Shown here piece by piece: positions 1 to 64,000 of a stretch of DNA of 64,000 bases. A program made the translations under genes and the position numbers. The stretch is from Fervidobacterium gondwanense DSM 13020 (GTDB taxonomy: Bacteria; Thermotogota; Thermotogae; Thermotogales; Fervidobacteriaceae). The notes beneath the pieces are model-generated. The model was not told the origin of the DNA and ran no database searches. It saw only the letters and a program-made list of their open reading frames with translations. Where the stretch lies: assembly GCF_900143265.1 (NCBI RefSeq), contig NZ_FRDJ01000001.1, positions 124,001 to 188,000 of the forward strand, given 5' to 3'. Positions within the stretch are counted from its first letter, which is position 1. Every line of letters starts with the position of its first letter.

Positions 1-824
1 GCTTTCCTCAAAACTGCCACTTCCCGATCCGACATTTGCTCTTCCAGAATAGAGTACTTTATACCCCTCGATTTAAACTTCTCCTCACAGTATTGCTTTA
101 CCTTTTCTCTGTGTTCGACATTGCCATAGGTCATTGGGAGGAAGACGAAAATGTTTTTAAAAGTATTGTAAAGTTTAACAACCTCGTCAATCATATACAT
201 ATGATTCTTTCCTGGATCTGCTGAATATCCAAGCGTCAGAACAATGTTGTTCGCCGCTATCGAAAACCGCTTCTTAAATTTCTCAATTTCTTCCATACTC
301 ACTTGATCAATAACCTTCAAATCAATTGGAACTGCAAATTTTGTCAGAAAGACCTTCTTATCCCTAACATCAAAAATCTTATAGAAATCATCTATCATTT
401 TCTCAGAAGTTACGGTAACCACATCAGCACGCTTTATTACACTCTTTTGAATGATTTTCTTTATCATTGGAGTTCCCGAAATCCTATAAAGATCCGAACC
501 CCAAAAAGTAACTACCAGTTTGCCCTTTCTAAACAGTTTACTCCACATAACGTACAAAATAGTCGGAGCATTAAAATAGTGTATGTGAACAATATCTGGA
601 TGTTCAGCTGCAACTCTATCTATGATTTTTCTGGTATTGATAAGCTTTCTCAAGGAATTTTTCGTCTCAGGCAAAGCATAGATTTCAAGACCGTTATGTA
701 TATACTTTAGACCACTCAGCACATAAAAGTTCAAGCGTACATCTCCTGCGCGTGACAAGCTCTCTAATAGTTTTCTGATATATATGCTGTTGTAATTACC
801 AATGATCAGCACTTTCTTATTCAA
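1..824 (-). CDS. Glycosyltransferase family 4-like protein, partial (3' end outside the window)
   Basis: Reading leftwards from a TTG at 822-824, the frame stays open to the window edge (about 274 codons). The TTG is preceded by a purine-rich GGGTGG ribosome binding site about 5 bases away. The protein begins MNKKVLIIGNY and contains PDIVHIHYFNAP, TFWGSDLYRISG and LGYSADPGKNHMY, the pattern of GT-B fold glycosyltransferases with a donor-binding second Rossmann domain starting near residue 200. It is a paralogue of the next gene (852-1622) and lies only 27 bases downstream of it. Role: most likely adds a sugar to the lipid-linked exopolysaccharide repeat at the cytoplasmic face of the membrane; donor and acceptor are unknown. 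The C-terminal domain continues outside the window, so intactness cannot be judged. Confidence 0.8.
   Translation of the reverse strand, partial: MNKKVLIIGNYNSIYIRKLLESLSRAGDVRLNFYVLSGLKYIHNGLEIYALPETKNSLRKLINTRKIIDRVAAEHPDIVHIHYFNAPTILYVMWSKLFRKGKLVVTFWGSDLYRISGTPMIKKIIQKSVIKRADVVTVTSEKMIDDFYKIFDVRDKKVFLTKFAVPIDLKVIDQVSMEEIEKFKKRFSIAANNIVLTLGYSADPGKNHMYMIDEVVKLYNTFKNIFVFLPMTYGNVEHREKVKQYCEEKFKSRGIKYSILEEQMSDREVAVLRK
105..236. repeat. Direct repeat shared by two tandem glycosyltransferase genes (second copy 915-1046)
   Basis: Bases 105-170 are identical to 915-980 (66 of 66), and the similarity continues with scattered changes to about 236/1046. Outside this block the two genes agree only loosely at DNA level. 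The block encodes the start of the second Rossmann domain. It looks like recent gene conversion or a recombination tract between paralogues. Confidence 0.85.
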
Positions 825-851
825 ATTCCACCCACCCTCTTTCAAAGAATA

Positions 852-1622
852 CTAAACGAGCAATAAGGTATATACTTTAAGAACAAGAACGTACCTTTTG
901 GTTATTTGTTCCAATTCTCTGTGTTCGACATTGCCATAGGTCATTGGGAGGAAGACGAAAATGTTTTTAAAAGTATTGTATAGCTTAACAATCTCATCAA
1001 TCATATACATATGCTTCTTTCCTGGATCTGCTGAATAGCCCAGAGTGATAATTATTTCATTTTCCCCGACAGAAAATCTTCTTCTGAACCATCGAAGCTT
1101 GTCTTCACTCAGTGAATCTATGATCGATAGGTCAATTGGTATTGCAAACCTGGTTAGTAAAATTGGCTTATCCTCGAATCCGAATATTTTCTGAAAGTCA
1201 TTTTTCATCTTGGGAGAAACCACCGTAATAATGTCTGCACGTTTTATCAGGAACTTCTGAAGTAATTTTTTAAGTAGTGATCTTGTTGGGTATCTATAAA
1301 GATCAGACCCCCACAGCGTAATTATTACTTTAGCGTCTTTTAATAAACTTTTGTAGAAAACATTTAACGGATCAAGAAAATGTATGTGTACTACGTCAGG
1401 TTTTTCAGAAGAGATTTTTTTAGAGATATAAATCGCATTGAAAATCCTTTGGATACATTTTTTCGGAACTGAGCATTCGTCAAACTGATCACTACTATAA
1501 AGACGTTTACCATCGCTCACTAAGCCAAAACTATATCGCTTTTTTCCTGCGACTACGAGATTGTCAAAGAGTTTTCTTAAGAAAATGCCCCTGCAATCTC
1601 CAATAATCAATACTTTCCTCAT
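852..1622 (-). pseudogene. Glycosyltransferase family 4-like gene, truncated in its C-terminal domain
   Basis: The 256-residue product starts MRKVLIIGDCRG and matches the neighbouring copy (1-824) through PDVVHIHFLDPL, TLWGSDLYRYP, RADIITVVSPK and LGYSADPGKKHMY. Just after MTYGNVEHRE the two sequences part, and this one stops within 20 codons. GT-B glycosyltransferases of this kind usually run to about 350-380 residues, so roughly 100 residues of the sugar-nucleotide-binding domain are missing. The break coincides with the end of the 66-base block identical between the two genes, which suggests that recombination removed the 3' part. The start ATG at 1620-1622 has GGAGAGG upstream. It probably has no activity; a short functional variant is possible but unlikely. 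Confidence 0.65.
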
Positions 1623-1784
1623 AACTTTGCTTTCATCCTCTCCAGTCTATGAGATTTTGTTGCATGGAAACTCAAAACTTACGCGGAATCCATCATTCCA
1701 TTTCCAACGAAGCGGTAAAATAAATCCTAAGTGGTTTATAACCCCATATTTAGCCACGTATTAGACATTTCATTCTCGAGCAAG

Positions 1785-2954
1785 CTACGGTTTCATGTTA
1801 TAACGTCGACAGCCAGCACATAGTAAGAAGAATGCGTATATTATCGTTATAAAAACAACTCTGGGTACTAGAAATCCTATATAAAACGTATGGAGACTCC
1901 CCATGTAAAGCCCGGTTAAGATGAACAGTAAGAAGAAATTTTTTTCTACGTCGTCAAACAATCGCCTTTCAACAGCTATCCTAATAAAAAGTCTAAGGTA
2001 AAGTACAAAATAGAAAATAGCAAACCAATACCAAGCGTATACGTCAATATCGTAGAGGAAGGAGTACAAACTAAACCTTGGTACAAGTCCCTTAAACGCT
2101 GAATAAAGAATAACAGGGGTAAAATTTTGAGCAAGTATTATCGGTAAGCGATGAATGTTAAGTCCGTTGAGTGCGTAAAAGAGTCCGATAACACCGAAAG
2201 TAATCAAGACCGCCTTGAGATAATTCAGATTATTCTGTCTGACAGCGTGTTCGTCTTTCCCAAGAACACTATTATTGCTTGTTAAATGGCTACGTTGAGG
2301 TATCAATAACCACGCTAAAATATGAGGAACAAACATGTATAAACGAATTAACGATTGAACAATGGTAACACAAACGAACACCTTTATATCTTTTTTGTAT
2401 GATGAAAGAACGGCAAGAAGCAAAAAGTTGTATATCCATATGTCCCTAAGCCAAGAAGCACCGCTCATTATAACATTAGGATTCAAAAGCATGATAAGCG
2501 TGAATGCAAGGCTTCTGTTGGGGTCTAACATAAGCACGCTGTTTAAAATTCTAAACAACAGTACAGAAAAAGTTAATAAACCCGGAAAACCGGTAAAAAA
2601 AAGAACTGACCACCAATTCCTGTCGTCCCTGACAAAAGTCTTCCTAATAAAGCTTGTATAATATCCCCAAAAATTCAAGTTTTCTGGTAATCGATACTTT
2701 ACAAATCTATCAAACCGATACCTTAGCGCTTCAGTAAACCCTTCTTGAGGCGAAAAGTTAAAGTAAAAAAGCTCGTCGGTGTAAAAACTTGGCTCACGAG
2801 AAATTTCAGTGGTGTCAAGTAAAGTGACGTAATCAGGCAGCTCCTCATTCTTTTCTGAAATCTCGATACGTAACAAAATAAATACTATTCCTATTAGGGT
2901 GGACAAAAACAATAAGAAGAGATAGTACCCAATAATTCGTTTTTTTGCCATCAT
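1785..2954 (-). CDS. Multi-pass membrane protein of the polysaccharide locus, unknown function
   Basis: The product has 389 residues. It starts with a membrane anchor (IIGYYLFLLFLSTLIGIVF), then a soluble stretch of about 70 residues with TTEISREPSFYTDELFYF, and then about eight hydrophobic segments such as VLFFTGFPGLLTFSVLLF and FFLLFILTGLYMG. It ends in a short basic tail. The ATG at 2952-2954 has GAGGGCG about 7 bases upstream. In surface polysaccharide clusters such proteins are commonly Wzy-type polymerases or EpsG-like proteins, and the other polymerase candidate here (5483-6286) is broken, so this could be the working polymerase. That assignment rests on topology and neighbourhood only; I recognise no family signature. 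Confidence 0.6.
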   Translation of the reverse strand: MMAKKRIIGYYLFLLFLSTLIGIVFILLRIEISEKNEELPDYVTLLDTTEISREPSFYTDELFYFNFSPQEGFTEALRYRFDRFVKYRLPENLNFWGYYTSFIRKTFVRDDRNWWSVLFFTGFPGLLTFSVLLFRILNSVLMLDPNRSLAFTLIMLLNPNVIMSGASWLRDIWIYNFLLLAVLSSYKKDIKVFVCVTIVQSLIRLYMFVPHILAWLLIPQRSHLTSNNSVLGKDEHAVRQNNLNYLKAVLITFGVIGLFYALNGLNIHRLPIILAQNFTPVILYSAFKGLVPRFSLYSFLYDIDVYAWYWFAIFYFVLYLRLFIRIAVERRLFDDVEKNFFLLFILTGLYMGSLHTFYIGFLVPRVVFITIIYAFFLLCAGCRRYNMKP

Positions 2955-3113
2955 TTCACGCCCTCTTTATCCTTTAACTTTCAGAAAACTTGAACACAGC
3001 ATATTCACAATGCAAAGCAGTATGTGTGATTCGCAACATCCAAAGGTTAACTGTTCAGTCGCACCTCTTCTCATAGGAATCATGCTTAGACTTCCTCACG
3101 AACTTGAAATGAG

Positions 3114-4192
3114 TTAGAATTTGGAACGCAAAATTTCTCCTACTATCGCTGCAGGGTCACCAGTCCCTGAAACTTCTTCATGATATTTCACTTTGCATTC
3201 ACACATAACTATCTTGTACAATTCATCCTTATCAGCTAACCTGTTCAAACGAATATCGACCAACTCTTTGCAACCTGTATCATTCATTAATACCACCGCT
3301 TGCTTTTTTGCAAAATACGCCTCCTTCTGCAGCCCCCCGCTGCCCGTTATCACTTTCCAACTCCTCTTCACCAAACCCATCAAATTCAAATAATCCACAG
3401 GCTCTATCACCGTTATGTCTTTCAAGTAATTCTGCAACCCAAACTCCTCTACCCTCTTTCTTGTCCTCGGATGGATCGGAAAGACGATCTTCTTCTCTTT
3501 CGCTATTTTGTTCAACTGCTCAGGTATCTTTTTGAGTCTCTCCCTGTTATCAACATTGAAATCCCTGTGCAGCGTTACGACTATTTATTCCCTTTCTTTC
3601 AACTTTAGCTCTTCATATATTTCATATTTAAACCTCGGCTCCATCTCGAGGTATAAATCGTACATCACATCCCCTACAAAGTATACACCTTTCGTTATTC
3701 CTCCTCTTTCCAAATTCTTCACTGCCAGCTCGATTGGGCAGAACAATAAACTTGATACATGGTCTGTTAATACCCTGTTTATTTCTTCCGGCATATCTTT
3801 TGGCTCTTGCCTTATCCCCGCTTCAACATGCGCTACTGGTATCTTCAGCTTCGCCCCAACTATTGCACCTGCAAGTGTTGTGTTTGTATCACCATACACC
3901 AATATCATATCTGGCTCTTCTTTCAATACCACCTTCTCAAACTCGATCATTATCTTCCCTGTCATCTCACCATGTAATCCTGAACCAACGTTCAAAAAGT
4001 AATCAGGCTTCTTTATCTCAAGTGTTTCAAAATCTCAAGTGTTTCAAAAAACACATCCGACATGTTGAAGTCGTAGTACTGTCCGGAATGTACAAGCACC
4101 TCGGTTATGTCAGGATATTTTTTCAGTTCCCTGTGTACTACTGCTTCCTTGATAAATTGTGGCCTCGCTCCGACTAATGAAAGTATTCTCAT
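3114..4192 (-). pseudogene. UDP-N-acetylglucosamine 2-epimerase (WecB family), disrupted by a duplication frameshift and an in-frame stop
   Basis: The gene starts at ATG 4190-4192 (MRILSLVGARPQFIKEA), includes HSGQYYDFNMSDVFF, then breaks. A 17-bp tandem duplication at 4016-4049 shifts the frame exactly where the family has FETLEIKKPDYFLNVGSG. The frame resumes with LVYGDTNTTLAGA and HVEAGIR, reads to GAA-TAA near 3584 (a stop where related enzymes usually have Tyr), and continues in the same frame with VVTLHRDFN, PIHPRTRKRVEE and a C-terminal TGSGGLQKEAYF motif. All catalytic regions of a WecB-type non-hydrolysing epimerase, which interconverts UDP-GlcNAc and UDP-ManNAc, are still recognisable, so decay is recent. 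An intact distant paralogue (capG) lies at 8265-9392. Two independent lesions make a sequencing error unlikely as the sole explanation. Confidence 0.9.
4016..4049. repeat. 17-bp perfect tandem duplication inside the wecB-like pseudogene
   Basis: TCTCAAGTGTTTCAAAA occurs twice in succession (4016-4032 and 4033-4049). Removing one copy restores the reading frame and the expected family sequence, so this is the frameshifting lesion. Confidence 0.95.
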
Positions 4193-4193
4193 T

Positions 4194-4215
4194 TTATTCC
4201 TCTTTTATTCCTCTT
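4194..4215. repeat. 11-bp tandem repeat that doubles the ribosome binding site of the wecB-like pseudogene
   Basis: TTATTCCTCTT at 4194-4204 is repeated at 4205-4215. On the minus strand this gives AAGAGGAATAA twice, directly before the ATG at 4190-4192, so there are two copies of the AGAGGA binding site in series. Confidence 0.85.
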
Positions 4216-4241
4216 CAAGACTACCATTACATCCAAGTTCT

Positions 4242-5417
4242 TCACTCCCCACCTGTGCTTATTGATTCTTGAATCCTTTCTATTACCTGATGTAGTTTCA
4301 TATCCCACGTGAGGTTTTCCTCAGCATACTTCCTCATTTGTTCTGGATAATCTGGATATTGCTCGCGGATTCTCTCGTAAAACCTTATAATTTCAAGCAC
4401 ATCGATTGGCTCTTCATTAGATTGTACTTTGAGTGCAAACGGGAACTGTTCAGGAAAATCTGAATCAGATGTTGCATGCAGAAACGGCAAACCGCACGCA
4501 CAGTATTCCCTTAGCTTAAGTTCTGACGTAGTAAACATATTCTTACGATGATTGCCAAGCGAACCGATTCCAACATGTCTTTTCTTATAAACTTCGTACA
4601 ATTCGTTGCCAGACTTCCTTCCGTGGAAAAACACGTGAGAATCAAGCTTCAGCTTCTCGGTAAGATTCCTGAGAGCGCTAAGTTCAGGACCATCTCCAAC
4701 CACATGAAAATTCACTTCAAACCCCTTTGACGAAGCGTAATATTCTGCAAGACCTCTAAGAAGTCTGTCGTATCCATGCCAGTAGGAAACGTTTGCTACA
4801 CCAATGAGATTCAGTTGTTTAGTAAATGCAGGTGGGCCGATCAGCGGTACCTCCGAAAGATCTATTCCGTTTGAGGTTTCAAGTACTTTGTGCTCAAACC
4901 CTTTCAACGATTCAGATATTTCACCGATTGCCACAATCAGATCAGCAATTGAATAGATAGCTTGATGATATTTTGCGTAACTCAAGTACAAGTATCTTCC
5001 TGCTACGCCTTTGTTAGAATACTCTTTAAGAAAAGTTGAGGTAGGTATTTCTATGGCAACTTTATAATTCTCTTTTTTCAGGCAACTCAGTAAGTTTAAG
5101 AAAGATTTATTATAAAGTGTACATCTTAGGTATGCTATTCTCTGCCCTGAATCGTAGGATATGACAAATGGTAAGACCTTTCGAAGTTTCTTATAGTATA
5201 GAAGCTTATCAAACTTGTTTCGCAACGCAAACAAATTGGCAGCAAGTTCATACGTCCTACTTCCCTCAATATGACTTACTCTGACGTTTCCACCAGAGTT
5301 CCAAACAAGGATTGTTGGACTATTCAACAGATTTGAAAACGCTTTGGCTTGTGCGAATACTTTTTTCTTAACCCCGACCAGTCGTTCAAGATCCTCTAAA
5401 GTTGAAATATACAACAT
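4242..5417 (-). CDS. Glycosyltransferase, GT-B fold, probably family 4
   Basis: The product has about 391 residues from the ATG at 5415-5417 (MLYISTLEDLERLVGVKKKV). This start looks like the natural N-terminal beta strand, and AAGGAGG lies 14 bases upstream; a GTG at 5466-5468 in the same frame would add 17 residues but has no well-placed binding site. Recognisable parts are VLETSNGIDLS (end of the acceptor domain), LIGVANVSYWHGYDRLL and HVVGDGPELSALRNL (start of the donor domain, with the usual VGDGPE motif), GSLGNHRKNMFTTSELKLRE with the conserved Glu of the nucleotide-sugar site, and YAEENLTWDMKLHQV near the C-terminus. It probably extends the lipid-linked repeat unit of the exopolysaccharide; the sugar is unknown. 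It is complete, between two ruined genes. Confidence 0.8.
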   Translation of the reverse strand: MLYISTLEDLERLVGVKKKVFAQAKAFSNLLNSPTILVWNSGGNVRVSHIEGSRTYELAANLFALRNKFDKLLYYKKLRKVLPFVISYDSGQRIAYLRCTLYNKSFLNLLSCLKKENYKVAIEIPTSTFLKEYSNKGVAGRYLYLSYAKYHQAIYSIADLIVAIGEISESLKGFEHKVLETSNGIDLSEVPLIGPPAFTKQLNLIGVANVSYWHGYDRLLRGLAEYYASSKGFEVNFHVVGDGPELSALRNLTEKLKLDSHVFFHGRKSGNELYEVYKKRHVGIGSLGNHRKNMFTTSELKLREYCACGLPFLHATSDSDFPEQFPFALKVQSNEEPIDVLEIIRFYERIREQYPDYPEQMRKYAEENLTWDMKLHQVIERIQESISTGGE

Positions 5418-5482
5418 GTACTGGAATGTCGCCTCCTTCTTAGATAACAGAATGTTTTCTGTGTCCACTAATTGTGGTCGAG

Positions 5483-6286
5483 TTACCTTACAGATAGGAA
5501 AATGGATGATAACGGCATTAGTAAAAGCAAAGCATATTCGAGCATGAACCAGTTTTTTCTATGAGTATCTTGCAAATTAAGACTCTCTCTTAAGTTAATT
5601 CCAAAAAGCACAAATGTAGTTAAACAGTAGATAACTCCCCTAAAACGAAGTTCTGTTGATCCACCGTATAAATAACCACACACGCAAGCGATACCGAACG
5701 GTAAAATGTGAATGCGAAACCATATTTCCTTTTCTTCGCACTAGGTGAAAGTGCAGTAATTATGGCTAACAAATAGAGTGGAAACAAGAAATACCGTACA
5801 AGTGTTCCAAAGAATGCTGGTAAACTTCCAATATAGGTAAAATAGGAAAAGTACGACGCTCCGAAGAGTCCCTTATTGGTCAGAATAGATGACAGAAATT
5901 CCAATGAACATGTTTACTCCCATTTTGTGATCACCTGTCTCGTTTACAGCGTTTGTAATTCTGTAGGCAATCTCAAACAAGAGTGTGAAAATAAGCATTA
6001 AAAGATTCGAATAAATAATCCGATCGTTCGCGAGTAGCTTAGTATTTGACCAGGGAAATTTGTCTGCCAAATACTGGAGTAGCGGAGCGTAAAACATAAG
6101 CATAAGCATAAAAATATAATAAATTTCCCTCAGACTGTATCCTATAGGTGATACCGTGGACAGCTGAAACAAAAAGATAAAACCATTGATGAGAAATGCC
6201 AATATAACAAAAACATTATCTCTGTATAACTATCCGCAGTTGAGAAAAGCTGTTGTACTTAAAACAAATAATACAGCTATATTCAT
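5483..6286 (-). pseudogene. Remnant of a polytopic membrane protein, probably an EpsG/Wzy-like polysaccharide polymerase
   Basis: Three overlapping frames each carry hydrophobic segments and only make sense when joined. One begins near ATG 6284-6286 (MNIAVLFVLSTTAFLNCG), meets an in-frame TAG, and continues with DNVFVILAFLINGFIF to about 5880. A second covers 5904-5620 (NKGLFGASYFSYFTYIG, then FPLYLLAIITALSPSAKKRK). A third covers 5683-5483 (GGSTELRFRGVIYCLTTFV). So there is one nonsense codon and two frameshifts. The joined protein of roughly 265 residues with 7-8 membrane spans, lying between glycosyltransferase genes, suggests an EpsG or Wzy polymerase, but no signature is strong enough to be sure. 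The open frame extends further upstream to about 6349 without a clear start. Confidence 0.55.
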
Positions 6287-6355
6287 AAGGTCTTTAAGAC
6301 GATACACAGGTCGATTGGTTGCGGTTGTGTACAGATACCTTTCAGTCCTCTAGAT

Positions 6356-7582
6356 TCACTCCAAAAATATAGATTGTATATCTTCGTAAAGATTTATATA
6401 GTTTAAGGTAAGGCTTTCCTTAGACATTATTTTTCCATTGCATTCCCGGATATTAACTTCTTTCATACTGAAATTTCCCTGAAAGATTTTCCTGCTTCTT
6501 ATAATTTCGAGGATTGACATAACGCTTCTACTTCTCAAACATATACCTGTTTTCTCTGAGATTAGGGTTTCACAAGCCCCGCCTGAATCAAAAGTTATCG
6601 TAAATGTTCCACACGCCTGAGCTTCTAAATTGACTGTTGGATAATTGTCTTCCAACGTTGGATTGAGGAAAACATCCGCAGCTGTATATATTTCAGCAAG
6701 TTCCTTAGCACTGTTCGTTCTTCTTATGCCTATAAAATTCTTCGGTAGTTTTTTTATTTGCCTTTCTGATAGACCCACCAATACTATCACTTCATCGTCA
6801 TTTAGATAATCTGAAAGTTCTAAAAAGTAGTGTAATCCTTTTCTTTCCTCCCATTTGTTTGCTACGCCAAGAATAATGAATTTTCCTTCAAGCCCGTATT
6901 TTTTTCGAAATTCTCCAAAAGTTGGTTTGAATACATCTGTGTCTATCCCATTGTGAATGACTCGAATTGGATATTCTGATAAGAACGATTGCTTGACGAT
7001 TTCAGCAAGCCATTTCGATGGTGTCACAATTGTAAGGTTCTTCAATCCAGTGAAGAGTTTTTTCTTTTTTTTGTGACTGTATGCAGAATTGTCCAAAAGA
7101 ACACTTTTCGGATACTTACTCTTCTCAGGACACCTGTAACATCCCGTCTTCCACTTTTCGCATTGTGCAAACGTGAAATGTGCACAGTGCCCAGTAATAG
7201 GCCAGCAGTCATGGAAAGTCCAAACAATAGGTTTATGAAAGTCCTTTAGAAATGAGAAAAGAACTTCTATGTTAATGTAATAACCATGTATATTGTGAAG
7301 ATGCACTATATCTGGATTTGTACGTTCAAGCCATTTTATAAACTTTCTTGTTGCACTTTTAGAACCAAAGCCATGAAGGTCGAAAAATCTTGTGAGAAAA
7401 ACGTGATAGTAGACGTCCAGTTTATTACCAATCCGTACTGCGGCGTCACAATTTGCTGATCTTCCACGTCCGTATGTAACATAACTTTCATGTCCAGCCT
7501 TTGTTAATGCTTCGTGTATTTGCCAAACAATTCTTCCAGTGCTTCCAGCTCCGCAAACACTATTTATTTGAAGAATCTTCAA
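6356..7582 (-). CDS. Glycosyltransferase family 4 (WcaC/colanic-acid-like)
   Basis: The start is TTG at 7580-7582 (MKILQINSVCGAGSTGRIV), with GGAGGAG 6 bases upstream; a TTG five codons earlier overlaps that binding site and is less likely. The N-terminal glycine-rich loop GAGSTGRI, PDIVHLHNIHGYYIN, VWTFHDCWPITGHC and a cysteine-rich insert (CEKWKTGCYRCPEK) are typical of a subgroup of bacterial GT4 enzymes found in colanic acid and capsule loci. The donor domain has VTPSKWLAEIV, VIHNGIDTDVF, ILGVANKWEERKGL and PTLEDNYPTVNLEAQACG, the E-x7-E region. Length 409 residues, complete. It should transfer a hexose or 6-deoxyhexose onto the growing undecaprenyl-linked unit in the cytoplasm. Confidence 0.88.
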   Translation of the reverse strand: MKILQINSVCGAGSTGRIVWQIHEALTKAGHESYVTYGRGRSANCDAAVRIGNKLDVYYHVFLTRFFDLHGFGSKSATRKFIKWLERTNPDIVHLHNIHGYYINIEVLFSFLKDFHKPIVWTFHDCWPITGHCAHFTFAQCEKWKTGCYRCPEKSKYPKSVLLDNSAYSHKKKKKLFTGLKNLTIVTPSKWLAEIVKQSFLSEYPIRVIHNGIDTDVFKPTFGEFRKKYGLEGKFIILGVANKWEERKGLHYFLELSDYLNDDEVIVLVGLSERQIKKLPKNFIGIRRTNSAKELAEIYTAADVFLNPTLEDNYPTVNLEAQACGTFTITFDSGGACETLISEKTGICLRSRSVMSILEIIRSRKIFQGNFSMKEVNIRECNGKIMSKESLTLNYINLYEDIQSIFLE

Positions 7583-8264
7583 CTTTATCTCCTCCAAGCA
7601 TTAGAAGCTGAAGCTATTACGTTCGTAAATATGAGAGATCACCAAAGAACCTGCTTTATCCTAGCCTGACACATATCATTAGATAGCAGACACGTATTTC
7701 GTAAGATTTTGTGGAGATTGTTGAAAGTAATAAGAAAACACAGTGTTGGATGACTATTAGAATATCGATACAGAACCTTTTCGGTCTGTAATGCCAAAAC
7801 ATCTGGCATTAAGCCAATTTAGGTATTTATCATAGGACATGTTATCATCTTTTAAGAATTATAATGACGAGATTCATGAACCAGAAATCCACTTATGTGG
7901 TGATAGCTGCTTCATGTCTGTACGTATTTGTTTCCGTATACGTGAAAGAAAGATCTAAAATGAGCCTATCTGATATTTACAAATCTCTTATGGTTTAGTG
8001 CGAGCAATGAATAACTCTCAGACTGTTTTGTATAACATCTCTATATCAATATCGTGTTGTGTACCTTTATAGGTCACCTAACAATTCTCCTAAGCAATTA
8101 CTATAAAACTGTCCATCGAACGCTTACTTCAGCATAATACCATAGACACAATAACATGTACAACCAAGTCAATGACTTTCCTCCACGATACTCCGAAAGC
8201 TAACAGCAAGACTTCTTAACCAATTAATCAAGTGTCTAACAATGGTCAACTAAAAACTGCCCTT
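7583..8264. other. 682-bp region without a recognisable gene, between two exopolysaccharide genes
   Basis: No frame longer than about 60 codons is present, and no translation on either strand resembles a known protein. A small hairpin (AATGCC, 9-base loop, GGCATT) lies near 7790-7811 but has no T tract. In a locus where genes otherwise touch or lie close together, such a gap suggests a gene decayed beyond recognition or a recombination scar. Confidence 0.5.
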
Positions 8265-9392
8265 TTACCTATTAAGCCACACAACCCTGTTCACATAGTC
8301 TGTATACGAAAGAATTATTCTCAACACCTTTTCTGACACATTTGGCACAAAGTAGTCTCTAACTGGTTGAATTGACTCACCACTCTGATTTTCCAAAATC
8401 GCTAATCCTTGCAGTATTCGTTCTTTTTTCACGCCAACCATCATAACAGTTCCTTCTTCCATTGCTTCTGGGCGTTCGTGAGCTTCTCTGATGTTAAGCG
8501 CTCTGAGTTTTAGTATAGACGTTTCCTCACTAATCGTTCCACTGTCACTGAGAACACATTTTGCGTTCATTTGAAGTTTTACGTAATCTATAAACCCCAG
8601 AGCAGGCAAAACCCGTACAAGTTCAGAGAATTTTATGCCTTTCTTTTCAAGCCTTTTGCGAGTTCTTGGATGAGCACTGAAAATGATTGGAAGCTTGTAG
8701 ATATCTGCGATAGTGTTGATCGAATCAGCCAGTTCCAATAATTTCTCATCAACATCAACATTCTCTTCTCTGTGTGATGAAACAACAAAGTATTCTCCTG
8801 GCTCCAATCCGAGTCTTTTTAAAACATCTGATTTTTGTATCTTTGGCATGTTTTTCATTAGAACTTCATACATCGGGCTTCCAATCTTTATAACCCTATC
8901 AGGTGGGAACCCTTCCCTTATCAAGTACTCTCTGGAAATTGTGCTATAAGTTAGATTAATATCGGCAATATGATCAACAATACGCCTATTTATTTCTTCT
9001 GGAACTCTCTGATCAAAACACCTATTCCCTGCTTCATAATGGAAAACTGGTATATGCCTTCTCTTCGCAGCATACGCACTTAAACAGCTGTTCGTATCGC
9101 CGAGCACGAGGAATGCATCAGGTTTTTCTTTTTCTAAAACCGGATCGATGTTCTTCAAGATGTTTGCAACAGTTTCTACTGCATTCTCGCCGGCTGCGTT
9201 TAGGAAGTAGTCTGGTTTTCGTAATTCTAAATCCCTGAAGAAAACCTCATTTAGCTCATAGTCATAATTTTGCCCTGTGTGAACAAATATATGCTCTATC
9301 GCCTCTGACTCATCAAGCTTCTTTATTATCTCAGACAGTCTTATTATCTCTGGTCGTGTTCCAACAACTGTCATGACTTTGAGTTTTTTCAT
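8265..9392 (-). CDS. capG: UDP-N-acetylglucosamine 2-epimerase family protein, CapG/WbjD/FnlC type
   Basis: The 375-residue product starts MKKLKVMTVVGTRPEIIRLSE at ATG 9392 with AGGAGGT upstream. It contains FVHTGQNYDYELNEVFF, VLGDTNSCLSAYAAKR, FHYEAGNRCFDQRVPEE, HREENVD, FSAHPRTRKRLE and LSDSGTISEETSI, the full set of conserved regions of non-hydrolysing UDP-HexNAc 2-epimerases. The FHYEAGNRCFDQRVPEE form, with Asn-Arg-Cys, is characteristic of the CapG/WbjD subgroup, which performs the last step in UDP-N-acetyl-L-fucosamine synthesis: C2 epimerisation of UDP-N-acetyl-L-pneumosamine. CapE and CapF, the first two enzymes, lie directly upstream, separated only by an IS110 insertion. The insertion must impose a transcriptional barrier or supply a new promoter; only an extended -10-like element facing the opposite way was seen near 9417-9426. 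Confidence 0.9.
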   Translation of the reverse strand: MKKLKVMTVVGTRPEIIRLSEIIKKLDESEAIEHIFVHTGQNYDYELNEVFFRDLELRKPDYFLNAAGENAVETVANILKNIDPVLEKEKPDAFLVLGDTNSCLSAYAAKRRHIPVFHYEAGNRCFDQRVPEEINRRIVDHIADINLTYSTISREYLIREGFPPDRVIKIGSPMYEVLMKNMPKIQKSDVLKRLGLEPGEYFVVSSHREENVDVDEKLLELADSINTIADIYKLPIIFSAHPRTRKRLEKKGIKFSELVRVLPALGFIDYVKLQMNAKCVLSDSGTISEETSILKLRALNIREAHERPEAMEEGTVMMVGVKKERILQGLAILENQSGESIQPVRDYFVPNVSEKVLRIILSYTDYVNRVVWLNR

Positions 9393-9444
9393 ATCTTAGA
9401 CCTCCTACGTAAAATTATGGTATAAATATTTTAGTCAAAAGATA

Positions 9445-9585
9445 GGCAAGGGCAGGACAACTTTTTTCACCTTGGCTTTCAAGCCATTTTTGGAGTCTGT
9501 TGCCTGCCTTTAACCATGATAAGTTGATTGGGTTTGAAACCCTTGTCATCATGGAGGTTTGGTTCAGCAGGCACCTGCCCTCGCC
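9445..9585 (+). ncRNA. Structured leader of the IS110 element, candidate bridge (seek) RNA
   Basis: GGCAAGGGCAGG at 9445-9456 can pair with CCTGCCCTCGCC at 9574-9585 (11 of 12 positions), closing a domain of about 141 nt. Inside are a hairpin TGGCT-TTCA-AGCCA (9473-9486) and a longer stem CCATGAT (9514-9520) with ATCATGG (9548-9554). The latter is capped by GGGTTT-G-AAACCC (9530-9542), with an internal loop of about 9 and 5 bases between them. IS110 elements are known to encode bridge RNAs in the non-coding end upstream of the transposase, with internal loops that bind donor and target DNA. Position, size and fold agree with that. Whether it is transcribed is inference; an extended -10 (ATGGTATAAA) lies at 9417-9426. 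Confidence 0.6.
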
Positions 9586-9613
9586 TTTCTATCAAACAAA
9601 AGGAGGTCATATC

Positions 9614-10809
9614 ATGCATACCAAAGTTTTCTCCATTTTCGTTGGCATTGACGTTTCCAAAGAAAAGTTCAACGTCTGTGCCATTTCCAAGCCTGATTCC
9701 ATCATTTTCGAGAAAGTTTTCGAGATGTCCAAGCAAGGATTTGCCTCCTTTGTTGACAGTCTTTCTTCTTTCCCCAAAGACTCCATCGTTTTGGCTATGG
9801 AGTCTACCGGATGTTATCACCTCAATTTGCTTTCCTTCCTTGCCCTTAACGATTTCTCTTGCATCGTCCTTAACCCTCTTATTGTCAAAGATTCCCCTTC
9901 TATTTCTCTTAGAAAGACCAAAACCGACAAAATCGATGCTCGCTCTATCGCTTGCACTTTATTTTACCTTCAACACCAGCTTCCTTCTTCCCCATTCCTC
10001 AATCCTGAGTTCCGGGATATTGTTAGGGAACGTGAAAACATCATACATGATATTTCAAGAATCAAGAACAATATCGAAAAGCTTCTTAATCTCCTCTTCC
10101 CTGAGCTTGAAAGATTTACCAATATATACAACGATGCTATCTTAGACCTGCTTTCCTCTTTCCCTTCTGCTAAAGCTATTCAAAAGGCTTCTATCAATAC
10201 TCTGAATGCCTTCTTCTCAAAACCTGCCGGAAGAAAGCCGAAACTTTCTGTTGCTTTTCTAAAAGAACTTGCAAGTAATTCTATCGCTCAATATTGGCCT
10301 GTGAATGAGAAGTTACTTATCCAGAGTATCAGAGAGCTCAGATTTTTTCAACAGCAGCTCAAAGAATGCGATGAAATACTTACTCAATATTGCAAATGTT
10401 CTTCAATCGATGTAGATATTGAACTACTCACTTCAATTAAAGGCATCGGTCAAAATAGTGCGATGCATTTCTTGGCAGAAGCAAGATTTCAAGGTTCAGT
10501 TCCTACAAAAAGCTTATTGCATACTGTGGACTTGATCCAAGCATATATCAATCAGGTAAAAGCAAAATTGAAAGTCATATTTCGAAAAGAGGTAATGCAC
10601 ATTTAAGACGAATAATTTGGCTAATGTCAGTGAGTGTTGTAATACACAACGAATACTTTAGAGAATACTTTGAGAGAAAAAGAGCCCAAGGAATACCGTA
10701 CAAGAAAGCGATAATGGCAGTAGCGCACAAGCTGTTGAGAACGATGTATGCGATGTTGAAAAAGCGTGAAAAATTCAATGTTGGTTTTGCATTAGCTACT
10801 TCTGAATAA
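9614..10809 (+). pseudogene. IS110-family transposase (DEDD recombinase), frameshifted near the C-terminal catalytic region
   Basis: The start is ATG 9614 behind AGGAGGT at a 6-base spacing. The N-terminal RuvC-like domain is intact with GIDVSKEKFNV (Asp), AMESTGCYH (Glu) and KTDKIDARSIA (Asp, Asp), the DEDD set. The coiled middle region and the start of the Transposase_20 domain (LLTSIKGIGQNSAMHF) follow. At about 10500-10516 (CCTACAAAAAGC) the frame slips by one base. The continuation KKLIAYCGLDPSIYQSGKS, ISKRGNAHLRRIIWLMSVSV and AHKLLRTMYAML is perfect IS110 sequence in the -1 frame. Joined length is about 398 residues. The site is a run of five A, so either a one-base deletion has killed the gene or slippage makes some full-length protein. 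Confidence 0.85.
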
Positions 10810-10819
10810 ATTTTTAATT

Positions 10820-11935
10820 TTACATAGTTGACTCCAAATAGTATGTATCTGGTCGCTGAGGGTCAAATGGTTCATTTGCCCAGATTATGAAAACCACATC
10901 GGAATTGCCAATGTTCGTAATATTGTGCGTATATCCTGGTGGTATGTCAACAACCTCGAGTTTGTTACCGCTTACACGGTATTCTATAACTTCACTACAA
11001 TCTATTTTTCGGAATCTTATTATAGCTTCTCCGCTTACTACAAGAAATTTCTCAACTTTCGTATGGTGCCAGTGGTTGCCTTTTGTAATTCCAGGCTTTA
11101 TAACATTCACTGATATTTGACCTCTGTCTTCAGTTTTCAGGAATTCTGTAAAAGAACCTCTTTCATCAGCTTTCATATTCAGCTGGTAGGAAAATTGCTC
11201 TTCCGGAAGATAGCTAATGTATGTGCTATAAAGTTTCTTTACAAAATCGTCACCAACATTTGGAACAGAAAGATTCTCTCGTCCCTTTTTGAATGAGTAT
11301 AGCAAGTCAACTATATCACCTAACTTTACTGTATATTGAGTAGCCACTTCGCAGAACTTACCATCTCTATTTTCACAACCATTTAGTGCGTTTATGAATT
11401 CATTGACAACATCGTCTATGTAAACAAGCTTTAAAACAACATTTGGATCGTTCACTGTTATCGGTAGGTCACGAGCTATGTTATAACAGAATGTTGCGAT
11501 AGCACTATTGTAATTTGGACGGCACCATTTTCCAAAAACGTTCGGTAATCTATAAACAAAAACTTTTGCTCCAGTCTTCCTGCCGTAGTCGAATATCAAG
11601 TCCTCTGCCATTCTCTTTGTTCGACCATACGGATTATCCTTCTCTGCTTGAATTGATGATGTGAAAAGAACAGGAATTGGCTTTTCTCTCTTTTCCAATT
11701 GAGTGAGAAGATGCTTTGTAAACTCTACGTTTCCTTCTACAAACTCAGACTCTTCTTTGGGCCTGTTAACGCCTGCCAAGTGAAAGACAAAATCACAATC
11801 CCGGATGAATTTCCCCAACGAAAGCTCATCCGTTTCTTTGTCAACTTCGTAAATGTCATTATATCCCCTATTTCTAAGTTCTACTATAAGGTTCTTACCT
11901 ATAAACCCCTTTGCTCCTGTAACAAGAATTCTCAC
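10820..11935 (-). CDS. capF: CapF/FnlB: bifunctional SDR reductase with C-terminal cupin domain (UDP-L-FucNAc pathway)
   Basis: Best start is GTG 11933-11935 (MRILVTGAKGFIGKNLIVEL), 6 bases after GAGGTG; a GTG three codons earlier overlaps that binding site. The N-terminal Rossmann domain (GAKGFIG, FHLAGVNRPKEE, LFTSSIQAEKDNPYGRTKRMAED with the YxxxK-type pair) is followed near residue 245 by a cupin domain (ERGSFTEFLKT, ITKGNHWHHTKVEKFLVVSG, VDIPPGYTHNITNIG), whose His residues bind metal. The family name is UDP-2-acetamido-2,6-dideoxy-beta-L-talose 4-dehydrogenase. The cupin part epimerises at C3 and the SDR part reduces at C4, using the product of CapE. Length 371 residues is normal. The IS110 element abuts its 3' end, and the C-terminus looks natural (PDTYYLESTM). 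Confidence 0.93.
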   Translation of the reverse strand: MRILVTGAKGFIGKNLIVELRNRGYNDIYEVDKETDELSLGKFIRDCDFVFHLAGVNRPKEESEFVEGNVEFTKHLLTQLEKREKPIPVLFTSSIQAEKDNPYGRTKRMAEDLIFDYGRKTGAKVFVYRLPNVFGKWCRPNYNSAIATFCYNIARDLPITVNDPNVVLKLVYIDDVVNEFINALNGCENRDGKFCEVATQYTVKLGDIVDLLYSFKKGRENLSVPNVGDDFVKKLYSTYISYLPEEQFSYQLNMKADERGSFTEFLKTEDRGQISVNVIKPGITKGNHWHHTKVEKFLVVSGEAIIRFRKIDCSEVIEYRVSGNKLEVVDIPPGYTHNITNIGNSDVVFIIWANEPFDPQRPDTYYLESTM

Positions 11936-11950
11936 TACATCCACCTCTAT

Positions 11951-13015
11951 TTAGAATGATGGTTCATTGTATGTTGAGGTTTCAAGCTCTCTTCGCACGT
12001 ATTCAAGGGTCAATAGTTTTTCCTTCACTTCTTCAACGTTGAGTCTCCTCGTGTTTTCTGAGGTATAGTCGTAGTACCTACTCAAATCTGGATCTCCATC
12101 TTCAAAGTATTTTTCGTAAAGTAAATCCCTTGTGTCCATTGGTACCCTAAAGAAGTCGCCTAAATCTTCAGCGATCATATGCTCTTCCTTACTAAGTAAT
12201 GTTTCATGCATTTTTTCACCGTGCCTTATTCCAATTACCTGAATCTCGTTCTGTGCATTGAACAACTCAATCATAGCTTTTGCAAGGTCCCCAATCGTTG
12301 CCGCAGGTGATTTCTTTACGAATATATCACCAGGATTGCCGTTTTGGAATGCATACAATACGAGTTCCATAGCTTCGTCTATGCTCATAAGAAAACGAGT
12401 CATATTTGGATTGGTTATTGTAATTGGCTGCCTAGTTTTAATTTGTTTGATGAATAACGGAATAACTGACCCACGAGATGCCATGACGTTGCCGTATCTT
12501 GTTCCGCATATTAACGTTTTTTCCGGGTCGGCTTGCCTTGATTTTGCACGGATTACCTTTTCCATGAGAGCCTTCGACATTCCCATGGCATTTATTGGAT
12601 ACACCGCTTTATCCGTGGAAAGACAGACTACTTTTCGAACTCCAAATTCAATTGCAGCGGTAAGCACATTATCCGTTCCAATTATGTTAGTCTTAACTGC
12701 CTCCATTGGAAAGAATTCGCAGGAAGGAACCTGTTTTAACGCAGCAGCATGGAATATGTAGTCCACGCCTCTCATTACTTTTCGTATGCTTTCCAAATCT
12801 CTAACATCGCCAATATAAAACTTAAGCTTTTCGTTTTTGTAAAATCTTCTCATATCATCTTGCTTCTTTTCATCACGCGAGAAAATGCGTATTTCTCGGA
12901 TCGGAGTGTTCAAAAATCTTTTGACAACAGCATTACCAAATGTTCCTGTTCCGCCTGTTACGAGTAATATCTTATCCTTGAACATCTCGTTTATTTGCTC
13001 GTCAGTTAAGAACAT
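11951..13015 (-). CDS. capE: CapE/FnlA: UDP-N-acetylglucosamine 4,6-dehydratase/5-epimerase
   Basis: The 354-residue product has ATG start 13015 with GGGAGGG upstream, inside the tail of the preceding gene. It has a short N-terminal helix (DEQINEMFKDK), then a Rossmann nucleotide-binding loop LLVTGGTGTFGNAVVKRF, FSRDEKKQDDMRRF, IGDVRDLESIRKVM, FHAAALKQVPSCEFFP and LSTDKAVYPINAMGMSKAL. In this subgroup the usual catalytic YxxxK is replaced by MxxxK, here MGMSK, which is typical of CapE. It dehydrates UDP-GlcNAc at C4/C6 and inverts C5, the first step to UDP-N-acetyl-L-fucosamine. CapF and CapG follow in order, so all three enzymes are present in this window. CapF begins 15 bases downstream. 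Confidence 0.94.
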   Translation of the reverse strand: MFLTDEQINEMFKDKILLVTGGTGTFGNAVVKRFLNTPIREIRIFSRDEKKQDDMRRFYKNEKLKFYIGDVRDLESIRKVMRGVDYIFHAAALKQVPSCEFFPMEAVKTNIIGTDNVLTAAIEFGVRKVVCLSTDKAVYPINAMGMSKALMEKVIRAKSRQADPEKTLICGTRYGNVMASRGSVIPLFIKQIKTRQPITITNPNMTRFLMSIDEAMELVLYAFQNGNPGDIFVKKSPAATIGDLAKAMIELFNAQNEIQVIGIRHGEKMHETLLSKEEHMIAEDLGDFFRVPMDTRDLLYEKYFEDGDPDLSRYYDYTSENTRRLNVEEVKEKLLTLEYVRRELETSTYNEPSF

Positions 13016-13016
13016 C

Positions 13017-14258
13017 TTATTCCCTCCCGATGATATCTTTGACTAACTTAACGTACTCTGCGGTACATTTCTCTTTTGTGTACTTTTGAAGGTACAACTG
13101 CTTTGCATTCTCACCCATTGATTTTCTCTTTTCTGGATTATTATACAATTCTTCAATAACACTCACCAACTGCTTTACGTCTCCATTCTTAATCCAGTAT
13201 CCTGCATTATACTGAATGAGTTCGCTTGTTATATCCGAAGGTTCATTCATAATAGCAATTATTGGTCTACCAGCCCACATATATGAATATGTCTTGCTTG
13301 GTACAGCAAGTCCGACTACACCTGGGGACAAACTCACTACCAAACAATCGCTAAGTTTAAGTGCTTCTTCAAATTGCTTTCCATGTAAGAAATCTAAAAT
13401 TATGACGTTTTCGAGCTTCTCGGACTGAACAATGGATTTTATCTCAGTCATCTTCACACCATGACCTGCAAGAAGAAACTTTATGTTCTCATGATTCTTA
13501 AGAGTTCTTGCAGCTTCAATCAGTGTATCCATATCCTGAGCAATTCCCATATTGCCAAAGTATCCAACTACAAGAGTATTCTCACTTTTTATCGTCTGAA
13601 TTTTTCCTTCTATTTCTTTATCGTAGCTATCCATTTGGTCCTTACTTTCAAACCAATTAGGGATTATCTCCACCTTTTCTGGCAAAAGCGTAGGTCTGCT
13701 TTTCAGGAGGAACTCCTTCATCTCACTGGACAGAACTACAACCTTTTCAACATGTCTAAAAACAATGTTATTAACCCAATTTGCAGCTTTAGCAATCAGA
13801 CTTCTTTTTGACAATATACCAGTAACATGTGCTATCTCTGGATAAACATCATAGCACACATAAACAAACTTATTCTTAAAAAACACTGAGGACAAAGCTG
13901 GGACTATAGGAAGAACAGGTGGATCGGAATAAACGATGATAAGTTCATAATTTCTCAAAGTGAATAAACGAGATAACACAGCAATAGTAAAGGAAAAATA
14001 GTTAACCAACCTTCCGATAAAGCTTTTACGATTTGCTTGGATGTACCTTATTCGTCGTATTTTCATACCATTATGTTCTTCTCGTGTTGGTACTTTCTCA
14101 AATGCTGTATATTCTTTGGGATACCCGCACAAGACAGAGACATTAATACCATCTTTAACCAACGCTTCAGCAACGTCATATGCCAGGCTTGCAGAAGTTA
14201 CATATTCTGGATAAAAGTACCTGTGCAAGAACAAGACTTCATGTTTTTTGTTTTTCAT
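13017..14258 (-). CDS. Glycosyltransferase, WbuB-like (predicted N-acetyl-L-fucosamine transferase)
   Basis: The start chosen is ATG 14258 (MKNKKHEVLFLHRYFYPEYV), 11 bases after GGAGG; earlier in-frame codons overlap that site. About 413 residues. The sequence has YPEYVTSASLAYDVAEAL, VYVCYDVYPEIAHVTG, VVLSSEMKEFL, IPNWFESKDQ, VVGYFGNMGIAQDMDTLIEAA, FLLAGHGVKMTEI and SLSPGVVGLAVPSKTYSYMW, the last being the acidic/serine region of the nucleotide-sugar site. Enzymes of this GT4 subgroup (WbuB) sit beside fnlABC/capEFG in enteric O-antigen loci and are predicted L-FucNAc transferases; the same adjacency here supports that role. The activity is inferred from family and context, not seen directly. 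Confidence 0.82.
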   Translation of the reverse strand: MKNKKHEVLFLHRYFYPEYVTSASLAYDVAEALVKDGINVSVLCGYPKEYTAFEKVPTREEHNGMKIRRIRYIQANRKSFIGRLVNYFSFTIAVLSRLFTLRNYELIIVYSDPPVLPIVPALSSVFFKNKFVYVCYDVYPEIAHVTGILSKRSLIAKAANWVNNIVFRHVEKVVVLSSEMKEFLLKSRPTLLPEKVEIIPNWFESKDQMDSYDKEIEGKIQTIKSENTLVVGYFGNMGIAQDMDTLIEAARTLKNHENIKFLLAGHGVKMTEIKSIVQSEKLENVIILDFLHGKQFEEALKLSDCLVVSLSPGVVGLAVPSKTYSYMWAGRPIIAIMNEPSDITSELIQYNAGYWIKNGDVKQLVSVIEELYNNPEKRKSMGENAKQLYLQKYTKEKCTAEYVKLVKDIIGRE

Positions 14259-14306
14259 TCTACTATGTTCCTCCAGCAATTCTTTCATTAGCACGTTTGG
14301 TAGTTT

Positions 14307-15569
14307 CTACTTCGCCCCTCTTCTAAACAACATCGTCTCAGGCGTTTTCATGATTATCTTTACATTCAACCAAAAGTTCTTGTTCTTCACATACCACAAA
14401 TCGTACTCTAACTTTTTTGCCGCCTCGTCTACTGATGACGAATATTGGTACGTTATTTGCGCCCAGCCGGTTATACCAGGTTTTACCTTGAGTCTGTATT
14501 CGTAATAAGGTATGTCCGCATGTGAATATATCTCGTGGAGCTCTTTTTGCTCAGGTCTTGGACCAACAATACTCATATCACCCTTAAGTACATTTATCAG
14601 CTGCGGTAATTCATCTAATCTGTATTTCCGAATTATTTTACCCACCTTCAATATACGGCCCTTTTCCTGATCCGGATATTTTGGCTGTGAATCGTTCTGC
14701 GGAAGGTTTCTCATACTTCTGAATTTGTACATTGTAAACAACTTCCCGTCTTTTCCTGCACGCTTCTGCTTAAATATCACCGGTCTTCCATCTTCTATGA
14801 GTATCGCCAATGCGATAATTAGCCATAGTGGTGATGTCAAGATTATCGCCACTATTGAGACGAATATGTCAAGCAGCCTTATCGCAAGCGTGTCTTTCGG
14901 TTTTGAAAATTCAAGGATGTAATATTGTTCGTATTTTTCAATTAGATTCAAAGGAATCCGCTTAAGTTTTTGTTCGATAAAATCTGGCAAATATTTGATT
15001 TGTTTGTTTGAATAGTTGGCGTTGAAATCGTTTTCTATCGTCTTTGCGAATTTGAGATTACCTATAAGCACGCCGTTTGATATTTGCATCAGTGCCCTAA
15101 GTTGTGATAAATCTGGGTTAACGTAGCCTGAGATTGAAAACATTGAGCCACTGTTTTTTGTAAGTTCATCAATTATATCACTGTATTCTTCCTGCTTTCC
15201 TATTATAACATATTTCTGCGGTTTAAGTAAAGATTTTATGCCAACAAACAACACAACATTCAAAATGGAAACTGAAAGACTTGCCGATAGGGTGAACCAT
15301 ACGTATCGAGGCGAGAATGTGAACTCCGAGATTAAATCAAGAAAGTAAAACAGCACAATGTCTATTGTTCCTGCAATGAACGTCCTAAAAAGCTGCGACT
15401 TAAAAGAAGAGAGGTATTCTGTGTCGTATAATCTGAACGAATAGTACGCAAGCAATAATATAAGTAGATAAACTAAGGTTGAAAATGTGGTATTTTTTGG
15501 AATAATATCTGACAATAGATATAGCAAAGCTACGTTAGAGGCGAAGATCCCTATCTTTATCCTTTCCAC
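14307..15569 (-). CDS. Undecaprenyl-phosphate sugar phosphotransferase (polyprenyl glycosylphosphotransferase)
   Basis: The 420-residue product has four N-terminal membrane segments (residues about 8-120), then a CoA-binding-like domain (YVIIGKQEEYSDIIDEL), a membrane re-entrant helix (IRLLDIFVSIVAIILTSPLW) and the conserved catalytic block: GRPVIFKQKRAGKDGKLF, MYKFRSM, YRLDELPQLINVLKGDMS, VGPRPEQ and VKPGITGWAQITYQYSSS. These are the hallmarks of the WbaP/EpsL/CpsE class, whose Asp-Glu pair moves a sugar-1-phosphate from UDP-sugar to undecaprenyl phosphate. It should start the repeat unit of the exopolysaccharide at the inner membrane. The sugar is unknown. It sits between the phosphatase gene and the WbuB-like gene in the usual order of synthesis. 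Confidence 0.93.
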   Translation of the reverse strand: MERIKIGIFASNVALLYLLSDIIPKNTTFSTLVYLLILLLAYYSFRLYDTEYLSSFKSQLFRTFIAGTIDIVLFYFLDLISEFTFSPRYVWFTLSASLSVSILNVVLFVGIKSLLKPQKYVIIGKQEEYSDIIDELTKNSGSMFSISGYVNPDLSQLRALMQISNGVLIGNLKFAKTIENDFNANYSNKQIKYLPDFIEQKLKRIPLNLIEKYEQYYILEFSKPKDTLAIRLLDIFVSIVAIILTSPLWLIIALAILIEDGRPVIFKQKRAGKDGKLFTMYKFRSMRNLPQNDSQPKYPDQEKGRILKVGKIIRKYRLDELPQLINVLKGDMSIVGPRPEQKELHEIYSHADIPYYEYRLKVKPGITGWAQITYQYSSSVDEAAKKLEYDLWYVKNKNFWLNVKIIMKTPETMLFRRGAK

Positions 15570-15629
15570 AAAATACCCCCTTACGTTCAGATATTCTACA
15601 TTTTAGACTGCGTAACCAGAAAATTCGTT

Positions 15630-16259
15630 CTATACTTTCGCAAGTCTTAAAATCCTATGCCCTTTTTCAATAAGGCTCTTGTAATCTTTAAGTCTTTCCC
15701 AATCTAGTTTTCCCCTTTTCACTCCATGGTAATCTGTCGCGATGAAATCAACGTAATCGTTCTTGATAAAGTAGTTTTTCTTGTCAAGTGCGCTGATGTT
15801 CATTTGGAAATAAACATTCATTTCTTTCAATTTGCGAACAACATGTCTGTTGTTCTCAAGCCACGCGTACCGCTCAACGTGAGCAAGGATGACATCATAG
15901 CCTTCAAGTTGCAGTTCAAATATTTGGTCAAAGAGATATAGAGGGTAATTTAATGTGTCAAGCTCGACGAGCACAAACCTATCAAGTATAGGTATGAAAT
16001 CTTGGAATTTTGGTTTCAAGTAGAGTTCGCTTCCAAGCTCGCAGCGAATTCCAATCCTATTGCACTCTTCCTTCAGAATTTGGAAGTGCTGTTTTATTTT
16101 TTGAATGTCACTTTTTACTGTTGGGTGGTTTACGTGGGGAGTGAATACCACAAAATCTATTCCATGCCTTTTGTAATCTTCCAGAATTTCTATTGACTCT
16201 TCCAGCGTTTCAACCCCGTCGTCTACCCCAAAAAGAATGTGGTTGTGAATGTCGTACAT
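15630..16259 (-). CDS. CpsB/YwqE-type tyrosine-protein phosphatase (PHP fold)
   Basis: The start chosen is ATG 16259 (MYDIHNHILFGVDDGVETLEE), 7 bases after a GGGGGG run. The 210-residue product carries DIHNHILFGVDDG (metal-binding His residues of the PHP fold), VVFTPHVNHP, GIRCELGSELYL, YDVILAHVERY and DFIATDYHGV, matching manganese-dependent phosphatases that act on BY-kinases. Its likely substrate is the tyrosine-rich tail of the Wzc-like kinase encoded upstream (16721-18892), giving a phosphorylation cycle that controls polymer length and export. It has its own promoter at 16323-16351 and follows a terminator, so it can be expressed separately from the kinase. Confidence 0.9.
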   Translation of the reverse strand: MYDIHNHILFGVDDGVETLEESIEILEDYKRHGIDFVVFTPHVNHPTVKSDIQKIKQHFQILKEECNRIGIRCELGSELYLKPKFQDFIPILDRFVLVELDTLNYPLYLFDQIFELQLEGYDVILAHVERYAWLENNRHVVRKLKEMNVYFQMNISALDKKNYFIKNDYVDFIATDYHGVKRGKLDWERLKDYKSLIEKGHRILRLAKV

Positions 16260-16322
16260 ACACACGCCCCCCAAATTGGAAGTTAAAGCAAGAATTAAAG
16301 AATATATGTATTAGTCAGAAAT

Positions 16323-16351
16323 ATCATACCACAAAAGATACACTATCGCAA
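16323..16351 (-). promoter_or_regulatory. Promoter for the phosphatase and exopolysaccharide synthesis genes
   Basis: On the minus strand TTGCGA (16346-16351) is followed after 17 bases by TATGAT (16323-16328). A TG one base before the -10 gives an extended -10 (TGTGGTATGAT). It lies about 65 bases upstream of the start at 16259. Confidence 0.65.
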
Positions 16352-16680
16352 TCGTGTTAGTATATATTTTCTTCCAGTGCACATTAATGTTTCGGAACTT
16401 CAACCAAATTTAACCTCAAAAGTCTGTCTCCTGGCATAATTCGTAAGTGTAGTATTTAAGCGATTCTGGACAATACTTCTCCTGTCTGCATGCCGATTAC
16501 CTAACTTATTCAGAAACAAGATTCACATTCGTTCAGACTGCTTAACAAAATGACTTAAGAGTTGTTTGATTGAACAAAGCCTTTGGTGTTAAATTCGTTT
16601 TTTTTGATGAACTTAGGCCAATTCTCGATACATATTTGTGTAATCAAAATTTCACCTTATTTACACATGATGTATAATAT

Positions 16681-16712
16681 TAAAAATAAAGCTCCGCATT
16701 TGATTGCGGAGC
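16681..16712 (-). terminator. Rho-independent terminator of the Wza-Wzc transcript
   Basis: GCTCCGCA (16691-16698) pairs with TGCGGAGC (16705-16712) around a 6-base loop. On the minus strand the stem is followed by TTTATTTTTA. It starts 9 bases after the Wzc-like gene ends. The rest of the interval 16260-16680 holds only the promoter at 16323-16351. Confidence 0.9.
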
Positions 16713-16720
16713 CTTGAGAA

Positions 16721-18892
16721 CTATTTTTCTTTACTTTTCCTTCGTTTTTTCTTCTTTTTGCCTTCTGTCGTGTAATAGTAGTAATAGTAGTAGTAGTAGT
16801 AACCCATCTGGTTTGCTGTTATGTCGTTTATAACAGCGCCGAGGAGTTTTGCCGACGACGTCTGTATATTTTCATATGCAACTCTTAAAGATGGTTTTTG
16901 CGTTTTACCGGCACGCACTACAAGAACAATGCCATCGGTATATTTGGAGACTATCAATGAATCTGCTGCTGCAAGGATTGGCGGAAGGTCGATAACGATT
17001 CTTTCGTATTTTTCACTCAATTTCTGGATAAAATCTTCCATCTTTTTCGACGTTAGTAATGCCGTTGGATTTGGTGGTATCGGTCCAACTGGGATTATAT
17101 CTATATTTTCACCATAATTCACAATAATTCTTTCAACTGGAATGTCCTTTAGTAGATGATTCGTTACACCTATGTTTATCCTTTCAATTCCAAGAACCTT
17201 CTCGATTCTGGGTTTCCTCATATCCAGATCAAGCAGGAGCGTTCTATTTCCATTTTGAGCGTACGCCAGAGCTATGTTAGCTGCAATAAGTGTTTTACCC
17301 TCACCAGGTCCTGAGCTTGTAACAGCAACAATTTTCGGTGCCGGGGTGTTTGAATATTCGATATTTGTTGCAGTTAGCTTCAGAGCTTCTGCTTGCGGCG
17401 ATGTTGGTGAGTTTACGACAACAAGCTCTGGTGATTCGCTCGTTTCTGGAAATTCTATGTTCGGTATCCTTCCGAGCACTGGCGAACCTTTAAGCATGTG
17501 CTTTATGTATTCCTCATCAGATATCGTTTTGTCAAATGCTTCGAGGAGGAAGACAAGGAGTATGCCTAAGAAGATTCCAAGCACGCCTCCGATTGCAAGT
17601 GTAAGTTTTTTGTTCGGTTTCACCGGTTGGGTTGGCGTAATCGCTGAATCCACAAGTGTTGCCCTTCCAACAACGCCGGCTTCGGATATCCTTGTTTCTT
17701 CAAGTTTTTCAAGAAGAATGCTGTAGAGGTTTTCTTTGACTTTTCTGTCCCTTTCAAGTTCGAATAGTTGCTGCTCAAGCATTGGCAGCGTACTGATTTT
17801 TTGCTCGTATTTACTCTTGATGCTTTCAATTGAGCTTATTGTTGATTGGTAAACTAACAATTCCGTATTGCTCTGGATGAGTTCGGAGTACATTGATGCA
17901 TAGTTTGGGTCTGTTGTTTGAACTTGGGATGTTACTATGCTCTCGACTTGGTTTTTTAACATCTTCTCTGTTTCCTCGATTTGTTTTCGGAGAGATTTGA
18001 CTTGTTGGTCGTTCTCTGAATACGTATTCAGCAATGCTGAAAGCTGGATTTGTAAGTCGACAAGCTTTGCTTTCAATTGACTCACAACTGGGTTGACTGA
18101 TATTGTCTCTGAAGAGACTATCTTTTGATTCATAGATTTGAGCTGCTGAGTCAATGCTGAAATTTTTGCTTTGACTTCTTCAACTTTGATTTTGTAAGTG
18201 TTGATTTGCGTGTCAAGGTTGTAGAGCGTGTTGAGAAGGTTTTGAGACTCTACATTTAACACGTAGACTTTGTTCGTCTGTTTGAATTTCTTGAGTTGGT
18301 CTTCTACCTGTTTGAGTTCTTCTTCTACTTTTGGTATCTGCTGTTCGATGAACTCCCTTCGTGCAGTGTATTCGTTCCTTGAGAGTCTCTGAAGAAGCTC
18401 GTTGTAGACGCTTGCGAGTTCGTTTGCAATGTTCTTTGCAAGTTCTGGGTCTGGGTTTTGCACGCTTATTTTGACTATACTCGTATCTTTAACCGGTGAA
18501 ACGGTTATCATATTTGAAAGAGATTTGATCACATCGTATGTGTCTATTTCACTGTTTTTTGATTTATTCTTGAAATATTCAACGAGGTTAAGGTTCTTTA
18601 CCACTGTTTCAATGTTTGTTCTGCTCTTTATCAATTCCACTTCTGTCGATATATCAGGCCTTGATGAAGTGTATCCTGTTGCTGAGAATAAATCTGTAAG
18701 GCTTCCTTTTGATTTCGGCTCGATGTTTATGGTCACGCTTGCTTCATAAATCGGTGTTGCAAGCATGAGGTACACGATTGTTACAGCAAAAACAGCTATA
18801 ACTGTTGCAAAGAACCACCAGAAGCGCCTTTTGAATATTCTAAGAAGATCCTCTAACGTGATTTCGTCTCTTGTCATTTCCTGATCCATCAT
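16721..18892 (-). CDS. Wzc-like polysaccharide co-polymerase and tyrosine autokinase (BY-kinase)
   Basis: The 723-residue product has AAGGAGG 5 bases before its ATG. Order of parts: Wzz domain with a first membrane helix (about residues 30-53, WWFFATVIAVFAVTIVYL), long coiled coils (about 170-400), a second membrane helix (LAIGGVLGIFLGILLVFLLE), then a cytoplasmic kinase with Walker A SSGPGEGKTLIAANIA, Walker A' LLLDLDMRKP and Walker B RIVIDLPP. The tail is 10 consecutive Tyr followed by a Lys/Arg-rich end. In Wzc and CapAB the tyrosine cluster is autophosphorylated and its state gates chain length and export. An uninterrupted run of ten Tyr is unusual. It lies just downstream of the exporter gene and shares its terminator. 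Confidence 0.94.
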   Translation of the reverse strand: MMDQEMTRDEITLEDLLRIFKRRFWWFFATVIAVFAVTIVYLMLATPIYEASVTINIEPKSKGSLTDLFSATGYTSSRPDISTEVELIKSRTNIETVVKNLNLVEYFKNKSKNSEIDTYDVIKSLSNMITVSPVKDTSIVKISVQNPDPELAKNIANELASVYNELLQRLSRNEYTARREFIEQQIPKVEEELKQVEDQLKKFKQTNKVYVLNVESQNLLNTLYNLDTQINTYKIKVEEVKAKISALTQQLKSMNQKIVSSETISVNPVVSQLKAKLVDLQIQLSALLNTYSENDQQVKSLRKQIEETEKMLKNQVESIVTSQVQTTDPNYASMYSELIQSNTELLVYQSTISSIESIKSKYEQKISTLPMLEQQLFELERDRKVKENLYSILLEKLEETRISEAGVVGRATLVDSAITPTQPVKPNKKLTLAIGGVLGIFLGILLVFLLEAFDKTISDEEYIKHMLKGSPVLGRIPNIEFPETSESPELVVVNSPTSPQAEALKLTATNIEYSNTPAPKIVAVTSSGPGEGKTLIAANIALAYAQNGNRTLLLDLDMRKPRIEKVLGIERINIGVTNHLLKDIPVERIIVNYGENIDIIPVGPIPPNPTALLTSKKMEDFIQKLSEKYERIVIDLPPILAAADSLIVSKYTDGIVLVVRAGKTQKPSLRVAYENIQTSSAKLLGAVINDITANQMGYYYYYYYYYYTTEGKKKKKRRKSKEK
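16772..16801. repeat. Trinucleotide tract (TAC/TAT)10 encoding ten tyrosines
   Basis: On the minus strand ten codons TAC/TAT follow each other, eight of them TAC. Each unit gained or lost would change the tail by one Tyr without a frameshift. Confidence 0.9.
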
Positions 18893-18911
18893 TTATTCCT
18901 CCTTGATGCCA

Positions 18912-21900
18912 TTATTTGAAAAGTCCGGATACGTTGTTGTAGAAGGTTATTAGGTTATTTATAACCGGTATCCATTCAAGTGCACTTCTGAATATATCAG
19001 ACGGCACGAAGATTATGTCTCCGCTTTCAATCACAGGATTGTATTCTATCTTTCCACCGCTCATTGCACCCGCAAGGTTTATCTGTTCCGCTTTTCCATT
19101 GATTCCACCTTTGTAGAGCCATACGCTTGATGGCGCTGCTTTTGTGCTGAAGTATCCAGCCTGGATTATCGCTTGCAGCACCGTTGTGCCTTCTGTCAGC
19201 TGGACTATTCCTGGCCTGTTCACTTCGCCAAGCACGTACGCGTAGTTCTGCGGCGCGTCGATTATCCTTACGATGTCCCCTGGATTGATGTTGTACCCTC
19301 TTGCCTGGGTAAGGTCCTTGAGCTCGATTGTTTGTTTTTCCGTTCCTTTTGTAATTTCAAGTCTTCTGTAATTTTTGTCTATTCCTGCTTTTGTGAGTAT
19401 TTCGTAGAGCGTTACTGGTTTGTCTGAGTAAATCATGCTCGGATTTCCGTTTGCGTTGATTACGTATATGTAGTTTTCTTTGTCGACGTCAAAGAGGAGT
19501 ATGCTGTTATTAGTAAGCTTTGCGTTTGCAAATTCGCTCCATTCTATCTGCTCAACTTTTTCATCGTCTATCACAGTAATCTTGTTGCTTATGCCTTCTT
19601 TTAACCCTCCAAGTTTTCCCATGAGCGTTCTTAAGTCAAACTCTTCGCCTTGGGTGAATCTCACAAGTCCATTCGGTACGCCTTTACCGAACACATAGAC
19701 TTGGTTCGGTTCTTTCTGCGTGACGTATACAAAGTCTCCATCTTCAACTTGCGCGTTCTCTATGCCTTTGAATATTTTCTCTGCATCGTACTGTCCAGCC
19801 AACGCACCGTTTCGAATAATTAAAACTTTGTCAGATGCGTAATAGAGTTCCGGTCCGATGATGAGCCCGCCGAGTTTAGCAAAGAGCGTTTTCAAGTCTG
19901 GCGTTTCGTAGTAGTCGAACTGCACTCTGCCCGTGCTTCTTATGTACCCCATCGCCGTTACGTAGACCGGCTTTTTGAGCTGGACGTTGAGTATCGCGCC
20001 TTTTTGAATCGGCGTGTCTTTTGTGAAGTCTATCGCTGTTGCATTGTCGGTGATTTTATCTATCTTTCTTAAATCGCTCAGTCCTACTTTTGCAAGTATT
20101 TTCTGGATGGTTATCGGTTCGTTGAGTGCGAACGTGACGTATGAGGAGACATCTCCAACAAGGTACACGGCATTGACGTCGGATTGTTTGAAGATCAATG
20201 TGTCGTGTTTTTCAAGTATTTGGTCTTGTTTACCGTAGATGAGTTTTTCAGGTTCGTATTCGAATTGTTTTCCATTTCTCAAGAGTGTTATCTTTTCAAC
20301 GGTTTCTGGCTGGGTTATGAGTTTTTTGACCACATAGCTCAGCGTTTTCGGTTCGTAGTATGAGAGCTGGAGTACGCCTGGTCCTGATATGCCTGTGGTG
20401 TAAATCAGGAACGGTTCGTACGATACAAGCACTGTATCGCCAAGCGACAGGTTGACGTCTTTCTTGTTGTATATTATATCTCTGAGGTTGACTTCGATTT
20501 GGTTATTTATCAGTGCTTTTCCTTCGTTTTCAACATCTGAGTTTGGCAGTCCGATTTTGTTCAGCAATGTTTTGAGTGTCCTTGGCTCTTGCGGTTCGAA
20601 TGGTATTTTACCTTTCTGGTTTGCAAAGCCTTGGACGTATACGTAGAATTCGTCGAATTTCTTTATCTCGACTTTGTCACCGTTGCTGAGCGTGTATTCC
20701 TGAGCTTTTGATATGTCGACAGCTTTTCCGTTTATCTTCACCGATTCGATCCATTTCAGTTGGTCTGTCGGAATGCCGCCTATTTTTGTAAACAAGCCTG
20801 CGAGTGTCTTTGGCTCGTCTGGTTCGAACGTGACTATGCCAGGTTTGTAATCACCCGTGAGGTAGATTTTGAATTCTGGGTATTTTTTTATTTGAACTGT
20901 GTCGTTGTTCTTGAGAGAGTATGTGTCTATCTTTGAGAGGTCAACAGTAGTATCGTTTATCTTTATCGATTCTATCCATTTGAATTGTTCAGTTTTGAGA
21001 CCACCGATTTTCGTGAGTAGCGTCTTTAGCATCTTTGGTTCATTTGGTTCGAATGTGATTATTCCAGTTGAGAAATCACCCGTTAAGTATATTTTGAACT
21101 CTTCGTATTTTATTACGTTCACTATCGCACCGTTTGGAAGGATGACGTTCGCTGCCATGGTTAGTATTGTGGGTGAGAATTCTTGAGTCTTTCCATCCGG
21201 TGTGGTGACTGTGATTTTTTCTATCCACTTTTCGTTGTCTTTCGATATCCCTCCAGCTTTCGCTATCGCAAGTGCAAGGTTTTGTGGTTCTTCAACTGCG
21301 AATGTTTTGACTCCCGCACTCGGAACGAAGCCAAGAACGTAAACATATCTATCGTCTCTTTTGGGGATGTACAAAGAAGTTCCCTGTGTGAGAGAATAAT
21401 CGGTTTTTCCGCTGAGAACGTCTTTGAGGTTTACGGTAACTGTCTTGTTTGCTGTTGTAAGGTAAGAATTCTCTATCACAGCGATTTGTTCGTTGAGTGT
21501 GCCGAGGCGCAGAAGTAGAGTTTTCAATGTCAAACCGGGTTCGTATTTGAATATGGCAGAGTATGCGCCACTTACTTGAATCGTCTGACTGTATTTCACC
21601 GGTGGGAAGTAGATTACATCTCCTTCTTGAAGAAGAACATCATTATCTATCTTGCCTTCGTAGAAGAACGGGAGCATGTTTATCGTCTGTGTCTTACCTG
21701 CTCGTTTGAGCTGGATATTCTCAAAATCGATTTCTGTTGTTGGCGAAAGGTTGAGAATTGAGAAGAGTTTTGAGATAGTGAGATTTTGATAATTCGAAAT
21801 GTCAAAAGTGCGGTTCATTGCACCTTGGAAGTAGACATACATCGGTGCGTAGTCGACGATATAGACGGTTATGACAGGGTCTTTTATGAATTTTCTGACA

Positions 21901-22127
21901 GTTTGTTCGATTAGGTTCTTCACTTGATCAACTGTTAATCCTTCCACTTTGATATTTCCTGCATACGGATATGGAATCGTTCCATCAAATGCGACTTTCA
22001 CTGTTCGGGAGAATTGTGGTTGACCAAACACTTCAATGGCGATAGTATCACCAACACGGAGCGTGTACCCAAAGATACTCAGCGCAAAAATAATACTTAG
22101 AAAGCCGATAATCCACTTTCTCATCAC
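18912..22127 (-). CDS. Giant Wza-like polysaccharide export protein with about 12 SLBB-type repeats
   Basis: A signal peptide (KWIIGFLSIIFALSIFG) is followed by the polysaccharide export domain (YTLRVGDTIAIEVFGQPQF, then GTIPYPYAGNIKVEGLTVDQV). After it come about 12 SLBB-like units with the pattern xVYVxGxxxxxGxxxFxxxEPxTLxxLLxKxGG, for example IYLTGDFSTGIITFEPNEP and IYLTGDYKPGIVTFEPDEP. The C-terminus (ALEWIPVINNLITFYNNV) is an amphipathic helix like the one that lets Wza octamers span the outer membrane. Wza itself has about 380 residues; this protein has 1071. The extra repeats probably lengthen the periplasmic tube, which fits the wide periplasm under a Thermotogales toga. That functional reading is inference. 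GTG 22127 and ATG 22124 are both possible starts behind GGGGTGG. Confidence 0.9.
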   Translation of the reverse strand: MMRKWIIGFLSIIFALSIFGYTLRVGDTIAIEVFGQPQFSRTVKVAFDGTIPYPYAGNIKVEGLTVDQVKNLIEQTVRKFIKDPVITVYIVDYAPMYVYFQGAMNRTFDISNYQNLTISKLFSILNLSPTTEIDFENIQLKRAGKTQTINMLPFFYEGKIDNDVLLQEGDVIYFPPVKYSQTIQVSGAYSAIFKYEPGLTLKTLLLRLGTLNEQIAVIENSYLTTANKTVTVNLKDVLSGKTDYSLTQGTSLYIPKRDDRYVYVLGFVPSAGVKTFAVEEPQNLALAIAKAGGISKDNEKWIEKITVTTPDGKTQEFSPTILTMAANVILPNGAIVNVIKYEEFKIYLTGDFSTGIITFEPNEPKMLKTLLTKIGGLKTEQFKWIESIKINDTTVDLSKIDTYSLKNNDTVQIKKYPEFKIYLTGDYKPGIVTFEPDEPKTLAGLFTKIGGIPTDQLKWIESVKINGKAVDISKAQEYTLSNGDKVEIKKFDEFYVYVQGFANQKGKIPFEPQEPRTLKTLLNKIGLPNSDVENEGKALINNQIEVNLRDIIYNKKDVNLSLGDTVLVSYEPFLIYTTGISGPGVLQLSYYEPKTLSYVVKKLITQPETVEKITLLRNGKQFEYEPEKLIYGKQDQILEKHDTLIFKQSDVNAVYLVGDVSSYVTFALNEPITIQKILAKVGLSDLRKIDKITDNATAIDFTKDTPIQKGAILNVQLKKPVYVTAMGYIRSTGRVQFDYYETPDLKTLFAKLGGLIIGPELYYASDKVLIIRNGALAGQYDAEKIFKGIENAQVEDGDFVYVTQKEPNQVYVFGKGVPNGLVRFTQGEEFDLRTLMGKLGGLKEGISNKITVIDDEKVEQIEWSEFANAKLTNNSILLFDVDKENYIYVINANGNPSMIYSDKPVTLYEILTKAGIDKNYRRLEITKGTEKQTIELKDLTQARGYNINPGDIVRIIDAPQNYAYVLGEVNRPGIVQLTEGTTVLQAIIQAGYFSTKAAPSSVWLYKGGINGKAEQINLAGAMSGGKIEYNPVIESGDIIFVPSDIFRSALEWIPVINNLITFYNNVSGLFK

Positions 22128-22174
22128 TTTCTTACCACCCCTTAATATTCAATTTGTTTTTCCACTTCATTTGA

Positions 22175-22190
22175 ATTATATCATACCACA
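22175..22190 (-). promoter_or_regulatory. Extended -10 promoter for the Wza-Wzc genes
   Basis: On the minus strand TGTGGTATGAT (from about 22190 to 22180) runs into an overlapping TATAAT (22175-22180), about 50 bases before the exporter start. No good -35 was seen at 17 bases, so it would depend on the extended -10. Confidence 0.5.
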
Positions 22191-22330
22191 ACTCAGAGAT
22201 TAATAGTTAAAATTTCCAGTTTTGTTACAATCATAGCAGCCCACTGCACTATAAAGCCACTTCCAGCAACCGAAAACATTCCAAAAATAATGGACGGAAT
22301 ATATCCTTCGGTTACACTAAACTTTTCCCT

Positions 22331-22359
22331 TTGACTTCCGATAATAGATATGGTAAAAT
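22331..22359 (+). promoter_or_regulatory. Promoter for the UDP-HexNAc dehydrogenase gene
   Basis: TTGACT (22331-22336), a 17-base spacer and TAAAAT (22354-22359) with TGG just before it. It is 36 bases upstream of the ATG at 22395. Together with the promoter at 22175-22190 it makes a divergent control region. Confidence 0.75.
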
Positions 22360-22394
22360 TCATTCAGTGAATGAATGATTGGGAGGGATGGAGA

Positions 22395-23693
22395 ATGAGT
22401 TTGTACGAAAAGATATTAAGCAAAAATGCGGTAATAGGCGTTATTGGGATGGGATATGTTGGGCTGCCTTTGGCTGTTGAGAAGGCGAGGGCAGGTTACA
22501 GGGTTGTTGGGTTTGATATACAGCAAAAGAGGGTTGATATGATCAACCGCGGGGAGAATTATATAGGAGATGTGGATGATGCTGAACTCAAAGAGCTTGT
22601 CCAGTCGAAGGAGTTAAGAGCGACGGCGGATTTCGATGAATTGAAAAGTTGCGATGTAATAAGTATATGCGTGCCAACACCGCTTGATAAATTCAAGCAG
22701 CCAGATTTGAGCTATATTATCAACAGCGCAAATGAGATAAAGAAGAGGTTGAGAAAAGGACAGCTTGTCGTTTTGGAAAGTACAACGTACCCAGGGACAA
22801 CGGATGAGGTAGTACTGCCAATTTTGGAAGAAACTGGCTTGAAAGTTGGTAAGGATTTCTATCTTGCGTTCAGCCCTGAGAGAGTTGACCCAGGAAATCC
22901 ACGATACAAGACGAGAAATACCCCTAAGGTTGTCGGCGGTATGACTCCTGAGTGTACGAAGCATGCGGTGGCGCTGTATGAGAACGTGCTTGAAGCTGGC
23001 GTGTTCCCAGTTTCTTCGCCGAGGGCTGCTGAGATGACGAAGATTTTGGAGAATACGTTCAGGCTTGTGAATATAGCCCTCGTGCAGGAGATGACGAAGG
23101 TAGCGAATAAGATGAATATAAACATCTGGGAGGTTATAGATGCGGCTGCGACGAAGCCGTTCGGTTATATGCCGTTCTATCCTGGACCCGGCATCGGCGG
23201 GCACTGTATTCCGATAGATCCGTTCTATTTGGTCTACAAGGCGAAAGAGTACGATTTGCACATGATGCTCGTTGAGGTTGCGGGCGAGATTTCGGATAAT
23301 ATGCCGTACTATGTTGTCGACAGGCTTTCGGATATTTTGAACGACAGGATGCAGTGTTTGAACGGAAGGAATATCCTTTTGCTTGGCGTGACGTACAAGG
23401 GGAATATAGATGATTTGAGGGAGAGTCCTGCGTTGAAGGTGATTGAGATTCTTGAACGAAAGAAAGTGAATGTGTTCTACTACGATCCGTTTGTTCCTGA
23501 GTTCACGCACAACGGGAAGCACTACAAGAGAATTGAATTGACTGAGGAGAATTTGAAGAAGATGGATGGGGCTATAGTTACATCAGGCCACACAATCGGA
23601 ATAGACTATGAATTCGTCGCGAAGAACGTGCCGTTTTTGTTCGATACGAAGAATGTGACGAAAGGAAAATACGAGAACGTGATACTGCTCTAA
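22395..23693 (+). CDS. UDP-N-acetyl-D-hexosamine 6-dehydrogenase (WecC/WbpA family)
   Basis: The start chosen is ATG 22395 (MSLYEKILSKNAVIGVIGMG) behind GGAGGG; an earlier in-frame start would cover that site. 432 residues. The NAD loop GVIGMGYVGLPLAVEKARAG, SICVPTPLDKFKQPDLS, VVLESTTYPGTTDEVVLP, FSPERVDPGNP, the K-x-x-N segment MTKILENTFRLVNIAL and the catalytic Cys in GPGIGGHCIPIDPFYL are all present, as is GVTYKGNIDDLRESPALKV in the C-terminal domain. The enzyme oxidises C6 of UDP-GlcNAc or UDP-ManNAc to a uronic acid. The PGTT-DEVV and GGHCIPIDP forms favour an N-acetylated substrate over UDP-glucose, but the choice between WecC and WbpA cannot be made here. It probably supplies an acidic sugar to the polymer made by the divergent locus. 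Confidence 0.9.
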   Translation: MSLYEKILSKNAVIGVIGMGYVGLPLAVEKARAGYRVVGFDIQQKRVDMINRGENYIGDVDDAELKELVQSKELRATADFDELKSCDVISICVPTPLDKFKQPDLSYIINSANEIKKRLRKGQLVVLESTTYPGTTDEVVLPILEETGLKVGKDFYLAFSPERVDPGNPRYKTRNTPKVVGGMTPECTKHAVALYENVLEAGVFPVSSPRAAEMTKILENTFRLVNIALVQEMTKVANKMNINIWEVIDAAATKPFGYMPFYPGPGIGGHCIPIDPFYLVYKAKEYDLHMMLVEVAGEISDNMPYYVVDRLSDILNDRMQCLNGRNILLLGVTYKGNIDDLRESPALKVIEILERKKVNVFYYDPFVPEFTHNGKHYKRIELTEENLKKMDGAIVTSGHTIGIDYEFVAKNVPFLFDTKNVTKGKYENVILL

Positions 23694-23713
23694 TAGTGAA
23701 TTGTGATGTTATG

Positions 23714-23749
23714 AAAGCATCTCCGAACCAATTCGGAGATGCTTTTTTT
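23714..23749 (+). terminator. Rho-independent terminator after the dehydrogenase gene
   Basis: AAAGCATCTCCGAA pairs with TTCGGAGATGCTTT around a 4-base loop, followed by a run of T. Confidence 0.93.
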
Positions 23750-23773
23750 GTATAGGATTTTGGGGAGAAGGTG

Positions 23774-23782
23774 TGGTATAAT
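23774..23782 (+). promoter_or_regulatory. Extended -10 element for the fibronectin-type lipoprotein gene
   Basis: GTGTGGTATAATG with TATAAT at 23777-23782 lies directly after the terminator and about 50 bases before the ATG at 23834. The -35 position (AGGATT) is poor. Confidence 0.6.
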
Positions 23783-23833
23783 GATTTTTGAAAGGGTTTG
23801 AAAGAAAAATACAGAATTTCAGGGAGGGGTTGT

Positions 23834-26050
23834 ATGAGATTTACAAAGATAAAGAAGGCAAGCTCTTTGCTTTATTTCGCTTTGGCTTTATATTCTGCAT
23901 TCCTGCTTGTTAGTTGTGTGCCAACGAATAATAACGGCGGTGCGAACAGCAACAAGCCGTTACTTCTGAGCCCTCAGGATGAGGCTGTGAATGTCGAATT
24001 CAATAATGCAGTTTTGAAGTTTAGAACGCCCACTAACGAAAAGTACGAATTGGTAGTTAAGGAAGCAGTTAATAATGTAGAGGTTTATAAAACCGTTGTT
24101 GACGGTAACGGAGACGAGGTATCAGTTGTTGTTCCAAAAGGAAAGCTCAAGCCTACAGTAAGATATAAGTGGTACGTAAGGTTGAGGGATGACGATTCAG
24201 TTGCAAGTGACGTATGGTATTTCAATACAAAAAATAATACACCACCTTCTGTGAGCAACCTGAAACCTGATAAGACTTCTGATCATCCTTTTGGAGCTCT
24301 GGCGTTAACTTGGAGCGCAACTGATCCAGATAACGACGATTTGACTTTTGAGGTAAAGGTGTATTTACTTGGCAAGACTGAACCTGTTTTCACAACTACA
24401 GTTGCAACAAATTCTGCTGTTGTAAAGAATTTAGAACAGCAGAAGGATTATGAATGGACTGTTAAAGCCAAAGATCCATGGGGAAGCGAGAGCTCTCTGA
24501 CAAGGGCAACTTTCAGAACGAAAACAAATGAGGCACCGCAAAATATTGAGCTTTTGAACCCAAAGAACGGGCAGGTTGGTGTTAAGTTCAACAACTTGCT
24601 ACTACAATGGGAAGGATACGATAAAGATTACGAAGAGCTAAAGTACAACGTCTCGCTGAACGATAGTCAGAATTTGCTCAGCGGTTCGACGCTTACTCAG
24701 TACAGGGTAACTGGGCTGAAACCAGATACTCTCTATAGGTTAAAGATAACCGCTATCGATACGTACGGCCTTTCGAAAACTCAGGAATTCACGTTCACAA
24801 CGAAGCAAAATTCGCCACCAAACAAACCAACGTTGTTAGAACCTGCTAACAATTCAAGGGTGAATTTTGCAAAGATAACGTCTTTGACGTTTAGATGGCT
24901 TAATTCAGTTGATCCCGATGAAGACACAGTTTCGTACGATTTTGTTATTGAGTCGGAAGGAAACGTTGTGGTGAGCAGGGAGGGTATAAATTCAACTTCT
25001 CAAATCTTTTCTGACCCAAAAAGTATCTTAGACGTCGGCAAGACTTATGCATGGTATGTCGTCGCTAAGGATCCGCATGGCGGAAAGACGCAGAGCGAAA
25101 AGTTCACATTCGAAACGTATGAGAATAATCCGCCGACAAAGCCAACATCGCCGTATCCGGCTAACGGTGCGATAAATCAGCCGAACAGAATTCCAAAGTT
25201 CTCGTGGCAGTCTTCAGATCCAGATGGTGATCCGCTTAAGTTCGACGTATACATCGGTAACTCGCCGTCAAACCTGAGCTTAGTTACCGCAACTGACTTA
25301 ACGACAACTTCTTTCGAAACGGGTTATCTTTTTGAATTTGGAAAGACGTACTACTGGAAAGTCGCAGTAAAGGATGGTTATAACCCTCCGGTTGAAAGCG
25401 ATGTATGGAGTTTCACGATAACTAATAAGGATAATCCGCCAACGCAACCTGTTCTGGTCAACCCAGCAAATGGAAGTACTGGCATAGCTTTGAATAATGT
25501 TACTCTGAAATGGAACGCGAGTTCAGATGTTGAAACATCAAAAGAGAATCTCGTTTATTATCTATACTTTGGACGTGCTGATAACATGACGCTCTTGGCA
25601 ACAATTACTGGAAGAACAACAGCCGAAATCGAACACATCGCAACAGGGCTTAAGCCAGTTACGACATATTACTGGCGCGTAGAAGTTAAGGATAGCTTTG
25701 GAAATTACGCATACAGCACGACTTGGAATTTCACAACAAAGCAGAACGAAGCACCTAATTTTCCAATAAATCCAAGTCCGTCTGACGGAGGTTCCATCAC
25801 TTCCTCAAGTACGCCTGCAACGATAACACTATCTTGGAGCTGTTCGGATCCGGATGGAGATGCTTTGACGTACGAAGTATACGTCAGCAGGACGACTGAT
25901 TTTACAGGCGTGGCACCTATCAGAACAAACATGAATTCAGTTCAGTACACTGCTCCAGATTATGGATGGTATTACTGGTACGTGGTAGCAAAGGATCCAC
26001 ACGGTGGAGCAACTAAGGGTAAGACATGGAAGTTTGAAATCAAGAAGTGA
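23834..26050 (+). CDS. Surface lipoprotein with about seven fibronectin type III-like domains
   Basis: ATG 23834 follows GGGAGGGG; an upstream in-frame start at 23798 is less likely. The N-terminus MRFTKIKKASSLLYFALALY leads to the lipobox LVSC, so it should be lipidated at that Cys. A short Asn/Gly linker (PTNNNGGANSNKP) precedes about seven tandem domains of 90-110 residues. Each begins like NxPPxxPxLxxPxNGxxxV, has W-x-SxDPDxDxLxYxVY in its middle and ends YxWxVxxKDxxGxxxxSxxWxFxTK. This is the fibronectin III-like pattern seen in bacterial extracellular proteins. The role is not visible: adhesion, polymer binding, or a spacer from the outer membrane through the toga are all possible. Its place beside the exopolysaccharide locus hints at a surface role. 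Confidence 0.82.
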   Translation: MRFTKIKKASSLLYFALALYSAFLLVSCVPTNNNGGANSNKPLLLSPQDEAVNVEFNNAVLKFRTPTNEKYELVVKEAVNNVEVYKTVVDGNGDEVSVVVPKGKLKPTVRYKWYVRLRDDDSVASDVWYFNTKNNTPPSVSNLKPDKTSDHPFGALALTWSATDPDNDDLTFEVKVYLLGKTEPVFTTTVATNSAVVKNLEQQKDYEWTVKAKDPWGSESSLTRATFRTKTNEAPQNIELLNPKNGQVGVKFNNLLLQWEGYDKDYEELKYNVSLNDSQNLLSGSTLTQYRVTGLKPDTLYRLKITAIDTYGLSKTQEFTFTTKQNSPPNKPTLLEPANNSRVNFAKITSLTFRWLNSVDPDEDTVSYDFVIESEGNVVVSREGINSTSQIFSDPKSILDVGKTYAWYVVAKDPHGGKTQSEKFTFETYENNPPTKPTSPYPANGAINQPNRIPKFSWQSSDPDGDPLKFDVYIGNSPSNLSLVTATDLTTTSFETGYLFEFGKTYYWKVAVKDGYNPPVESDVWSFTITNKDNPPTQPVLVNPANGSTGIALNNVTLKWNASSDVETSKENLVYYLYFGRADNMTLLATITGRTTAEIEHIATGLKPVTTYYWRVEVKDSFGNYAYSTTWNFTTKQNEAPNFPINPSPSDGGSITSSSTPATITLSWSCSDPDGDALTYEVYVSRTTDFTGVAPIRTNMNSVQYTAPDYGWYYWYVVAKDPHGGATKGKTWKFEIKK

Positions 26051-26130
26051 AATAAGTCAAAGTAAAAGACCGTGGTTTTCTGGTCTTGCCCCCGAAAGTG
26101 TGGTATGTAAAAAAATCGATTTATTCTTTT

Positions 26131-26975
26131 TCACACCGCATGGCTTCGGTACTCCACCGGAGCCATGCCTTTTAATCTTACCTGATATCTCTCTTCATTG
26201 TAGAACCTTTCATATTCTTTTACTGTCTTTTCTCCGTGTATCTTCACCAATTCTTCCTTAAAATGGCTAAAGAAGCTTTCTGCTGGTCCATTGTCTTGTG
26301 GTATCCCTTTCCTTGACATGCTTTGGATTATACCTTTTTCTCTTAACTTCCTTACTGTCAATATATGTGTGAATTGGAATCCTCTGTCTGTATGAAATAT
26401 GTTTCCTTCTTTGTACTTACCACTCTTCAACCATTCATCTATTACCTTATGCGCTAATTCCATCCCATTGCTTTTTCTTATCCCATAGCTTACTATTTCG
26501 TTGTTGTACAAGTCTTGTATTATCATTAAGTACAATTTCCCTTCTTTTGTCTTTATCTCTGTTATATCACTTACAAACTTTTCATACTTACTTTCACTTC
26601 TAAAGTTCCTTCTTAGTATGTTATCACTTACATACAATGTTTCTTTTGCTGCTCTGCTTATGTAGTTCTTCTTCCTTATCCTTGCATACAGCCCCACATT
26701 AGCCTGTATACCTTTTTGTGATTTACTATCTTTCCTTCTCTTCTTAGCACCATCGTTATCCTTCTGTATCCGTAGATTCCATTGTACTTGAAGTATATCT
26801 CTCTTATCCTTTCTTTTATCTGCTTATCTTTATCCTTCTTATTTATCGCTCGGTAATACCCATTTGTTGATATGTCCGCTATTTCACACAATAGGCTAAT
26901 GCTGAATTCACTGCTTAATTGCTTGATTACTTCAATCTTTGTTTTTTTTATCACTCTCTTCAAACAACTTTTCAA
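26131..26975 (-). pseudogene. IS3-family transposase orfB (DDE integrase), frameshifted
   Basis: The first part (26975-26676) carries the HTH_21-like region (LLCEIADISTNGYYRAINKK, then YNGIYGYRRITMVL and NHKKVYRLM). The second (26697-26131) carries the rve integrase core: DITEIKTKEGKLYL (first Asp), FHTDRGFQFT (second Asp), MSRKGIPQDNGPAESFFSHF (Glu) and YNEERYQVRLKGMAPVEYR. The two parts are in different frames, meeting at RLM/VGLYARIRKK near 26690, where a change of one or two bases has broken the gene. All three DDE residues remain. No transposase should be made from this copy unless a rare shift corrects it. Confidence 0.88.
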
Positions 26976-27234
26976 TCAATAATTTCAAGTATGCATTCTC
27001 TGCTCTTAACCTTTCAAGCTCAAGTTCATGTGCTTCTTTCTTCGGTCTGCCTTTTTTCAGTTCGACACTTCCATGAGTAAGGTAGTTCTTTATCCACAAT
27101 CGTACTCTACCTTCGTCGATGCCCAAAAGAGATGCAATTGTCCTTTTTGGAAGATGCTCTTCCAAGTAGAGTCTAATGACTTCTTGTTTCAGTTCAGCAG
27201 AATACTTCTTGAATTTCTGTCCTTTCTTTGCCAA
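26932..27234 (-). CDS. IS3-family transposase orfA (helix-turn-helix protein)
   Basis: The TTG start at 27232-27234 (MAKKGQKFKKYSAELKQEV) is 6 bases after AGGGGGT. The 100-residue product has an HTH (HLPKRTIASLLGIDEGRVRL), a Lys-rich linker (KKGRPKKEAHELE) and a leucine-zipper-like coil (LERLRAENAYLKLLIEKL), as in OrfA of IS3 elements, which binds the element ends. Its end overlaps orfB by 44 bases, with a run of eight A for the usual -1 shift that makes OrfAB. Confidence 0.88.
   Translation of the reverse strand: MAKKGQKFKKYSAELKQEVIRLYLEEHLPKRTIASLLGIDEGRVRLWIKNYLTHGSVELKKGRPKKEAHELELERLRAENAYLKLLIEKLFEESDKKNKD
26942..26949 (-). promoter_or_regulatory. Likely programmed -1 frameshift site between orfA and orfB
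   Basis: On the minus strand GATAAAAAAAAC contains the slippery heptamer A-AAA-AAC in the orfA frame. A -1 slip moves ribosomes into orfB (KTKIEVIKQL), as known for IS3-family elements. Confidence 0.7.
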
Positions 27235-27335
27235 GAAAAACACCCCCTTGTTGGTTTTATTTTACCATACTCGGGGGTGCTTTTCTTTTTCATTTTTCGT
27301 TATTGGGACTCAGTGCATTTCCGCCACGGTCTTTT

Positions 27336-28232
27336 TTATTTGAATTGTTCGGCTTCTTCACGGTTAGGTATGGAAGGCTGTGCACCTTTTCGTGTTACTG
27401 ATATTGCCGCACAGGTGTTTGCAAATTCGATTGCACTCTGTATGTCCTTTCCCTCACTTAGTGCAACGGCTAAAGCACCGTTGAAGACGTCGCCGGCTGC
27501 GGTTGTGTCCACGGATTGAACCTTGATAGTCGGAACTGAGATCATCGTTTTCTCATCTATATACGTTGCACCCTTTTCACCTTGTTTTACAACCATAGTT
27601 CTTAGTCCTTTTTCTTTGAATGCTTCGAACGTTTTCTCTATTGATTCGTATCTGCCGATGATGTTTTCTGAGAGTGTTTTTAATTCTTCTTCGTTTGGTG
27701 TGAGTATATCTACGTAAGGGAATATCTCTGGGTTAATTCCTATAGCTGGTGCAGGGTCGAAGATTACTAATTTTCCAGCGTCTTTTAATAGCTTTGCTGC
27801 AAGGAGGGTTGATTCGAAAGGTATTTCGTTTTGTAAAAGGAGAATGTCACTTCTCAGTATATCACTCTTACACTCTTCGATAACCTCTGGTGTAAGATAT
27901 GCGTTCGCTCCATATGTGATCATTATCCTGTTTTCACCAGAAAGCGTTACTTCGATGAACGCAAGGCCTGTGTTCGTGTCGACAAATTTGTAACCTGATA
28001 TTCCAAGTTTTTCATAGCTTTTTGCAAGTGCGCTTCCGTATGAATCGTTTCCAAGCATAGTTAAAAAAAATACGTTGCTTTTAGAAAGTTTAGCAACCGC
28101 AACTGCTTGGTTGGCACCTTTTCCGCCAGGGAAGTATTCAAGATTTAAGATTTTCTGTGTTTCACCGGGTTTGGTAAAGTGCTCAACTGTTAAGACTATA
28201 TCCATGTTCGAGCTTCCGATAACGGCTATCAT
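27336..28232 (-). CDS. rbsK: Ribokinase
   Basis: The start chosen is ATG 28232 (MIAVIGSSNMDIVLTVEHF) with AAGGAGG upstream. 298 residues. PfkB-family signatures are present: YFPGGKGANQAVAVAKL, MLGNDSYGSALAKS, LTPNEEELKTL, VKQGEKGATYI and the ATP/anion-hole motif DTTAAGDVFNGALAVAL with its catalytic Asp. In the last motif an Ala stands where Gly is usual (DTxGAGD). It phosphorylates ribose imported by the RbsABC transporter to ribose 5-phosphate. It is the last gene of the operon, starting a few bases after the rbsR stop codon. Its 3' end runs into the terminator arm at 27324-27337 that was split by the IS3 element. Confidence 0.95.
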   Translation of the reverse strand: MIAVIGSSNMDIVLTVEHFTKPGETQKILNLEYFPGGKGANQAVAVAKLSKSNVFFLTMLGNDSYGSALAKSYEKLGISGYKFVDTNTGLAFIEVTLSGENRIMITYGANAYLTPEVIEECKSDILRSDILLLQNEIPFESTLLAAKLLKDAGKLVIFDPAPAIGINPEIFPYVDILTPNEEELKTLSENIIGRYESIEKTFEAFKEKGLRTMVVKQGEKGATYIDEKTMISVPTIKVQSVDTTAAGDVFNGALAVALSEGKDIQSAIEFANTCAAISVTRKGAQPSIPNREEAEQFK

Positions 28233-28233
28233 T

Positions 28234-29223
28234 TTATTTCCTCCTTGTAGATTCTCTGACAACGAGTTCTGGTTCGAGGACTATGCCTTCAATGGTGGTC
28301 ATCTCGCCGTTTATGAGTTTCAACAATATTTCCGCTGCTGTTTTTCCCATTTCGTACGTGGGCTGATGGACAGTTGTCAACGCAGGCTTGTAGTATTTGC
28401 TGAATGGTATGTCGTCATATCCAGTCACGCTGACATCGTCGGGTATACGTACTCCTTTCTCTTCTAAAGCATCCAAGAGACCGAATGCTATTAAGTCGTT
28501 TCCACACAAGATCGCATCTGGCAAACTTTTTGTTATGTTCTTTCCAAATTCGTACCCTGCGTCGTACGAAAAGCTTGCGTAATGATGTTCGTGTTGCAAT
28601 CCGTATTCGCGCATTTTAGAAATAAACGCGTCGTGTCTTTGCTTGGCGCTGAATGTGTTTTTGTCACCGTTGATGAATATGAAATTTCTGTGACCGGTGT
28701 CTACTAAATAGTCAACGAGCATGGTTATGCCTTTGAAGTTGTCAACAACCACGTAGGATACGTTGACGTCCTTTATGAGCCTGTCTAAGAAGACAACGTT
28801 GAGTCCGTGTTGTATGCTCCGCAAAAGTTTCGGGTTCGATTCTCCCGTGCCCGTAAATAGAAGACCATCTATGTGTTTTGATAAAAGCGTATTAAGTATT
28901 GTGTCTTCTTTTTTTCTGTTCTGGTCAGAGCTGCCAAAGATCAGCGTGTATCCGTGTTCCCAAAGATAATCTTCGGCACCTCGGACTATTTGGACAAAGA
29001 ACGGGTTTGAGATATCCGGTAGTATGAATCCTATCGTTTTTGTTCTACCGTGTCGCAAGCTGCGTGCAAGCATGCTCGGGGAATATCCGAGTTCTTGGAC
29101 GGCTTCTTCTACTTTCTTTTTTAGCTCCTCAGAAACGGGTGCTGAACTGGTTAGTACACGCGAAACTGTTGAGATGGATACACCTGCTTTTCTTGCTACA
29201 TCTTTAATGCTAACTTTCGCCAT
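28234..29223 (-). CDS. rbsR: LacI-family transcriptional regulator of the ribose operon
   Basis: The start chosen is ATG 29223 (MAKVSIKDVARKAGVSISTV), the natural start of the LacI headpiece; the HTH continues SRVLTSSAPVSEEL with a hinge helix SPSMLARSLRHGRTKTIGF. The effector domain has the periplasmic-binding-protein fold (LPDISNPFFVQIVRGAEDY, ILCGNDLIAFGLLDALEEKG, VSVTGYDDIPFSKYYKPAL, TTVHQPTYEMGKTAAEIL). 330 residues, normal length. It lies inside the operon between rbsB and rbsK and probably represses it by binding the double palindrome at 33020-33047, released by ribose or a derivative. A hairpin just upstream (29254-29282) may lower its expression relative to rbsB. Confidence 0.92.
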   Translation of the reverse strand: MAKVSIKDVARKAGVSISTVSRVLTSSAPVSEELKKKVEEAVQELGYSPSMLARSLRHGRTKTIGFILPDISNPFFVQIVRGAEDYLWEHGYTLIFGSSDQNRKKEDTILNTLLSKHIDGLLFTGTGESNPKLLRSIQHGLNVVFLDRLIKDVNVSYVVVDNFKGITMLVDYLVDTGHRNFIFINGDKNTFSAKQRHDAFISKMREYGLQHEHHYASFSYDAGYEFGKNITKSLPDAILCGNDLIAFGLLDALEEKGVRIPDDVSVTGYDDIPFSKYYKPALTTVHQPTYEMGKTAAEILLKLINGEMTTIEGIVLEPELVVRESTRRK

Positions 29224-29253
29224 TCGTCCACTCTCCAAATTAAGATTTCAAAA

Positions 29254-29282
29254 GGCCAGGAGGGATTTTCCCCCTCCCGGCT
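29254..29282 (-). terminator. Intercistronic stem-loop between rbsB and rbsR, partial terminator
   Basis: On the minus strand AGCCGGGAGGG pairs with CCCTCCTGGCC with one mismatch, followed by only four T (CTTTTG). Such a stem after a binding-protein gene often stabilises its mRNA and reduces read-through. Confidence 0.7.
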
Positions 29283-29299
29283 GAACCATTGTATCTATT

Positions 29300-30166
29300 T
29301 TACTTAGTAACGAGTTCCAATTCAACTGGGATGAAAACCGTTTTGTTTGTTAAGTATTCGTGAGCTTTCTGGACGGCGAGTTGTCCCATAAGATATGGCT
29401 GTTGTGCAACTGTTGCAGCCATTTCGCCTTTCTTCACAGCATTAAGTGCGTCAGGTATTGCGTCGAATCCAACAACGATTATCTTTCCAAGTTTTCCTGC
29501 TGCTCTAATGGCTTCTATTGCCCCGAGTGCCATTTCATCGTTCTGAGCAAATACTGCGTTGATATCAGGATATGCTTGGAGAAGGTTTTCCATGACTCTC
29601 ATGCCTTCTGCTCTGTTGAAGTTCGCAACTTGTTCCGCGACAAGTTTGATGTTTGGGTATTTTTTCAATTCGTTCTTGAAACCCGCACCTCTGTCACGCG
29701 CTGCAGATGTTCCTGGGATACCAACTAACATAACGACTTTGCCGGTTCCTTTAAGCTGTTGAGCGATGAACCTTGCTGCCATCGCACCACCTGCGACGTT
29801 GTCAGAAGCTATGTGCACAACAACTTGTCCACCTGCAGCACCACGGTCAACTGTTATTACAGGAATCTTCGCCTTGTTCGCTGCTTCGATAGCTGGGACT
29901 ATCGCTGCACTGTCTGTTGGGTTGATTATTATCAAATCTACTTTCTTTTGAATGAGGTCTTCTATGTCGTTGAGCTGTTTTGCTGGCTTGTCTTGAGCAT
30001 CAACCACTAAGAGCGTTATGCCAAGTTCCTTTGCCGCTGCTTGCGCACCATCCCTTAATGTGACAAAGAACGGGTTGTTAAGTGTCGATAATGAAAGTCC
30101 GACCTTGAAGCTGAAAACTGAAACCGCAAAAACAACCATCATCAGTACGAGTATCCACCTTTTCAT
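29300..30166 (-). CDS. rbsB: Ribose ABC transporter, periplasmic ribose-binding protein
   Basis: The start chosen is ATG 30166 (MKRWILVLMMVVFAVSVFSF), a typical signal peptide behind GGAGGTGG; the longer in-frame start at 30202 lies within the rbsC tail. The mature part begins KVGLSLSTLNNPFFVTLRDG and continues with VVDAQDKPAKQLNDIEDL, VDLIIINPTDSAAIVPAI, VDRGAAGGQVVVHIASDN, VFAQNDEMALGAIEAI and VVGFDAIPDALNAVKKG, the pattern of RbsB-type binding proteins with conserved Asn, Asp and Phe residues that hold ribose. 289 residues. It hands ribose to RbsC/RbsA in the cytoplasmic membrane. It lies 25 bases after rbsC. Confidence 0.95.
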   Translation of the reverse strand: MKRWILVLMMVVFAVSVFSFKVGLSLSTLNNPFFVTLRDGAQAAAKELGITLLVVDAQDKPAKQLNDIEDLIQKKVDLIIINPTDSAAIVPAIEAANKAKIPVITVDRGAAGGQVVVHIASDNVAGGAMAARFIAQQLKGTGKVVMLVGIPGTSAARDRGAGFKNELKKYPNIKLVAEQVANFNRAEGMRVMENLLQAYPDINAVFAQNDEMALGAIEAIRAAGKLGKIIVVGFDAIPDALNAVKKGEMAATVAQQPYLMGQLAVQKAHEYLTNKTVFIPVELELVTK

Positions 30167-30191
30167 ACCTTCCACCTCCTGAAAGAGTTTG

Positions 30192-31118
30192 TCAACCCTC
30201 ACGTTCGACCAAGACTGCCGTTAGAATAACTATGCCTTTGACTGCATCTTGATAGAATGGCGAAACATTGAGGATATTCATTCCGTTGTTCAAAATTCCC
30301 ATTATGAGTGCCCCGAAGAATGTGCCTATAATCGAGCCCTTACCTCCTGAAAGGCTCGCACCACCAAGAACAACAGCAGCGATAGCGTCGAGCTCGTATC
30401 CAACACCAAAGGTAGGCTGGGCACTGTTGAGCCTCGATGTTAAGATAATCGCACTTACGGCGCTTAAAAGACCGCTCAGCATGTAAAAGCTGATTTTGTA
30501 GACATCAACCTTGACTCCGCTGAGACGTGCTGCTGTTTCGTTTCCACCAATTGAATAAGCGTACAGACCGAACTTGGTATAAGTTGTTATGTAGAACATC
30601 AGTGCCAAAAATCCGAACATGATGAGTATAGGAACGGGGATACCGACAATGTCGCCTGAACCGATGAATCTGAAAGCATCAGAAAAGCCAGTGATGGGCA
30701 TTCCTTCCGTGTAAGCCAGTGTCAAACTCCTTGCAATCGCCATCGTTGCCAACGTCACTATGAACGGCTGTAGTTTTGCTTTCGCAATGATGAAGCCGTT
30801 CACAAGCCCAAAGCCAGCTCCGGTTGCAAGTGCAGCGATGATGCCCAGTGCTATTGAATTTTTGCTAACAATCGAAGCGAGTATGGCGGCTGAAAGTGCA
30901 AAGACCGAACCTACGGAAAGGTCTATTCCTCCAGAAATGATGACAACGGTCATTCCAAAGGCGATAATAGCCTGCATCGAGACTTGCCTGAGAACGTTGA
31001 TGAAGTTCGAAACCGTGAAGAATCTGTCTGAAAGGATAGAAAAGAGTATGACAAGTCCGATAAGTCCAACTATTGCAGGATAGTCTTTCAGTTTCCTGAG
31101 TACCTTCTTAGATGCCAT
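30192..31118 (-). CDS. rbsC: Ribose ABC transporter, permease
   Basis: The 308-residue membrane protein has about nine hydrophobic segments. The family signature GGIDLSVGSVFALSAAIL is present, as are PFIVTLATMAIARSL, IGGNETAARLSGV (the EAA-like loop contacting the ATPase) and AAVVLGGASLSGGKGSIIGTF. This is the BPD_transp_2 family of monosaccharide permeases. Its ATG overlaps the rbsA stop by one base (TAATG), so translation is coupled. It forms the channel for ribose between RbsB outside and RbsA inside. Confidence 0.95.
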   Translation of the reverse strand: MASKKVLRKLKDYPAIVGLIGLVILFSILSDRFFTVSNFINVLRQVSMQAIIAFGMTVVIISGGIDLSVGSVFALSAAILASIVSKNSIALGIIAALATGAGFGLVNGFIIAKAKLQPFIVTLATMAIARSLTLAYTEGMPITGFSDAFRFIGSGDIVGIPVPILIMFGFLALMFYITTYTKFGLYAYSIGGNETAARLSGVKVDVYKISFYMLSGLLSAVSAIILTSRLNSAQPTFGVGYELDAIAAVVLGGASLSGGKGSIIGTFFGALIMGILNNGMNILNVSPFYQDAVKGIVILTAVLVEREG

Positions 31119-32596
31119 TACATATCAACTCCCGTAGCTAGTTTTATTACGTTCTCTTCGTTAACATCTTTTCTCCCCAATATTCCCATAGATTTACCCC
31201 TGTGCATCACTAAGACTCTATCGCACAAATTGACGATTTCGGGCAGTTCCGATGAGATGAAAATCACGCCAACTCCAGAATTCGCAAGCTCGTTGATTAT
31301 GTTGTACACCTCAACTTTTGTGCCAACATCTATACCTCTTGTTGGCTCTACCAAAATCACAAGTTTCGGAGTCTTTCTAAGTACTTTTGAGAGCACTACC
31401 TTTTGCTGGTTTCCCCCTGAAAGAGTCTTCACCTTTTGCTTTATCGAGCTGACCTTAATCGAATATTTCTTCACCTCATCTGCGGATATCGACTTCGCCT
31501 TTTTCCAGAGTATATGCCAAAGTTTAGATACTTCGTCTGTATTTTGCAAGGTGATGTTCTTCACGACATCGAGATCAAGAATCAGTCCCATCTTTTTCCT
31601 ATCTTCCGGTACGAGCGCTATTCCGTGTTCTAACATGTTCTTCTGTGGCTTTAGGTCTTCACCAAGCAAGGTCATCTTTTCCCATTTCGCTGGTAAGTAC
31701 CCAAAGATACCTAAGGCTATTTCCGATTTGCCTGAGCCGACAAGCCCTGCAATGCCGAATATTTCGCCTCTCTTAACTGAGAACGTCACATCTTCCACCA
31801 AACCTTCGATTGTAAGGCTTTCGACGGAGAATAGCACTTCGTCTGTGGGTTTATTGAACTTGGGATACATCTCTTCGATCTTTCTGCCAACCATAAGGCG
31901 TATGAGCTCGTCTTTGCTGATTTCATCAACTCTACCTGTGGTGATATATTCTCCATCACGAAGTACAGTAACCCTATCTGCTATTTCGTATATCTCTTCT
32001 AAGCGATGGGAGATGAAAATAACGGATACACCTTTCTTTTTAAGATTTTTAATAATTCCAAAGAGTCTTTCCGTTTCGTATTCGGTTATCGTTGCCGTCG
32101 GCTCGTCCATTATGAGTACCTTTGAATTCAAAAAGAGTGCTTTTGCAATCATCACGAGTTGCTTTTCTGATGTGTTCAAATTCTTGACTTTCTCGTCTGC
32201 ACGGAGATTGAAGTTCAGTTCATCGAGAAATCCTTGGACAATGGCAATTGCCTTCCTCTTTGAGAAATTGAAAGTTTCCAACTTTCCAACAAAAACGTTC
32301 TCCGCAACGGTCAGTTCTTCGAATAGGTTTAGTTCTTGGTGGATTGTGGAGATGCCCTTTGCTATTGCCTCCGTTGGACTTTTGAACAACAAGTGCTCTC
32401 CGTTATACACTATTCTTCCAGCATCTGGTTGGTGGACACCACTTATTATCTTGATAAGTGTGCTCTTTCCTGCGCCATTTTCGCCGATGAGTGCATGGAC
32501 CTCACCGGAATACAGGTCAAATCTCACATTCTTTAGAGCTACCACACCTGGGAATGACTTCGTTATGCCCTCGAGTTCTAAAATCTTTTCATTCAT
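31118..32596 (-). CDS. rbsA: Ribose ABC transporter, tandem ATP-binding protein
   Basis: The 492-residue protein has two ABC domains. The first has Walker A LIGENGAGKSTLIKIISG, a diverged signature NTSEKQLVMIAKAL and Walker B VLIMDEPTA. The second, from about residue 255, has GLVGSGKSEIALGIFG, the consensus signature LSGGNQQKVVLSKVL and LVILVEPTRGID. In the second domain Val stands in the Walker B segment where Asp is usual (LVEPTRG), and the Walker A lacks the usual pattern; asymmetric sites of this kind are known for RbsA and relatives. Powers ribose import with RbsB and RbsC. It starts one base after the rbsD stop. Confidence 0.95.
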   Translation of the reverse strand: MNEKILELEGITKSFPGVVALKNVRFDLYSGEVHALIGENGAGKSTLIKIISGVHQPDAGRIVYNGEHLLFKSPTEAIAKGISTIHQELNLFEELTVAENVFVGKLETFNFSKRKAIAIVQGFLDELNFNLRADEKVKNLNTSEKQLVMIAKALFLNSKVLIMDEPTATITEYETERLFGIIKNLKKKGVSVIFISHRLEEIYEIADRVTVLRDGEYITTGRVDEISKDELIRLMVGRKIEEMYPKFNKPTDEVLFSVESLTIEGLVEDVTFSVKRGEIFGIAGLVGSGKSEIALGIFGYLPAKWEKMTLLGEDLKPQKNMLEHGIALVPEDRKKMGLILDLDVVKNITLQNTDEVSKLWHILWKKAKSISADEVKKYSIKVSSIKQKVKTLSGGNQQKVVLSKVLRKTPKLVILVEPTRGIDVGTKVEVYNIINELANSGVGVIFISSELPEIVNLCDRVLVMHRGKSMGILGRKDVNEENVIKLATGVDM

Positions 32597-32597
32597 T

Positions 32598-32984
32598 TTA
32601 GAATATCACTCCAGAAACGAATATTGCATTGTTGTACGGCTTTACATCACCTGTTCTTATAACTGCTTTGCATTTCTTGCTCAGTTCTTTCAGCTCTTCG
32701 TGGCTGGTTCTCTTGATCTTGGCATTTGGAAGCCTTTTTTGAATTTCCTGCACAAACTCGTCCTTTGATTCGTTGGCGATTATTACTTCTTCCACTTCGA
32801 GCTCCTTCAAAATCTGTTCAAGGACTTCAAAGAATGTGGGTTTTCCATAGTCTAACACCAGGTCTATCCGTTCCGTTGAATCAGGCACGGGAAAACCCAT
32901 ATCGACTATCGCTATCGTATCTTTGTGCCCCATGGAGGCTACAACTTTAGCTATCTGCGAGTTAAAAATACCTGATTTTTTCAA
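32598..32984 (-). CDS. rbsD: D-ribose pyranase
   Basis: The 128-residue product has a TTG start (MKKSGIFNSQIAKVVASMGH) with GGGGTG 8 bases upstream. SMGHKDTIAIVDMGFPVPDS carries the catalytic His and the conserved Asp/Pro region of RbsD, VLDYGKPTFFEVLEQIL follows, and the C-terminus KAVIRTGDVKPYNNAIFVSG contains the usual RTGxxxPYxNxI motif. It speeds conversion of beta-D-ribopyranose to the furanose form used by ribokinase. It is the first gene of the ribose operon, preceded directly by the operator and promoter at 33020-33079. Confidence 0.95.
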   Translation of the reverse strand: MKKSGIFNSQIAKVVASMGHKDTIAIVDMGFPVPDSTERIDLVLDYGKPTFFEVLEQILKELEVEEVIIANESKDEFVQEIQKRLPNAKIKRTSHEELKELSKKCKAVIRTGDVKPYNNAIFVSGVIF

Positions 32985-33019
32985 TATCTATCACCCCTTT
33001 TTCTGAACTCTTGTTCTTT

Positions 33020-33047
33020 CTGAAAACGTTTTCGAAAACGTTTTCAG
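33020..33047. promoter_or_regulatory. Double LacI-type operator, 28-bp perfect palindrome
   Basis: Two abutting copies of the 12-bp palindrome GAAAACGTTTTC (33022-33033 and 33034-33045), flanked by CT and AG, make a perfect 28-bp inverted repeat. Each 12-mer has the central CG and AAAACG half-site of LacI/PurR-type operators. It lies between the likely -10 and the rbsD start, so RbsR binding would block transcription. Confidence 0.88.
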
Positions 33048-33051
33048 TAAA

Positions 33052-33079
33052 AAGATAACACATATATTTTGGAAAACAA
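33052..33079 (-). promoter_or_regulatory. Probable promoter of the ribose operon
   Basis: On the minus strand TTGTTT (33074-33079), a 16-base spacer and TATCTT (33052-33057). The double operator begins 4 bases downstream, over the expected transcription start. Confidence 0.5.
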
Positions 33080-33184
33080 AATGATGCTATCACAAGTTTT
33101 GTGAAGTTCCGTAGAGAAGAGAGAAGTTTATGAACTATCGTGAAAATTTCCGAATCTTTCCTTCGATTTTCTACAATATTTAAT

Positions 33185-33194
33185 GTGGTATAAT
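33185..33194 (+). promoter_or_regulatory. Extended -10 promoter for the flavoprotein operon
   Basis: TGTGGTATAAT with TATAAT at 33189-33194, about 60 bases before the TTG start at 33257. The -35 is weak. It is divergent from the ribose promoter. Confidence 0.6.
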
Positions 33195-33256
33195 GAATTA
33201 GCGTTTGCTCATTTTGTTTATCATGCCGGTGTCCACATGATGGGGAGGCTGAGTTC

Positions 33257-34051
33257 TTGAAAATTTCCATAATCGGCGCGGGTCCTGCAGGGATTGCTTG
33301 CGGGGTTTTGTTGAAAAGATACGGTGTTGATGTTAGAATTTTTGAGAAAGGCAAAATTGCAGGGACTATACGGAACGCTTGGCGGGTTGAGAATTTTCCG
33401 CCGCTTGGTTTTATCTCTGGAGAGCAATTTGTAAAACAACTTGAATGGTATGCTGAACAGTACGGTTTAGAAATCGTACACGATGAGATTTTAAGGATTG
33501 AGGATTTAAAGTTGCGTGGGCGAAGTGGGACGTACGATTGCGATATCGCAGTTGTCGCAACGGGGACAAAGCCGAGAAGGATTCCTGAGTTCGAAGTAAG
33601 CGAGCGGGTATTGTACGAGTACATTAATCTTCCAAAAGATACTAAAAGAGTTGCGGTTTACGGCGGTGGGGATGTGGCGATTGATTATGCTATCCACGCT
33701 TTTGAGGATGAAATAATGCCTACAGTGTTCGTGAGAAATAACGAGTTGAAGGCGGTAAGTAAGCTTGTTGAGTATGCGAAAGAACGAAATATACACATCA
33801 AGCTTGGGGATGCTATTAAGCGTGTTGAGGAAGGTAATAGCGGAATAGTCATCTTCTCAGATAGTGGCAGATACGAGTTCGATGCGCTGTTGATAGCTAT
33901 CGGAAGGGAGTTGAATGTGCCCGAGATAGATGTTTCGAAGATGAAGGTCTACGCAATCGGCGATTGTGCGCATCCTGATTTGAGGCAGTCTTCGATAGCG
34001 ATAGGCGATGGGGTAAGGTGTGCGATGGAGATTTTAAGAGAGATGAAATAG
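33257..34051 (+). CDS. Thioredoxin-reductase-like FAD/NAD(P)-dependent oxidoreductase without the CxxC
   Basis: The 264-residue product has a TTG start (MKISIIGAGPAGIACGVLLK) 8 bases after GGAGG. The FAD loop GAGPAGIACG, a second nucleotide motif VAVYGGGDVAIDYAIHAF and the late GDCAH segment (YAIGDCAHPDLRQSSIAIGD) are those of TrxB-type flavoproteins. The redox pair CATC of thioredoxin reductases is absent, and the protein is about 50 residues shorter than TrxB. It is therefore probably a ferredoxin- or NAD(P)H-linked reductase of unknown partner. It heads an operon with a radical SAM gene 28 bases downstream, so it could reduce that enzyme's iron-sulfur cluster; this is a guess from adjacency. 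Confidence 0.78.
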   Translation: MKISIIGAGPAGIACGVLLKRYGVDVRIFEKGKIAGTIRNAWRVENFPPLGFISGEQFVKQLEWYAEQYGLEIVHDEILRIEDLKLRGRSGTYDCDIAVVATGTKPRRIPEFEVSERVLYEYINLPKDTKRVAVYGGGDVAIDYAIHAFEDEIMPTVFVRNNELKAVSKLVEYAKERNIHIKLGDAIKRVEEGNSGIVIFSDSGRYEFDALLIAIGRELNVPEIDVSKMKVYAIGDCAHPDLRQSSIAIGDGVRCAMEILREMK

Positions 34052-34079
34052 ATAATCAGAAGACTTGTGGAGGTGTGAC

Positions 34080-35060
34080 GTGGATATGGGTAGCCTCATG
34101 AACGATTTGAAGGAATTTAAAGTAATCGAAAGCTATGGACGAGAAGATATAGCGATGGTGTATCTGGCTGAGAGTAAAGACGGCGCATTGATCGAGTTCG
34201 TAGAGTCAGTTCAGCCCCCCATTCCAAGAGAGAAGAAGTGGGTACTGATAGTTTCAACGATGGACGGATGTCCTGTTGGTTGTATGATGTGCGATGCTGG
34301 AGGATATTATCGAAGAAAGTTATCAAAAGAGGAGATTTTGAGCCAGATTCTGTATCTTACGAATAAGAGATTTGGAAGTTATATTCCCGTCGAGAAGTTC
34401 AAGATTCAATTTGCGCGCGTTGGGGAACCTGCTTTGAACGACACGGTTCTTGACGTGCTTGAAGAGCTGCCAAGCATTTTGAACGCACCAGGTCTTATGC
34501 CTTCAATAAGCACAGTTGCTCCAATAGGCAGGGATAGCTGGTTTGAAAGGTTGTTGGAAATTAAGAATAGGTTGTACGTTGGGCGGTTCCAAATGCAGTT
34601 TTCAATCCACAGCACGGATGCAGAGCAAAGAGATAAGATAATACCGGTGAAAAAGTGGAATTTCGAGCGGATGGCAAGTTACGGCGAAAGGTTTGTTTGT
34701 GAAGGTGATAGGAAGGTTACGCTCAATTTTGCGTTAGCTCAGGAGAATGTGGCTGATGCTGACGTTATTATCAAGTATTTTAATCCTGAGAAGTTTTTGA
34801 TAAAGATAACGCCGGTGAACCCGACGTACAGAGCAGTTGAGAATGGGTTGAATTCGGATGTGGATGATAACGGTTTGGTTTTAAAGCACAGGACTTTTGT
34901 TGAGAAGTTAAGAGAAAACGGATTTGAAGTTATTATCAGCGTTGGAGAGCTTGAGGAAAATAAGATAGGGAGCAACTGCGGTCAGTACGTGCAAAGACAC
35001 TTAGCAGCGCAAAGAAAGCTTGATGGAGCATATTTGTTTGTGAATGCGAAAGGGGAGTAG
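34080..35060 (+). CDS. Radical SAM protein, RlmN/Cfr-like
   Basis: GTG 34080 lies 7 bases after GGAGG; ATG 34086 is an alternative. The product of about 326 residues has the cluster motif [13 protein letters not shown], a CX3CX2C pattern, then a TIM-barrel-like order: [72 protein letters not shown] and [12 protein letters not shown]. Near the C-terminus [10 protein letters not shown] resembles the Cys-Gly-Gln motif of RlmN, whose Cys takes part in tRNA/rRNA adenosine C2 methylation. It lacks the N-terminal helical domain of true RlmN and is shorter, so it is a relative with an unknown substrate. It lies between the TrxB-like gene and mgsA. Confidence 0.8.
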
Positions 35061-35064
35061 GGTT

Positions 35065-35478
35065 ATGGAAAGAATAAAAGTTGCGCTTATCGCGCATGAT
35101 AAGAAGAAACTAGATCTTGCGATGTTCGTTAAGGAGTGGAAGGATGTCTTTTCAAAGTGCGAGCTTTTTGCAACGAGCACGACAGGGAAGGTTATAGAAG
35201 AGAAAATCGGGCTTAAGGTGAATAAGTTCCAGTCAGGTCCGTACGGTGGGGATTTGCAGATCGGTTCAATGATCGTGAATGGCGATATAGATTTCGTGAT
35301 ATTCCTCAGAGACCCACTCACTGCCCAGCCACACGAACCAGACGTGAGCGCGCTCCTTAGAGTGTGCGACGTACACAACGTACCACTCGCAACAAATCTT
35401 GCTACCGCTGAAGCGCTCGTGCTGGAAATAGAAAAGAAGATCACGAAAGGGCAGAATGCTGATGGGGAAGAAGAGTGA
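35065..35478 (+). CDS. mgsA: Methylglyoxal synthase
   Basis: The start chosen is ATG 35065 ([20 protein letters not shown]), behind AGGGGAGTAGGG. 137 residues. Family motifs are present: ALIAHDKKK (catalytic His and Asp at the phosphate site), ATSTTGKVI (phosphate binding), [15 protein letters not shown] with the catalytic Asp, and [20 protein letters not shown] ending in [14 protein letters not shown]. The usual GPxGGD is GPYGGD here. It converts dihydroxyacetone phosphate to methylglyoxal and phosphate in the cytoplasm, a glycolytic overflow route. Its tail overlaps the start of the next gene by 23 bases. Confidence 0.95.
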
Positions 35479-36529
35479 GAGGCAGAATAAGATACACGAT
35501 GAAAGGCCAGAGATGACTGAGGGTATAGCTGAGAGGAAGAACGGGATTTTTAAGAATCGCGATGCAGTTTTGGTTTTGATATACTTTTTTGTTTTCATCT
35601 TCTTTGCTGCCAAAGTGCCGTTTGTGGTCGGCGCTTTAGTGCTGGGGTATTATTTTTCGACAGTTCTCAGCGTGCCGTACGATTACGTTTTGAGAAAGAC
35701 GAATAAGAAATATTTGGCTGTTGCATCTTATGTTCTGGTCGTTCTTGTGTTCGTGTATGCTGTTGTGTCTTTCTTTCCGATGATAATAAACCAGATTAGA
35801 GAGATTGTAGCGAGTGCAGAGAAAACGCATCTGAACTTTGAACTGCCAAAGTGGGTTTCGGAGCTTTTAAACGAGGTTAAAGCCAACATTTCGTCGTTTT
35901 TGGGTTCGATAGTTAAGTACGTTGTCGGAATCGTGCCGTCGTTGATAACGATGGTTATGCTTCTGGTTGTGACGATGATCGGAATAGAGAGTATACGTGC
36001 GTATTTCGGAAGGAAAGTGAATTTGCTGTTCGTTGATGATCCAAAATACGGCGAGTTGTTTGCAAGAACGTTCTTTTCTGAAGTCAAACGTTATCTGCGA
36101 GGGCAGGTGCTTGTGTCGTTTATTAGCGCAACGCTGACAACAATAGGGCTGTACGCTATCGGTGTGCCTTCGGCATTCACATTGGGCGTGCTGAGTTTCA
36201 TCGGTGGGTTCTTCCCGTTCGTCGGCTTGCTCTTCACGGCTGTTCCGATGTATTTACTCGCGTTCACTTCACGAGGGTTGATTGGTATTGTGTGGCTCAC
36301 AGTTCTTCTTGTAGGTGTCAATCAAACGGAATCCTGGCTTTACGGTCCAAGGATTCAGGGGAATAATTTGAAATTACACTGGTTCGTGATACTGATTTCG
36401 ATTTTCCTGCTCGGAAGCATTCTCGGGTTTGTGGGTGTTTTGATTGCGCTACCGATATTGTTGTTCATTCGTAGTTTTTGGAGGTTCTATGTCCTTGGTG
36501 CGTCAGATATGAAAAGTAATGCACGTTAA
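35456..36529 (+). CDS. AI-2E family (PerM/YtvI-like) membrane transporter
   Basis: The 357-residue protein has seven to eight membrane segments: a pair near residues 38-65, then [35 protein letters not shown] and a C-terminal block ([52 protein letters not shown]). [11 protein letters not shown] and the late Gln-Pro-like segment [20 protein letters not shown] are typical of the AI-2E/UPF0118 family. Members are linked to autoinducer-2 export, sodium/proton exchange or unknown substrates. A charged N-terminal tail of about 30 residues is cytoplasmic. It is translated from inside the end of mgsA. Confidence 0.85.
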
Positions 36530-36575
36530 TAATATATGAGAAGTAGAGCAAACTGTACAGGAGGGTTTCAGTATT

Positions 36576-37058
36576 TTGAAAGATAACGTTTGTTTGAAAG
36601 CTTACACCGATGGGAGTTTTAAAGATGGAGTAATCGGTGCTGGGGGAATTATCAGTGATGGACGTACTGTGATTGTAGAATTTTCCTTTCCGCTTTATTC
36701 CGAACCTCTTGCACAACACAGGAATGTTTCAGGCGAGATTTATGCGGTGATGTATTCGATTTTCTGGGCGTGGAAGAATGGGTACAAGTGTATTAAGATA
36801 TTCCACGATTATTCTGGATTGGCTCACTGGGCAAATGGAGAGTGGAAAGCGAATACGGAAGTGACAAGGTTATACAAAGCTTTTGTCGAGCATTTAAAAA
36901 AAGCGATGAAAATAGAGTTTGTCAAGGTTGAAGCGCACAGAGGAAATGCGCTGAATAATTTAGCTGACAAGCTTGCTAAGATGGCTTTAGAAGAAAAGAA
37001 AGAAGCCCCGTTATTTGAGGAATTTGAAGATCTTGTTGAGAATTTTCAATATTCATAG
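36576..37058 (+). CDS. Ribonuclease H-like protein
   Basis: The 160-residue product has a TTG start (MKDNVCLKAYTDGSFKDGVI) with GGAGGG 10 bases upstream. The RNase H active-site carboxylates can be placed: Asp in AYTDGSFKDG, Glu in VSGEIYAVMYS, Asp in KIFHDYSGLAHWAN and Asp in LNNLADKLAKMA, with the preceding His in VEAHRGNAL. The form with HDYSGL and WKAN is that of RNase H1-like proteins often joined to a viroplasmin domain; here the domain stands alone. It should cut RNA in RNA/DNA hybrids. It follows the transporter gene by 46 bases and ends the operon at the terminator 37078-37106. Confidence 0.85.
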   Translation: MKDNVCLKAYTDGSFKDGVIGAGGIISDGRTVIVEFSFPLYSEPLAQHRNVSGEIYAVMYSIFWAWKNGYKCIKIFHDYSGLAHWANGEWKANTEVTRLYKAFVEHLKKAMKIEFVKVEAHRGNALNNLADKLAKMALEEKKEAPLFEEFEDLVENFQYS

Positions 37059-37077
37059 CGAATTTTTAGACAATAAA

Positions 37078-37106
37078 GAAGGGCGGTTTTATCCGCCCTT
37101 CATTTT
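37078..37106. terminator. Bidirectional rho-independent terminator
   Basis: GAAGGGCGG (37078-37086) pairs with CCGCCCTTC (37093-37101) around a 6-base loop, with ATTTTT after it on the plus strand and TTTATTG on the minus strand. It serves the RNase H gene and the convergent gene at 37121. Confidence 0.92.
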
Positions 37107-37120
37107 TGGAATTACTCGAG

Positions 37121-38692
37121 TTATTTCACACCCAGAGCAACGGGGATATTCCTTGGTGTACCGCTTGTTACATACTTTCCTGCGTAGACCATCGCAGTCG
37201 AGCCGCCACCGTCGAGCATCATCGCTGAAATATAACCTTTCGATTTGAGGAACTGGGCAGCTTCGTCGAAGTTCATACCTGAACCGCTGAGACCTTCTAT
37301 GGTTATGAGGTGCACCTTGTTGTCTTTTATGGCTATTATAGTCCTCTCCGTCCTTGTCGTTGGGATTCCTCCGCCGTATCTGAGTTTTTCTTCAGCAGCG
37401 TCCGGGATTATGTTGCCGTCCTGTAAGAGCAGAGGACCTGCACCTACTGCGTTCTTAACTTTGTAACCGTTGTCGGTGTAGAGCTCTACAGAAACAGTTT
37501 GACCAACAGCAAGGTTTGGAAGGAGTTTTTTTACCAATTCTGTGCTGAGCATTATCACTTGAGATTTGTCCGGTACGTACTGAACATATCCGATTGAGGA
37601 TATCTTTCCACTTTTGACAACAACGTAGGTTTTTGTCCTGTCGTTCGGGATTTTTAAGTTGAACTCTTCGGTGTATATATTAACTTCTCCCAGTGCGGTT
37701 GTGTTTACGCCTTTGACAAGTAAGAGAACATCACCGATTCTGACAGTTATATCAACATACGCTTTCTTGATGAAGACTTGGTTGTCTGTCGTCTGGATGA
37801 ACATGGGCCTCAAACCGTACCTGTGAGATAGCACTTTTCCATTCGCGATGATTATATCTATCGGCAGTCCAGTTGCAGGATCGAAGTAATTCGCATTGAC
37901 ACCGTTGGAATATCCGTTCTGTGAAAGAATAGTCTGCAGTGTAGCTGTCGAGCCTATGCCTTTTGCAGGAAGGAGTGGTGTGATGTTTACATATTTTGGC
38001 TCAACGATGATGTAGTTAACAGTGAACGTTCTGCCAGCAAATGATTCAGTGCGTTTTAGGTAGTCAATCTTTTTTATTACTGGCACGTATGAGATCCTCA
38101 GCACACCATTTGAAATGCTTACATCGTATTCTGAGATTGGTTTTGAAAAGGATATAGAAATCGTGTTGTTAGTTTTTGAAAGCGTTAACCCTTCAGGAAG
38201 TTTTGCAGTGCTTGTTGCCGGGAAGAATTTGATAGTAAGTGTGTTGTTCGACAATGATGTTGTGAAGAACTCTTTCCTCATCGGAATGGACGATGTTATC
38301 CACAACTCGTCTTCTGTGTACGTGACAGAGGTTATGGTAATTGGTTTGTCGTAGTATATGTCGTTTTGCTTTGAGAGATTCAGGAAATTAGCTATGAAAT
38401 CGGCTTTCACGAGTATTTGGCCGTTCGAGACGGTGTACGCGTTCGGTACGAATTGGTCAAAGTCTACGATAAAATCACCTGAAGAGCCTATAACGAGTCT
38501 CTTGCCGTATATGAGATATACTTTATCGTTCTTAACTATGCTGAACCCTATTTCGCGCAGTTGTTGTTCTGTGAAGTATCCGTTAGCAGGTTCTATGATT
38601 TTGTCAGAAATTAAAAAAATCTGGGCAACCGACAAGGATGCCATCGCTATCAATATTAAGAAAACAAAGCTGAAGGCTACTTTTTTGTGCAC
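37121..38692 (-). CDS. Secreted phosphodiester glycosidase family (NAGPA-like) protein
   Basis: The 523-residue product has a GTG start behind GGGGTG and a signal peptide (VAFSFVFLILIAMASLSVAQ). Residues about 25-220 form beta-rich domains, partly like copper-amine-oxidase-N or AMIN domains (NAYTVSNGQILVKADFIANF). The C-terminal half, from about residue 235, is the NAGPA domain: NGVNANYFDPATGLPIDIII, VKNAVGAGPLLLQDGNII, GGIPTTRTERTIIAIKDNKV and MMLDGGGSTAMVYAGKYV. Relatives remove GlcNAc from phosphodiesters or act on wall and exopolysaccharide phosphodiesters; the natural substrate here is unknown. It is alone between two terminators. Confidence 0.85.
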   Translation of the reverse strand: MHKKVAFSFVFLILIAMASLSVAQIFLISDKIIEPANGYFTEQQLREIGFSIVKNDKVYLIYGKRLVIGSSGDFIVDFDQFVPNAYTVSNGQILVKADFIANFLNLSKQNDIYYDKPITITSVTYTEDELWITSSIPMRKEFFTTSLSNNTLTIKFFPATSTAKLPEGLTLSKTNNTISISFSKPISEYDVSISNGVLRISYVPVIKKIDYLKRTESFAGRTFTVNYIIVEPKYVNITPLLPAKGIGSTATLQTILSQNGYSNGVNANYFDPATGLPIDIIIANGKVLSHRYGLRPMFIQTTDNQVFIKKAYVDITVRIGDVLLLVKGVNTTALGEVNIYTEEFNLKIPNDRTKTYVVVKSGKISSIGYVQYVPDKSQVIMLSTELVKKLLPNLAVGQTVSVELYTDNGYKVKNAVGAGPLLLQDGNIIPDAAEEKLRYGGGIPTTRTERTIIAIKDNKVHLITIEGLSGSGMNFDEAAQFLKSKGYISAMMLDGGGSTAMVYAGKYVTSGTPRNIPVALGVK

Positions 38693-38770
38693 CGCTTACA
38701 CCCCTTTGCGCTCTTTTCTTCGTCTTTTCTGTGATTATTATAACATCTATAAGGCCGTTATACAACTGAA

Positions 38771-38804
38771 AAAATAAGAGGGCACATGCTTAGGTTGTGC
38801 CCTC
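38771..38804 (-). terminator. Rho-independent terminator after the nucleoside phosphorylase gene
   Basis: GAGGGCAC (38778-38785) pairs with GTGCCCTC (38797-38804). On the minus strand it is followed by TTATTTTTTC. Confidence 0.9.
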
Positions 38805-38825
38805 GTTTTTTCTCGTAAATTGTTG

Positions 38826-40130
38826 TTATTTCACAATACCGAGGATTATCGGCTTGTGTTCAGGCTTTTCTGGGCTGAATTTGTAGCTTTCTAAGAGCAA
38901 TTTTCTCGCGGTTTCTGTGTCGCTTTTTTCTGATACGTACATCTTTGCAATCGGTTCGCCTTTCTTGACGTAATCGCCAAGTTTCTTGATGATTTCTATT
39001 CCGACACTGTAGTCTATCGTGTCTTCCTTCGTCTTCCTTCCAGCACCAAGGTAGTTCGATGCAATGCCTATTTTTTCAGTATCTATCGCTGTGATGTATC
39101 CATCTTCAGGCGCGGTGAATTCGACTATTTTGTCTGTCATCGGGAGTATCTCTTTTGGTTTGTCGACAACTTCAGGATTTCCGCCCTGGTATTTTACGAA
39201 TTCTCTGAACTTTTCAAATGCTTTTCCGCTTTCAAGTGCATTCTTTGCAAGTTGTACGCACTCTTCGTAAGTGCCTTTTTCTGCAAGGTGGCACATCCAC
39301 GCAGAGAGCGTGATGCACAGCTGGGTGAAATCTTCTGGTCCGTTGCCTTTCAATGTTTCAATCGCTTCAAGGACTTCGAGTGAATTTCCGACCATCTTTC
39401 CAAGTGGCACATCCATGTTGGTGAGAACAGCGACTGCCTTTTTGCCGTGCGATTTGGCTATGCCGACCATCGCTTCGGCAAGCTCTGTTGCCTGTTCGAT
39501 GGTTTTCATGAATGCACCGCTTCCAACTTTGACATCGAGCACGTAGCCATCTGCACCGCCTGCGAGTTTTTTGCTCATGATGCTCGCAGCGATGAGCGAG
39601 ACTTCGTCAACTGTTGCTGTTGCGTCTCTGAGAGCGTATATCTTCTTGTCCGCTGGAACCAAGTTCGCAGTTTGTCCTACAACAGCAATGCCTATTTTCC
39701 TGACGTTTTCGAAAAATTCTTCTTCTGTTAGCGATGTGCGAAATCCCGGTATCGATTCGAGCTTGTCTATCGTACCGCCAGTGTGCCCAAGTGCACGCCC
39801 TGACATCTTTGCAACCGGTACGCCGAGAGATGCGACAATTGGTCCAACGACGAGCGTTGTCTTATCTCCAACACCGCCTGTCGAGTGCTTGTCTATCTTT
39901 ATGCCAGGGATAGATGAGAGGTCAACTTTGTCTCCAGAATTCGCCATGACTTCTGTGAAGATTGCCCTTTCCTCTGTGTCCATGTGCCTGAAATAGATAG
40001 CCATGAGGAACGCGGACATCTGATAATCAGGAATTTCACCTTTGACATAGCCGTTTACCATAAACTCAATTTCTTCTTTCGTGAGTTTTCCGCCATTTCT
40101 TTTTTTGAGGATTATATCGTAAGCTCTCAT
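38826..40130 (-). CDS. pdp: Pyrimidine-nucleoside (thymidine) phosphorylase
   Basis: The 434-residue product starts MRAYDIILKKRNGGKLTKEE and has the all-alpha domain with VKGEIPDYQMSAFLMAIYF. The phosphate and ribose site follow in DKHSTGGVGDKTTLVVGP, then MSGRALGHTGGTIDKLESIP (family signature), ALRDATATVDEVSLIAASIM and KKLAGGADGYVLDVKVGSGA. The C-terminal PYNP domain ends with YVKKGEPIAKMYVSEKSD. Cleaves uridine, thymidine and deoxyuridine with phosphate to the base and (deoxy)ribose 1-phosphate. Its product links to DeoC, encoded at 60060, and to ribose use. It lies 22 bases after the histidine kinase gene. Confidence 0.96.
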   Translation of the reverse strand: MRAYDIILKKRNGGKLTKEEIEFMVNGYVKGEIPDYQMSAFLMAIYFRHMDTEERAIFTEVMANSGDKVDLSSIPGIKIDKHSTGGVGDKTTLVVGPIVASLGVPVAKMSGRALGHTGGTIDKLESIPGFRTSLTEEEFFENVRKIGIAVVGQTANLVPADKKIYALRDATATVDEVSLIAASIMSKKLAGGADGYVLDVKVGSGAFMKTIEQATELAEAMVGIAKSHGKKAVAVLTNMDVPLGKMVGNSLEVLEAIETLKGNGPEDFTQLCITLSAWMCHLAEKGTYEECVQLAKNALESGKAFEKFREFVKYQGGNPEVVDKPKEILPMTDKIVEFTAPEDGYITAIDTEKIGIASNYLGAGRKTKEDTIDYSVGIEIIKKLGDYVKKGEPIAKMYVSEKSDTETARKLLLESYKFSPEKPEHKPIILGIVK

Positions 40131-40152
40131 TTTGATACCTCCAAGATTTTAT

Positions 40153-41451
40153 CTACTTTCTGTTATTCTGAAGAGCTTCATTTGATTTTTCTGATTGCTC
40201 TTTGAGGTCTTCCGTGTACTTATTGAATATTACCCTAAACGTGGTACCTTCCCCAACTTTACTTTCAAATGTCACCTTTGCATTGTGTTTTTCTGCAATC
40301 ATCTTTACAATCGACAACCCGAGACCAGTTCCGCCTACCTTTCTGCTGCGCGCTTTGTCAACTCTGTAGAACCTTTCGAAGAGCCTTCGCTGCGCATCTT
40401 CAGGTATGCCCGGACCTGTGTCTTTTACTTCGAAGATTATCATGTTTTCTTTTTCATAACATCTTGCAACGACCTTCTTCTCGCCTGCCTCTTTTATAGA
40501 CGTGTATTTAACAGCGTTGTCGACAAGGTTGAGAGCAAGTTGCACAAGCCTGTCGAGGTCACCGTAGACAGTCTTTGGCTCGTCGCACTCTATTTGAAGC
40601 TCTACGCCATAGTCCTCTGCGAGAGGTTCTAAGATGTTGTAAACTCTGTCCATGACGTGACACATTTCAACAGGACCGAATATGAACTTCGCATCGCCGG
40701 ATTCAAGTTTTTCAAGGTCGAGTAGGTCGTTTATGAGTCTTGTCATCCTTGCAGATTCGCTCTCGATAACAGCAAGAAACTTTCTAACAAGCTCTTTGTT
40801 TGAGAGGTCGTCGTCGAGCAACGCTTCAGCATAACCGTGAATTGATGTAAGCGGCGTTCTCAGTTCGTGCGATACATTGGAGATGAATTCTCGTCTAAGC
40901 TTGTCGAGTTGTTTTTCTTTCGTTGTGTCGTGCAAGACGATGATGTATCGCTCGCTTTCTTCGTCGAACTTAATCGGGACGATTTTTGCATCGTAATGAC
41001 GTGTCTCAGCATCGACGTTCAGCGCAACGTCACCGCTCTGCAGCTCGCCAGTTTGGAGAGCCTTTTCAAACATCTCGAGAAGGACATAATTCTCTATGAT
41101 TTCGAAGACTTTCCTTCCCTCAACGCCGGGGCGCGTGATGTCTCTACCGGCTATGTTTGCAAATGTTATCGTTCCATCACCACGAGCGATGATTATTGGG
41201 TCTGTTATGTTGTTGAGTATCGTAAAGACATTTTTCCTCTCGCGCTCGCTGTCGGCTATCTTTTTCTCGAGCTCTTCGAGGCGCTTCCTTAATCGCTCAT
41301 AGATATATAGGGGAGGAGTGCCAGCCTCCTCTCCTATACTTATCGCTATCTTGTCGAAGTATTTGGAATATACTCTTTTCTTACGCTGCTCGTTAATAAA
41401 CAGCACTAAGAAAACAAGTGCAAGTAGTATAGACGCAATTAAAAGTGCCAT
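40153..41451 (-). CDS. Sensor histidine kinase, PhoR-like
   Basis: The 432-residue protein has a single N-terminal membrane helix (ALLIASILLALVFLVLFI), a coiled linker (ERLRKRLEELEKKIADSER) and a PAS domain (about 70-175: ILNNITDPIIIARGDGTITF, then EGRKVFEII). It also has a HisKA domain with the phosphorylated His in FISNVSHELRTPLTSIHGY, and a HATPase domain (LALNLVDNAVKYTSIKE, VKDTGPGIPEDAQRRLFERF, VGGTGLGLSIVKMIAEKH). There is no large extracellular loop, so the signal is sensed in the membrane or cytoplasm, possibly by the PAS domain, as in PhoR of Gram-positives. It lies 7 bases after the response regulator gene and is its likely partner. Confidence 0.93.
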   Translation of the reverse strand: MALLIASILLALVFLVLFINEQRKKRVYSKYFDKIAISIGEEAGTPPLYIYERLRKRLEELEKKIADSERERKNVFTILNNITDPIIIARGDGTITFANIAGRDITRPGVEGRKVFEIIENYVLLEMFEKALQTGELQSGDVALNVDAETRHYDAKIVPIKFDEESERYIIVLHDTTKEKQLDKLRREFISNVSHELRTPLTSIHGYAEALLDDDLSNKELVRKFLAVIESESARMTRLINDLLDLEKLESGDAKFIFGPVEMCHVMDRVYNILEPLAEDYGVELQIECDEPKTVYGDLDRLVQLALNLVDNAVKYTSIKEAGEKKVVARCYEKENMIIFEVKDTGPGIPEDAQRRLFERFYRVDKARSRKVGGTGLGLSIVKMIAEKHNAKVTFESKVGEGTTFRVIFNKYTEDLKEQSEKSNEALQNNRK

Positions 41452-41458
41452 CTATAAA

Positions 41459-42178
41459 TTATTCTTCCTTTCCTGGGTCTCTGAATTTGTAACCTTTTCC
41501 TCTAACCGTGACAACGTATCTTGGATTTGATGGGTCATCTTCTATCTTCGTTCTGAGCCTTCTGATGTGCACGTCTACAGTCCTTGTGTCACCAAAGTAG
41601 TCGTAACCCCAGAGTTTGTCAAGCAGAACGTCTCTTGAGAAGACTTTACCTTCGTTTTCGGCGAGGAACCTTAGAAGGTCGAATTCAAGCGGCGTGAGAG
41701 ATACTTTCTTGCCCTTGACGCGAACTTCGTACTTGTCGATATCGATTTCCAAGTCTTTTGCAACTATCTTCTTCGGTTTTTCTTCTTTGACAACTGTTCC
41801 GAGCTGTATTCTTCTGAATACTGCCCTTATTCTTGCGAGGAGTTCCCTTATGCTGAACGGCTTGACGATGTAGTCGTCAGCTCCGAGTTCTAATCCGAGC
41901 ACTTTGTCAAATTCTTCTCCCTTTGCGCTGAGGAATATTACGGGAGTAAGTTTGTGCTTGTCGCTTGCGCGGATGTTTCTTACAAATTCAAAACCATCCA
42001 TATTTGGGAGCATGATGTCTACGATGAACATGTCCACGTCTTTTTCTTTAAGCTCTTGGAGTGCTTTTTCCGCGTCTTCAACGGGTACGACTTCGTATCC
42101 TTCTTTTTGAAGAGTAAAGCTGACCAGTTCGAGTATCTCGGGTTGGTCGTCAATTACCATAATCGTCTTTTTTGCCAT
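41459..42178 (-). CDS. Response regulator, OmpR/PhoB family
   Basis: The start chosen is ATG 42178 (MAKKTIMVIDDQPEILELVS), close behind AAGGAGG; an in-frame start 17 codons earlier is not supported. 239 residues. The receiver domain has the acidic pair in VIDDQPE, the phosphorylated Asp in MFIVDIMLPNMDGFEF, the Ser/Thr in ILSAKGEEFDKVLGLELGAD and Lys in DDYIVKPFSIRELLARI. The winged-helix output domain has VSLTPLEFDLLRFLAENEGK and DVHIRRLRTKIEDDP with RYVVTVRGKGYKF. It should bind direct repeats upstream of its targets after phosphorylation by the kinase encoded next to it. Confidence 0.95.
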   Translation of the reverse strand: MAKKTIMVIDDQPEILELVSFTLQKEGYEVVPVEDAEKALQELKEKDVDMFIVDIMLPNMDGFEFVRNIRASDKHKLTPVIFLSAKGEEFDKVLGLELGADDYIVKPFSIRELLARIRAVFRRIQLGTVVKEEKPKKIVAKDLEIDIDKYEVRVKGKKVSLTPLEFDLLRFLAENEGKVFSRDVLLDKLWGYDYFGDTRTVDVHIRRLRTKIEDDPSNPRYVVTVRGKGYKFRDPGKEE

Positions 42179-42217
42179 CCTTGTTCCCTCCTTAAATTGA
42201 TGTTGAATTTCTTTAAA

Positions 42218-42246
42218 ATTATACCACAAAAGTTTACCATTTGTAA
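42218..42246 (-). promoter_or_regulatory. Promoter of the two-component system genes
   Basis: On the minus strand TTACAA (42241-42246), 17 bases and TATAAT (42218-42223), with TGTGG just before the -10. It is about 40 bases upstream of the response regulator start. Confidence 0.7.
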
Positions 42247-42300
42247 AGTGTTTTTTCGAAAGGATTGAAAGTGGCTTAAATGTTACAATGTTACGAAAAC

Positions 42301-42335
42301 AGATAAAAAACCGGGTAGTTTCACACCACCCGGTT
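42301..42335 (-). terminator. Rho-independent terminator after the beta-barrel protein gene
   Basis: On the minus strand AACCGGGTGG and CTACCCGGTT pair around a short loop and are followed by TTTTATC. It starts 28 bases after the gene end. Confidence 0.9.
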
Positions 42336-42362
42336 GTTATCTAGATATTATTTTGTATTTCT

Positions 42363-43895
42363 TCAGAAATTATAGCTGACTTGTGCGGAGAGGAAGTATT
42401 TTTCAAAGTCGATTGTCTTGTACAAGAGCGTAATGTTTTTCCAATTCGCTTTCACGCTGAAAATGTTGTAAGTTCTTTCCCCAGCTTTTTCAGGAGTGGT
42501 TGCACCCGATTCTGAAACATTCCCAGCCCAGCTGTCCCAGAACCATTTCCATCTAATCGTACCGTTGTCGTCAACAAGGCCTTTTGTAAGCATGTTATAC
42601 ACAACTTCAAAGCTTAAATCCTGGATTTTTCCATTAAGCCCTGCGGAGAACATCTTCGCATCAGGTCCGTAGGTGAAACCGAGTGGGTAATCGAACATGA
42701 ACCTGCCACCGAGATTGTTTTCAAGATCGAAGTGTCTTACGTTGATTCTGAGGTATGGCAAATAGTTCGTTACGTACATCCACTCTCCTATTTCATCGTA
42801 CTCAGCCCAAATGGAAAATTCACCGAAATCGTATTGAGCACCTATGTTGTAAGATGAAGCACCGGGTTTGTAACCGGAGCCAGTTTCGGTAGGACCCACG
42901 ACGTCATCTAAAACGTATTCTCCGTAAATTTTCAGTGAGTTCCACAAAATCGAAAAGTCCAAGCTCCCTGTCACGTTCCTGTAACCTTCGCCGTATGTGT
43001 TGTGGAAGATAAGTATTGGATTTATATCTATCAGATCAAGATGCTTTCCACCTACAACGTTTAGTTCACCCAGACCAAATCGTGTTTTCACATCTCCAAC
43101 ATTGCCGTAAAAATCAAACCTGTGTGCGATTATGTACTTCGACGGTTCGTAGAAATATCTTCCAGATGTGTGCTGGTCTGAGTAGTTCCTCTGAATATCA
43201 TATTCTTGGTTCGAAAGGAGCGGATAAGAGGCTATAGCGTGGAACGTATAAATCATCGTTGGGAATTTGATCGTGAATGTCAAGTTGTCCTGATATGTCG
43301 TCGGTGAGATGTGGACAGGATATTTCGCATCTCCCCATTTGAGCGGGAATCTTCCGATTGAAAGGTAGAGATTATCGTTCGAGTAATAAATGTAACCCAT
43401 TCGTGGAAAGTTCAGATCAACCGAGAGCTTTGAGATGTCGAGTGGATTTAGTGGATTGAACGGTACATTTGTGTGGTCTGATAGGGTAACGAGCTTGTTT
43501 GTGTATTCCTTTTCGAACGGCAGTTCGAGATACAGTGCGAAATCTCCAACTTTGTAGTCCAAAATTATGTTTATGAACGGTGGAATATCTTCTGATAAGT
43601 AGAACACGTTCTCAGCTGGATTGGCAGGAACACCCCACCAACCAGAGTACTTTGTCACAATCGAGCTCGACCAGTCGGCTGTGTAGAGTGCGAAGTTGAT
43701 TTCAGTCTTTACGATTTCTTTTGTGCTTTGTTGGTTATCTAGATTTAGCCAATTGGCAGGAACAGGAAGTGAGCCGTAAGATGTTCCAATATTAGTATCG
43801 TAGATTAGATTTGCAAGAGATGTTTGAAAGAACAATAAAATTAACAAAAAAGCTGTGCACTTTTTAGTGCACAGTTTTATTCTTTGATTTGTCAT
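42363..43895 (-). CDS. Outer-membrane beta-barrel protein (porin-like), unknown function
   Basis: The start chosen is ATG 43895 (MTNQRIKLCTKKCTAFLLIL), one base after the stop of the upstream gene. A signal peptide ends near TSLANL. The rest of the 510 residues alternates polar and hydrophobic residues with many aromatic girdle residues (LYLSIGRFPLKWGDAKYP, SIWAEYDEIGEWMYVTNY, FEVVYNMLTKGLV) and closes with the beta-barrel end signature VSYNF, a terminal Phe. This suggests a barrel of about 16-22 strands in the toga. No porin subfamily is recognised, and pore size or substrate cannot be told. It shares a transcript with the 202-residue unknown gene. Confidence 0.72.
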   Translation of the reverse strand: MTNQRIKLCTKKCTAFLLILLFFQTSLANLIYDTNIGTSYGSLPVPANWLNLDNQQSTKEIVKTEINFALYTADWSSSIVTKYSGWWGVPANPAENVFYLSEDIPPFINIILDYKVGDFALYLELPFEKEYTNKLVTLSDHTNVPFNPLNPLDISKLSVDLNFPRMGYIYYSNDNLYLSIGRFPLKWGDAKYPVHISPTTYQDNLTFTIKFPTMIYTFHAIASYPLLSNQEYDIQRNYSDQHTSGRYFYEPSKYIIAHRFDFYGNVGDVKTRFGLGELNVVGGKHLDLIDINPILIFHNTYGEGYRNVTGSLDFSILWNSLKIYGEYVLDDVVGPTETGSGYKPGASSYNIGAQYDFGEFSIWAEYDEIGEWMYVTNYLPYLRINVRHFDLENNLGGRFMFDYPLGFTYGPDAKMFSAGLNGKIQDLSFEVVYNMLTKGLVDDNGTIRWKWFWDSWAGNVSESGATTPEKAGERTYNIFSVKANWKNITLLYKTIDFEKYFLSAQVSYNF

Positions 43896-43896
43896 T

Positions 43897-44505
43897 TTAC
43901 AATCTTCTAAATGCATCGAGAACCGCCTCCGCAACTGCGCGTTCGTAATTTCCTTCAATTACAGCTGTACCTATAATGCCTTCTTCAATGTTGTTGTACT
44001 GTTTAGTGATGTGGACAAGTATGTATTTTTTGCCAACGAAGTACACTTCGGCGACATCGTCAAACGAGAGTGCAAAGTCATGGATTTCAGAAAGCGCATT
44101 TAAGACAGCATTGCCTATAATCCTCGGGATGTTGCGAGATGTCTTTGGACCTGAGAATTCGCCGTAGAATTCTTCTTCGCCATGTTCTATGGTCACGTTT
44201 ACCCGTATGTTTCGCTCGTCTATGTTTTCTATTTTTAAGTTTGCTATCTGGTACGGTAGGATTTTTTGGGTCTTGACATCTGCTTCAACTTGTGCGATCG
44301 ATATGATCTTTCTATCAAGTCTTATGCCCGTACTTGCAAGGACAACTGTCTCAATGTCTCTGACGAGCTGTTTGGGACTCTTGTCGCTTGTTGTGATGAC
44401 GTGAATTTCATGGAGTGTCGAGTTGTCTCCCACAACTTTGACAGCCTTCACGCCAGGCACTTTCGATATCAGCTCTTCTACTTTTATGGCATCTAAGGTA
44501 GGCAT
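43897..44505 (-). CDS. Conserved-looking protein of unknown function
   Basis: The 202-residue product has ATG 44505 behind a GGGGGG ribosome binding site. I do not recognise it. It has two similar halves of mixed alpha/beta character: residues about 1-65 (LDAIKVEELISKVPGVKAVK, then STLHEIHVITT and TGIRLDRKIISIAQVE) look like an ACT- or BON-like fold. Residues about 80-200 (NIRVNVTIEHGEEEFYGEF, AVLNALSEIHDFALSFDDV, AVAEAVLDAFRRL) look like a second alpha/beta domain. There is no signal peptide or membrane helix. It is divergently transcribed from hslO and precedes the beta-barrel gene with a one-base gap. Confidence 0.7.
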   Translation of the reverse strand: MPTLDAIKVEELISKVPGVKAVKVVGDNSTLHEIHVITTSDKSPKQLVRDIETVVLASTGIRLDRKIISIAQVEADVKTQKILPYQIANLKIENIDERNIRVNVTIEHGEEEFYGEFSGPKTSRNIPRIIGNAVLNALSEIHDFALSFDDVAEVYFVGKKYILVHITKQYNNIEEGIIGTAVIEGNYERAVAEAVLDAFRRL

Positions 44506-44538
44506 ACAATCCCCCCATTTTCACCCTTTACCATGTTA

Positions 44539-44579
44539 ATTATACCACAATTTCCTTAGTGCAATACTAATGGTATAAT
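44539..44579. promoter_or_regulatory. Back-to-back extended -10 promoters for the unknown protein and hslO
   Basis: On the minus strand TGTGGTATAAT (-10 at 44539-44544) faces the unknown gene. On the plus strand TGGTATAAT (-10 at 44574-44579) faces hslO. The -10 boxes are only about 30 bases apart, so the -35 regions overlap and the two polymerases should compete. Confidence 0.6.
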
Positions 44580-44620
44580 TTTATGAAAATGATTGAAAAA
44601 TATTTCAGGGAGGTAGTCGT

Positions 44621-45499
44621 ATGGGGAAACTAATCCACGGGACAGCTTACAGCGGAATGCTAAGGTTTTCATTGATAGATTCTAAGGATATTGTCCAAAC
44701 GTCTAAAGAGAAGCACGGCCTTTCCTATCTGCCGACCGTTGTTCTCGGACGGTTCATAACAGCATCAGGTCTGGTCGTGCCTTGGCTCGGTGAACGCGAG
44801 TCGATTACTTTTGTGTTGTCAGGAGATGGACCTGCGGGCAATGTTGTCGCACAATCGAATGCCGCAGGTCATGTGAGAGGATATATATCAAACACGAATT
44901 TTGAGTTGCAGCCGAATGAGATTGGTAAGTTCGATGTTAGACAAGCTGTTGGAAATGGCGAATTAACAGTTGTGCGAGATGTTGGGTTGAAGACACCGTA
45001 CGTTTCAAAAGTACCAATAATCTCTGGCGAGATCGCAGAGGATGTGGCGTATTACTATACAAAATCTGAACAGATCCCTTCAGCATTTGCACTCGGTGTG
45101 CTGATGGACGCTTCCGGTGTCGTTCACGCAGGTGGGCTCGCGATACAGATATTGGACAGAAATCTACCGGAAGATGTAATTTCAGGTATAGAGAAAAGGT
45201 TGAATGGGTTTTCAATCAGTCATGAGCTTGAAAAGGCGAGTTTGGAAGATATAGCGAGATATGTTATAGGCGACGAAGGGCTACTCTTCGAAGAGAAAAA
45301 CGTTGTGTTTAAGTGCTCGTGCAGTAGGGAGAAGGCCTACGAAGCGCTCAAGTTATTCGAGTTAGGTGATTTGTATGAGTTGTTAGCCGAAGGTAGAGCA
45401 GAGATCACGTGTAAGTGGTGCTCTGAAAGGTACGAGTTTGGATCAGATGACATTAAGGATGCAATCGAGCTGAAAAAATCAATATCAAAACAGGAGTGA
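44621..45499 (+). CDS. hslO: Hsp33 redox-regulated chaperone
   Basis: The 292-residue product has ATG behind GGGAGG. The N-terminal domain has LGRFITASGLVVPWLGE, VLSGDGPAGNVVAQSNAAGH and GYISNT, and GELTVVRDVGLKTPY follows. The linker contains YYTKSEQIPSAFALGVLMD. The C-terminal zinc site has FKCSCSREKAYEAL and ITCKWCSERYEF, i.e. the CxC and CxxC pairs whose oxidation unfolds the linker and switches on holdase activity. All four Cys are present. Its last 15 bases overlap the end of the convergent dehydratase gene (45485-47275). Confidence 0.96.
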   Translation: MGKLIHGTAYSGMLRFSLIDSKDIVQTSKEKHGLSYLPTVVLGRFITASGLVVPWLGERESITFVLSGDGPAGNVVAQSNAAGHVRGYISNTNFELQPNEIGKFDVRQAVGNGELTVVRDVGLKTPYVSKVPIISGEIAEDVAYYYTKSEQIPSAFALGVLMDASGVVHAGGLAIQILDRNLPEDVISGIEKRLNGFSISHELEKASLEDIARYVIGDEGLLFEEKNVVFKCSCSREKAYEALKLFELGDLYELLAEGRAEITCKWCSERYEFGSDDIKDAIELKKSISKQE

Positions 45500-47275
45500 T
45501 TTTATTAGTTCAAGCGCTGAGTGCTCTTCTCCCTGGGTCCAAAGCTCCATCGCTCGATTGACCATTTCTTCTATTTCTGCATCTTTCACTTTCAGGTTAT
45601 TGTATCTCACCCTCGAAATCTTTGGGTGATGTGTAGGTTCCGGAGTTTCATAGTCGTAAAATAGTTCTTCTTCAAGCTTTTCACCGGGCACGGCTCCTGT
45701 GTAGGTAATTTGTATGTCCGGCTTGCCCATGAGTTTTGCGAGGGTTTTCGCGACGTTCTCCACTGGTATTTGTTCTCCCATGTCGAGTACGTAGAGTTCT
45801 TTTTTATTCGCGTATGCCCCCGCCTGGATGACGAGTGAGACCGCTTCCGGAATACTCATCCAGTAGCGTTTCATCTTTGGATCAGTGATCGTGATAGGCC
45901 CACCTTTTTCGATCTGTTTTTTGAATTTCCAAAGGACACTGCCGCGACTACCAATCACGTTACCAAATCTGACAATTGAAAATCGTGTTGGACAGTCATT
46001 ACTGATTGATAGAAGGTAGAGCTCTGCAATTCTCTTGCTCAAGCCCATATAGGATGTTGGGTTGACAGCTTTGTCAGTTGATATGAACACTAGTCGCTCT
46101 ACACCGTATTTGCAAGAGAGCTTGGCTAGATTTATAGTTCCGATTACGTTCACTCTAAGCGCTTCATAGAGGTTATTTTGCATGAAGAAGACGTGCTTGT
46201 GCGCGGCGGCATGGAAGATTATTTCCGGATGGTTGGTTGATATAATGTGCTCGACGAATTTCGAGTCGGTCACATCTGCGATTATCGGGATGATTTCTAC
46301 ATTTTGGTTTCTTTCCCTCAGTTCGTTGTATATTTCATATATGCTGTTTTCGCCCCTGCCAAGTATGAGTAGTCTTTTCGGTGCAAAGTTTATAACTTGC
46401 CTTGCAATTTCTGAACCGATGCTCCCGCCTGCGCCGGTTATAAGCACAACTTTTCCGGAGATGTAGTCGCTTATCGATGACAAGTCAACTTTCACAGGCT
46501 CTCTACCGATGATGTCTTGTATCGATAGTTCTCTCAAATCTTCTATCGTTGGTTCTCTTGTCAAAAATTCCGAGATCGAAGGGAATGTCTTGACCTTCAC
46601 CCTGCTCGTATCTACTTTTTCAGAGATCCGCGCAAGGACTTCTTTTGAAGCGGAAGGAATAGCTATCAGTATTTCATCAAGTTCAAGTTCAGCAATGTAT
46701 TTGTCGAGCTCATCTATTCTACCGACAACTTGCACGTTCGCTATGGTCTTGTTTATCTTAGCTGGGTCATCGTCGAAGAACACAACAACGTTGCCGTAAT
46801 TCGTTCTTTTGATTTCGTTGAGTAAAATAACTCCAGCATCGCCGGCTCCGACGATTCCTATTCTTTTGCCTGAAGATTTTCTGATGCTTAAAAGGTATTG
46901 GTACATCGTTCTTGCACTGAAGAGTAAAAAGTAACTACCGAGGAACGTGAGCATTCCAACAGACCTCGGCAGTACTGCGATTCTTGTAAAATGCAAAAAC
47001 AGTATCGTCGATGCGTAGCCTATGAATAAGCCACGAAGAAGTTTAAGAAATTCGATAGGCTGTGCGTAGCGCCAAACAATTTTGTATGTGCCGTTTAGTA
47101 GGTTCGCCACGGCTGTTATGCCAATTAGCACAAAAACACCGGCTGCGTATTTTCGCATCTCTTGAAAATCCCATCCGAACCTCACAAAGAGGGCGGTAAC
47201 ACCAGAAAGGATTAAGAGAAGAGTGTCTATCAGAAAGAGCCAGGAATTTCTTCCTAAAGTGAGTTTATATTTCAA
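45485..47275 (-). CDS. Membrane-bound nucleotide-sugar 4,6-dehydratase (WbpM/PglF/CapD-like)
   Basis: The 596-residue product has four N-terminal membrane helices (LFLIDTLLLILSGVTALFV onwards), a first Rossmann-like domain (GIVGAGDAGVILLNEIKR, about 135-250) and a catalytic SDR domain from about residue 275: GKVVLITGAGGSIGSEIARQ, FHAAAHKHVFFMQNNLYEAL, FISTDKAVNPTSYMGLSKR and RFGNVIGSRGSVLWKFKKQI. As in WbpM and PglF the catalytic Tyr is replaced by Met (MGLSK). It should dehydrate UDP-GlcNAc at C4/C6, giving precursors for diamino or deoxy sugars. It overlaps murA by 4 bases, and both use UDP-GlcNAc. It is distinct from capE, which is soluble and 354 residues long. Confidence 0.92.
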   Translation of the reverse strand: MKYKLTLGRNSWLFLIDTLLLILSGVTALFVRFGWDFQEMRKYAAGVFVLIGITAVANLLNGTYKIVWRYAQPIEFLKLLRGLFIGYASTILFLHFTRIAVLPRSVGMLTFLGSYFLLFSARTMYQYLLSIRKSSGKRIGIVGAGDAGVILLNEIKRTNYGNVVVFFDDDPAKINKTIANVQVVGRIDELDKYIAELELDEILIAIPSASKEVLARISEKVDTSRVKVKTFPSISEFLTREPTIEDLRELSIQDIIGREPVKVDLSSISDYISGKVVLITGAGGSIGSEIARQVINFAPKRLLILGRGENSIYEIYNELRERNQNVEIIPIIADVTDSKFVEHIISTNHPEIIFHAAAHKHVFFMQNNLYEALRVNVIGTINLAKLSCKYGVERLVFISTDKAVNPTSYMGLSKRIAELYLLSISNDCPTRFSIVRFGNVIGSRGSVLWKFKKQIEKGGPITITDPKMKRYWMSIPEAVSLVIQAGAYANKKELYVLDMGEQIPVENVAKTLAKLMGKPDIQITYTGAVPGEKLEEELFYDYETPEPTHHPKISRVRYNNLKVKDAEIEEMVNRAMELWTQGEEHSALELIKSLLF

Positions 47276-48543
47276 ATCTCTGGGACACCTCCGGGGACGT
47301 ATCTTAGTTTACCTCCGATTTTGCTGAATTTTTCAACAACATGCTCGTATCCTCTGAATATGTGTTCTACTTGTGTTACCTCTGTTGTCCCCTCTGCTGC
47401 CAAGCCTGCAATGACAAGGGCGGCAGTTGCCCTTAAGTCAGTACCCATTACTGTTGTGCCTTCGAGCTTCTCAACACCGTTAATGAATACCGTGTTCTCC
47501 ATTATCTTCATGTCAGCACCCATTCTAACAAGTTCCCCAACATGCGCGAAGCGAGTTTTGAATACGTTCTCCGTAACTGTGCTCGTACCTTGTGCCAAAG
47601 CAAGATAAACAATTATCTGTGGCTGTAAATCTGTTGGGAAGCCGGGATAAGGCAGGACGTTTATGTCGCACGATTTCCATCTGTGCCAGGATTTCAGCTC
47701 TACAAAATTTGAGCCCTTCTTAACAATAGCACCCGTTCGTTCAAGTACGAACCAGAGTGCGTCGAGGTGTGATGGTTCAACGTCTGTTATCACACCTTCG
47801 CCACCTGTCGCAAGGAAGGCGATAGCGTACGTTCCCGCTTCTATCCTATCTGGAATCACTGTGTGCTCACATCCGTGGAGTTTGCGAACACCTTCCACAA
47901 CTATCCTGCTCGTGCCTGCACCAGTTACCTTCGCACCCATTTTATTTAATAAATCTTGCAGATCGTTTATTTCGGGTTCCATTGCAGCGTTCTCGATTAT
48001 CGTAATTCCAGGCAGTAGTGCAGCTGTGCTCATCACGTGTTCTGTTGCCCCTACGCTCGGGAATGGTAGATAAACGGTCACTTCCTCAGGTTTTGTTCCT
48101 CGTTTTGCCAATATTTCGCCATGATCGTACGTTACGTCGAACCCAATTCGTTTTAGACCCTCGATGTGGAAATCTACCGGGCGAACACCAATCGCACAAC
48201 CACCGGGAAGCGGTGTGCTTGCTTCACCCATCATTACAGCGATTGGACCAAGCACGTTAAAAGATGCGCGCATCTTGCGCACAAGGTCATATGAAACGTG
48301 GGTGTGCAGTATAGGACCTGAGATTCTGATAGTGTTAGTATCCTTTTCAAAGATTACTTTTTTGCCAACCGTTCTGAGTATATCTACCATCGTCTCTATG
48401 TCAGCAAGGACTGGAACTTTATGGAGAACTACTTCTTCTTCCGTCAATAACGTGGCAGCCAAAAGTGGCAATGCGGAATTCTTAGCCCCAGATATCTTAA
48501 CTTCACCACTAAGAACGGATTTTTCGGTGATTATCGAACCCAT
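47272..48543 (-). CDS. murA: UDP-N-acetylglucosamine 1-carboxyvinyltransferase
   Basis: The 423-residue product starts MGSIITEKSVLSGEVKISGA with KNSALPLLAATLL (substrate Lys). The loop Cys is in STPLPGGCAIGVRPVDFHI, the fosfomycin-reactive residue. Other family segments are VRKMRASFNVLGPIAVMMG, DRIEAGTYAIAFLATGG, YPGFPTDLQPQIIVYLALA (with the conserved Asp) and FKTRFAHVGELVRMGADM. It makes the first committed intermediate of peptidoglycan from UDP-GlcNAc and phosphoenolpyruvate in the cytoplasm. It sits in a cell-shape neighbourhood with mreB and mreC. Confidence 0.97.
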   Translation of the reverse strand: MGSIITEKSVLSGEVKISGAKNSALPLLAATLLTEEEVVLHKVPVLADIETMVDILRTVGKKVIFEKDTNTIRISGPILHTHVSYDLVRKMRASFNVLGPIAVMMGEASTPLPGGCAIGVRPVDFHIEGLKRIGFDVTYDHGEILAKRGTKPEEVTVYLPFPSVGATEHVMSTAALLPGITIIENAAMEPEINDLQDLLNKMGAKVTGAGTSRIVVEGVRKLHGCEHTVIPDRIEAGTYAIAFLATGGEGVITDVEPSHLDALWFVLERTGAIVKKGSNFVELKSWHRWKSCDINVLPYPGFPTDLQPQIIVYLALAQGTSTVTENVFKTRFAHVGELVRMGADMKIMENTVFINGVEKLEGTTVMGTDLRATAALVIAGLAAEGTTEVTQVEHIFRGYEHVVEKFSKIGGKLRYVPGGVPEI

Positions 48544-48569
48544 CGTCTTTTTTTCTCCTCTCCGAAAAT

Positions 48570-49151
48570 CTATTCAACTGTTCTGACCAGTTCTTCAAGA
48601 TTAGTCGAGTCGTCTGGATAGCTTGCAAATTTTATTGTTACATCGATATTATGTAGCGCCATAGCGTTTTCGATTCTTTCTCTAACCTTTTCAGCTTGTT
48701 CTTTTGTTATTTCTGTGAGCAATACCATGAACTGGTTTTCCGCGTACCTTCCAACGCTGTCAAGTGGCACCCTGACAAGCTCCTTGAGTAATTTCCCTAT
48801 TCTCAAGAGAGTGTGTTCTTTCTCCATCTGGTCCATTTTCTCAAAGTTGTTGATGGTTATCGTCACGAGGGCATATCCGAAGTTCTCTTCAAATGCTTTC
48901 TGGTGATAATACGAGATGAGTTTTAAAAGGTGCTCCTGCGAGTACACCCTTGTAAGTGGGTCTATCATTCGTTTTGTTCCGACGTCTTTAATGAAATCGT
49001 CGAAAACTTCGAACTGTTTTTTCATAATCGAGGAATACTCATTCAAAAGTATCTCAAGTTCTGACTCCCGCATTTTTAATCTCGTCACTTCATCTTCGAG
49101 CTCCATGACTTTTCTGAGAAGTTCTTCTCTGCTTAATTCTTCGTAACCCAT
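48570..49151 (-). CDS. Degenerate GGDEF-domain protein with N-terminal coiled coil
   Basis: The 193-residue protein has a coiled coil at about 1-55 (ELSREELLRKVMELEDEVTR, then MRESELEILLNEY). A diguanylate-cyclase-like fold begins with the usual DPLTRVYSQEHLLKLISYYH (compare DxLTGLxNRR). The signature GGDEF is replaced by RYAENQFMVLLTEI, so the GTP-handling residues are lost, and no inhibitory site RxxD is seen. It should therefore be a non-catalytic scaffold or a sensor of a nucleotide, not a cyclic-di-GMP synthase. Its place between mreC and murA suggests a role in cell-envelope growth, by context only. No membrane helix. Confidence 0.78.
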   Translation of the reverse strand: MGYEELSREELLRKVMELEDEVTRLKMRESELEILLNEYSSIMKKQFEVFDDFIKDVGTKRMIDPLTRVYSQEHLLKLISYYHQKAFEENFGYALVTITINNFEKMDQMEKEHTLLRIGKLLKELVRVPLDSVGRYAENQFMVLLTEITKEQAEKVRERIENAMALHNIDVTIKFASYPDDSTNLEELVRTVE

Positions 49152-49163
49152 CTTCAGTCCCCC

Positions 49164-49799
49164 TCACTTTTGAGGATTTTCCTCACTACCTGTGTAATCT
49201 TCCAGCAAGATTACTTTACTTCTTATTTTTGGTATATTTATTAAAAATTCGCCCTCCTTGAATACACCTAAGTTGATCCCACGTTCTTTGAGCAACTTTC
49301 CGTATGGCATATATTCGGAAAGATAAACCATGCCTGAAAGTTTATCGACATCGATTGTTGGGTCTGGTATCGTTATTCTGTATTTCTTGTAATACCCAAC
49401 TACGCTGAGGTCCGTCGCTGATATTGTGACAGGGAACTCGCTCTCCCACCATTTCGTCACATACCCAACTTGTCCCGTCTTTTCAACAAAGCCTATCAAC
49501 TTGCCTTCCTCGTTGATTATTATACCTCTTTTTTTCAAATTGCGAACGTACAGCCCTCTGAGTTCCACGCTTAACACATCTAATAACTCTGGCTTTTTAT
49601 TTTCAAATATCGTTATGTATTGAACTGTTACGTTTTTTTCAAAATAGTTTTCGAGACTTGTCTTCGCGATATAAAGCGGATATGCTGCATTTGAAAATAC
49701 TGAATGTAGCAATTTTGCTATTCCGTTGTCTGTAAAAACATCAAGAAAGAATATTGTAAGAATAATTATGAACGTTAACGTCAGTTGATTAATCTTCAT
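49164..49799 (-). CDS. mreC: Cell shape protein MreC, divergent and short
   Basis: The 211-residue product has an N-terminal membrane helix ([16 protein letters not shown]), a short coil and two small beta-barrel domains. [20 protein letters not shown] and [20 protein letters not shown] resemble the beta-rich domains of MreC, where GVVTxxGLVGxV motifs are usual; here it reads [19 protein letters not shown], with the GxVGxV core. The similarity is low, but the position directly after mreB, overlapping it by 4 bases, strongly supports the name. Typical MreC has 270-300 residues. It would link MreB filaments to wall enzymes in the periplasm. Confidence 0.8.
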
Positions 49800-50812
49800 T
49801 CTGCAGTTTTCAACCTCGCCAGTATGTCGATTTTGTCAAGCACCATTCCGGCACCTTTCGCAACGCACGTCATCGGGTCTTCAGCCTGGTAAACTTTGAT
49901 TCCTGTTTCTTTGGACAACAGATCTGTTATGCCTCTTAAAAGTGAGCCACCACCAGCTACAACGATTCCTCTTTCCGTTATGTCCGCAACGAGTTCTGGA
50001 GGCGTATTTTCAAGCGTAACTTTCGCAGTCTCAACTATCTGCATCGCTGTCGGTCTTATCGCTTCACGTATTTCACCACCAGTGAGTATGAGGCGCTTTG
50101 GAAGTCCACTTGAAAGTTCTATTCCAACAACTTCCGTTTGGAGTTCATCAAATTCTTTTAGTGGATAGACATTACCTATTTCTATCTTAACGCGCTCTGC
50201 TGTCCTCACTCCAATCGAAACTCTGTATATCTCCCTGACGTACTGTATTATCGCTTCGTCGAATTCGTCGCCCGCAATCCTTGTTGAGGTTGACGTGACT
50301 ATTGAGCCGAGCGATATGACGGCTGCTTCTGTTGTTCCACCACCTATGTCTATAACCATGTTTCCCTGAGGTTCTTCAACCGGTAAACCCGCACCAAGTG
50401 CTGTTGCCATCGGCTCTTCTATCAAAAACACCTTCTTCGCGCCGGCTTCTTTTCCAGCAGTAAGCAATGCTCTGCTTTCAACTTCCGTAACGCCGACTGG
50501 AACGCCGATGACTACCCTTGGTCTGAAGAAAGAGAATTTTTCCTGTGCTTTGTTTATGAAGTACGTAAGCATCGCAAGTGCAACGTCGTAATCTGCGATA
50601 ACTCCGTCTTTTAACGGCCTTATCGCTTGTATGTAACTCGGCGTTTTTCCAAGCATCTTCTTAGCTTCGACGCCAACTTTTATTATCTCATTCGTTTCTA
50701 CGTTGATCGATATGACGGAAGGTTCGTTTATTACAATCCCCTTCCCCCTTACGTACACGAGCGTGTTCGCCGTGCCAAGGTCTATTCCGAGATCAGACCT
50801 GCCAAACATCAT
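49796..50812 (-). CDS. mreB: Rod shape-determining protein MreB
   Basis: The 338-residue product has start ATG-ATG overlapping the alaS stop codon. Phosphate loop 1 is [19 protein letters not shown], followed by [52 protein letters not shown], phosphate loop 2 [19 protein letters not shown] and the adenosine motif [17 protein letters not shown]. Actin-like ATPase that forms membrane-bound filaments guiding sidewall synthesis. It has all nucleotide-binding motifs and normal length. Confidence 0.97.
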
Positions 50813-53409
50813 TGCACTTCCCTTCTGATTATTTTTTCAAACAATTCAAGTGCTTCAGGTATCTTTTCCTGCAACTTTCCGCCTGCTTGTGCAAATGTTG
50901 GACTTCCACCACCACCGCCGCCAAGGACCTTTGCAACAGCTTTGGCTATGTTACCTGCGTTGTATGTGCTTGTCAGTTCTTTTGGTACTTTGATTGTGAA
51001 GACGATTTTTCCTTCAAGTTTGGATATGAGCAGGACGATACCCTTTATCCTTTCAGAGACATCGTCAGTCAGGTCTTTCAGCACTTCAGGCTCGACGGAA
51101 TCAAAGACAAACGATAGGTAATTGATTCCTTCGAAGCTCTTTGAACTGCTGGCTATCGTTTCCGGGTTTATGAGCTTTATTTTGAGGCTTGCAAGTTCCT
51201 TTTCGAGAGCTTTCTTTTCTTCTATTATCTTTTCGACTTTTACACTTATTTCGCTCATCGGCACTTCAAGGCGTTCTTTCAAGCTTTCCAAAATCGATTC
51301 GCGATTTCTCAAGTATTCGAGCGAGTTCATTCCAGTTATCGCTTCTATTCTCCTCACACCGGCACTAACCGCACTTTCGGAAATTATTTTGAAAAGTCCA
51401 ATCTCTCCCGTGTTTCTAACGTGCGTACCTCCGCAGAGCTCTTCGCTGAAGTCTGCCACTTTTACGACCCTGACGAAATCTCCGTATTTTTCTTCGAAGA
51501 GAGCCATCGCACCTTCTTTAACCGCTTCGTCGTAGCTCTTCACTTCAGTGACAACCGGAATGGCTTGCAGAATTACTTCGTTTACCATATCTTCTATTTG
51601 TTTGATTTCTTCTTTTGTCAGTGCCTGGTAGTGAGTAAAGTCGAATCTCAATCTTTCCGGTTCAACAAGAGAACCTGCTTGGCGCACGTGTGTTCCCAAT
51701 ACCTTCCTAAGTGCTGCGTGCAACAAGTGGGTTGCAGTGTGGTTTCGCATTGTCCATCTTCTTTTTTCATCAACAGCGGAAAGTATCTTTTCTCCTACCT
51801 TTATCTTACCATACAGTTTACCTTTGTGGACAATTATACCCTCAACTGGATTGTACACGTATTCAACTTCAAATCTTCCGTTTGACCAATTTATAGTGCC
51901 CCTGTCTGCAACTTGTCCACCTTTTTCTGCGTAGAATGGTGTTATGTCAAGAACTAACTCACATTCCATGCCTTCTGTTTCGAGTTCTTCGACAAATTCG
52001 TTGTCCTTCTTGATCTTCAGGACAGTGCTTTCAGACTCCATCGTGTCGTATCCGACGAATACTGTTTCTAAATCAAGCGTTTCGTACCCCGTTTTTTGAG
52101 CAAATTCCACTTCGCCCTGGGCTTTTCTTGACCTTTCGCGTTGCTGCTGTAAGTATTTCTCAAACCCTGCCTCGTCGAGCTCGTAGTTGTTCTCCTGTGC
52201 GATGTCTCTGAGTATATCTATTGGAAAGCCGTATGTGTCGTAGAGCTTAAACGCGTCCTCAGCTGAAATCTTTCCGCTTGCAGAGACTATTTTCTGCACT
52301 AATTCAAGACCTCTCGAAAGGTTTGTAATGAACTTCTGCTCTTCCGCCTTAATGATCGTTTCTACAAAGCTCTGCTTCTCAACAATCTCAGGATAGACGT
52401 GCCCCATCTTTTTCACTACGCTGTCGACTATTTTGTAAAGGAATGGCTCTTTTGCACCGAGAAGTGCGCCGTGCCTGAGCGCTCTTCTAAGCACCCTTCT
52501 AAGTACGTAACCTCTTCCTTCGTTTGAAGGAAGCACTCCGTCTCCTATCATGAACGTGACTGCTCTGACATGGTCGGCGATAACCCTTATCGATACGTCT
52601 TTTTTCGGATCTTCTTTGTATTTTACGTTTAGCACGTTTTGGATGGTGTCAATTATAGGCTTGAAGAGGTCAGTATCGAAGTTCCACAGTACGCCCTGCA
52701 TCATTGCGCTGATACGTTCAAGTCCAGCGCCGGTGTCTATGTTCTTTCTAGGTAGCGGATGTAATTTGCCCTCTTCGTCTTGGTAAAATTCGGTAAAGAC
52801 GAGGTTCCAAATTTCAATGAATCTGCCATCGGTGTTTCCCGGATTCGGTGTTCCGCCATCTTTCACGGGAACTTCTATACCTGTGTCATAGTGTATCTCA
52901 GAGCAAGGACCACAAGGACCGGTTGGACCAGCAGGTCCCCAGAAGTTGTCTTCTTTACCCATCCTAATTATTTTGTATTCCGGCACACCTATGCTCTTCC
53001 AGATTTCGAACGATTCGTCATCGTATTCGTATATGGTAACCCACAATTTTTCTTCCGGCATTTCAAGGACTTTAGTGACGAATTCCCAAGCCCATGCGAT
53101 AGCTTCTTTTTTGAAGTAATCACCAAATGAGAAGTTTCCAAGCATCTCAAAGAACGTGTGGTGCCTCGGTGTGCGCCCAACGTTCTCTATGTCGTTAGTC
53201 CTAACACATTTCTGGCATGTTGTGACTCTCGGATATATCGGGTCGACTTTTCCCCAAAATATAGGTTTGAACGGTACCATACCTGCAACTGTGAACATGA
53301 GCTGCGGGTCGTCTGGAATGAGCGAAGCACTCGGGAGTCTCTTATGGCCTTTGGTTTCAAAAAATTTCAGATACGCTTCTCTAATCTCATCGCTAGTCAT
53401 GTATTTCAC
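50809..53409 (-). CDS. alaS: Alanyl-tRNA synthetase
   Basis: The start chosen is GTG 53409 ([20 protein letters not shown]), 7 bases after GGAGGTG; the earlier in-frame start covers that site. 866 residues. The catalytic domain has [34 protein letters not shown]-like class II motifs ([20 protein letters not shown]) and [18 protein letters not shown]. The editing domain has the zinc ligands [11 protein letters not shown] and [12 protein letters not shown]. The C-terminal C-Ala domain ends with a glycine run, [17 protein letters not shown]. It charges tRNA-Ala and clears Ser/Gly mischarging. The stop codon overlaps mreB. Confidence 0.97.
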
Positions 53410-53462
53410 AAAACTACACCTCCGCAATTATCTTGTATTATCATTTTCACTCGTCTTAGATT

Positions 53463-54311
53463 TTAGTAAAAAAACTTAAATAAGATATAGAGAATTGGTG
53501 TCATGAAGAGTAATCCATCGATTCTGTCGAGCATTCCGCCGTGTCCTGGCATCAGGTTGCCCATGTGCTTGACATTGTAGTGGCGTTTTATGGACGATTC
53601 GAATATGTCACCAAATGTATCCATAATGCCCGTTGTGATTGCAATTACGACAGCAAAAATCGGAGTTATGTGCATGTTCGATTTGAAGAGGCTGTTAGCA
53701 ACGAATTGGTAAATCAGTATGTAAACAAACGTTCCGAAGATTCCTCCGTAGAATCCTTCCCAGCTTTTGTTTGGGCTATAGTAACTTCCGAATTTGTGCT
53801 TTCCCATAGTCATGCCAAACGCGTAAGCAAAACTATCGTATGTCCAAGAAAGCGTTAGCGTAAGCAGTGCTATAGCAGCTCCATATACATCGTACAGCGG
53901 GATAAAAAACGAAAGCAAAAAGCTTATGTATACAAGCGCCACTGAGTAAGCAAAATAAACTTCGGTTATTATCTCCCTATCTCTAACTTTGCTGAGTGCA
54001 ACGATTATTCCTACCATGAATATAACGGAAAGTAATTCCATCGGGTATTTTCTAAAAGCTACGCCGTAGAGTATAGGATACGTTGTAACGATAGCAGAGT
54101 ACGTTATCGCGAGCCAGCTGTTTATTCTTTTGATAGTCGTAAAAAAGAATTCACTCGAGCTTATTAAGACAATCGCAGCGACGAGTCCAACTAAGCTCTG
54201 GTACGAGACAAAGCAAAATACGACAAACGGTGCAACTATTAGAGCACTTATAATTCTTTGAATAGTCTCTTTCTTTAAAGAGCTGTTTTTCTTGCTCTCC
54301 ACTTTACCCAT
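53463..54311 (-). CDS. cdsA: Phosphatidate cytidylyltransferase
   Basis: About 282 residues from ATG 54311; a GTG three codons further in is also possible, and the ribosome binding site AGGGGG favours neither clearly. There are eight or so membrane helices, then the CDP-diglyceride synthase signature. SWTYDSFAYAFGMTMGKHKF and YYSPNKSWEGFYGGIFGTF precede the second conserved stretch GIMDTFGDIFESSIKRHYNV, KHMGNLMPGHGGMLDRIDGL. It makes CDP-diacylglycerol from CTP and phosphatidate in the inner membrane. It overlaps uppS by 8 bases, a common arrangement. Confidence 0.95.
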   Translation of the reverse strand: MGKVESKKNSSLKKETIQRIISALIVAPFVVFCFVSYQSLVGLVAAIVLISSSEFFFTTIKRINSWLAITYSAIVTTYPILYGVAFRKYPMELLSVIFMVGIIVALSKVRDREIITEVYFAYSVALVYISFLLSFFIPLYDVYGAAIALLTLTLSWTYDSFAYAFGMTMGKHKFGSYYSPNKSWEGFYGGIFGTFVYILIYQFVANSLFKSNMHITPIFAVVIAITTGIMDTFGDIFESSIKRHYNVKHMGNLMPGHGGMLDRIDGLLFMTPILYILFKFFY

Positions 54312-54996
54312 TCCCCCTGATACCCCCAAATCTGCGTTCGCGCTTTCTGTAGGATTCTATGGCCCTGTCAAGCTCTTCTTCGCTAAATTCAGGCCAAAGC
54401 AAATTGGAAAAGTATAGCTCACTGTAGGCAATCTGCCAGATTAAGAAGTTGCTTATCCTCATTTCACCCGAAGTGCGCACAACAAGGTCCGGGTCTGGAA
54501 CATCCGGTGCGTAGAGGTAGTTTTTGAAATTTTCTTCGCTGATTTCAGCTTTTTCTTCGAATATCTTTTTCACAGCATCGACTATCTCAGTCCTGCCGCC
54601 GTAGTTCAACGCCATGATTACTTGTATTTTTGTGTTATCTTTTGTCTTTTCTTCATACTCAATGCACTTTTCTCTAACGATGTCCGGAAGTCCGTCGAGC
54701 CGTCCAATGAATCTGAGCCTCACGTTTTCTTTCGACATGCGCTCGTAAAACTCACCTATTTTTTCAACAAGAAGTCCTAAGATGAATTCAACTTCTTTCG
54801 GCGGGCGTTTCCAATTCTCCGTTGAAAATGCATAAAACGTGGTGTATTTTACACCACGTGCTGCACACCATCTAACAACTTCTTCTATTTTGTAAGCTCC
54901 CACGTAATGGCCGTAGGTTCTCGGTTTGCCCTGTTTCTGCGCCCAACGGCCATTACCGTCCATTATGAACGCTATATGGGTTAATGGCTTGTCCAT
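54304..54996 (-). CDS. uppS: Undecaprenyl diphosphate synthase (cis-prenyltransferase)
   Basis: The 230-residue product starts [20 protein letters not shown]. The catalytic Asp is in IMDGNGRWAQKQGKPRTYGH; VRWCAARGVKYTTFYAFSTE and NWKRPPKEVEFIL follow, with IQVIMALNYGGRTEIVDAV in the middle and DLVVRTSGEMRISNFLIWQI, AYSELYFSNLLWPEF near the end. It extends farnesyl diphosphate to the C55 carrier used for peptidoglycan and for the exopolysaccharide made in this window. Its ATG abuts or overlaps the frr stop by one base. Confidence 0.97.
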   Translation of the reverse strand: MDKPLTHIAFIMDGNGRWAQKQGKPRTYGHYVGAYKIEEVVRWCAARGVKYTTFYAFSTENWKRPPKEVEFILGLLVEKIGEFYERMSKENVRLRFIGRLDGLPDIVREKCIEYEEKTKDNTKIQVIMALNYGGRTEIVDAVKKIFEEKAEISEENFKNYLYAPDVPDPDLVVRTSGEMRISNFLIWQIAYSELYFSNLLWPEFSEEELDRAIESYRKRERRFGGIRGNG

Positions 54997-55550
54997 CAGA
55001 ATTCCATAATCTCCTTTTCTTTCTTTTCAAAGAGTTTATCGAGCTCGGCTATGTATCTATCAGTCAAATTCTGAATCTCTTTTTCTAATCTTTTTTCATC
55101 ATCTTCCGATATCTTTCCATCCTTTTTGTCGTCTTTCACATCTTTTAGTACATCACGTCTTATGTTCCTTATCGCTATCTTGCCCTCTTCTACTATTTCT
55201 TTTGCCTTCTTTACCCACTTTTGTCTCTGTTCGGTTGTTGGTGTTGGGAAGTTGATTCTCACAACCGTTCCATCGTTTACAGGTGTCAATCCGAGGTCGC
55301 TTGCAAGTATCGCTTTTTCAATGGCAGACAACAGGTTTCTCTCCCAAGGTTTAACTATGAGTTGGCGTTCTTCTGCCGTTACTTGGGCAACCTGGAGAAC
55401 AGGCGTTGGTACTCCGTAGTAGTCTATTTTTATTTCTTCAAGAACTGCAGGCGTTGCCCTTCCAGTTCTTAAATGCTTTAGCTCTTCTGCGATTTTTTCG
55501 ACGGATTTTTTCATCTTCTCTTCAGTTGACTTTATGTAGCTATTTACCAT
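54996..55550 (-). CDS. frr: Ribosome recycling factor
   Basis: The start chosen is ATG 55550 ([20 protein letters not shown]), 6 bases after GGAGGTG. 184 residues, the normal length. The three-helix bundle has [20 protein letters not shown], and domain II has [39 protein letters not shown] and [20 protein letters not shown], with [20 protein letters not shown] following. It splits post-termination ribosomes with EF-G. It is the first of the frr-uppS-cdsA series. Confidence 0.97.
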
Positions 55551-55579
55551 CTCCCACACCTCCATCGTTTTTGCAATTT

Positions 55580-56563
55580 TTATGATATCTTATCCACATT
55601 GCTCACGCAGATCGCAGTTATTCCTTTCATCTGCGATTCAGGGTATACGTCGTTTCCGCTCTTGAACTTCACAGACACAGGACATCGGAGTATATCTTCA
55701 AGTTTTTGAGATATATCCTTTCTGTAGTTTTTCAGTCTTATCGGTGAAATTATAACACAATCCACTGAAGATGGAAAGAATCCGCTTTTGTTAATCGTTC
55801 TTACAACTATATCGAGCATCTCTATACTGCTGCGTCCCCTGTTCTCGTCATTTTCTGGGAATATAGACCCGATGTCGCTTTTCAGCGTTACTCCAACAAG
55901 ACTGTCTATTATGGCGTGAGAGAGAACATCGGCATCGGAATGCCCTTGGAGTCCCAAGTTCGAGTCTATTTCAACACCGCCGATGATGAGTTTCCTCCCC
56001 TCAACGAGTGGATGTGTGTCCCAGCCGATTCCACCCATATTTTCGTAGTCACAGAATTTTGAAAATCGCCTCAGTTTCGGGTGCACCGGTCTTTCTTCTG
56101 TAAAATTAAAACGAGCGAAGATATCGCTATCCAACGCATCGACTATTATTTTTCTGTAACGGCTTGATTTAATGTACTTATAAAGTAGCCACTCTTTTAA
56201 TTCCCCCGCTAACGAAACTATGTACAGATCATCTATAGCAAAATCCATCAGCAGTCTTTGGATGATGTAGATCATCTTCGATCCAACTGGAACAATTTTG
56301 AAACCAAGAACGTTAAACCAGCGCTGGTATCCGTGTCGAAATTCAGCTTTTGTGGCATATAGAAGAACCCCTTTGACGTCACCATCACTCTCCAACACGA
56401 TGCAGTTGCGCTTAATAAAAGGTGGTACATCCATGTCAAATGCCTTCTTTATATATTTCTGAGCATTCGAACCAAAAAGTTCATCGTAGAATTCTTTCTT
56501 TTCTTCGTAGACGAGGCTTACAACTTGTTTTATGTTATTTTCATTCAGCTGTGTTTTCCTCAA
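55580..56563 (-). CDS. ispF: Fusion of a GNAT-like domain with 2-C-methyl-D-erythritol 2,4-cyclodiphosphate synthase
   Basis: The C-terminal part, from about residue 175, is a full Isp[21 protein letters not shown] (metal-binding Asp and His), [40 protein letters not shown] and [18 protein letters not shown]. It closes methylerythritol cyclodiphosphate in isoprenoid synthesis. The first 165 or so residues look like a GNAT acetyltransferase fold ([20 protein letters not shown], then [40 protein letters not shown]). The acetyl-CoA pyrophosphate loop (Q/RxxGxG/A) is not there; GELKEWLL stands in its place. IspF is usually about 155 residues and its common fusion partner is IspD. The next genes frr-uppS lead to the C55 lipid made from the same isoprenoids. 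Confidence 0.85.
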
Positions 56564-56604
56564 TGTCTTCCACCCCGTAGTTCAAGTTATTTTTGCGCTG
56601 AACT

Positions 56605-57588
56605 TTATTTCATAAACAAGTATATGATTATCAGCAGTGCTCCAGTAACGAGGAGTGTGGTCATGAAAGATATTAGAAGCTCCGAACCGGTTGTTGGTGG
56701 TATCTCAACTTTTATAGACCTTGGAACCTTTTCAATATGCTCTTTTTGTTCAGTCTGCTGCCTTCTCTTTTTGATAAAATAAGTTTCATCACTGAGAATC
56801 TTAAGTGCTGGACTGATAAGAGCTTTAGCAATTAATCCTTCTGAAAGTTCCACTTTTACTAAGTAAAGGCTCCCGCCGCCTACTCTCACAAGTTCTTTGC
56901 TAAGAAGCGTTGCTTCAATTGAAAATTTGTCAGAATCGAAGTTTGGATAGAGCTCCCTCAGCTTTTTTTCGTATTTTCCGGGGTTTAAAATGACGACAGG
57001 AATTTTATCACCTATGTCAAACTGGACAATTGAAGTTCCGTTAATTGGGTCTATTACGGGAAATGCTTCTGGCAGATCCACTACATCCGCTCTTGTGTAA
57101 ACCTTTACAACATTTTCATCAGAAAAATCTTCCTGCATGCTGAGAAACGTGTATGCAGAATATTCTTCAAGAAACATACCTTGAGCCCGTACGTCAACTT
57201 CCATCTTCGGGCTCCATTCTTCGAGCAGATCAGATATTATGACCTTCATAACTTCTGTATCCGACTCCTTCACGGCAGTCGAGAACTCAATACCAAGTGG
57301 AATTTTCCCCCTCCTGTTCAGCATGTTGTTAAGGTACGCTAAGAATGCGATAGTTACATCGTGCCCACCCGGTATTGCTTTTATCTCTTGTTTGGCTTTT
57401 TCGAGCTTTTCCTTAAATTCTCTAAGGTCTTCATTCAGTGTGATGCTGTCGATTATATTTGAATAACGCAAAGGAACAACCAAGAAATCAAAATCGGGTG
57501 CGCTGTTCGTTTTTCCAAAAAAATATCCAACTATGTCTTCTGCTGTTCCTTTACTTCGAGCACGAACTTTTATAAAATAAAGATCCAC
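56605..57588 (-). CDS. Tail-anchored protein of unknown function
   Basis: The 327-residue product has a GTG start behind GGAGGAATAG. I do not recognise the family. It has an alpha/beta soluble part of about 280 residues (FIKVRARSKGTAEDIVGYFF, PGGHDVTIAFLAYLNNMLNR, SVVILNPGKYEKKL-like segment VVILNPGKYEKKLRELYP), then a basic, Gln/Glu-rich linker (KKRRQQTEQKEHIEKVPRSI) and one C-terminal membrane helix (FMTTLLVTGALLIIIYLF). No signal peptide, so the large part should face the cytoplasm. It lies 41 bases upstream of the GNAT-IspF fusion and downstream of glgC, and may share their transcript. Confidence 0.7.
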   Translation of the reverse strand: MDLYFIKVRARSKGTAEDIVGYFFGKTNSAPDFDFLVVPLRYSNIIDSITLNEDLREFKEKLEKAKQEIKAIPGGHDVTIAFLAYLNNMLNRRGKIPLGIEFSTAVKESDTEVMKVIISDLLEEWSPKMEVDVRAQGMFLEEYSAYTFLSMQEDFSDENVVKVYTRADVVDLPEAFPVIDPINGTSIVQFDIGDKIPVVILNPGKYEKKLRELYPNFDSDKFSIEATLLSKELVRVGGGSLYLVKVELSEGLIAKALISPALKILSDETYFIKKRRQQTEQKEHIEKVPRSIKVEIPPTTGSELLISFMTTLLVTGALLIIIYLFMK

Positions 57589-57639
57589 CTACTATTCCTC
57601 CCAGCAAGATTGCAAAGTATATTAAACATATCAAAGAAA

Positions 57640-58887
57640 TTAAATGTAGTATCCGCCACTCTCTATCTGCGTTCCTTTCGGTACTATCCGGTCGTTGCCA
57701 ATCACAACGTTCTTACCGAAGACACATTCTTCCTCCACAACGGTGTCCATTCCGATAACTGTTATGTGTGAATCGTAGACCTTTTTGTCGTATTTGCTCT
57801 CGGCAAATTCACCTATGCCTATCTTGCAACCGTTTTTGATTATGGTATTTTCCGCCACAATCGCATCTTCAATGTACACGTTATCTCCAATCTCAACTTT
57901 TGCCATTATGACGCTGTTTTTAATGACGCTGCCTTTGCCAAGTTTTACACCCTGAGCTATAACGCTATTTTCAATAGTTCCGTAGATTTCACAACCCTCG
58001 CTCACTATTGAATTCCTTACTTCGCCTTCAGGAGCTATGTATGCCGGTTGCATTTCTTCAGACCTTGTGTAGATGCGCCAATTCGGATCATGGATGTTAA
58101 ACGGAGGAATGGGCCTCACGAGTTCAAGATTCGTTTCCCAATACGATCTTATAGTTCCTACATCTTGCCAATACCCTTCGAATGGGAATGCATACACACG
58201 GTCTGTTGTGAGGATATTCGGTATTATGTTTTTTCCAAAATCATGGTCGCTCGATTCGTTTTTCGCATCTTCGATGAGCACATCTTTTATGAATTTCCAA
58301 TTGAAGACGTAGATACCAAGAGAAGCTAAGTTCGATTTCGGTTCTTTCGGCTTTTCTTGGAATTCAACGATCTTGTTGTCGATGTCCGTTATCATTATCC
58401 CGAATCTGTGGGCTTCGCTGAGCGGCACTTCCATACAGGCTATCGTCGCCAGTGCATTCTTCGATATGTGGTAGTAAACAAATTCGCTGTAGTCCATCGA
58501 GTATATGTGGTCACCAGAAAGAACGACAATGTATTCTGGTTCGTATTCGTCTATGAATTCGATGTTTTGGTAAACCGCATCGGCTGTTCCTTTGTACCAT
58601 ACGCTCTCAGTAAGCGTAGAATATGGCTGGAGTATCGTAACTCCTCCACCCTTTCTATCTAAATCCCACGGTTTGCCGATACCTATGTGTTTGTTGAGCA
58701 AGTGTGGTCTGTACTGTGTAAGCACACCTATTCTGTATATTCCTGAGTTGACGCAGTTGCTCATGGTAAAATCTATTATCCTGTATTTTCCACCAAATTG
58801 AACGGCGGGTTTGGGTATTTTTTCCGTCAGTACTCCGAGCCTCGTTCCTTGACCACCTGCGAGTATCAAACCAAGCACGTTCTGCAT
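57640..58887 (-). CDS. glgC: Glucose-1-phosphate adenylyltransferase
   Basis: The start chosen is ATG 58887 ([20 protein letters not shown]), behind GGGGGTG. 415 residues. The nucleotidyltransferase domain has [78 protein letters not shown] and EFQEKPKEP. The C-terminal left-handed beta-helix has [20 protein letters not shown] and [20 protein letters not shown]. It makes ADP-glucose for glycogen. The second copy GlgD lies 15 bases upstream, as in Bacillus and Clostridium, where GlgC/GlgD form a mixed complex. Confidence 0.96.
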
Positions 58888-58902
58888 CCCCTTCACCCCC
58901 CG

Positions 58903-60018
58903 CTATATAACCATCCATTTTTCTAAGACCACAGGCTCAAAATCGCCGATCAGCATCTGCTCTGCGCGAACTACGCAGTTCTTGTCTATTATTGCATTTC
59001 TCACTATAGCCCCTTCTTCAATAACGCTATCTTGCATAATTATCGAGTTCTCAACTCGAGCACCTGCGCGTACTACAACTCCCTTGAAGAGCACAGAATT
59101 TTTGACATTTCCAGATATAATACAGCCATCAGCGACTATCGAGTTACTTACCTTCGCAGTACCCGTGAATTTGGCAGGTGGATAGTCTTTCAATTTTGTA
59201 TACACCTTTCCGTACTTCACAAATAATTCTTCGCGAATTGCAGGGCTGTTGAGAACTTCCATGTTCATTTTGTAGTACTCTGCTATTCCTTTCTTGACAT
59301 TTCTCCAGTATCCGCTGAACTCGTACGCGTATACTTTCAGCTTGGAAAGGTTTGGTATTATCACGTCAAGCAAAAGGTCGTATTTACCAGCTGGTACTGT
59401 ATCATAAAGGAGCTCGAGCAACAAATGCTTGTTTATGAAGTAAATACCTAAAAATGCTTTTCTTGTCGAAGGATTCTGAACTTTTTCCTGTATCTGTGTT
59501 ATCCTACCGTCTGGCTCAGTTGTTACAACCCCATATTGTGTGATGTCGTATGTTTCATCGAGTTCTTTAACTACGAGTGTTACATCGGCACCTTTGGCGA
59601 AATGGTAGCTGTAAATGTCGTTGTAAAGCATTTTATAGATATGGTCGCCGGAACCTATTATTACGTAGTCCTCATCGCCTCTTCTGAGCATCGTGGTGTT
59701 TTGGAATAGAGCATCCGCTGTACCACGATACCAGTACTCTCCGGTCATTCCAAGGTAAGGTTGAAGTATGTACAATCCACCGTGTTTTCTATCAAGATCC
59801 CATTCTTTACCTGAGCCGAGGTGGTCCATAAGACTGCGCGGGTTGTACTGGGTTAAAACACCTACTTTGTATATGCCGGAATTGACCATGTTGCTTAGCG
59901 TGAAGTCTATTGCACGGTACTTTCCAAAGACCGGTACGGCGGCACTTGCTCGTTTGTAAACGAGCTTACCAAGCGCATCGCTCTTGCCCCCTGCCAAAAT
60001 TAGACCCAAAACTTTCAT
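58903..60018 (-). CDS. glgD: Glucose-1-phosphate adenylyltransferase regulatory subunit GlgD
   Basis: The start chosen is ATG 60018 ([20 protein letters not shown]) behind AGGGGGTGG. 371 residues. It parallels GlgC (VFGKYRAIDFTLSNMVNSGI, YRGTADALFQNTTMLRRGD, VIIGSGDHIYKMLYNDIYSY), but the nucleotide loop reads LAGGKSDALGKLVYKRA instead of LAGGxGTRLxxLTxxRAKPA. The catalytic Arg and Lys region is thus changed, as in GlgD subunits. The beta-helix end has SNSIVADGCIISGNVKNSVL and RVENSIIMQDSVIEEGAIV. It should modulate GlgC and have little activity alone. Confidence 0.93.
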   Translation of the reverse strand: MKVLGLILAGGKSDALGKLVYKRASAAVPVFGKYRAIDFTLSNMVNSGIYKVGVLTQYNPRSLMDHLGSGKEWDLDRKHGGLYILQPYLGMTGEYWYRGTADALFQNTTMLRRGDEDYVIIGSGDHIYKMLYNDIYSYHFAKGADVTLVVKELDETYDITQYGVVTTEPDGRITQIQEKVQNPSTRKAFLGIYFINKHLLLELLYDTVPAGKYDLLLDVIIPNLSKLKVYAYEFSGYWRNVKKGIAEYYKMNMEVLNSPAIREELFVKYGKVYTKLKDYPPAKFTGTAKVSNSIVADGCIISGNVKNSVLFKGVVVRAGARVENSIIMQDSVIEEGAIVRNAIIDKNCVVRAEQMLIGDFEPVVLEKWMVI

Positions 60019-60059
60019 GCGGACCACCCCCTATTTATAGTGTTCAAATAACGATTTAA

Positions 60060-60809
60060 TCAATATCCTCCCGAGGTACTCGTCTTTCTCGTGACGATAG
60101 CAACTCCCGAGCTCGTGCCTATTCTCGTTGCGCCAGCAGATAACATCTTTAATGCATCTTCGTAAGTCTTTACTCCACCTGATGCCTTAACTTCTATTTC
60201 ACCATCAACCGCCCAGCGCATCAATTGAACGTCTTCGAATTTGGCACCGCCTGTGCCAAAACCTGTAGACGTTTTTACGAATTTTGCACCTGCAAGTTTT
60301 GAAATTACCGAAGCTGCAACTTTCTCTTCATCTGTGAGGAAGCATGTTTCGATTATCACTTTAACAGGTACTTTCGCCGCTTCAACAATTGATTTTATGT
60401 CATTGTACACGTATTCGTAATCGCCTTCTCTGAGTTTTCCGATGTGTATAACCATATCGATTTCCTGAGCGCCATTTTCAACCGCCCATTTTGTCTCTTC
60501 AACTTTCGAGTGCGTGCTCGTTGCACCGAGCGGGAATCCAACAACCGTCACTGTGAGCACATCCGAGCCTTTAAGCATCTGCGAAACCATAGGAACAAAG
60601 GATGGATTTATGCATACGCCTTTGAATTTGTATTCCAACGCCTCTTTGCAGACCGCTTTAATTTCCTCTGTCGTTGCGGTAGGTTTGAGATTTGTGTGAT
60701 CGATGTAGGTGTTGATGTTGATTTTACTTGGATCTATATCTATGACGTCTGGTTTGTAACTTTCTTTGAATGATCTGAGTTTTTCTTCGACCTTTTTTCT
60801 TATATCCAT
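60060..60809 (-). CDS. deoC: Deoxyribose-phosphate aldolase
   Basis: The start chosen is ATG 60809 (MDIRKKVEEKLRSFKESYKP), 7 bases after AAAGGAGAG. 249 residues with an N-terminal extension of about 30 compared with the shortest bacterial DeoC. Motifs: INTYIDHTNLKPTATTEEIK, GVCINPSFVPMVSQML, VTVVGFPLGATSTHSKVEET, ETCFLTDEEKVAASVISK and AKFVKTSTGFGTGGAKFEDV, with the Schiff-base Lys in FVKTSTGF. It splits 2-deoxyribose 5-phosphate into glyceraldehyde 3-phosphate and acetaldehyde. Pyrimidine phosphorylase is encoded at 38826 in the same window. It is separated by only 4 bases from the restriction gene upstream. Confidence 0.96.
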   Translation of the reverse strand: MDIRKKVEEKLRSFKESYKPDVIDIDPSKININTYIDHTNLKPTATTEEIKAVCKEALEYKFKGVCINPSFVPMVSQMLKGSDVLTVTVVGFPLGATSTHSKVEETKWAVENGAQEIDMVIHIGKLREGDYEYVYNDIKSIVEAAKVPVKVIIETCFLTDEEKVAASVISKLAGAKFVKTSTGFGTGGAKFEDVQLMRWAVDGEIEVKASGGVKTYEDALKMLSAGATRIGTSSGVAIVTRKTSTSGGY

Positions 60810-60813
60810 GTTA

Positions 60814-61518
60814 TCACTCTCCTTTTGTAATTTCATCTATTTTCAAATTCTTCAATCTCTCAACTTCATTTTTAATTTCTTCGACTACCTCAGGATTGAA
60901 AATCTCCTTCTTATCATTATTTTTGATTGAAAACACGATGAAAACTTTCCCCCCAAACTTTTCCCTAAATCTCTCGTGGCTTTTGTTCATTAATTCCTTC
61001 CACTTGTATATCTGTTGACTCTGTTGATAAGTTATCGGCTTTATTTGAATACCTATGTAGCTTCCTGAAACGTCTACATAGAAATCAACGTTGTACTTTC
61101 TGTCCCATTCGTCGGGTGCAGGTTTTATTGCAACATCGAGATGTTTTAACTCTAATTGGATTTTCTCGTGAATTGTATCAATCTCTGTAAGATACCCATC
61201 AAATGTTTTTTTCAAAACCAAATCTTCTATATACAAAATGCAGTCTTCTTCTGTTATTTCCTTCAACTCGGCTTGCATAACTTCCGTTATCTTTACATAC
61301 AGTCTCTGTCCCAAATCTTTTATATACTCGTGAGCATTTTGTGTGTTGCCATTAGGCTCTAAAATTTCCTTTTTTATCTTATCGAAATAGAATAATTTCC
61401 ATTCCTCGAGAGATTTTGGTTTGCACTCTCTAATCCATTCCGAAACAGGTCCAACTTTGCTTTTCTTATTTAAACCCCACCGGTTTGTAGCTATGTTCAG
61501 AATCCATTCTTTTGACAC
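60814..61518 (-). CDS. Type II restriction endonuclease, MjaI family
   Basis: The 234-residue product has a GTG start 9 bases after GGAGG, lying inside the methyltransferase gene (53 bases overlap). The N-terminus (WILNIATNRWGLNKKSKVGP, then VSEWIRECKPKSLEEWK) is that of MjaI-like enzymes, which recognise CTAG. A PD-(D/E)xK-like core is visible as WDRKYNVDFYVDVSGSYIGI followed by QIKP: the Asp of VDFYVD and the QxK pair, with Gln in place of Glu. Specificity cannot be read from sequence alone; CTAG is the family's known target. The pairing with the upstream methyltransferase makes a complete type II system. Confidence 0.8.
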   Translation of the reverse strand: MSKEWILNIATNRWGLNKKSKVGPVSEWIRECKPKSLEEWKLFYFDKIKKEILEPNGNTQNAHEYIKDLGQRLYVKITEVMQAELKEITEEDCILYIEDLVLKKTFDGYLTEIDTIHEKIQLELKHLDVAIKPAPDEWDRKYNVDFYVDVSGSYIGIQIKPITYQQSQQIYKWKELMNKSHERFREKFGGKVFIVFSIKNNDKKEIFNPEVVEEIKNEVERLKNLKIDEITKGE

Positions 61519-62782
61519 TTCGGATTTCCTCCCAAAGTCCTAAAAATTTGTTCTTATATCTGTGCTCAACTTCGAAATCTGGTACTGCAATACCTGATTT
61601 TATAAGGTAAGCGTTGATGAAGATCTTGTTTTTGAGATAAATGTATGCTATCAAAGTTCCTGAATCAACAATAACAGCACTTTCAAGCTTTAAAAACACA
61701 TTCTTACCGAGCACATACTTTTGAAGGTATTCGATGGCTTCTTTCTTTTTTTCTATCTTTATTCCGAGAAACCTTACAGCAAGGCCCGTATCGAGTTTTA
61801 GTGTACATTCGTCAATGATATCAACTACTCTATACAGTCTTTCACCAGTGAATTTTAACTTATTTGGCTCTATCTGAGGTTTTGCATCTTTGATTCTTGG
61901 AACGTAATTGTTCGTACTTTGCTCTTTAAATTCTTGCTCCCTTTCAATTATCTGGATATTTTCCGACGTTAAGAAGATGTTTTGTCCTATGCCTATCTTT
62001 GTCTTTATCATCTCTAAAAAATCTTTGTTAATTTCGTATCCAATTACATTTCTATTAAGTTCCAAAGCAACCTTTGCGGTAGTTCCACTGCCTAAAAATG
62101 GATCTAAAACCGTATCCCCAACAAATGTGAACATTTTTATAAGCCTTCTGGGAAGTTCTTCCGGAAACATAGCTTCGTGACCTATCTGCTTTGTTCCACC
62201 AAATGTCCAGTGTCCTGAAAAGTATTCTTTCCATTCTTCCTTAGAAAGTTTCGAAGCTTCTTTTACCTCTTTTGGTACCTTTTTGTTATCGCCGGGTTTT
62301 TTGAATATGAGAATGTATTCGTAATCCAATTCTACAATACCGTTTGGGGGATATGGATATGAGCCCATTACATTGGCTCCGCCTGTCGTATTCATTGTGG
62401 TCTTTTTCTGCCAGATGATAGATCCCATGAAATCAAAACCTATATCTTCACACTGGGCAATTATCTCCGCATGTATGGGAATTACTTTGTAGCGACCATA
62501 CACCACCGCTCTTGCGAATTGGTCTCCAACGTTTACACATAACCTTCCACCATTTCTCAACACACGGTAACTTTCTGACCACACACAGTAAAGCGAATTA
62601 AGATATTCGTGAAGTGTTTGACCATAACCTATCTGTCCATTCACACCGTAGTCCTTTATGTGCCAGTAAGGTGGAGATGTGACGATTAAGTCTACTTCTT
62701 CGTCGTTAACTTCCCTCATTTTTCGACTATCGCCGATTATTATTTTTGCTCTGGGTACGAAGTTGTTTTTCTGTGTCGACAT
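61466..62782 (-). CDS. DNA methyltransferase (beta class, probably N4-cytosine) fused to a nuclease-fold (SNase-like) domain
   Basis: The 438-residue product starts MSTQKNNFVPRAKIIIGDSR. Catalytic motif IV is DLIVTSPPYWHIKDYG; TSPPYW is typical of N4-cytosine enzymes. It comes before motif I-like DTVLDPFLGSGTTAKVALEL (about residue 225), so the order is beta class. Residues about 315-425 form an extra domain: RLYRVVDIIDECTLKLDTGL, AVRFLGIKIEKKKEAIEYLQ, YVLGKNVFLKLES, GTLIAYIYLKNKIFINAYLI and KSGIAVPDFE. These match the staphylococcal nuclease (TNase) fold, but the usual Asp-Thr-Pro-Glu and second Arg are lost, so it is likely inactive and may bind DNA. It protects host sites against the adjacent MjaI-type enzyme. 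Confidence 0.86.
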   Translation of the reverse strand: MSTQKNNFVPRAKIIIGDSRKMREVNDEEVDLIVTSPPYWHIKDYGVNGQIGYGQTLHEYLNSLYCVWSESYRVLRNGGRLCVNVGDQFARAVVYGRYKVIPIHAEIIAQCEDIGFDFMGSIIWQKKTTMNTTGGANVMGSYPYPPNGIVELDYEYILIFKKPGDNKKVPKEVKEASKLSKEEWKEYFSGHWTFGGTKQIGHEAMFPEELPRRLIKMFTFVGDTVLDPFLGSGTTAKVALELNRNVIGYEINKDFLEMIKTKIGIGQNIFLTSENIQIIEREQEFKEQSTNNYVPRIKDAKPQIEPNKLKFTGERLYRVVDIIDECTLKLDTGLAVRFLGIKIEKKKEAIEYLQKYVLGKNVFLKLESAVIVDSGTLIAYIYLKNKIFINAYLIKSGIAVPDFEVEHRYKNKFLGLWEEIRSVKRMDSEHSYKPVGFK

Positions 62783-62832
62783 AAAATCCTCAACTCCTGC
62801 ATAGAAACGTGAAAAAGATATACGAGCTTATA

Positions 62833-63276
62833 CTATCGTTTAATATATTCTTTTATTCTCTTTTCAATTTCCTTCTTCTTTATCTCTTCTCGCTTATCGT
62901 GGCTCTTCTTACCCTTCGCCACTGCGATCTCTACTTTAACCCTACCTTCGTTGTTGAAGTATATTTTCGTTGGTATCACCGTATATCCTTCTTGACGGAT
63001 TTTGCCCCAAATTCTGTCTATTTGTTTTCTGTGGAGCAACAACTTCCTCGGTCTTTCTGGATCGTGGTTGTAGATGTTTCCAAATCTGTAAGGAGGTATG
63101 TGCAGGTTCAACAAAAATATCTCCCCGTCTTTGACCCTGCAGAACGAGTCTTTGAAACTGGCGCCGTGTTCCCTCAACGATTTGACTTCCGTTCCAACGA
63201 GCACTATGCCAGCCTCGTAAGTTTCATCTATTATGTAGTCAGTGTATGCTTTTTTGTTAGTCGCTATTACCTTCAC
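62833..63276 (-). CDS. smpB: SsrA-binding protein SmpB
   Basis: The start chosen is GTG 63276 (MKVIATNKKAYTDYIIDETY), overlapping the yraN stop (GTGA); a GTG four codons earlier is possible. 147 residues. Motifs: EAGIVLVGTEVKSLREHGAS, FKDSFCRVKDGEIFLLNLHI, PPYRFGNIYNHDPERPRKLL and LHRKQIDRIWGKIRQEGYTV, with the basic C-terminal tail GKKSHDKREEIKKKEIEKRI that reads the decoding site. It partners tmRNA to rescue stalled ribosomes. No ssrA gene was seen in this window. Confidence 0.96.
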   Translation of the reverse strand: MKVIATNKKAYTDYIIDETYEAGIVLVGTEVKSLREHGASFKDSFCRVKDGEIFLLNLHIPPYRFGNIYNHDPERPRKLLLHRKQIDRIWGKIRQEGYTVIPTKIYFNNEGRVKVEIAVAKGKKSHDKREEIKKKEIEKRIKEYIKR

Positions 63277-63716
63277 ACGAAATCCCACCCAATATTTTCG
63301 TAATGTGTTATCTTGCCATCGATTATCTCTATCACATCAATCCGAGTCTTGTAAAGAAAATCATCCCGCCTTTTTTTCTTCAGTTCTCTATGGATATAAT
63401 ATTCTGCTACTTTGCAGATTCTCTGGTGCTTGTTTTCGTCAACTCTTTCTGATGGTCTTATCTTTCGACCAGTACCGGATTTTACTTCAACAAAGACATA
63501 CATGTTTCCTTTCTTTGCGATTATGTCGATTTCTCCGAAAGGTGTGCGGTAATTTCGACTTTCGATCTTGTATCCTTTCTTTTTAAGGTACTGTGCCGCA
63601 AGTTCTTCAGATTTCTGCCATTCTTTTACCTTTGAATTATCCGTAAATACCCGGGACTTTGATAAGCCTATTATCTTTTTCAGGAAAGTTCTCAATAATT
63701 CCATCGATGTTTTCAA
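63273..63716 (-). CDS. YraN-family (UPF0102) endonuclease-like protein
   Basis: The 147-residue product contains KSEELAAQYLKKKGYKIESR, NYRTPFGEIDIIAKKGNMYV, FVEVKSGTG and HQRICKVAEYYI, and FLYKTRIDVIEIIDGKITHY; the GEIDII and VEVK core is a PD-(D/E)xK-like nuclease signature. Members are predicted nucleases of unknown role, often next to rnhB or smpB. It overlaps gatC by 80 bases, an unusually long overlap. The family core starts only near residue 33, so a later start cannot be excluded, although no good alternative start codon was seen. Confidence 0.85.
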   Translation of the reverse strand: MKTSMELLRTFLKKIIGLSKSRVFTDNSKVKEWQKSEELAAQYLKKKGYKIESRNYRTPFGEIDIIAKKGNMYVFVEVKSGTGRKIRPSERVDENKHQRICKVAEYYIHRELKKKRRDDFLYKTRIDVIEIIDGKITHYENIGWDFV

Positions 63717-63921
63717 ACTCCACTGGTTCTTTTTCTCTTAAAATGCACGGTTCTTCAATAGGTGTGTACATTGGTTCAAGACCTTCGGTGTTGACTTCGG
63801 AAAGTATTTCGAAGTAGTTTATGATCTTTTGCAGATCGTTCTTCAGCCTGTCTTTGTCATCGAACGTTAGTCTTGATAGCTTTAGGAGATGTTCAACTAG
63901 TTTGTCATCTATCTTTATCAT
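63637..63921 (-). CDS. gatC: Glutamyl-tRNA(Gln)/aspartyl-tRNA(Asn) amidotransferase subunit C
   Basis: The 94-residue product has LVEHLLKLSRLTFDDKDRLK, DLQKIINYFEILSEVNTEGL and EPMYTPIEEPCILREKEPVE, the pattern of GatC, which stabilises the GatA/GatB complex that amidates misacylated tRNA. gatA and gatB are not in the window. Its 3' part overlaps yraN by 80 bases, and its start overlaps the end of the partial gene upstream by 17 bases. Confidence 0.93.
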   Translation of the reverse strand: MIKIDDKLVEHLLKLSRLTFDDKDRLKNDLQKIINYFEILSEVNTEGLEPMYTPIEEPCILREKEPVEFENIDGIIENFPEKDNRLIKVPGIYG

Positions 63922-64000
63922 TTCTGAGTGCCTCCTTCAGTTTCATCACATTTGTCAATAAGTCCGCCGTACCTAAGGCAGCTTTATTGTGTGCAGCCAC
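63905..64000 (-). CDS. C-terminal end of an unidentified protein, partial
   Basis: An open frame enters from the right edge and ends with TGA at 63905-63907, giving about 31 residues (AHNKAALGTADLLTNVMKLK followed by EALRNDKDR). It overlaps gatC by 17 bases. The helical, Ala/Leu-rich tail is too short to name. Confidence 0.6.
   Translation of the reverse strand: MAAHNKAALGTADLLTNVMKLKEALRNDKDR

What the first reader, a model, noticed from the sequence alone, without database searches (positions are those of the whole stretch)
9430..9613. Closed-stem structured RNA upstream of an IS110 transposase: candidate bridge RNA
About 180 non-coding bases precede the transposase. GGCAAGGGCAGG at 9445-9456 pairs with CCTGCCCTCGCC at 9574-9585 and closes a 141-nt domain holding two further hairpins (9473-9486 and 9514-9554) with an internal loop. 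IS110 elements are known to make bridge RNAs from this position whose loops base-pair with target and donor DNA. A thermophile version would have to fold at about 65-75 C, which fits the GC-rich stems in an AT-rich genome.
Basis: partly seen in the sequence, partly recalled or inferred. Interest (0 to 1): 0.82.

Follow-up and report, generated by a model that had tools for sequence, protein, structure and literature searches.

The report
Bridge RNA aiming at ribosome-binding sites
The structured RNA upstream of this jumping gene is a genuine bridge RNA, and its guides steer the element into the ribosome-binding (Shine-Dalgarno) sites of host genes; the RNA-guided mechanism is already known, but this heat-loving branch and its targets make a clean natural test of it.

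Summary
Confirmed. The stem, hairpins and coordinates are right, the fold is stronger than chance (z = -3.85), and 29 homologous RNAs show heavy compensatory change, including in the closing stem. It is the bridge RNA of an IS110-group element (9404-10833, core CT). The two sides of the first internal loop (LTG ~9465-9472, RTG 9489-9495) match the left and right target flanks. Across 16-18 elements, guides fit their own targets far better than permuted ones (p <= 5e-5), and an offset scan peaks exactly at both guides. The second loop (LDG 9522-9529, RDG 9553-9556) matches the element's own joined ends. Joining the ends also builds a TTGACT-N17-TATAAA promoter.

New here: the target is a Shine-Dalgarno site. 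In Fervidobacterium, 21 of 26 insertions sit in the SD of a gene reading away from the element, and related genomes hold the uninterrupted site. Guide variants between near-identical copies go with matching target variants. IS900 is a known IS110 element with the same kind of target, so this is a new member of a known kind. What differs from IS621 is one stem closing both loops. This copy is probably dead: its recombinase gene has a 4-nt deletion before the catalytic serine. Transcription is untested.

The parts
9404..10833 (+). IS110-group element, 1430 bp, bounded by core CT (9402-9403 left, 10832-10833 right); equally 9402-10831 because the core is shared
   Evidence: Boundaries from 27 copies in related Fervidobacterium genomes and from the uninterrupted site in two relatives
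9431..9590 (+). Bridge RNA; structured core 9444-9588. The 5' end is inferred from the -10 box, not measured
   Evidence: Fold z -3.85; model R1 matches 29 homologues, E down to 1e-40; covariation
9445..9456 (+). P1 closing stem, 5' strand (pairs with 9574-9585)
   Evidence: helix 1: 9 of 11 pairs with changes on both sides, 87% of cells paired
9574..9585 (+). P1 closing stem, 3' strand
9458..9461 (+). P2, base of the target arm, 5' strand CAAC (pairs with GTTG 9499-9502)
   Evidence: 100% of cells paired; CAAC/GTTG, CGAC/GTCG, GAAC/GTTC, GGAC/GTCC
9499..9502 (+). P2, 3' strand
9465..9472 (+). Left target guide (LTG) TTTCACCT, ending in core CU 9471-9472; contains UCACCU as in the 16S rRNA tail
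   Evidence: 73 of 108 letters match own left target against 47.8 (sd 4.3) permuted; offset scan peaks at offset 0, z 5.2
9473..9486 (+). P3 hairpin between the target guides
9489..9495 (+). Right target guide (RTG) TTTGGAG, ending in core AG 9494-9495; pairs with CTCCAAA 10832-10838
   Evidence: 58 of 64 match against 28.7 permuted; offset 0, z 7.0
9505..9509 (+). P4 of the donor arm, 5' strand (pairs with 9569-9573)
   Evidence: helix 4
9569..9573 (+). P4 of the donor arm, 3' strand
   Evidence: helix 4
9512..9515 (+). P5 of the donor arm, 5' strand AACC (pairs with GGTT 9561-9564)
   Evidence: AACC/GGTT, AGCC/GGCT, TCC/GGA
9561..9564 (+). P5 of the donor arm, 3' strand
9522..9529 (+). Left donor guide (LDG) AGTTGATT, matching right-end AGTTGACT 10826-10833 with a U.G wobble
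   Evidence: GTTG[AG]TT in all intact homologous RNAs; GTTGACT at the right end of the distant elements whose end could be located
9530..9542 (+). P6 hairpin of the donor arm
9553..9556 (+). Right donor guide (RDG) GGAG, pairing with CTCC at the circle junction (core plus 9404-9405)
   Evidence: Conserved; in L054 both sides change together (GAAG with CTTC)
9421..9426 (+). -10 box TATAAA of the promoter made on circularisation
   Evidence: TTGACT-N17/18-TATAA in 8 of 9 junctions examined
10828..10833 (+). -35 box TTGACT at the right end, overlapping the LDG-matched donor sequence
9391..9405 (-). Target: Shine-Dalgarno GGAGG and spacer of the host gene 8265-9392 (UDP-GlcNAc 2-epimerase-like, minus strand), kept intact by the insertion
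   Evidence: uninterrupted in L160 (GGAGGTATAGAATATG) and L161 (GGAGGTTTGAGCGATAATG)
9614..10606 (+). Recombinase gene, truncated frame (DEDD_Tnp_IS110); 4-nt deletion after 10482
10489..10809 (+). Out-of-frame remnant of the catalytic-serine domain (Transposase_20)
   Evidence: PF02371 E 4.8e-17

Best explanation
9431-9590 encodes the bridge RNA of an IS110-group element. One long stem (P1) closes a junction that carries a target-binding arm (P2, LTG, P3 hairpin, RTG) and a donor-binding arm (P4/P5, LDG, P6 hairpin, RDG). When the element circularises, its joined ends make a sigma-70-like promoter that would drive the RNA (inferred). The RNA loads the DEDD/serine recombinase (inferred from IS621). 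[quoted passage not shown] LDG and RDG pair likewise with the element's own joined ends, and the recombinase exchanges the strands at CT. In Fervidobacterium and several other hosts the target guides match the anti-Shine-Dalgarno sequence (UCACCU...CUCCUU/A), so the element lands in the ribosome-binding sites of genes reading away from it. Its terminal CC rebuilds GGAGG, so the SD and start codon survive. The window copy itself is probably immobile because its recombinase gene is frameshifted.
For: RNA structure: z -3.85; 27 of 34 pairs with changes on both sides, covariation score 0.421 against 0.205 shuffled, at most 0.107 when slid; sequence-only alignment, 98.8% of cells paired, 13 of 15 pairs with changes on both sides. 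Guides: 24 Fervidobacterium sites, first 3 nt 59 of 72 match against 31.1 permuted, p <= 1e-5; within genomes p = 0.013; RTG 58 of 64, LTG 73 of 108, both p <= 5e-5; best of 155 offsets is 0 for both guides. Donor. Core CT: right targets diverge straight after CT, as the RTGs do. SD targeting: 21 of 26 sites against 11% of CTCC, 28% of CCTCC, 4.7% of random positions; uninterrupted sites. Promoter. Recombinase: (ISCro4 E 6.8e-19, IS621 E 1.3e-16). Out-of-sample: G068 copies carry guide UUAUUCUUUCU and sit at ..TTCTTTCT-type sites, not at SDs.
Against: No transcript or biochemical data. The window copy's own LTG match is modest (ACCT contiguous plus scattered). L054 and L060 match their RTG weakly. 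LDG and its donor are both near-invariant, so they give complementarity but little covariation. Not all distant members sit at SDs (e.g. L057, L064, L072). Alignment A5 was fitted to the structure; A2 was not. Guides and flanks were located by eye before the permutation tests, though the offset scan supports the choice.
Confidence: 0.95

Rival explanations
1. The RNA is a cis-acting 5' leader of the transposase mRNA (an attenuator or translational block) rather than a guide.
For: It lies directly upstream of the gene; the P3 hairpin followed by T's scores as terminator-like.
Against: A leader does not predict that loop bases match the flanking host DNA and change with it from copy to copy. The unpaired guide positions vary while the flanking helices keep pairing.
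Confidence: 0.03
2. SD targeting is a passive survival bias: the element inserts at any CTCC and only insertions next to SDs are tolerated.
For: Insertions that keep the SD and start codon should be nearly neutral; sites inside genes would be purged.
Against: The flanking 3-6 nt beyond the core match each copy's own guide, which selection on the host gene does not predict. 21 of 26 sites at SDs is above the 28% of CCTCC sites.
Confidence: 0.15
3. Insertion specificity resides in the recombinase protein, and the RNA-target match reflects common descent.
For: Related elements share both RNA and targets.
Against: In G001 near-identical copies with two different RTGs sit at differently flanked sites, and G002/G004 copies differ by one RTG base with the expected shift. 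The signal peaks at exactly the guide offsets.
Confidence: 0.03

Closest known systems
IS621 bridge RNA and recombinase (Durrant et al. 2024, PMC11208160; Hiraizumi et al. 2024, PMC11208158)
   Same: DEDD plus serine recombinase, RNA in the left end, two loops with LTG/RTG and LDG/RDG, CT core, short RDG, promoter rebuilt across the circle junction
   Different: Here one P1 stem closes both arms instead of a 5' stem loop, target loop and donor loop in series; RTG match reaches up to 8 nt including the core; target is the Shine-Dalgarno region rather than REP elements
IS900 of Mycobacterium avium subsp. paratuberculosis (IS110 family)
   Same: Published target motif CATGNNNNNNTCTCCTT (PMC8141618), i.e. 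reverse complement of an SD plus ATG start codon; similar size (1451 bp)
   Different: Actinobacterial; the passages read in that paper give no RNA-guide explanation; not compared here at sequence level
seekRNA of ISEc21 (IS110) and ISEc11 (IS1111) (PMC11187229)
   Same: Upstream non-coding region needed for circle formation and targeting in the IS110 type; an RNA derived from it guides target choice
   Different: Other targets; IS1111 types carry the RNA downstream of the gene
IS110_I/II/III transposases of Fervidobacterium (PMC5398504)
   Same: The same family in the same genus, listed at up to 6 copies per genome and group
   Different: That study classified transposases; the passages read here mention no RNA or target site

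Membership tests
IS110-group element with bridge RNA | DEDD RuvC-like domain (PF01548) plus serine Tnp domain (PF02371) | tested here: met
   both domains intact in L009, L010, L050; in the window copy the second is out of frame
IS110-group element with bridge RNA | Structured non-coding RNA in the left end, upstream of the gene (the right end in IS1111) | tested here: met
   about 210 nt left end; right end beyond the stop codon about 24 nt
IS110-group element with bridge RNA | First loop matches and co-varies with the target | tested here: met
IS110-group element with bridge RNA | Second loop matches the donor (circle junction) | tested here: met
   complementarity conserved; covariation seen only in L054 because the donor is near-invariant
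IS110-group element with bridge RNA | Shared core dinucleotide, no other target duplication | tested here: met
   Core CT; uninterrupted site in relatives
IS110-group element with bridge RNA | Promoter reconstituted across the circle junction | tested here: met
   consensus match only; activity not measured
IS110-group element with bridge RNA | RNA is transcribed, binds the recombinase and directs recombination | not testable with these tools
   Needs RNA-seq and biochemistry
IS621-type RNA architecture (arms in series) | 5' stem loop followed by separate target and donor stem-loops | tested here: not met
   P1 closes both arms in this clade; G068 elements by contrast show a stem enclosing only the target arm (read from sequence)
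Rfam families | Match at gathering score | tested here: not met
   none over this RNA

The most novel reading that the evidence does not exclude
A widespread clade of IS110 elements (Thermotogota, Nitrospirota/Thermodesulfovibrio, Desulfofervidaceae, a Thermoplasmatota archaeon MAG) uses a closed-junction bridge RNA whose two target guides together spell the anti-Shine-Dalgarno tail of 16S rRNA. This gives the element an inexhaustible, conserved target at which insertion leaves the start signals of the host gene intact, and small mutations in the 3 nt beside the core retune which SDs are used, as near-identical copies in one genome show.
Probability: 0.6. Interest if true: 0.65.

Novelty: new member of a known kind. 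Interest (0 to 1): 0.52.

Why it matters
It gives strong sequence-only evidence that bridge RNA guides set IS110 targets in nature, from guide variants within single genomes. It suggests an RNA-guide explanation for IS110 elements that hit translation starts, such as IS900, which can be tested directly. Intact copies in related thermophiles (L009, L010, L050) are candidate heat-stable bridge recombinases, and the closed-junction RNA is an alternative scaffold to IS621.

Tried and rejected
Junctions at 9420-9440 and 10810-10825: rejected, multi-copy comparison puts them at 9402-9405 and 10832-10835. Rfam: no match. RNAalifold on the first wide MAFFT alignment gave a poor consensus because the 3' strands slip; solved with a hand-built structure on 7 sequences and a covariance model. 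A conserved CCATGAT/ATCATGG helix in the donor loop: rejected, it breaks in relatives. An outward promoter in the left end for the host gene: a TTGACT-like site was seen by eye in the window, but it is not kept in G001 and the pattern scan reports none on that strand.

Full report
OBSERVATION. The 184-nt fold is far more stable than shuffles (z -3.85), and the closing stem remains in the MFE fold at 65 and 75 C. No Rfam family matches.

ELEMENT. The recombinase has 65-71% identical relatives in the same genus: 6 full or partial copies in G002, 6 in G004, 15 in G001 and 1 in G003. Comparing flanks shows a fixed left end (TACG/ATAAAA..) preceded by CTCC, and a right end ..ATAGTTGACTCC. Distant elements have the same right end up to GTTGACT, after which the host sequence differs (CC, GA, GT, TC), so the shared core is CT, as in IS621. 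The window element is therefore 9404-10833 (1430 bp). Two relatives carry the uninterrupted site: the upstream gene ends ..TACTACCTGGAGGTATAG / ..TACTTGGAGGTTTGA, and the same GGAGG serves as SD of the next gene. In the window the insertion sits in that GGAGG.

RNA STRUCTURE. Relatives of the recombinase at 35-57% identity in Thermodesulfovibrio, Thermotogaceae, Desulfofervidaceae, Nitrospirae, deltaproteobacteria, Omnitrophota, Delongbacteria and a Thermoplasmatota MAG carry an obviously related RNA. A covariance model built from 7 of them finds 29. On that alignment 27 of 34 pairs change on both sides, 88.7% of cells pair, and the covariation score is 0.421 against 0.205 (sd 0.010) shuffled and at most 0.107 slid. 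The closing stem P1 has changes on both sides in 9 of 11 pairs; its three outermost pairs hold only in about 60-70% of sequences. Because that alignment was fitted to the structure, four helices were recounted on a sequence-only MAFFT alignment: 98.8% of cells paired, 13 of 15 pairs with changes on both sides. P2 is the clearest: CAAC/GTTG, CGAC/GTCG, GAAC/GTTC, GGAC/GTCC.

GUIDES AND TARGET. The sequence after P3 (RTG), read as reverse complement from its core, matches the right flank: window CTCCAAA; L053 CTCCTAAA; L055 CTGTAATG; L058 CTCCTTTA; L059 CTCCTCT; L072 CTGAAA. Over 16 elements 58 of 64 letters beyond the core match, against 28.7 (sd 5.2) when guides are permuted. The sequence before P3 (LTG) matches the left flank, 73 of 108 against 47.8 (sd 4.3) in 18 elements; L057 (AGCTTCCT), L060 (GTTACCCCT) and L064 (TGCTTCCT) are long matches. 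Both have p <= 5e-5. A scan of 155 offsets along the RNA peaks exactly at the guide for both (z 7.0 and 5.2; next best 3.2). Inside the genus the same holds between near-identical copies: RTG variants reading CGT, TGT, TTA, CAA, AAA sit at sites beginning mostly with those letters (within-genome permutation p = 0.013). This is the decisive evidence that the RNA, not the protein alone, sets the site.

DONOR. LDG (GTTG[AG]TT in all intact homologues) matches the right end GTTGACT with wobbles; RDG GGAG matches CTCC at the circle junction. Both are near-invariant, so covariation is mostly unavailable; L054 is an exception, with GAAG in the RNA and CTTC at the junction. Circularisation makes TTGACT-N17/18-TATAA in 8 of 9 junctions examined. 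The integrated window copy has only weak promoter-like matches upstream.

SHINE-DALGARNO TARGETING. On the strand opposite the element, 21 of 26 Fervidobacterium sites have GGAG followed 5-11 nt later by a start codon of an ORF of at least 100 aa; the figures are 11% for CTCC, 28% for CCTCC, 44% for ACCTCC and 4.7% for random positions in the window. The nulls contain real SDs, so they are conservative; they come from this window only. Guides containing UCACCU and, in several elements, RTGs reading CTCCTTT/A spell the 16S tail GATCACCTCCTTT, which is present in this genome. The element's terminal CC rebuilds GGAGG, so the host gene keeps its SD and start codon. Not every distant member sits at an SD: the TTCCT-guide group does not, and G068 elements with guide UUAUUCUUUCU sit at ..TTCTTTCT-type sites, as guide-determined targeting predicts.

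STATE OF THIS COPY. Compared with L009 and L010, the window recombinase gene lacks 4 nt after 10482, so the Transposase_20 domain with the catalytic serine is out of frame. It is the only full-length copy found in the assembly. Either it is dead or it depends on intact copies elsewhere; an assembly error cannot be excluded without reads.

SHOWN VERSUS INFERRED. Shown by sequence: structure, ends, core, guide-target matching, SD location, uninterrupted site, frameshift. Inferred from IS621 and seekRNA work (PMC11208160, PMC11208158, PMC11187229): transcription from the circle, binding to the recombinase, strand exchange. The recombinase is detectably related to the solved IS621 and ISCro4 proteins.

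NOVELTY. Bridge RNAs are known, diverse and predicted in most IS110 elements (PMC11208160). An IS110 element aimed at SD plus start codon is known (IS900, motif CATGNNNNNNTCTCCTT, PMC8141618; the Doran 1997 work on translation-start targeting is recalled, not read). I therefore file this as a new member. The closed junction and the split anti-SD guide are variant features. The literature check covers only the open-access library; ISfinder and subscription papers were not searched.

Noticed in passing
10820-11944 (-): The insertion changed the C-terminus of the upstream gene's product: relatives end ..YYLEV*, here ..YYLESTM*, the new stop lying inside the element.
   Followed up: yes
G000 contig ends: L033, L034, L035, L036, L037, L038, L039: Seven partial DEDD_Tnp_IS110 matches lie at contig ends of the same genome (VGIDVAKRNHWV..), apparently a second, multi-copy IS110-family element that broke the assembly.
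   Followed up: no
L014 and L019 (G001): Two copies have identical flanks on both sides, pointing to a duplicated segment rather than two insertions.
   Followed up: no
L006 (G003): A decaying relative: RNA helices and LDG carry mismatches, the frame is broken, and no right end was found.
   Followed up: partly
L042-L049 (G068): Another Thermotogota IS110 has an RNA with a stem enclosing only the target arm and a separate donor hairpin, with pyrimidine-tract targets; a natural contrast to the closed junction.
   Followed up: partly
L060:3904-3980: A c-di-GMP-I riboswitch lies downstream of the IS110 element in a Nitrospirae MAG; group II intron matches lie upstream of it.
   Followed up: no
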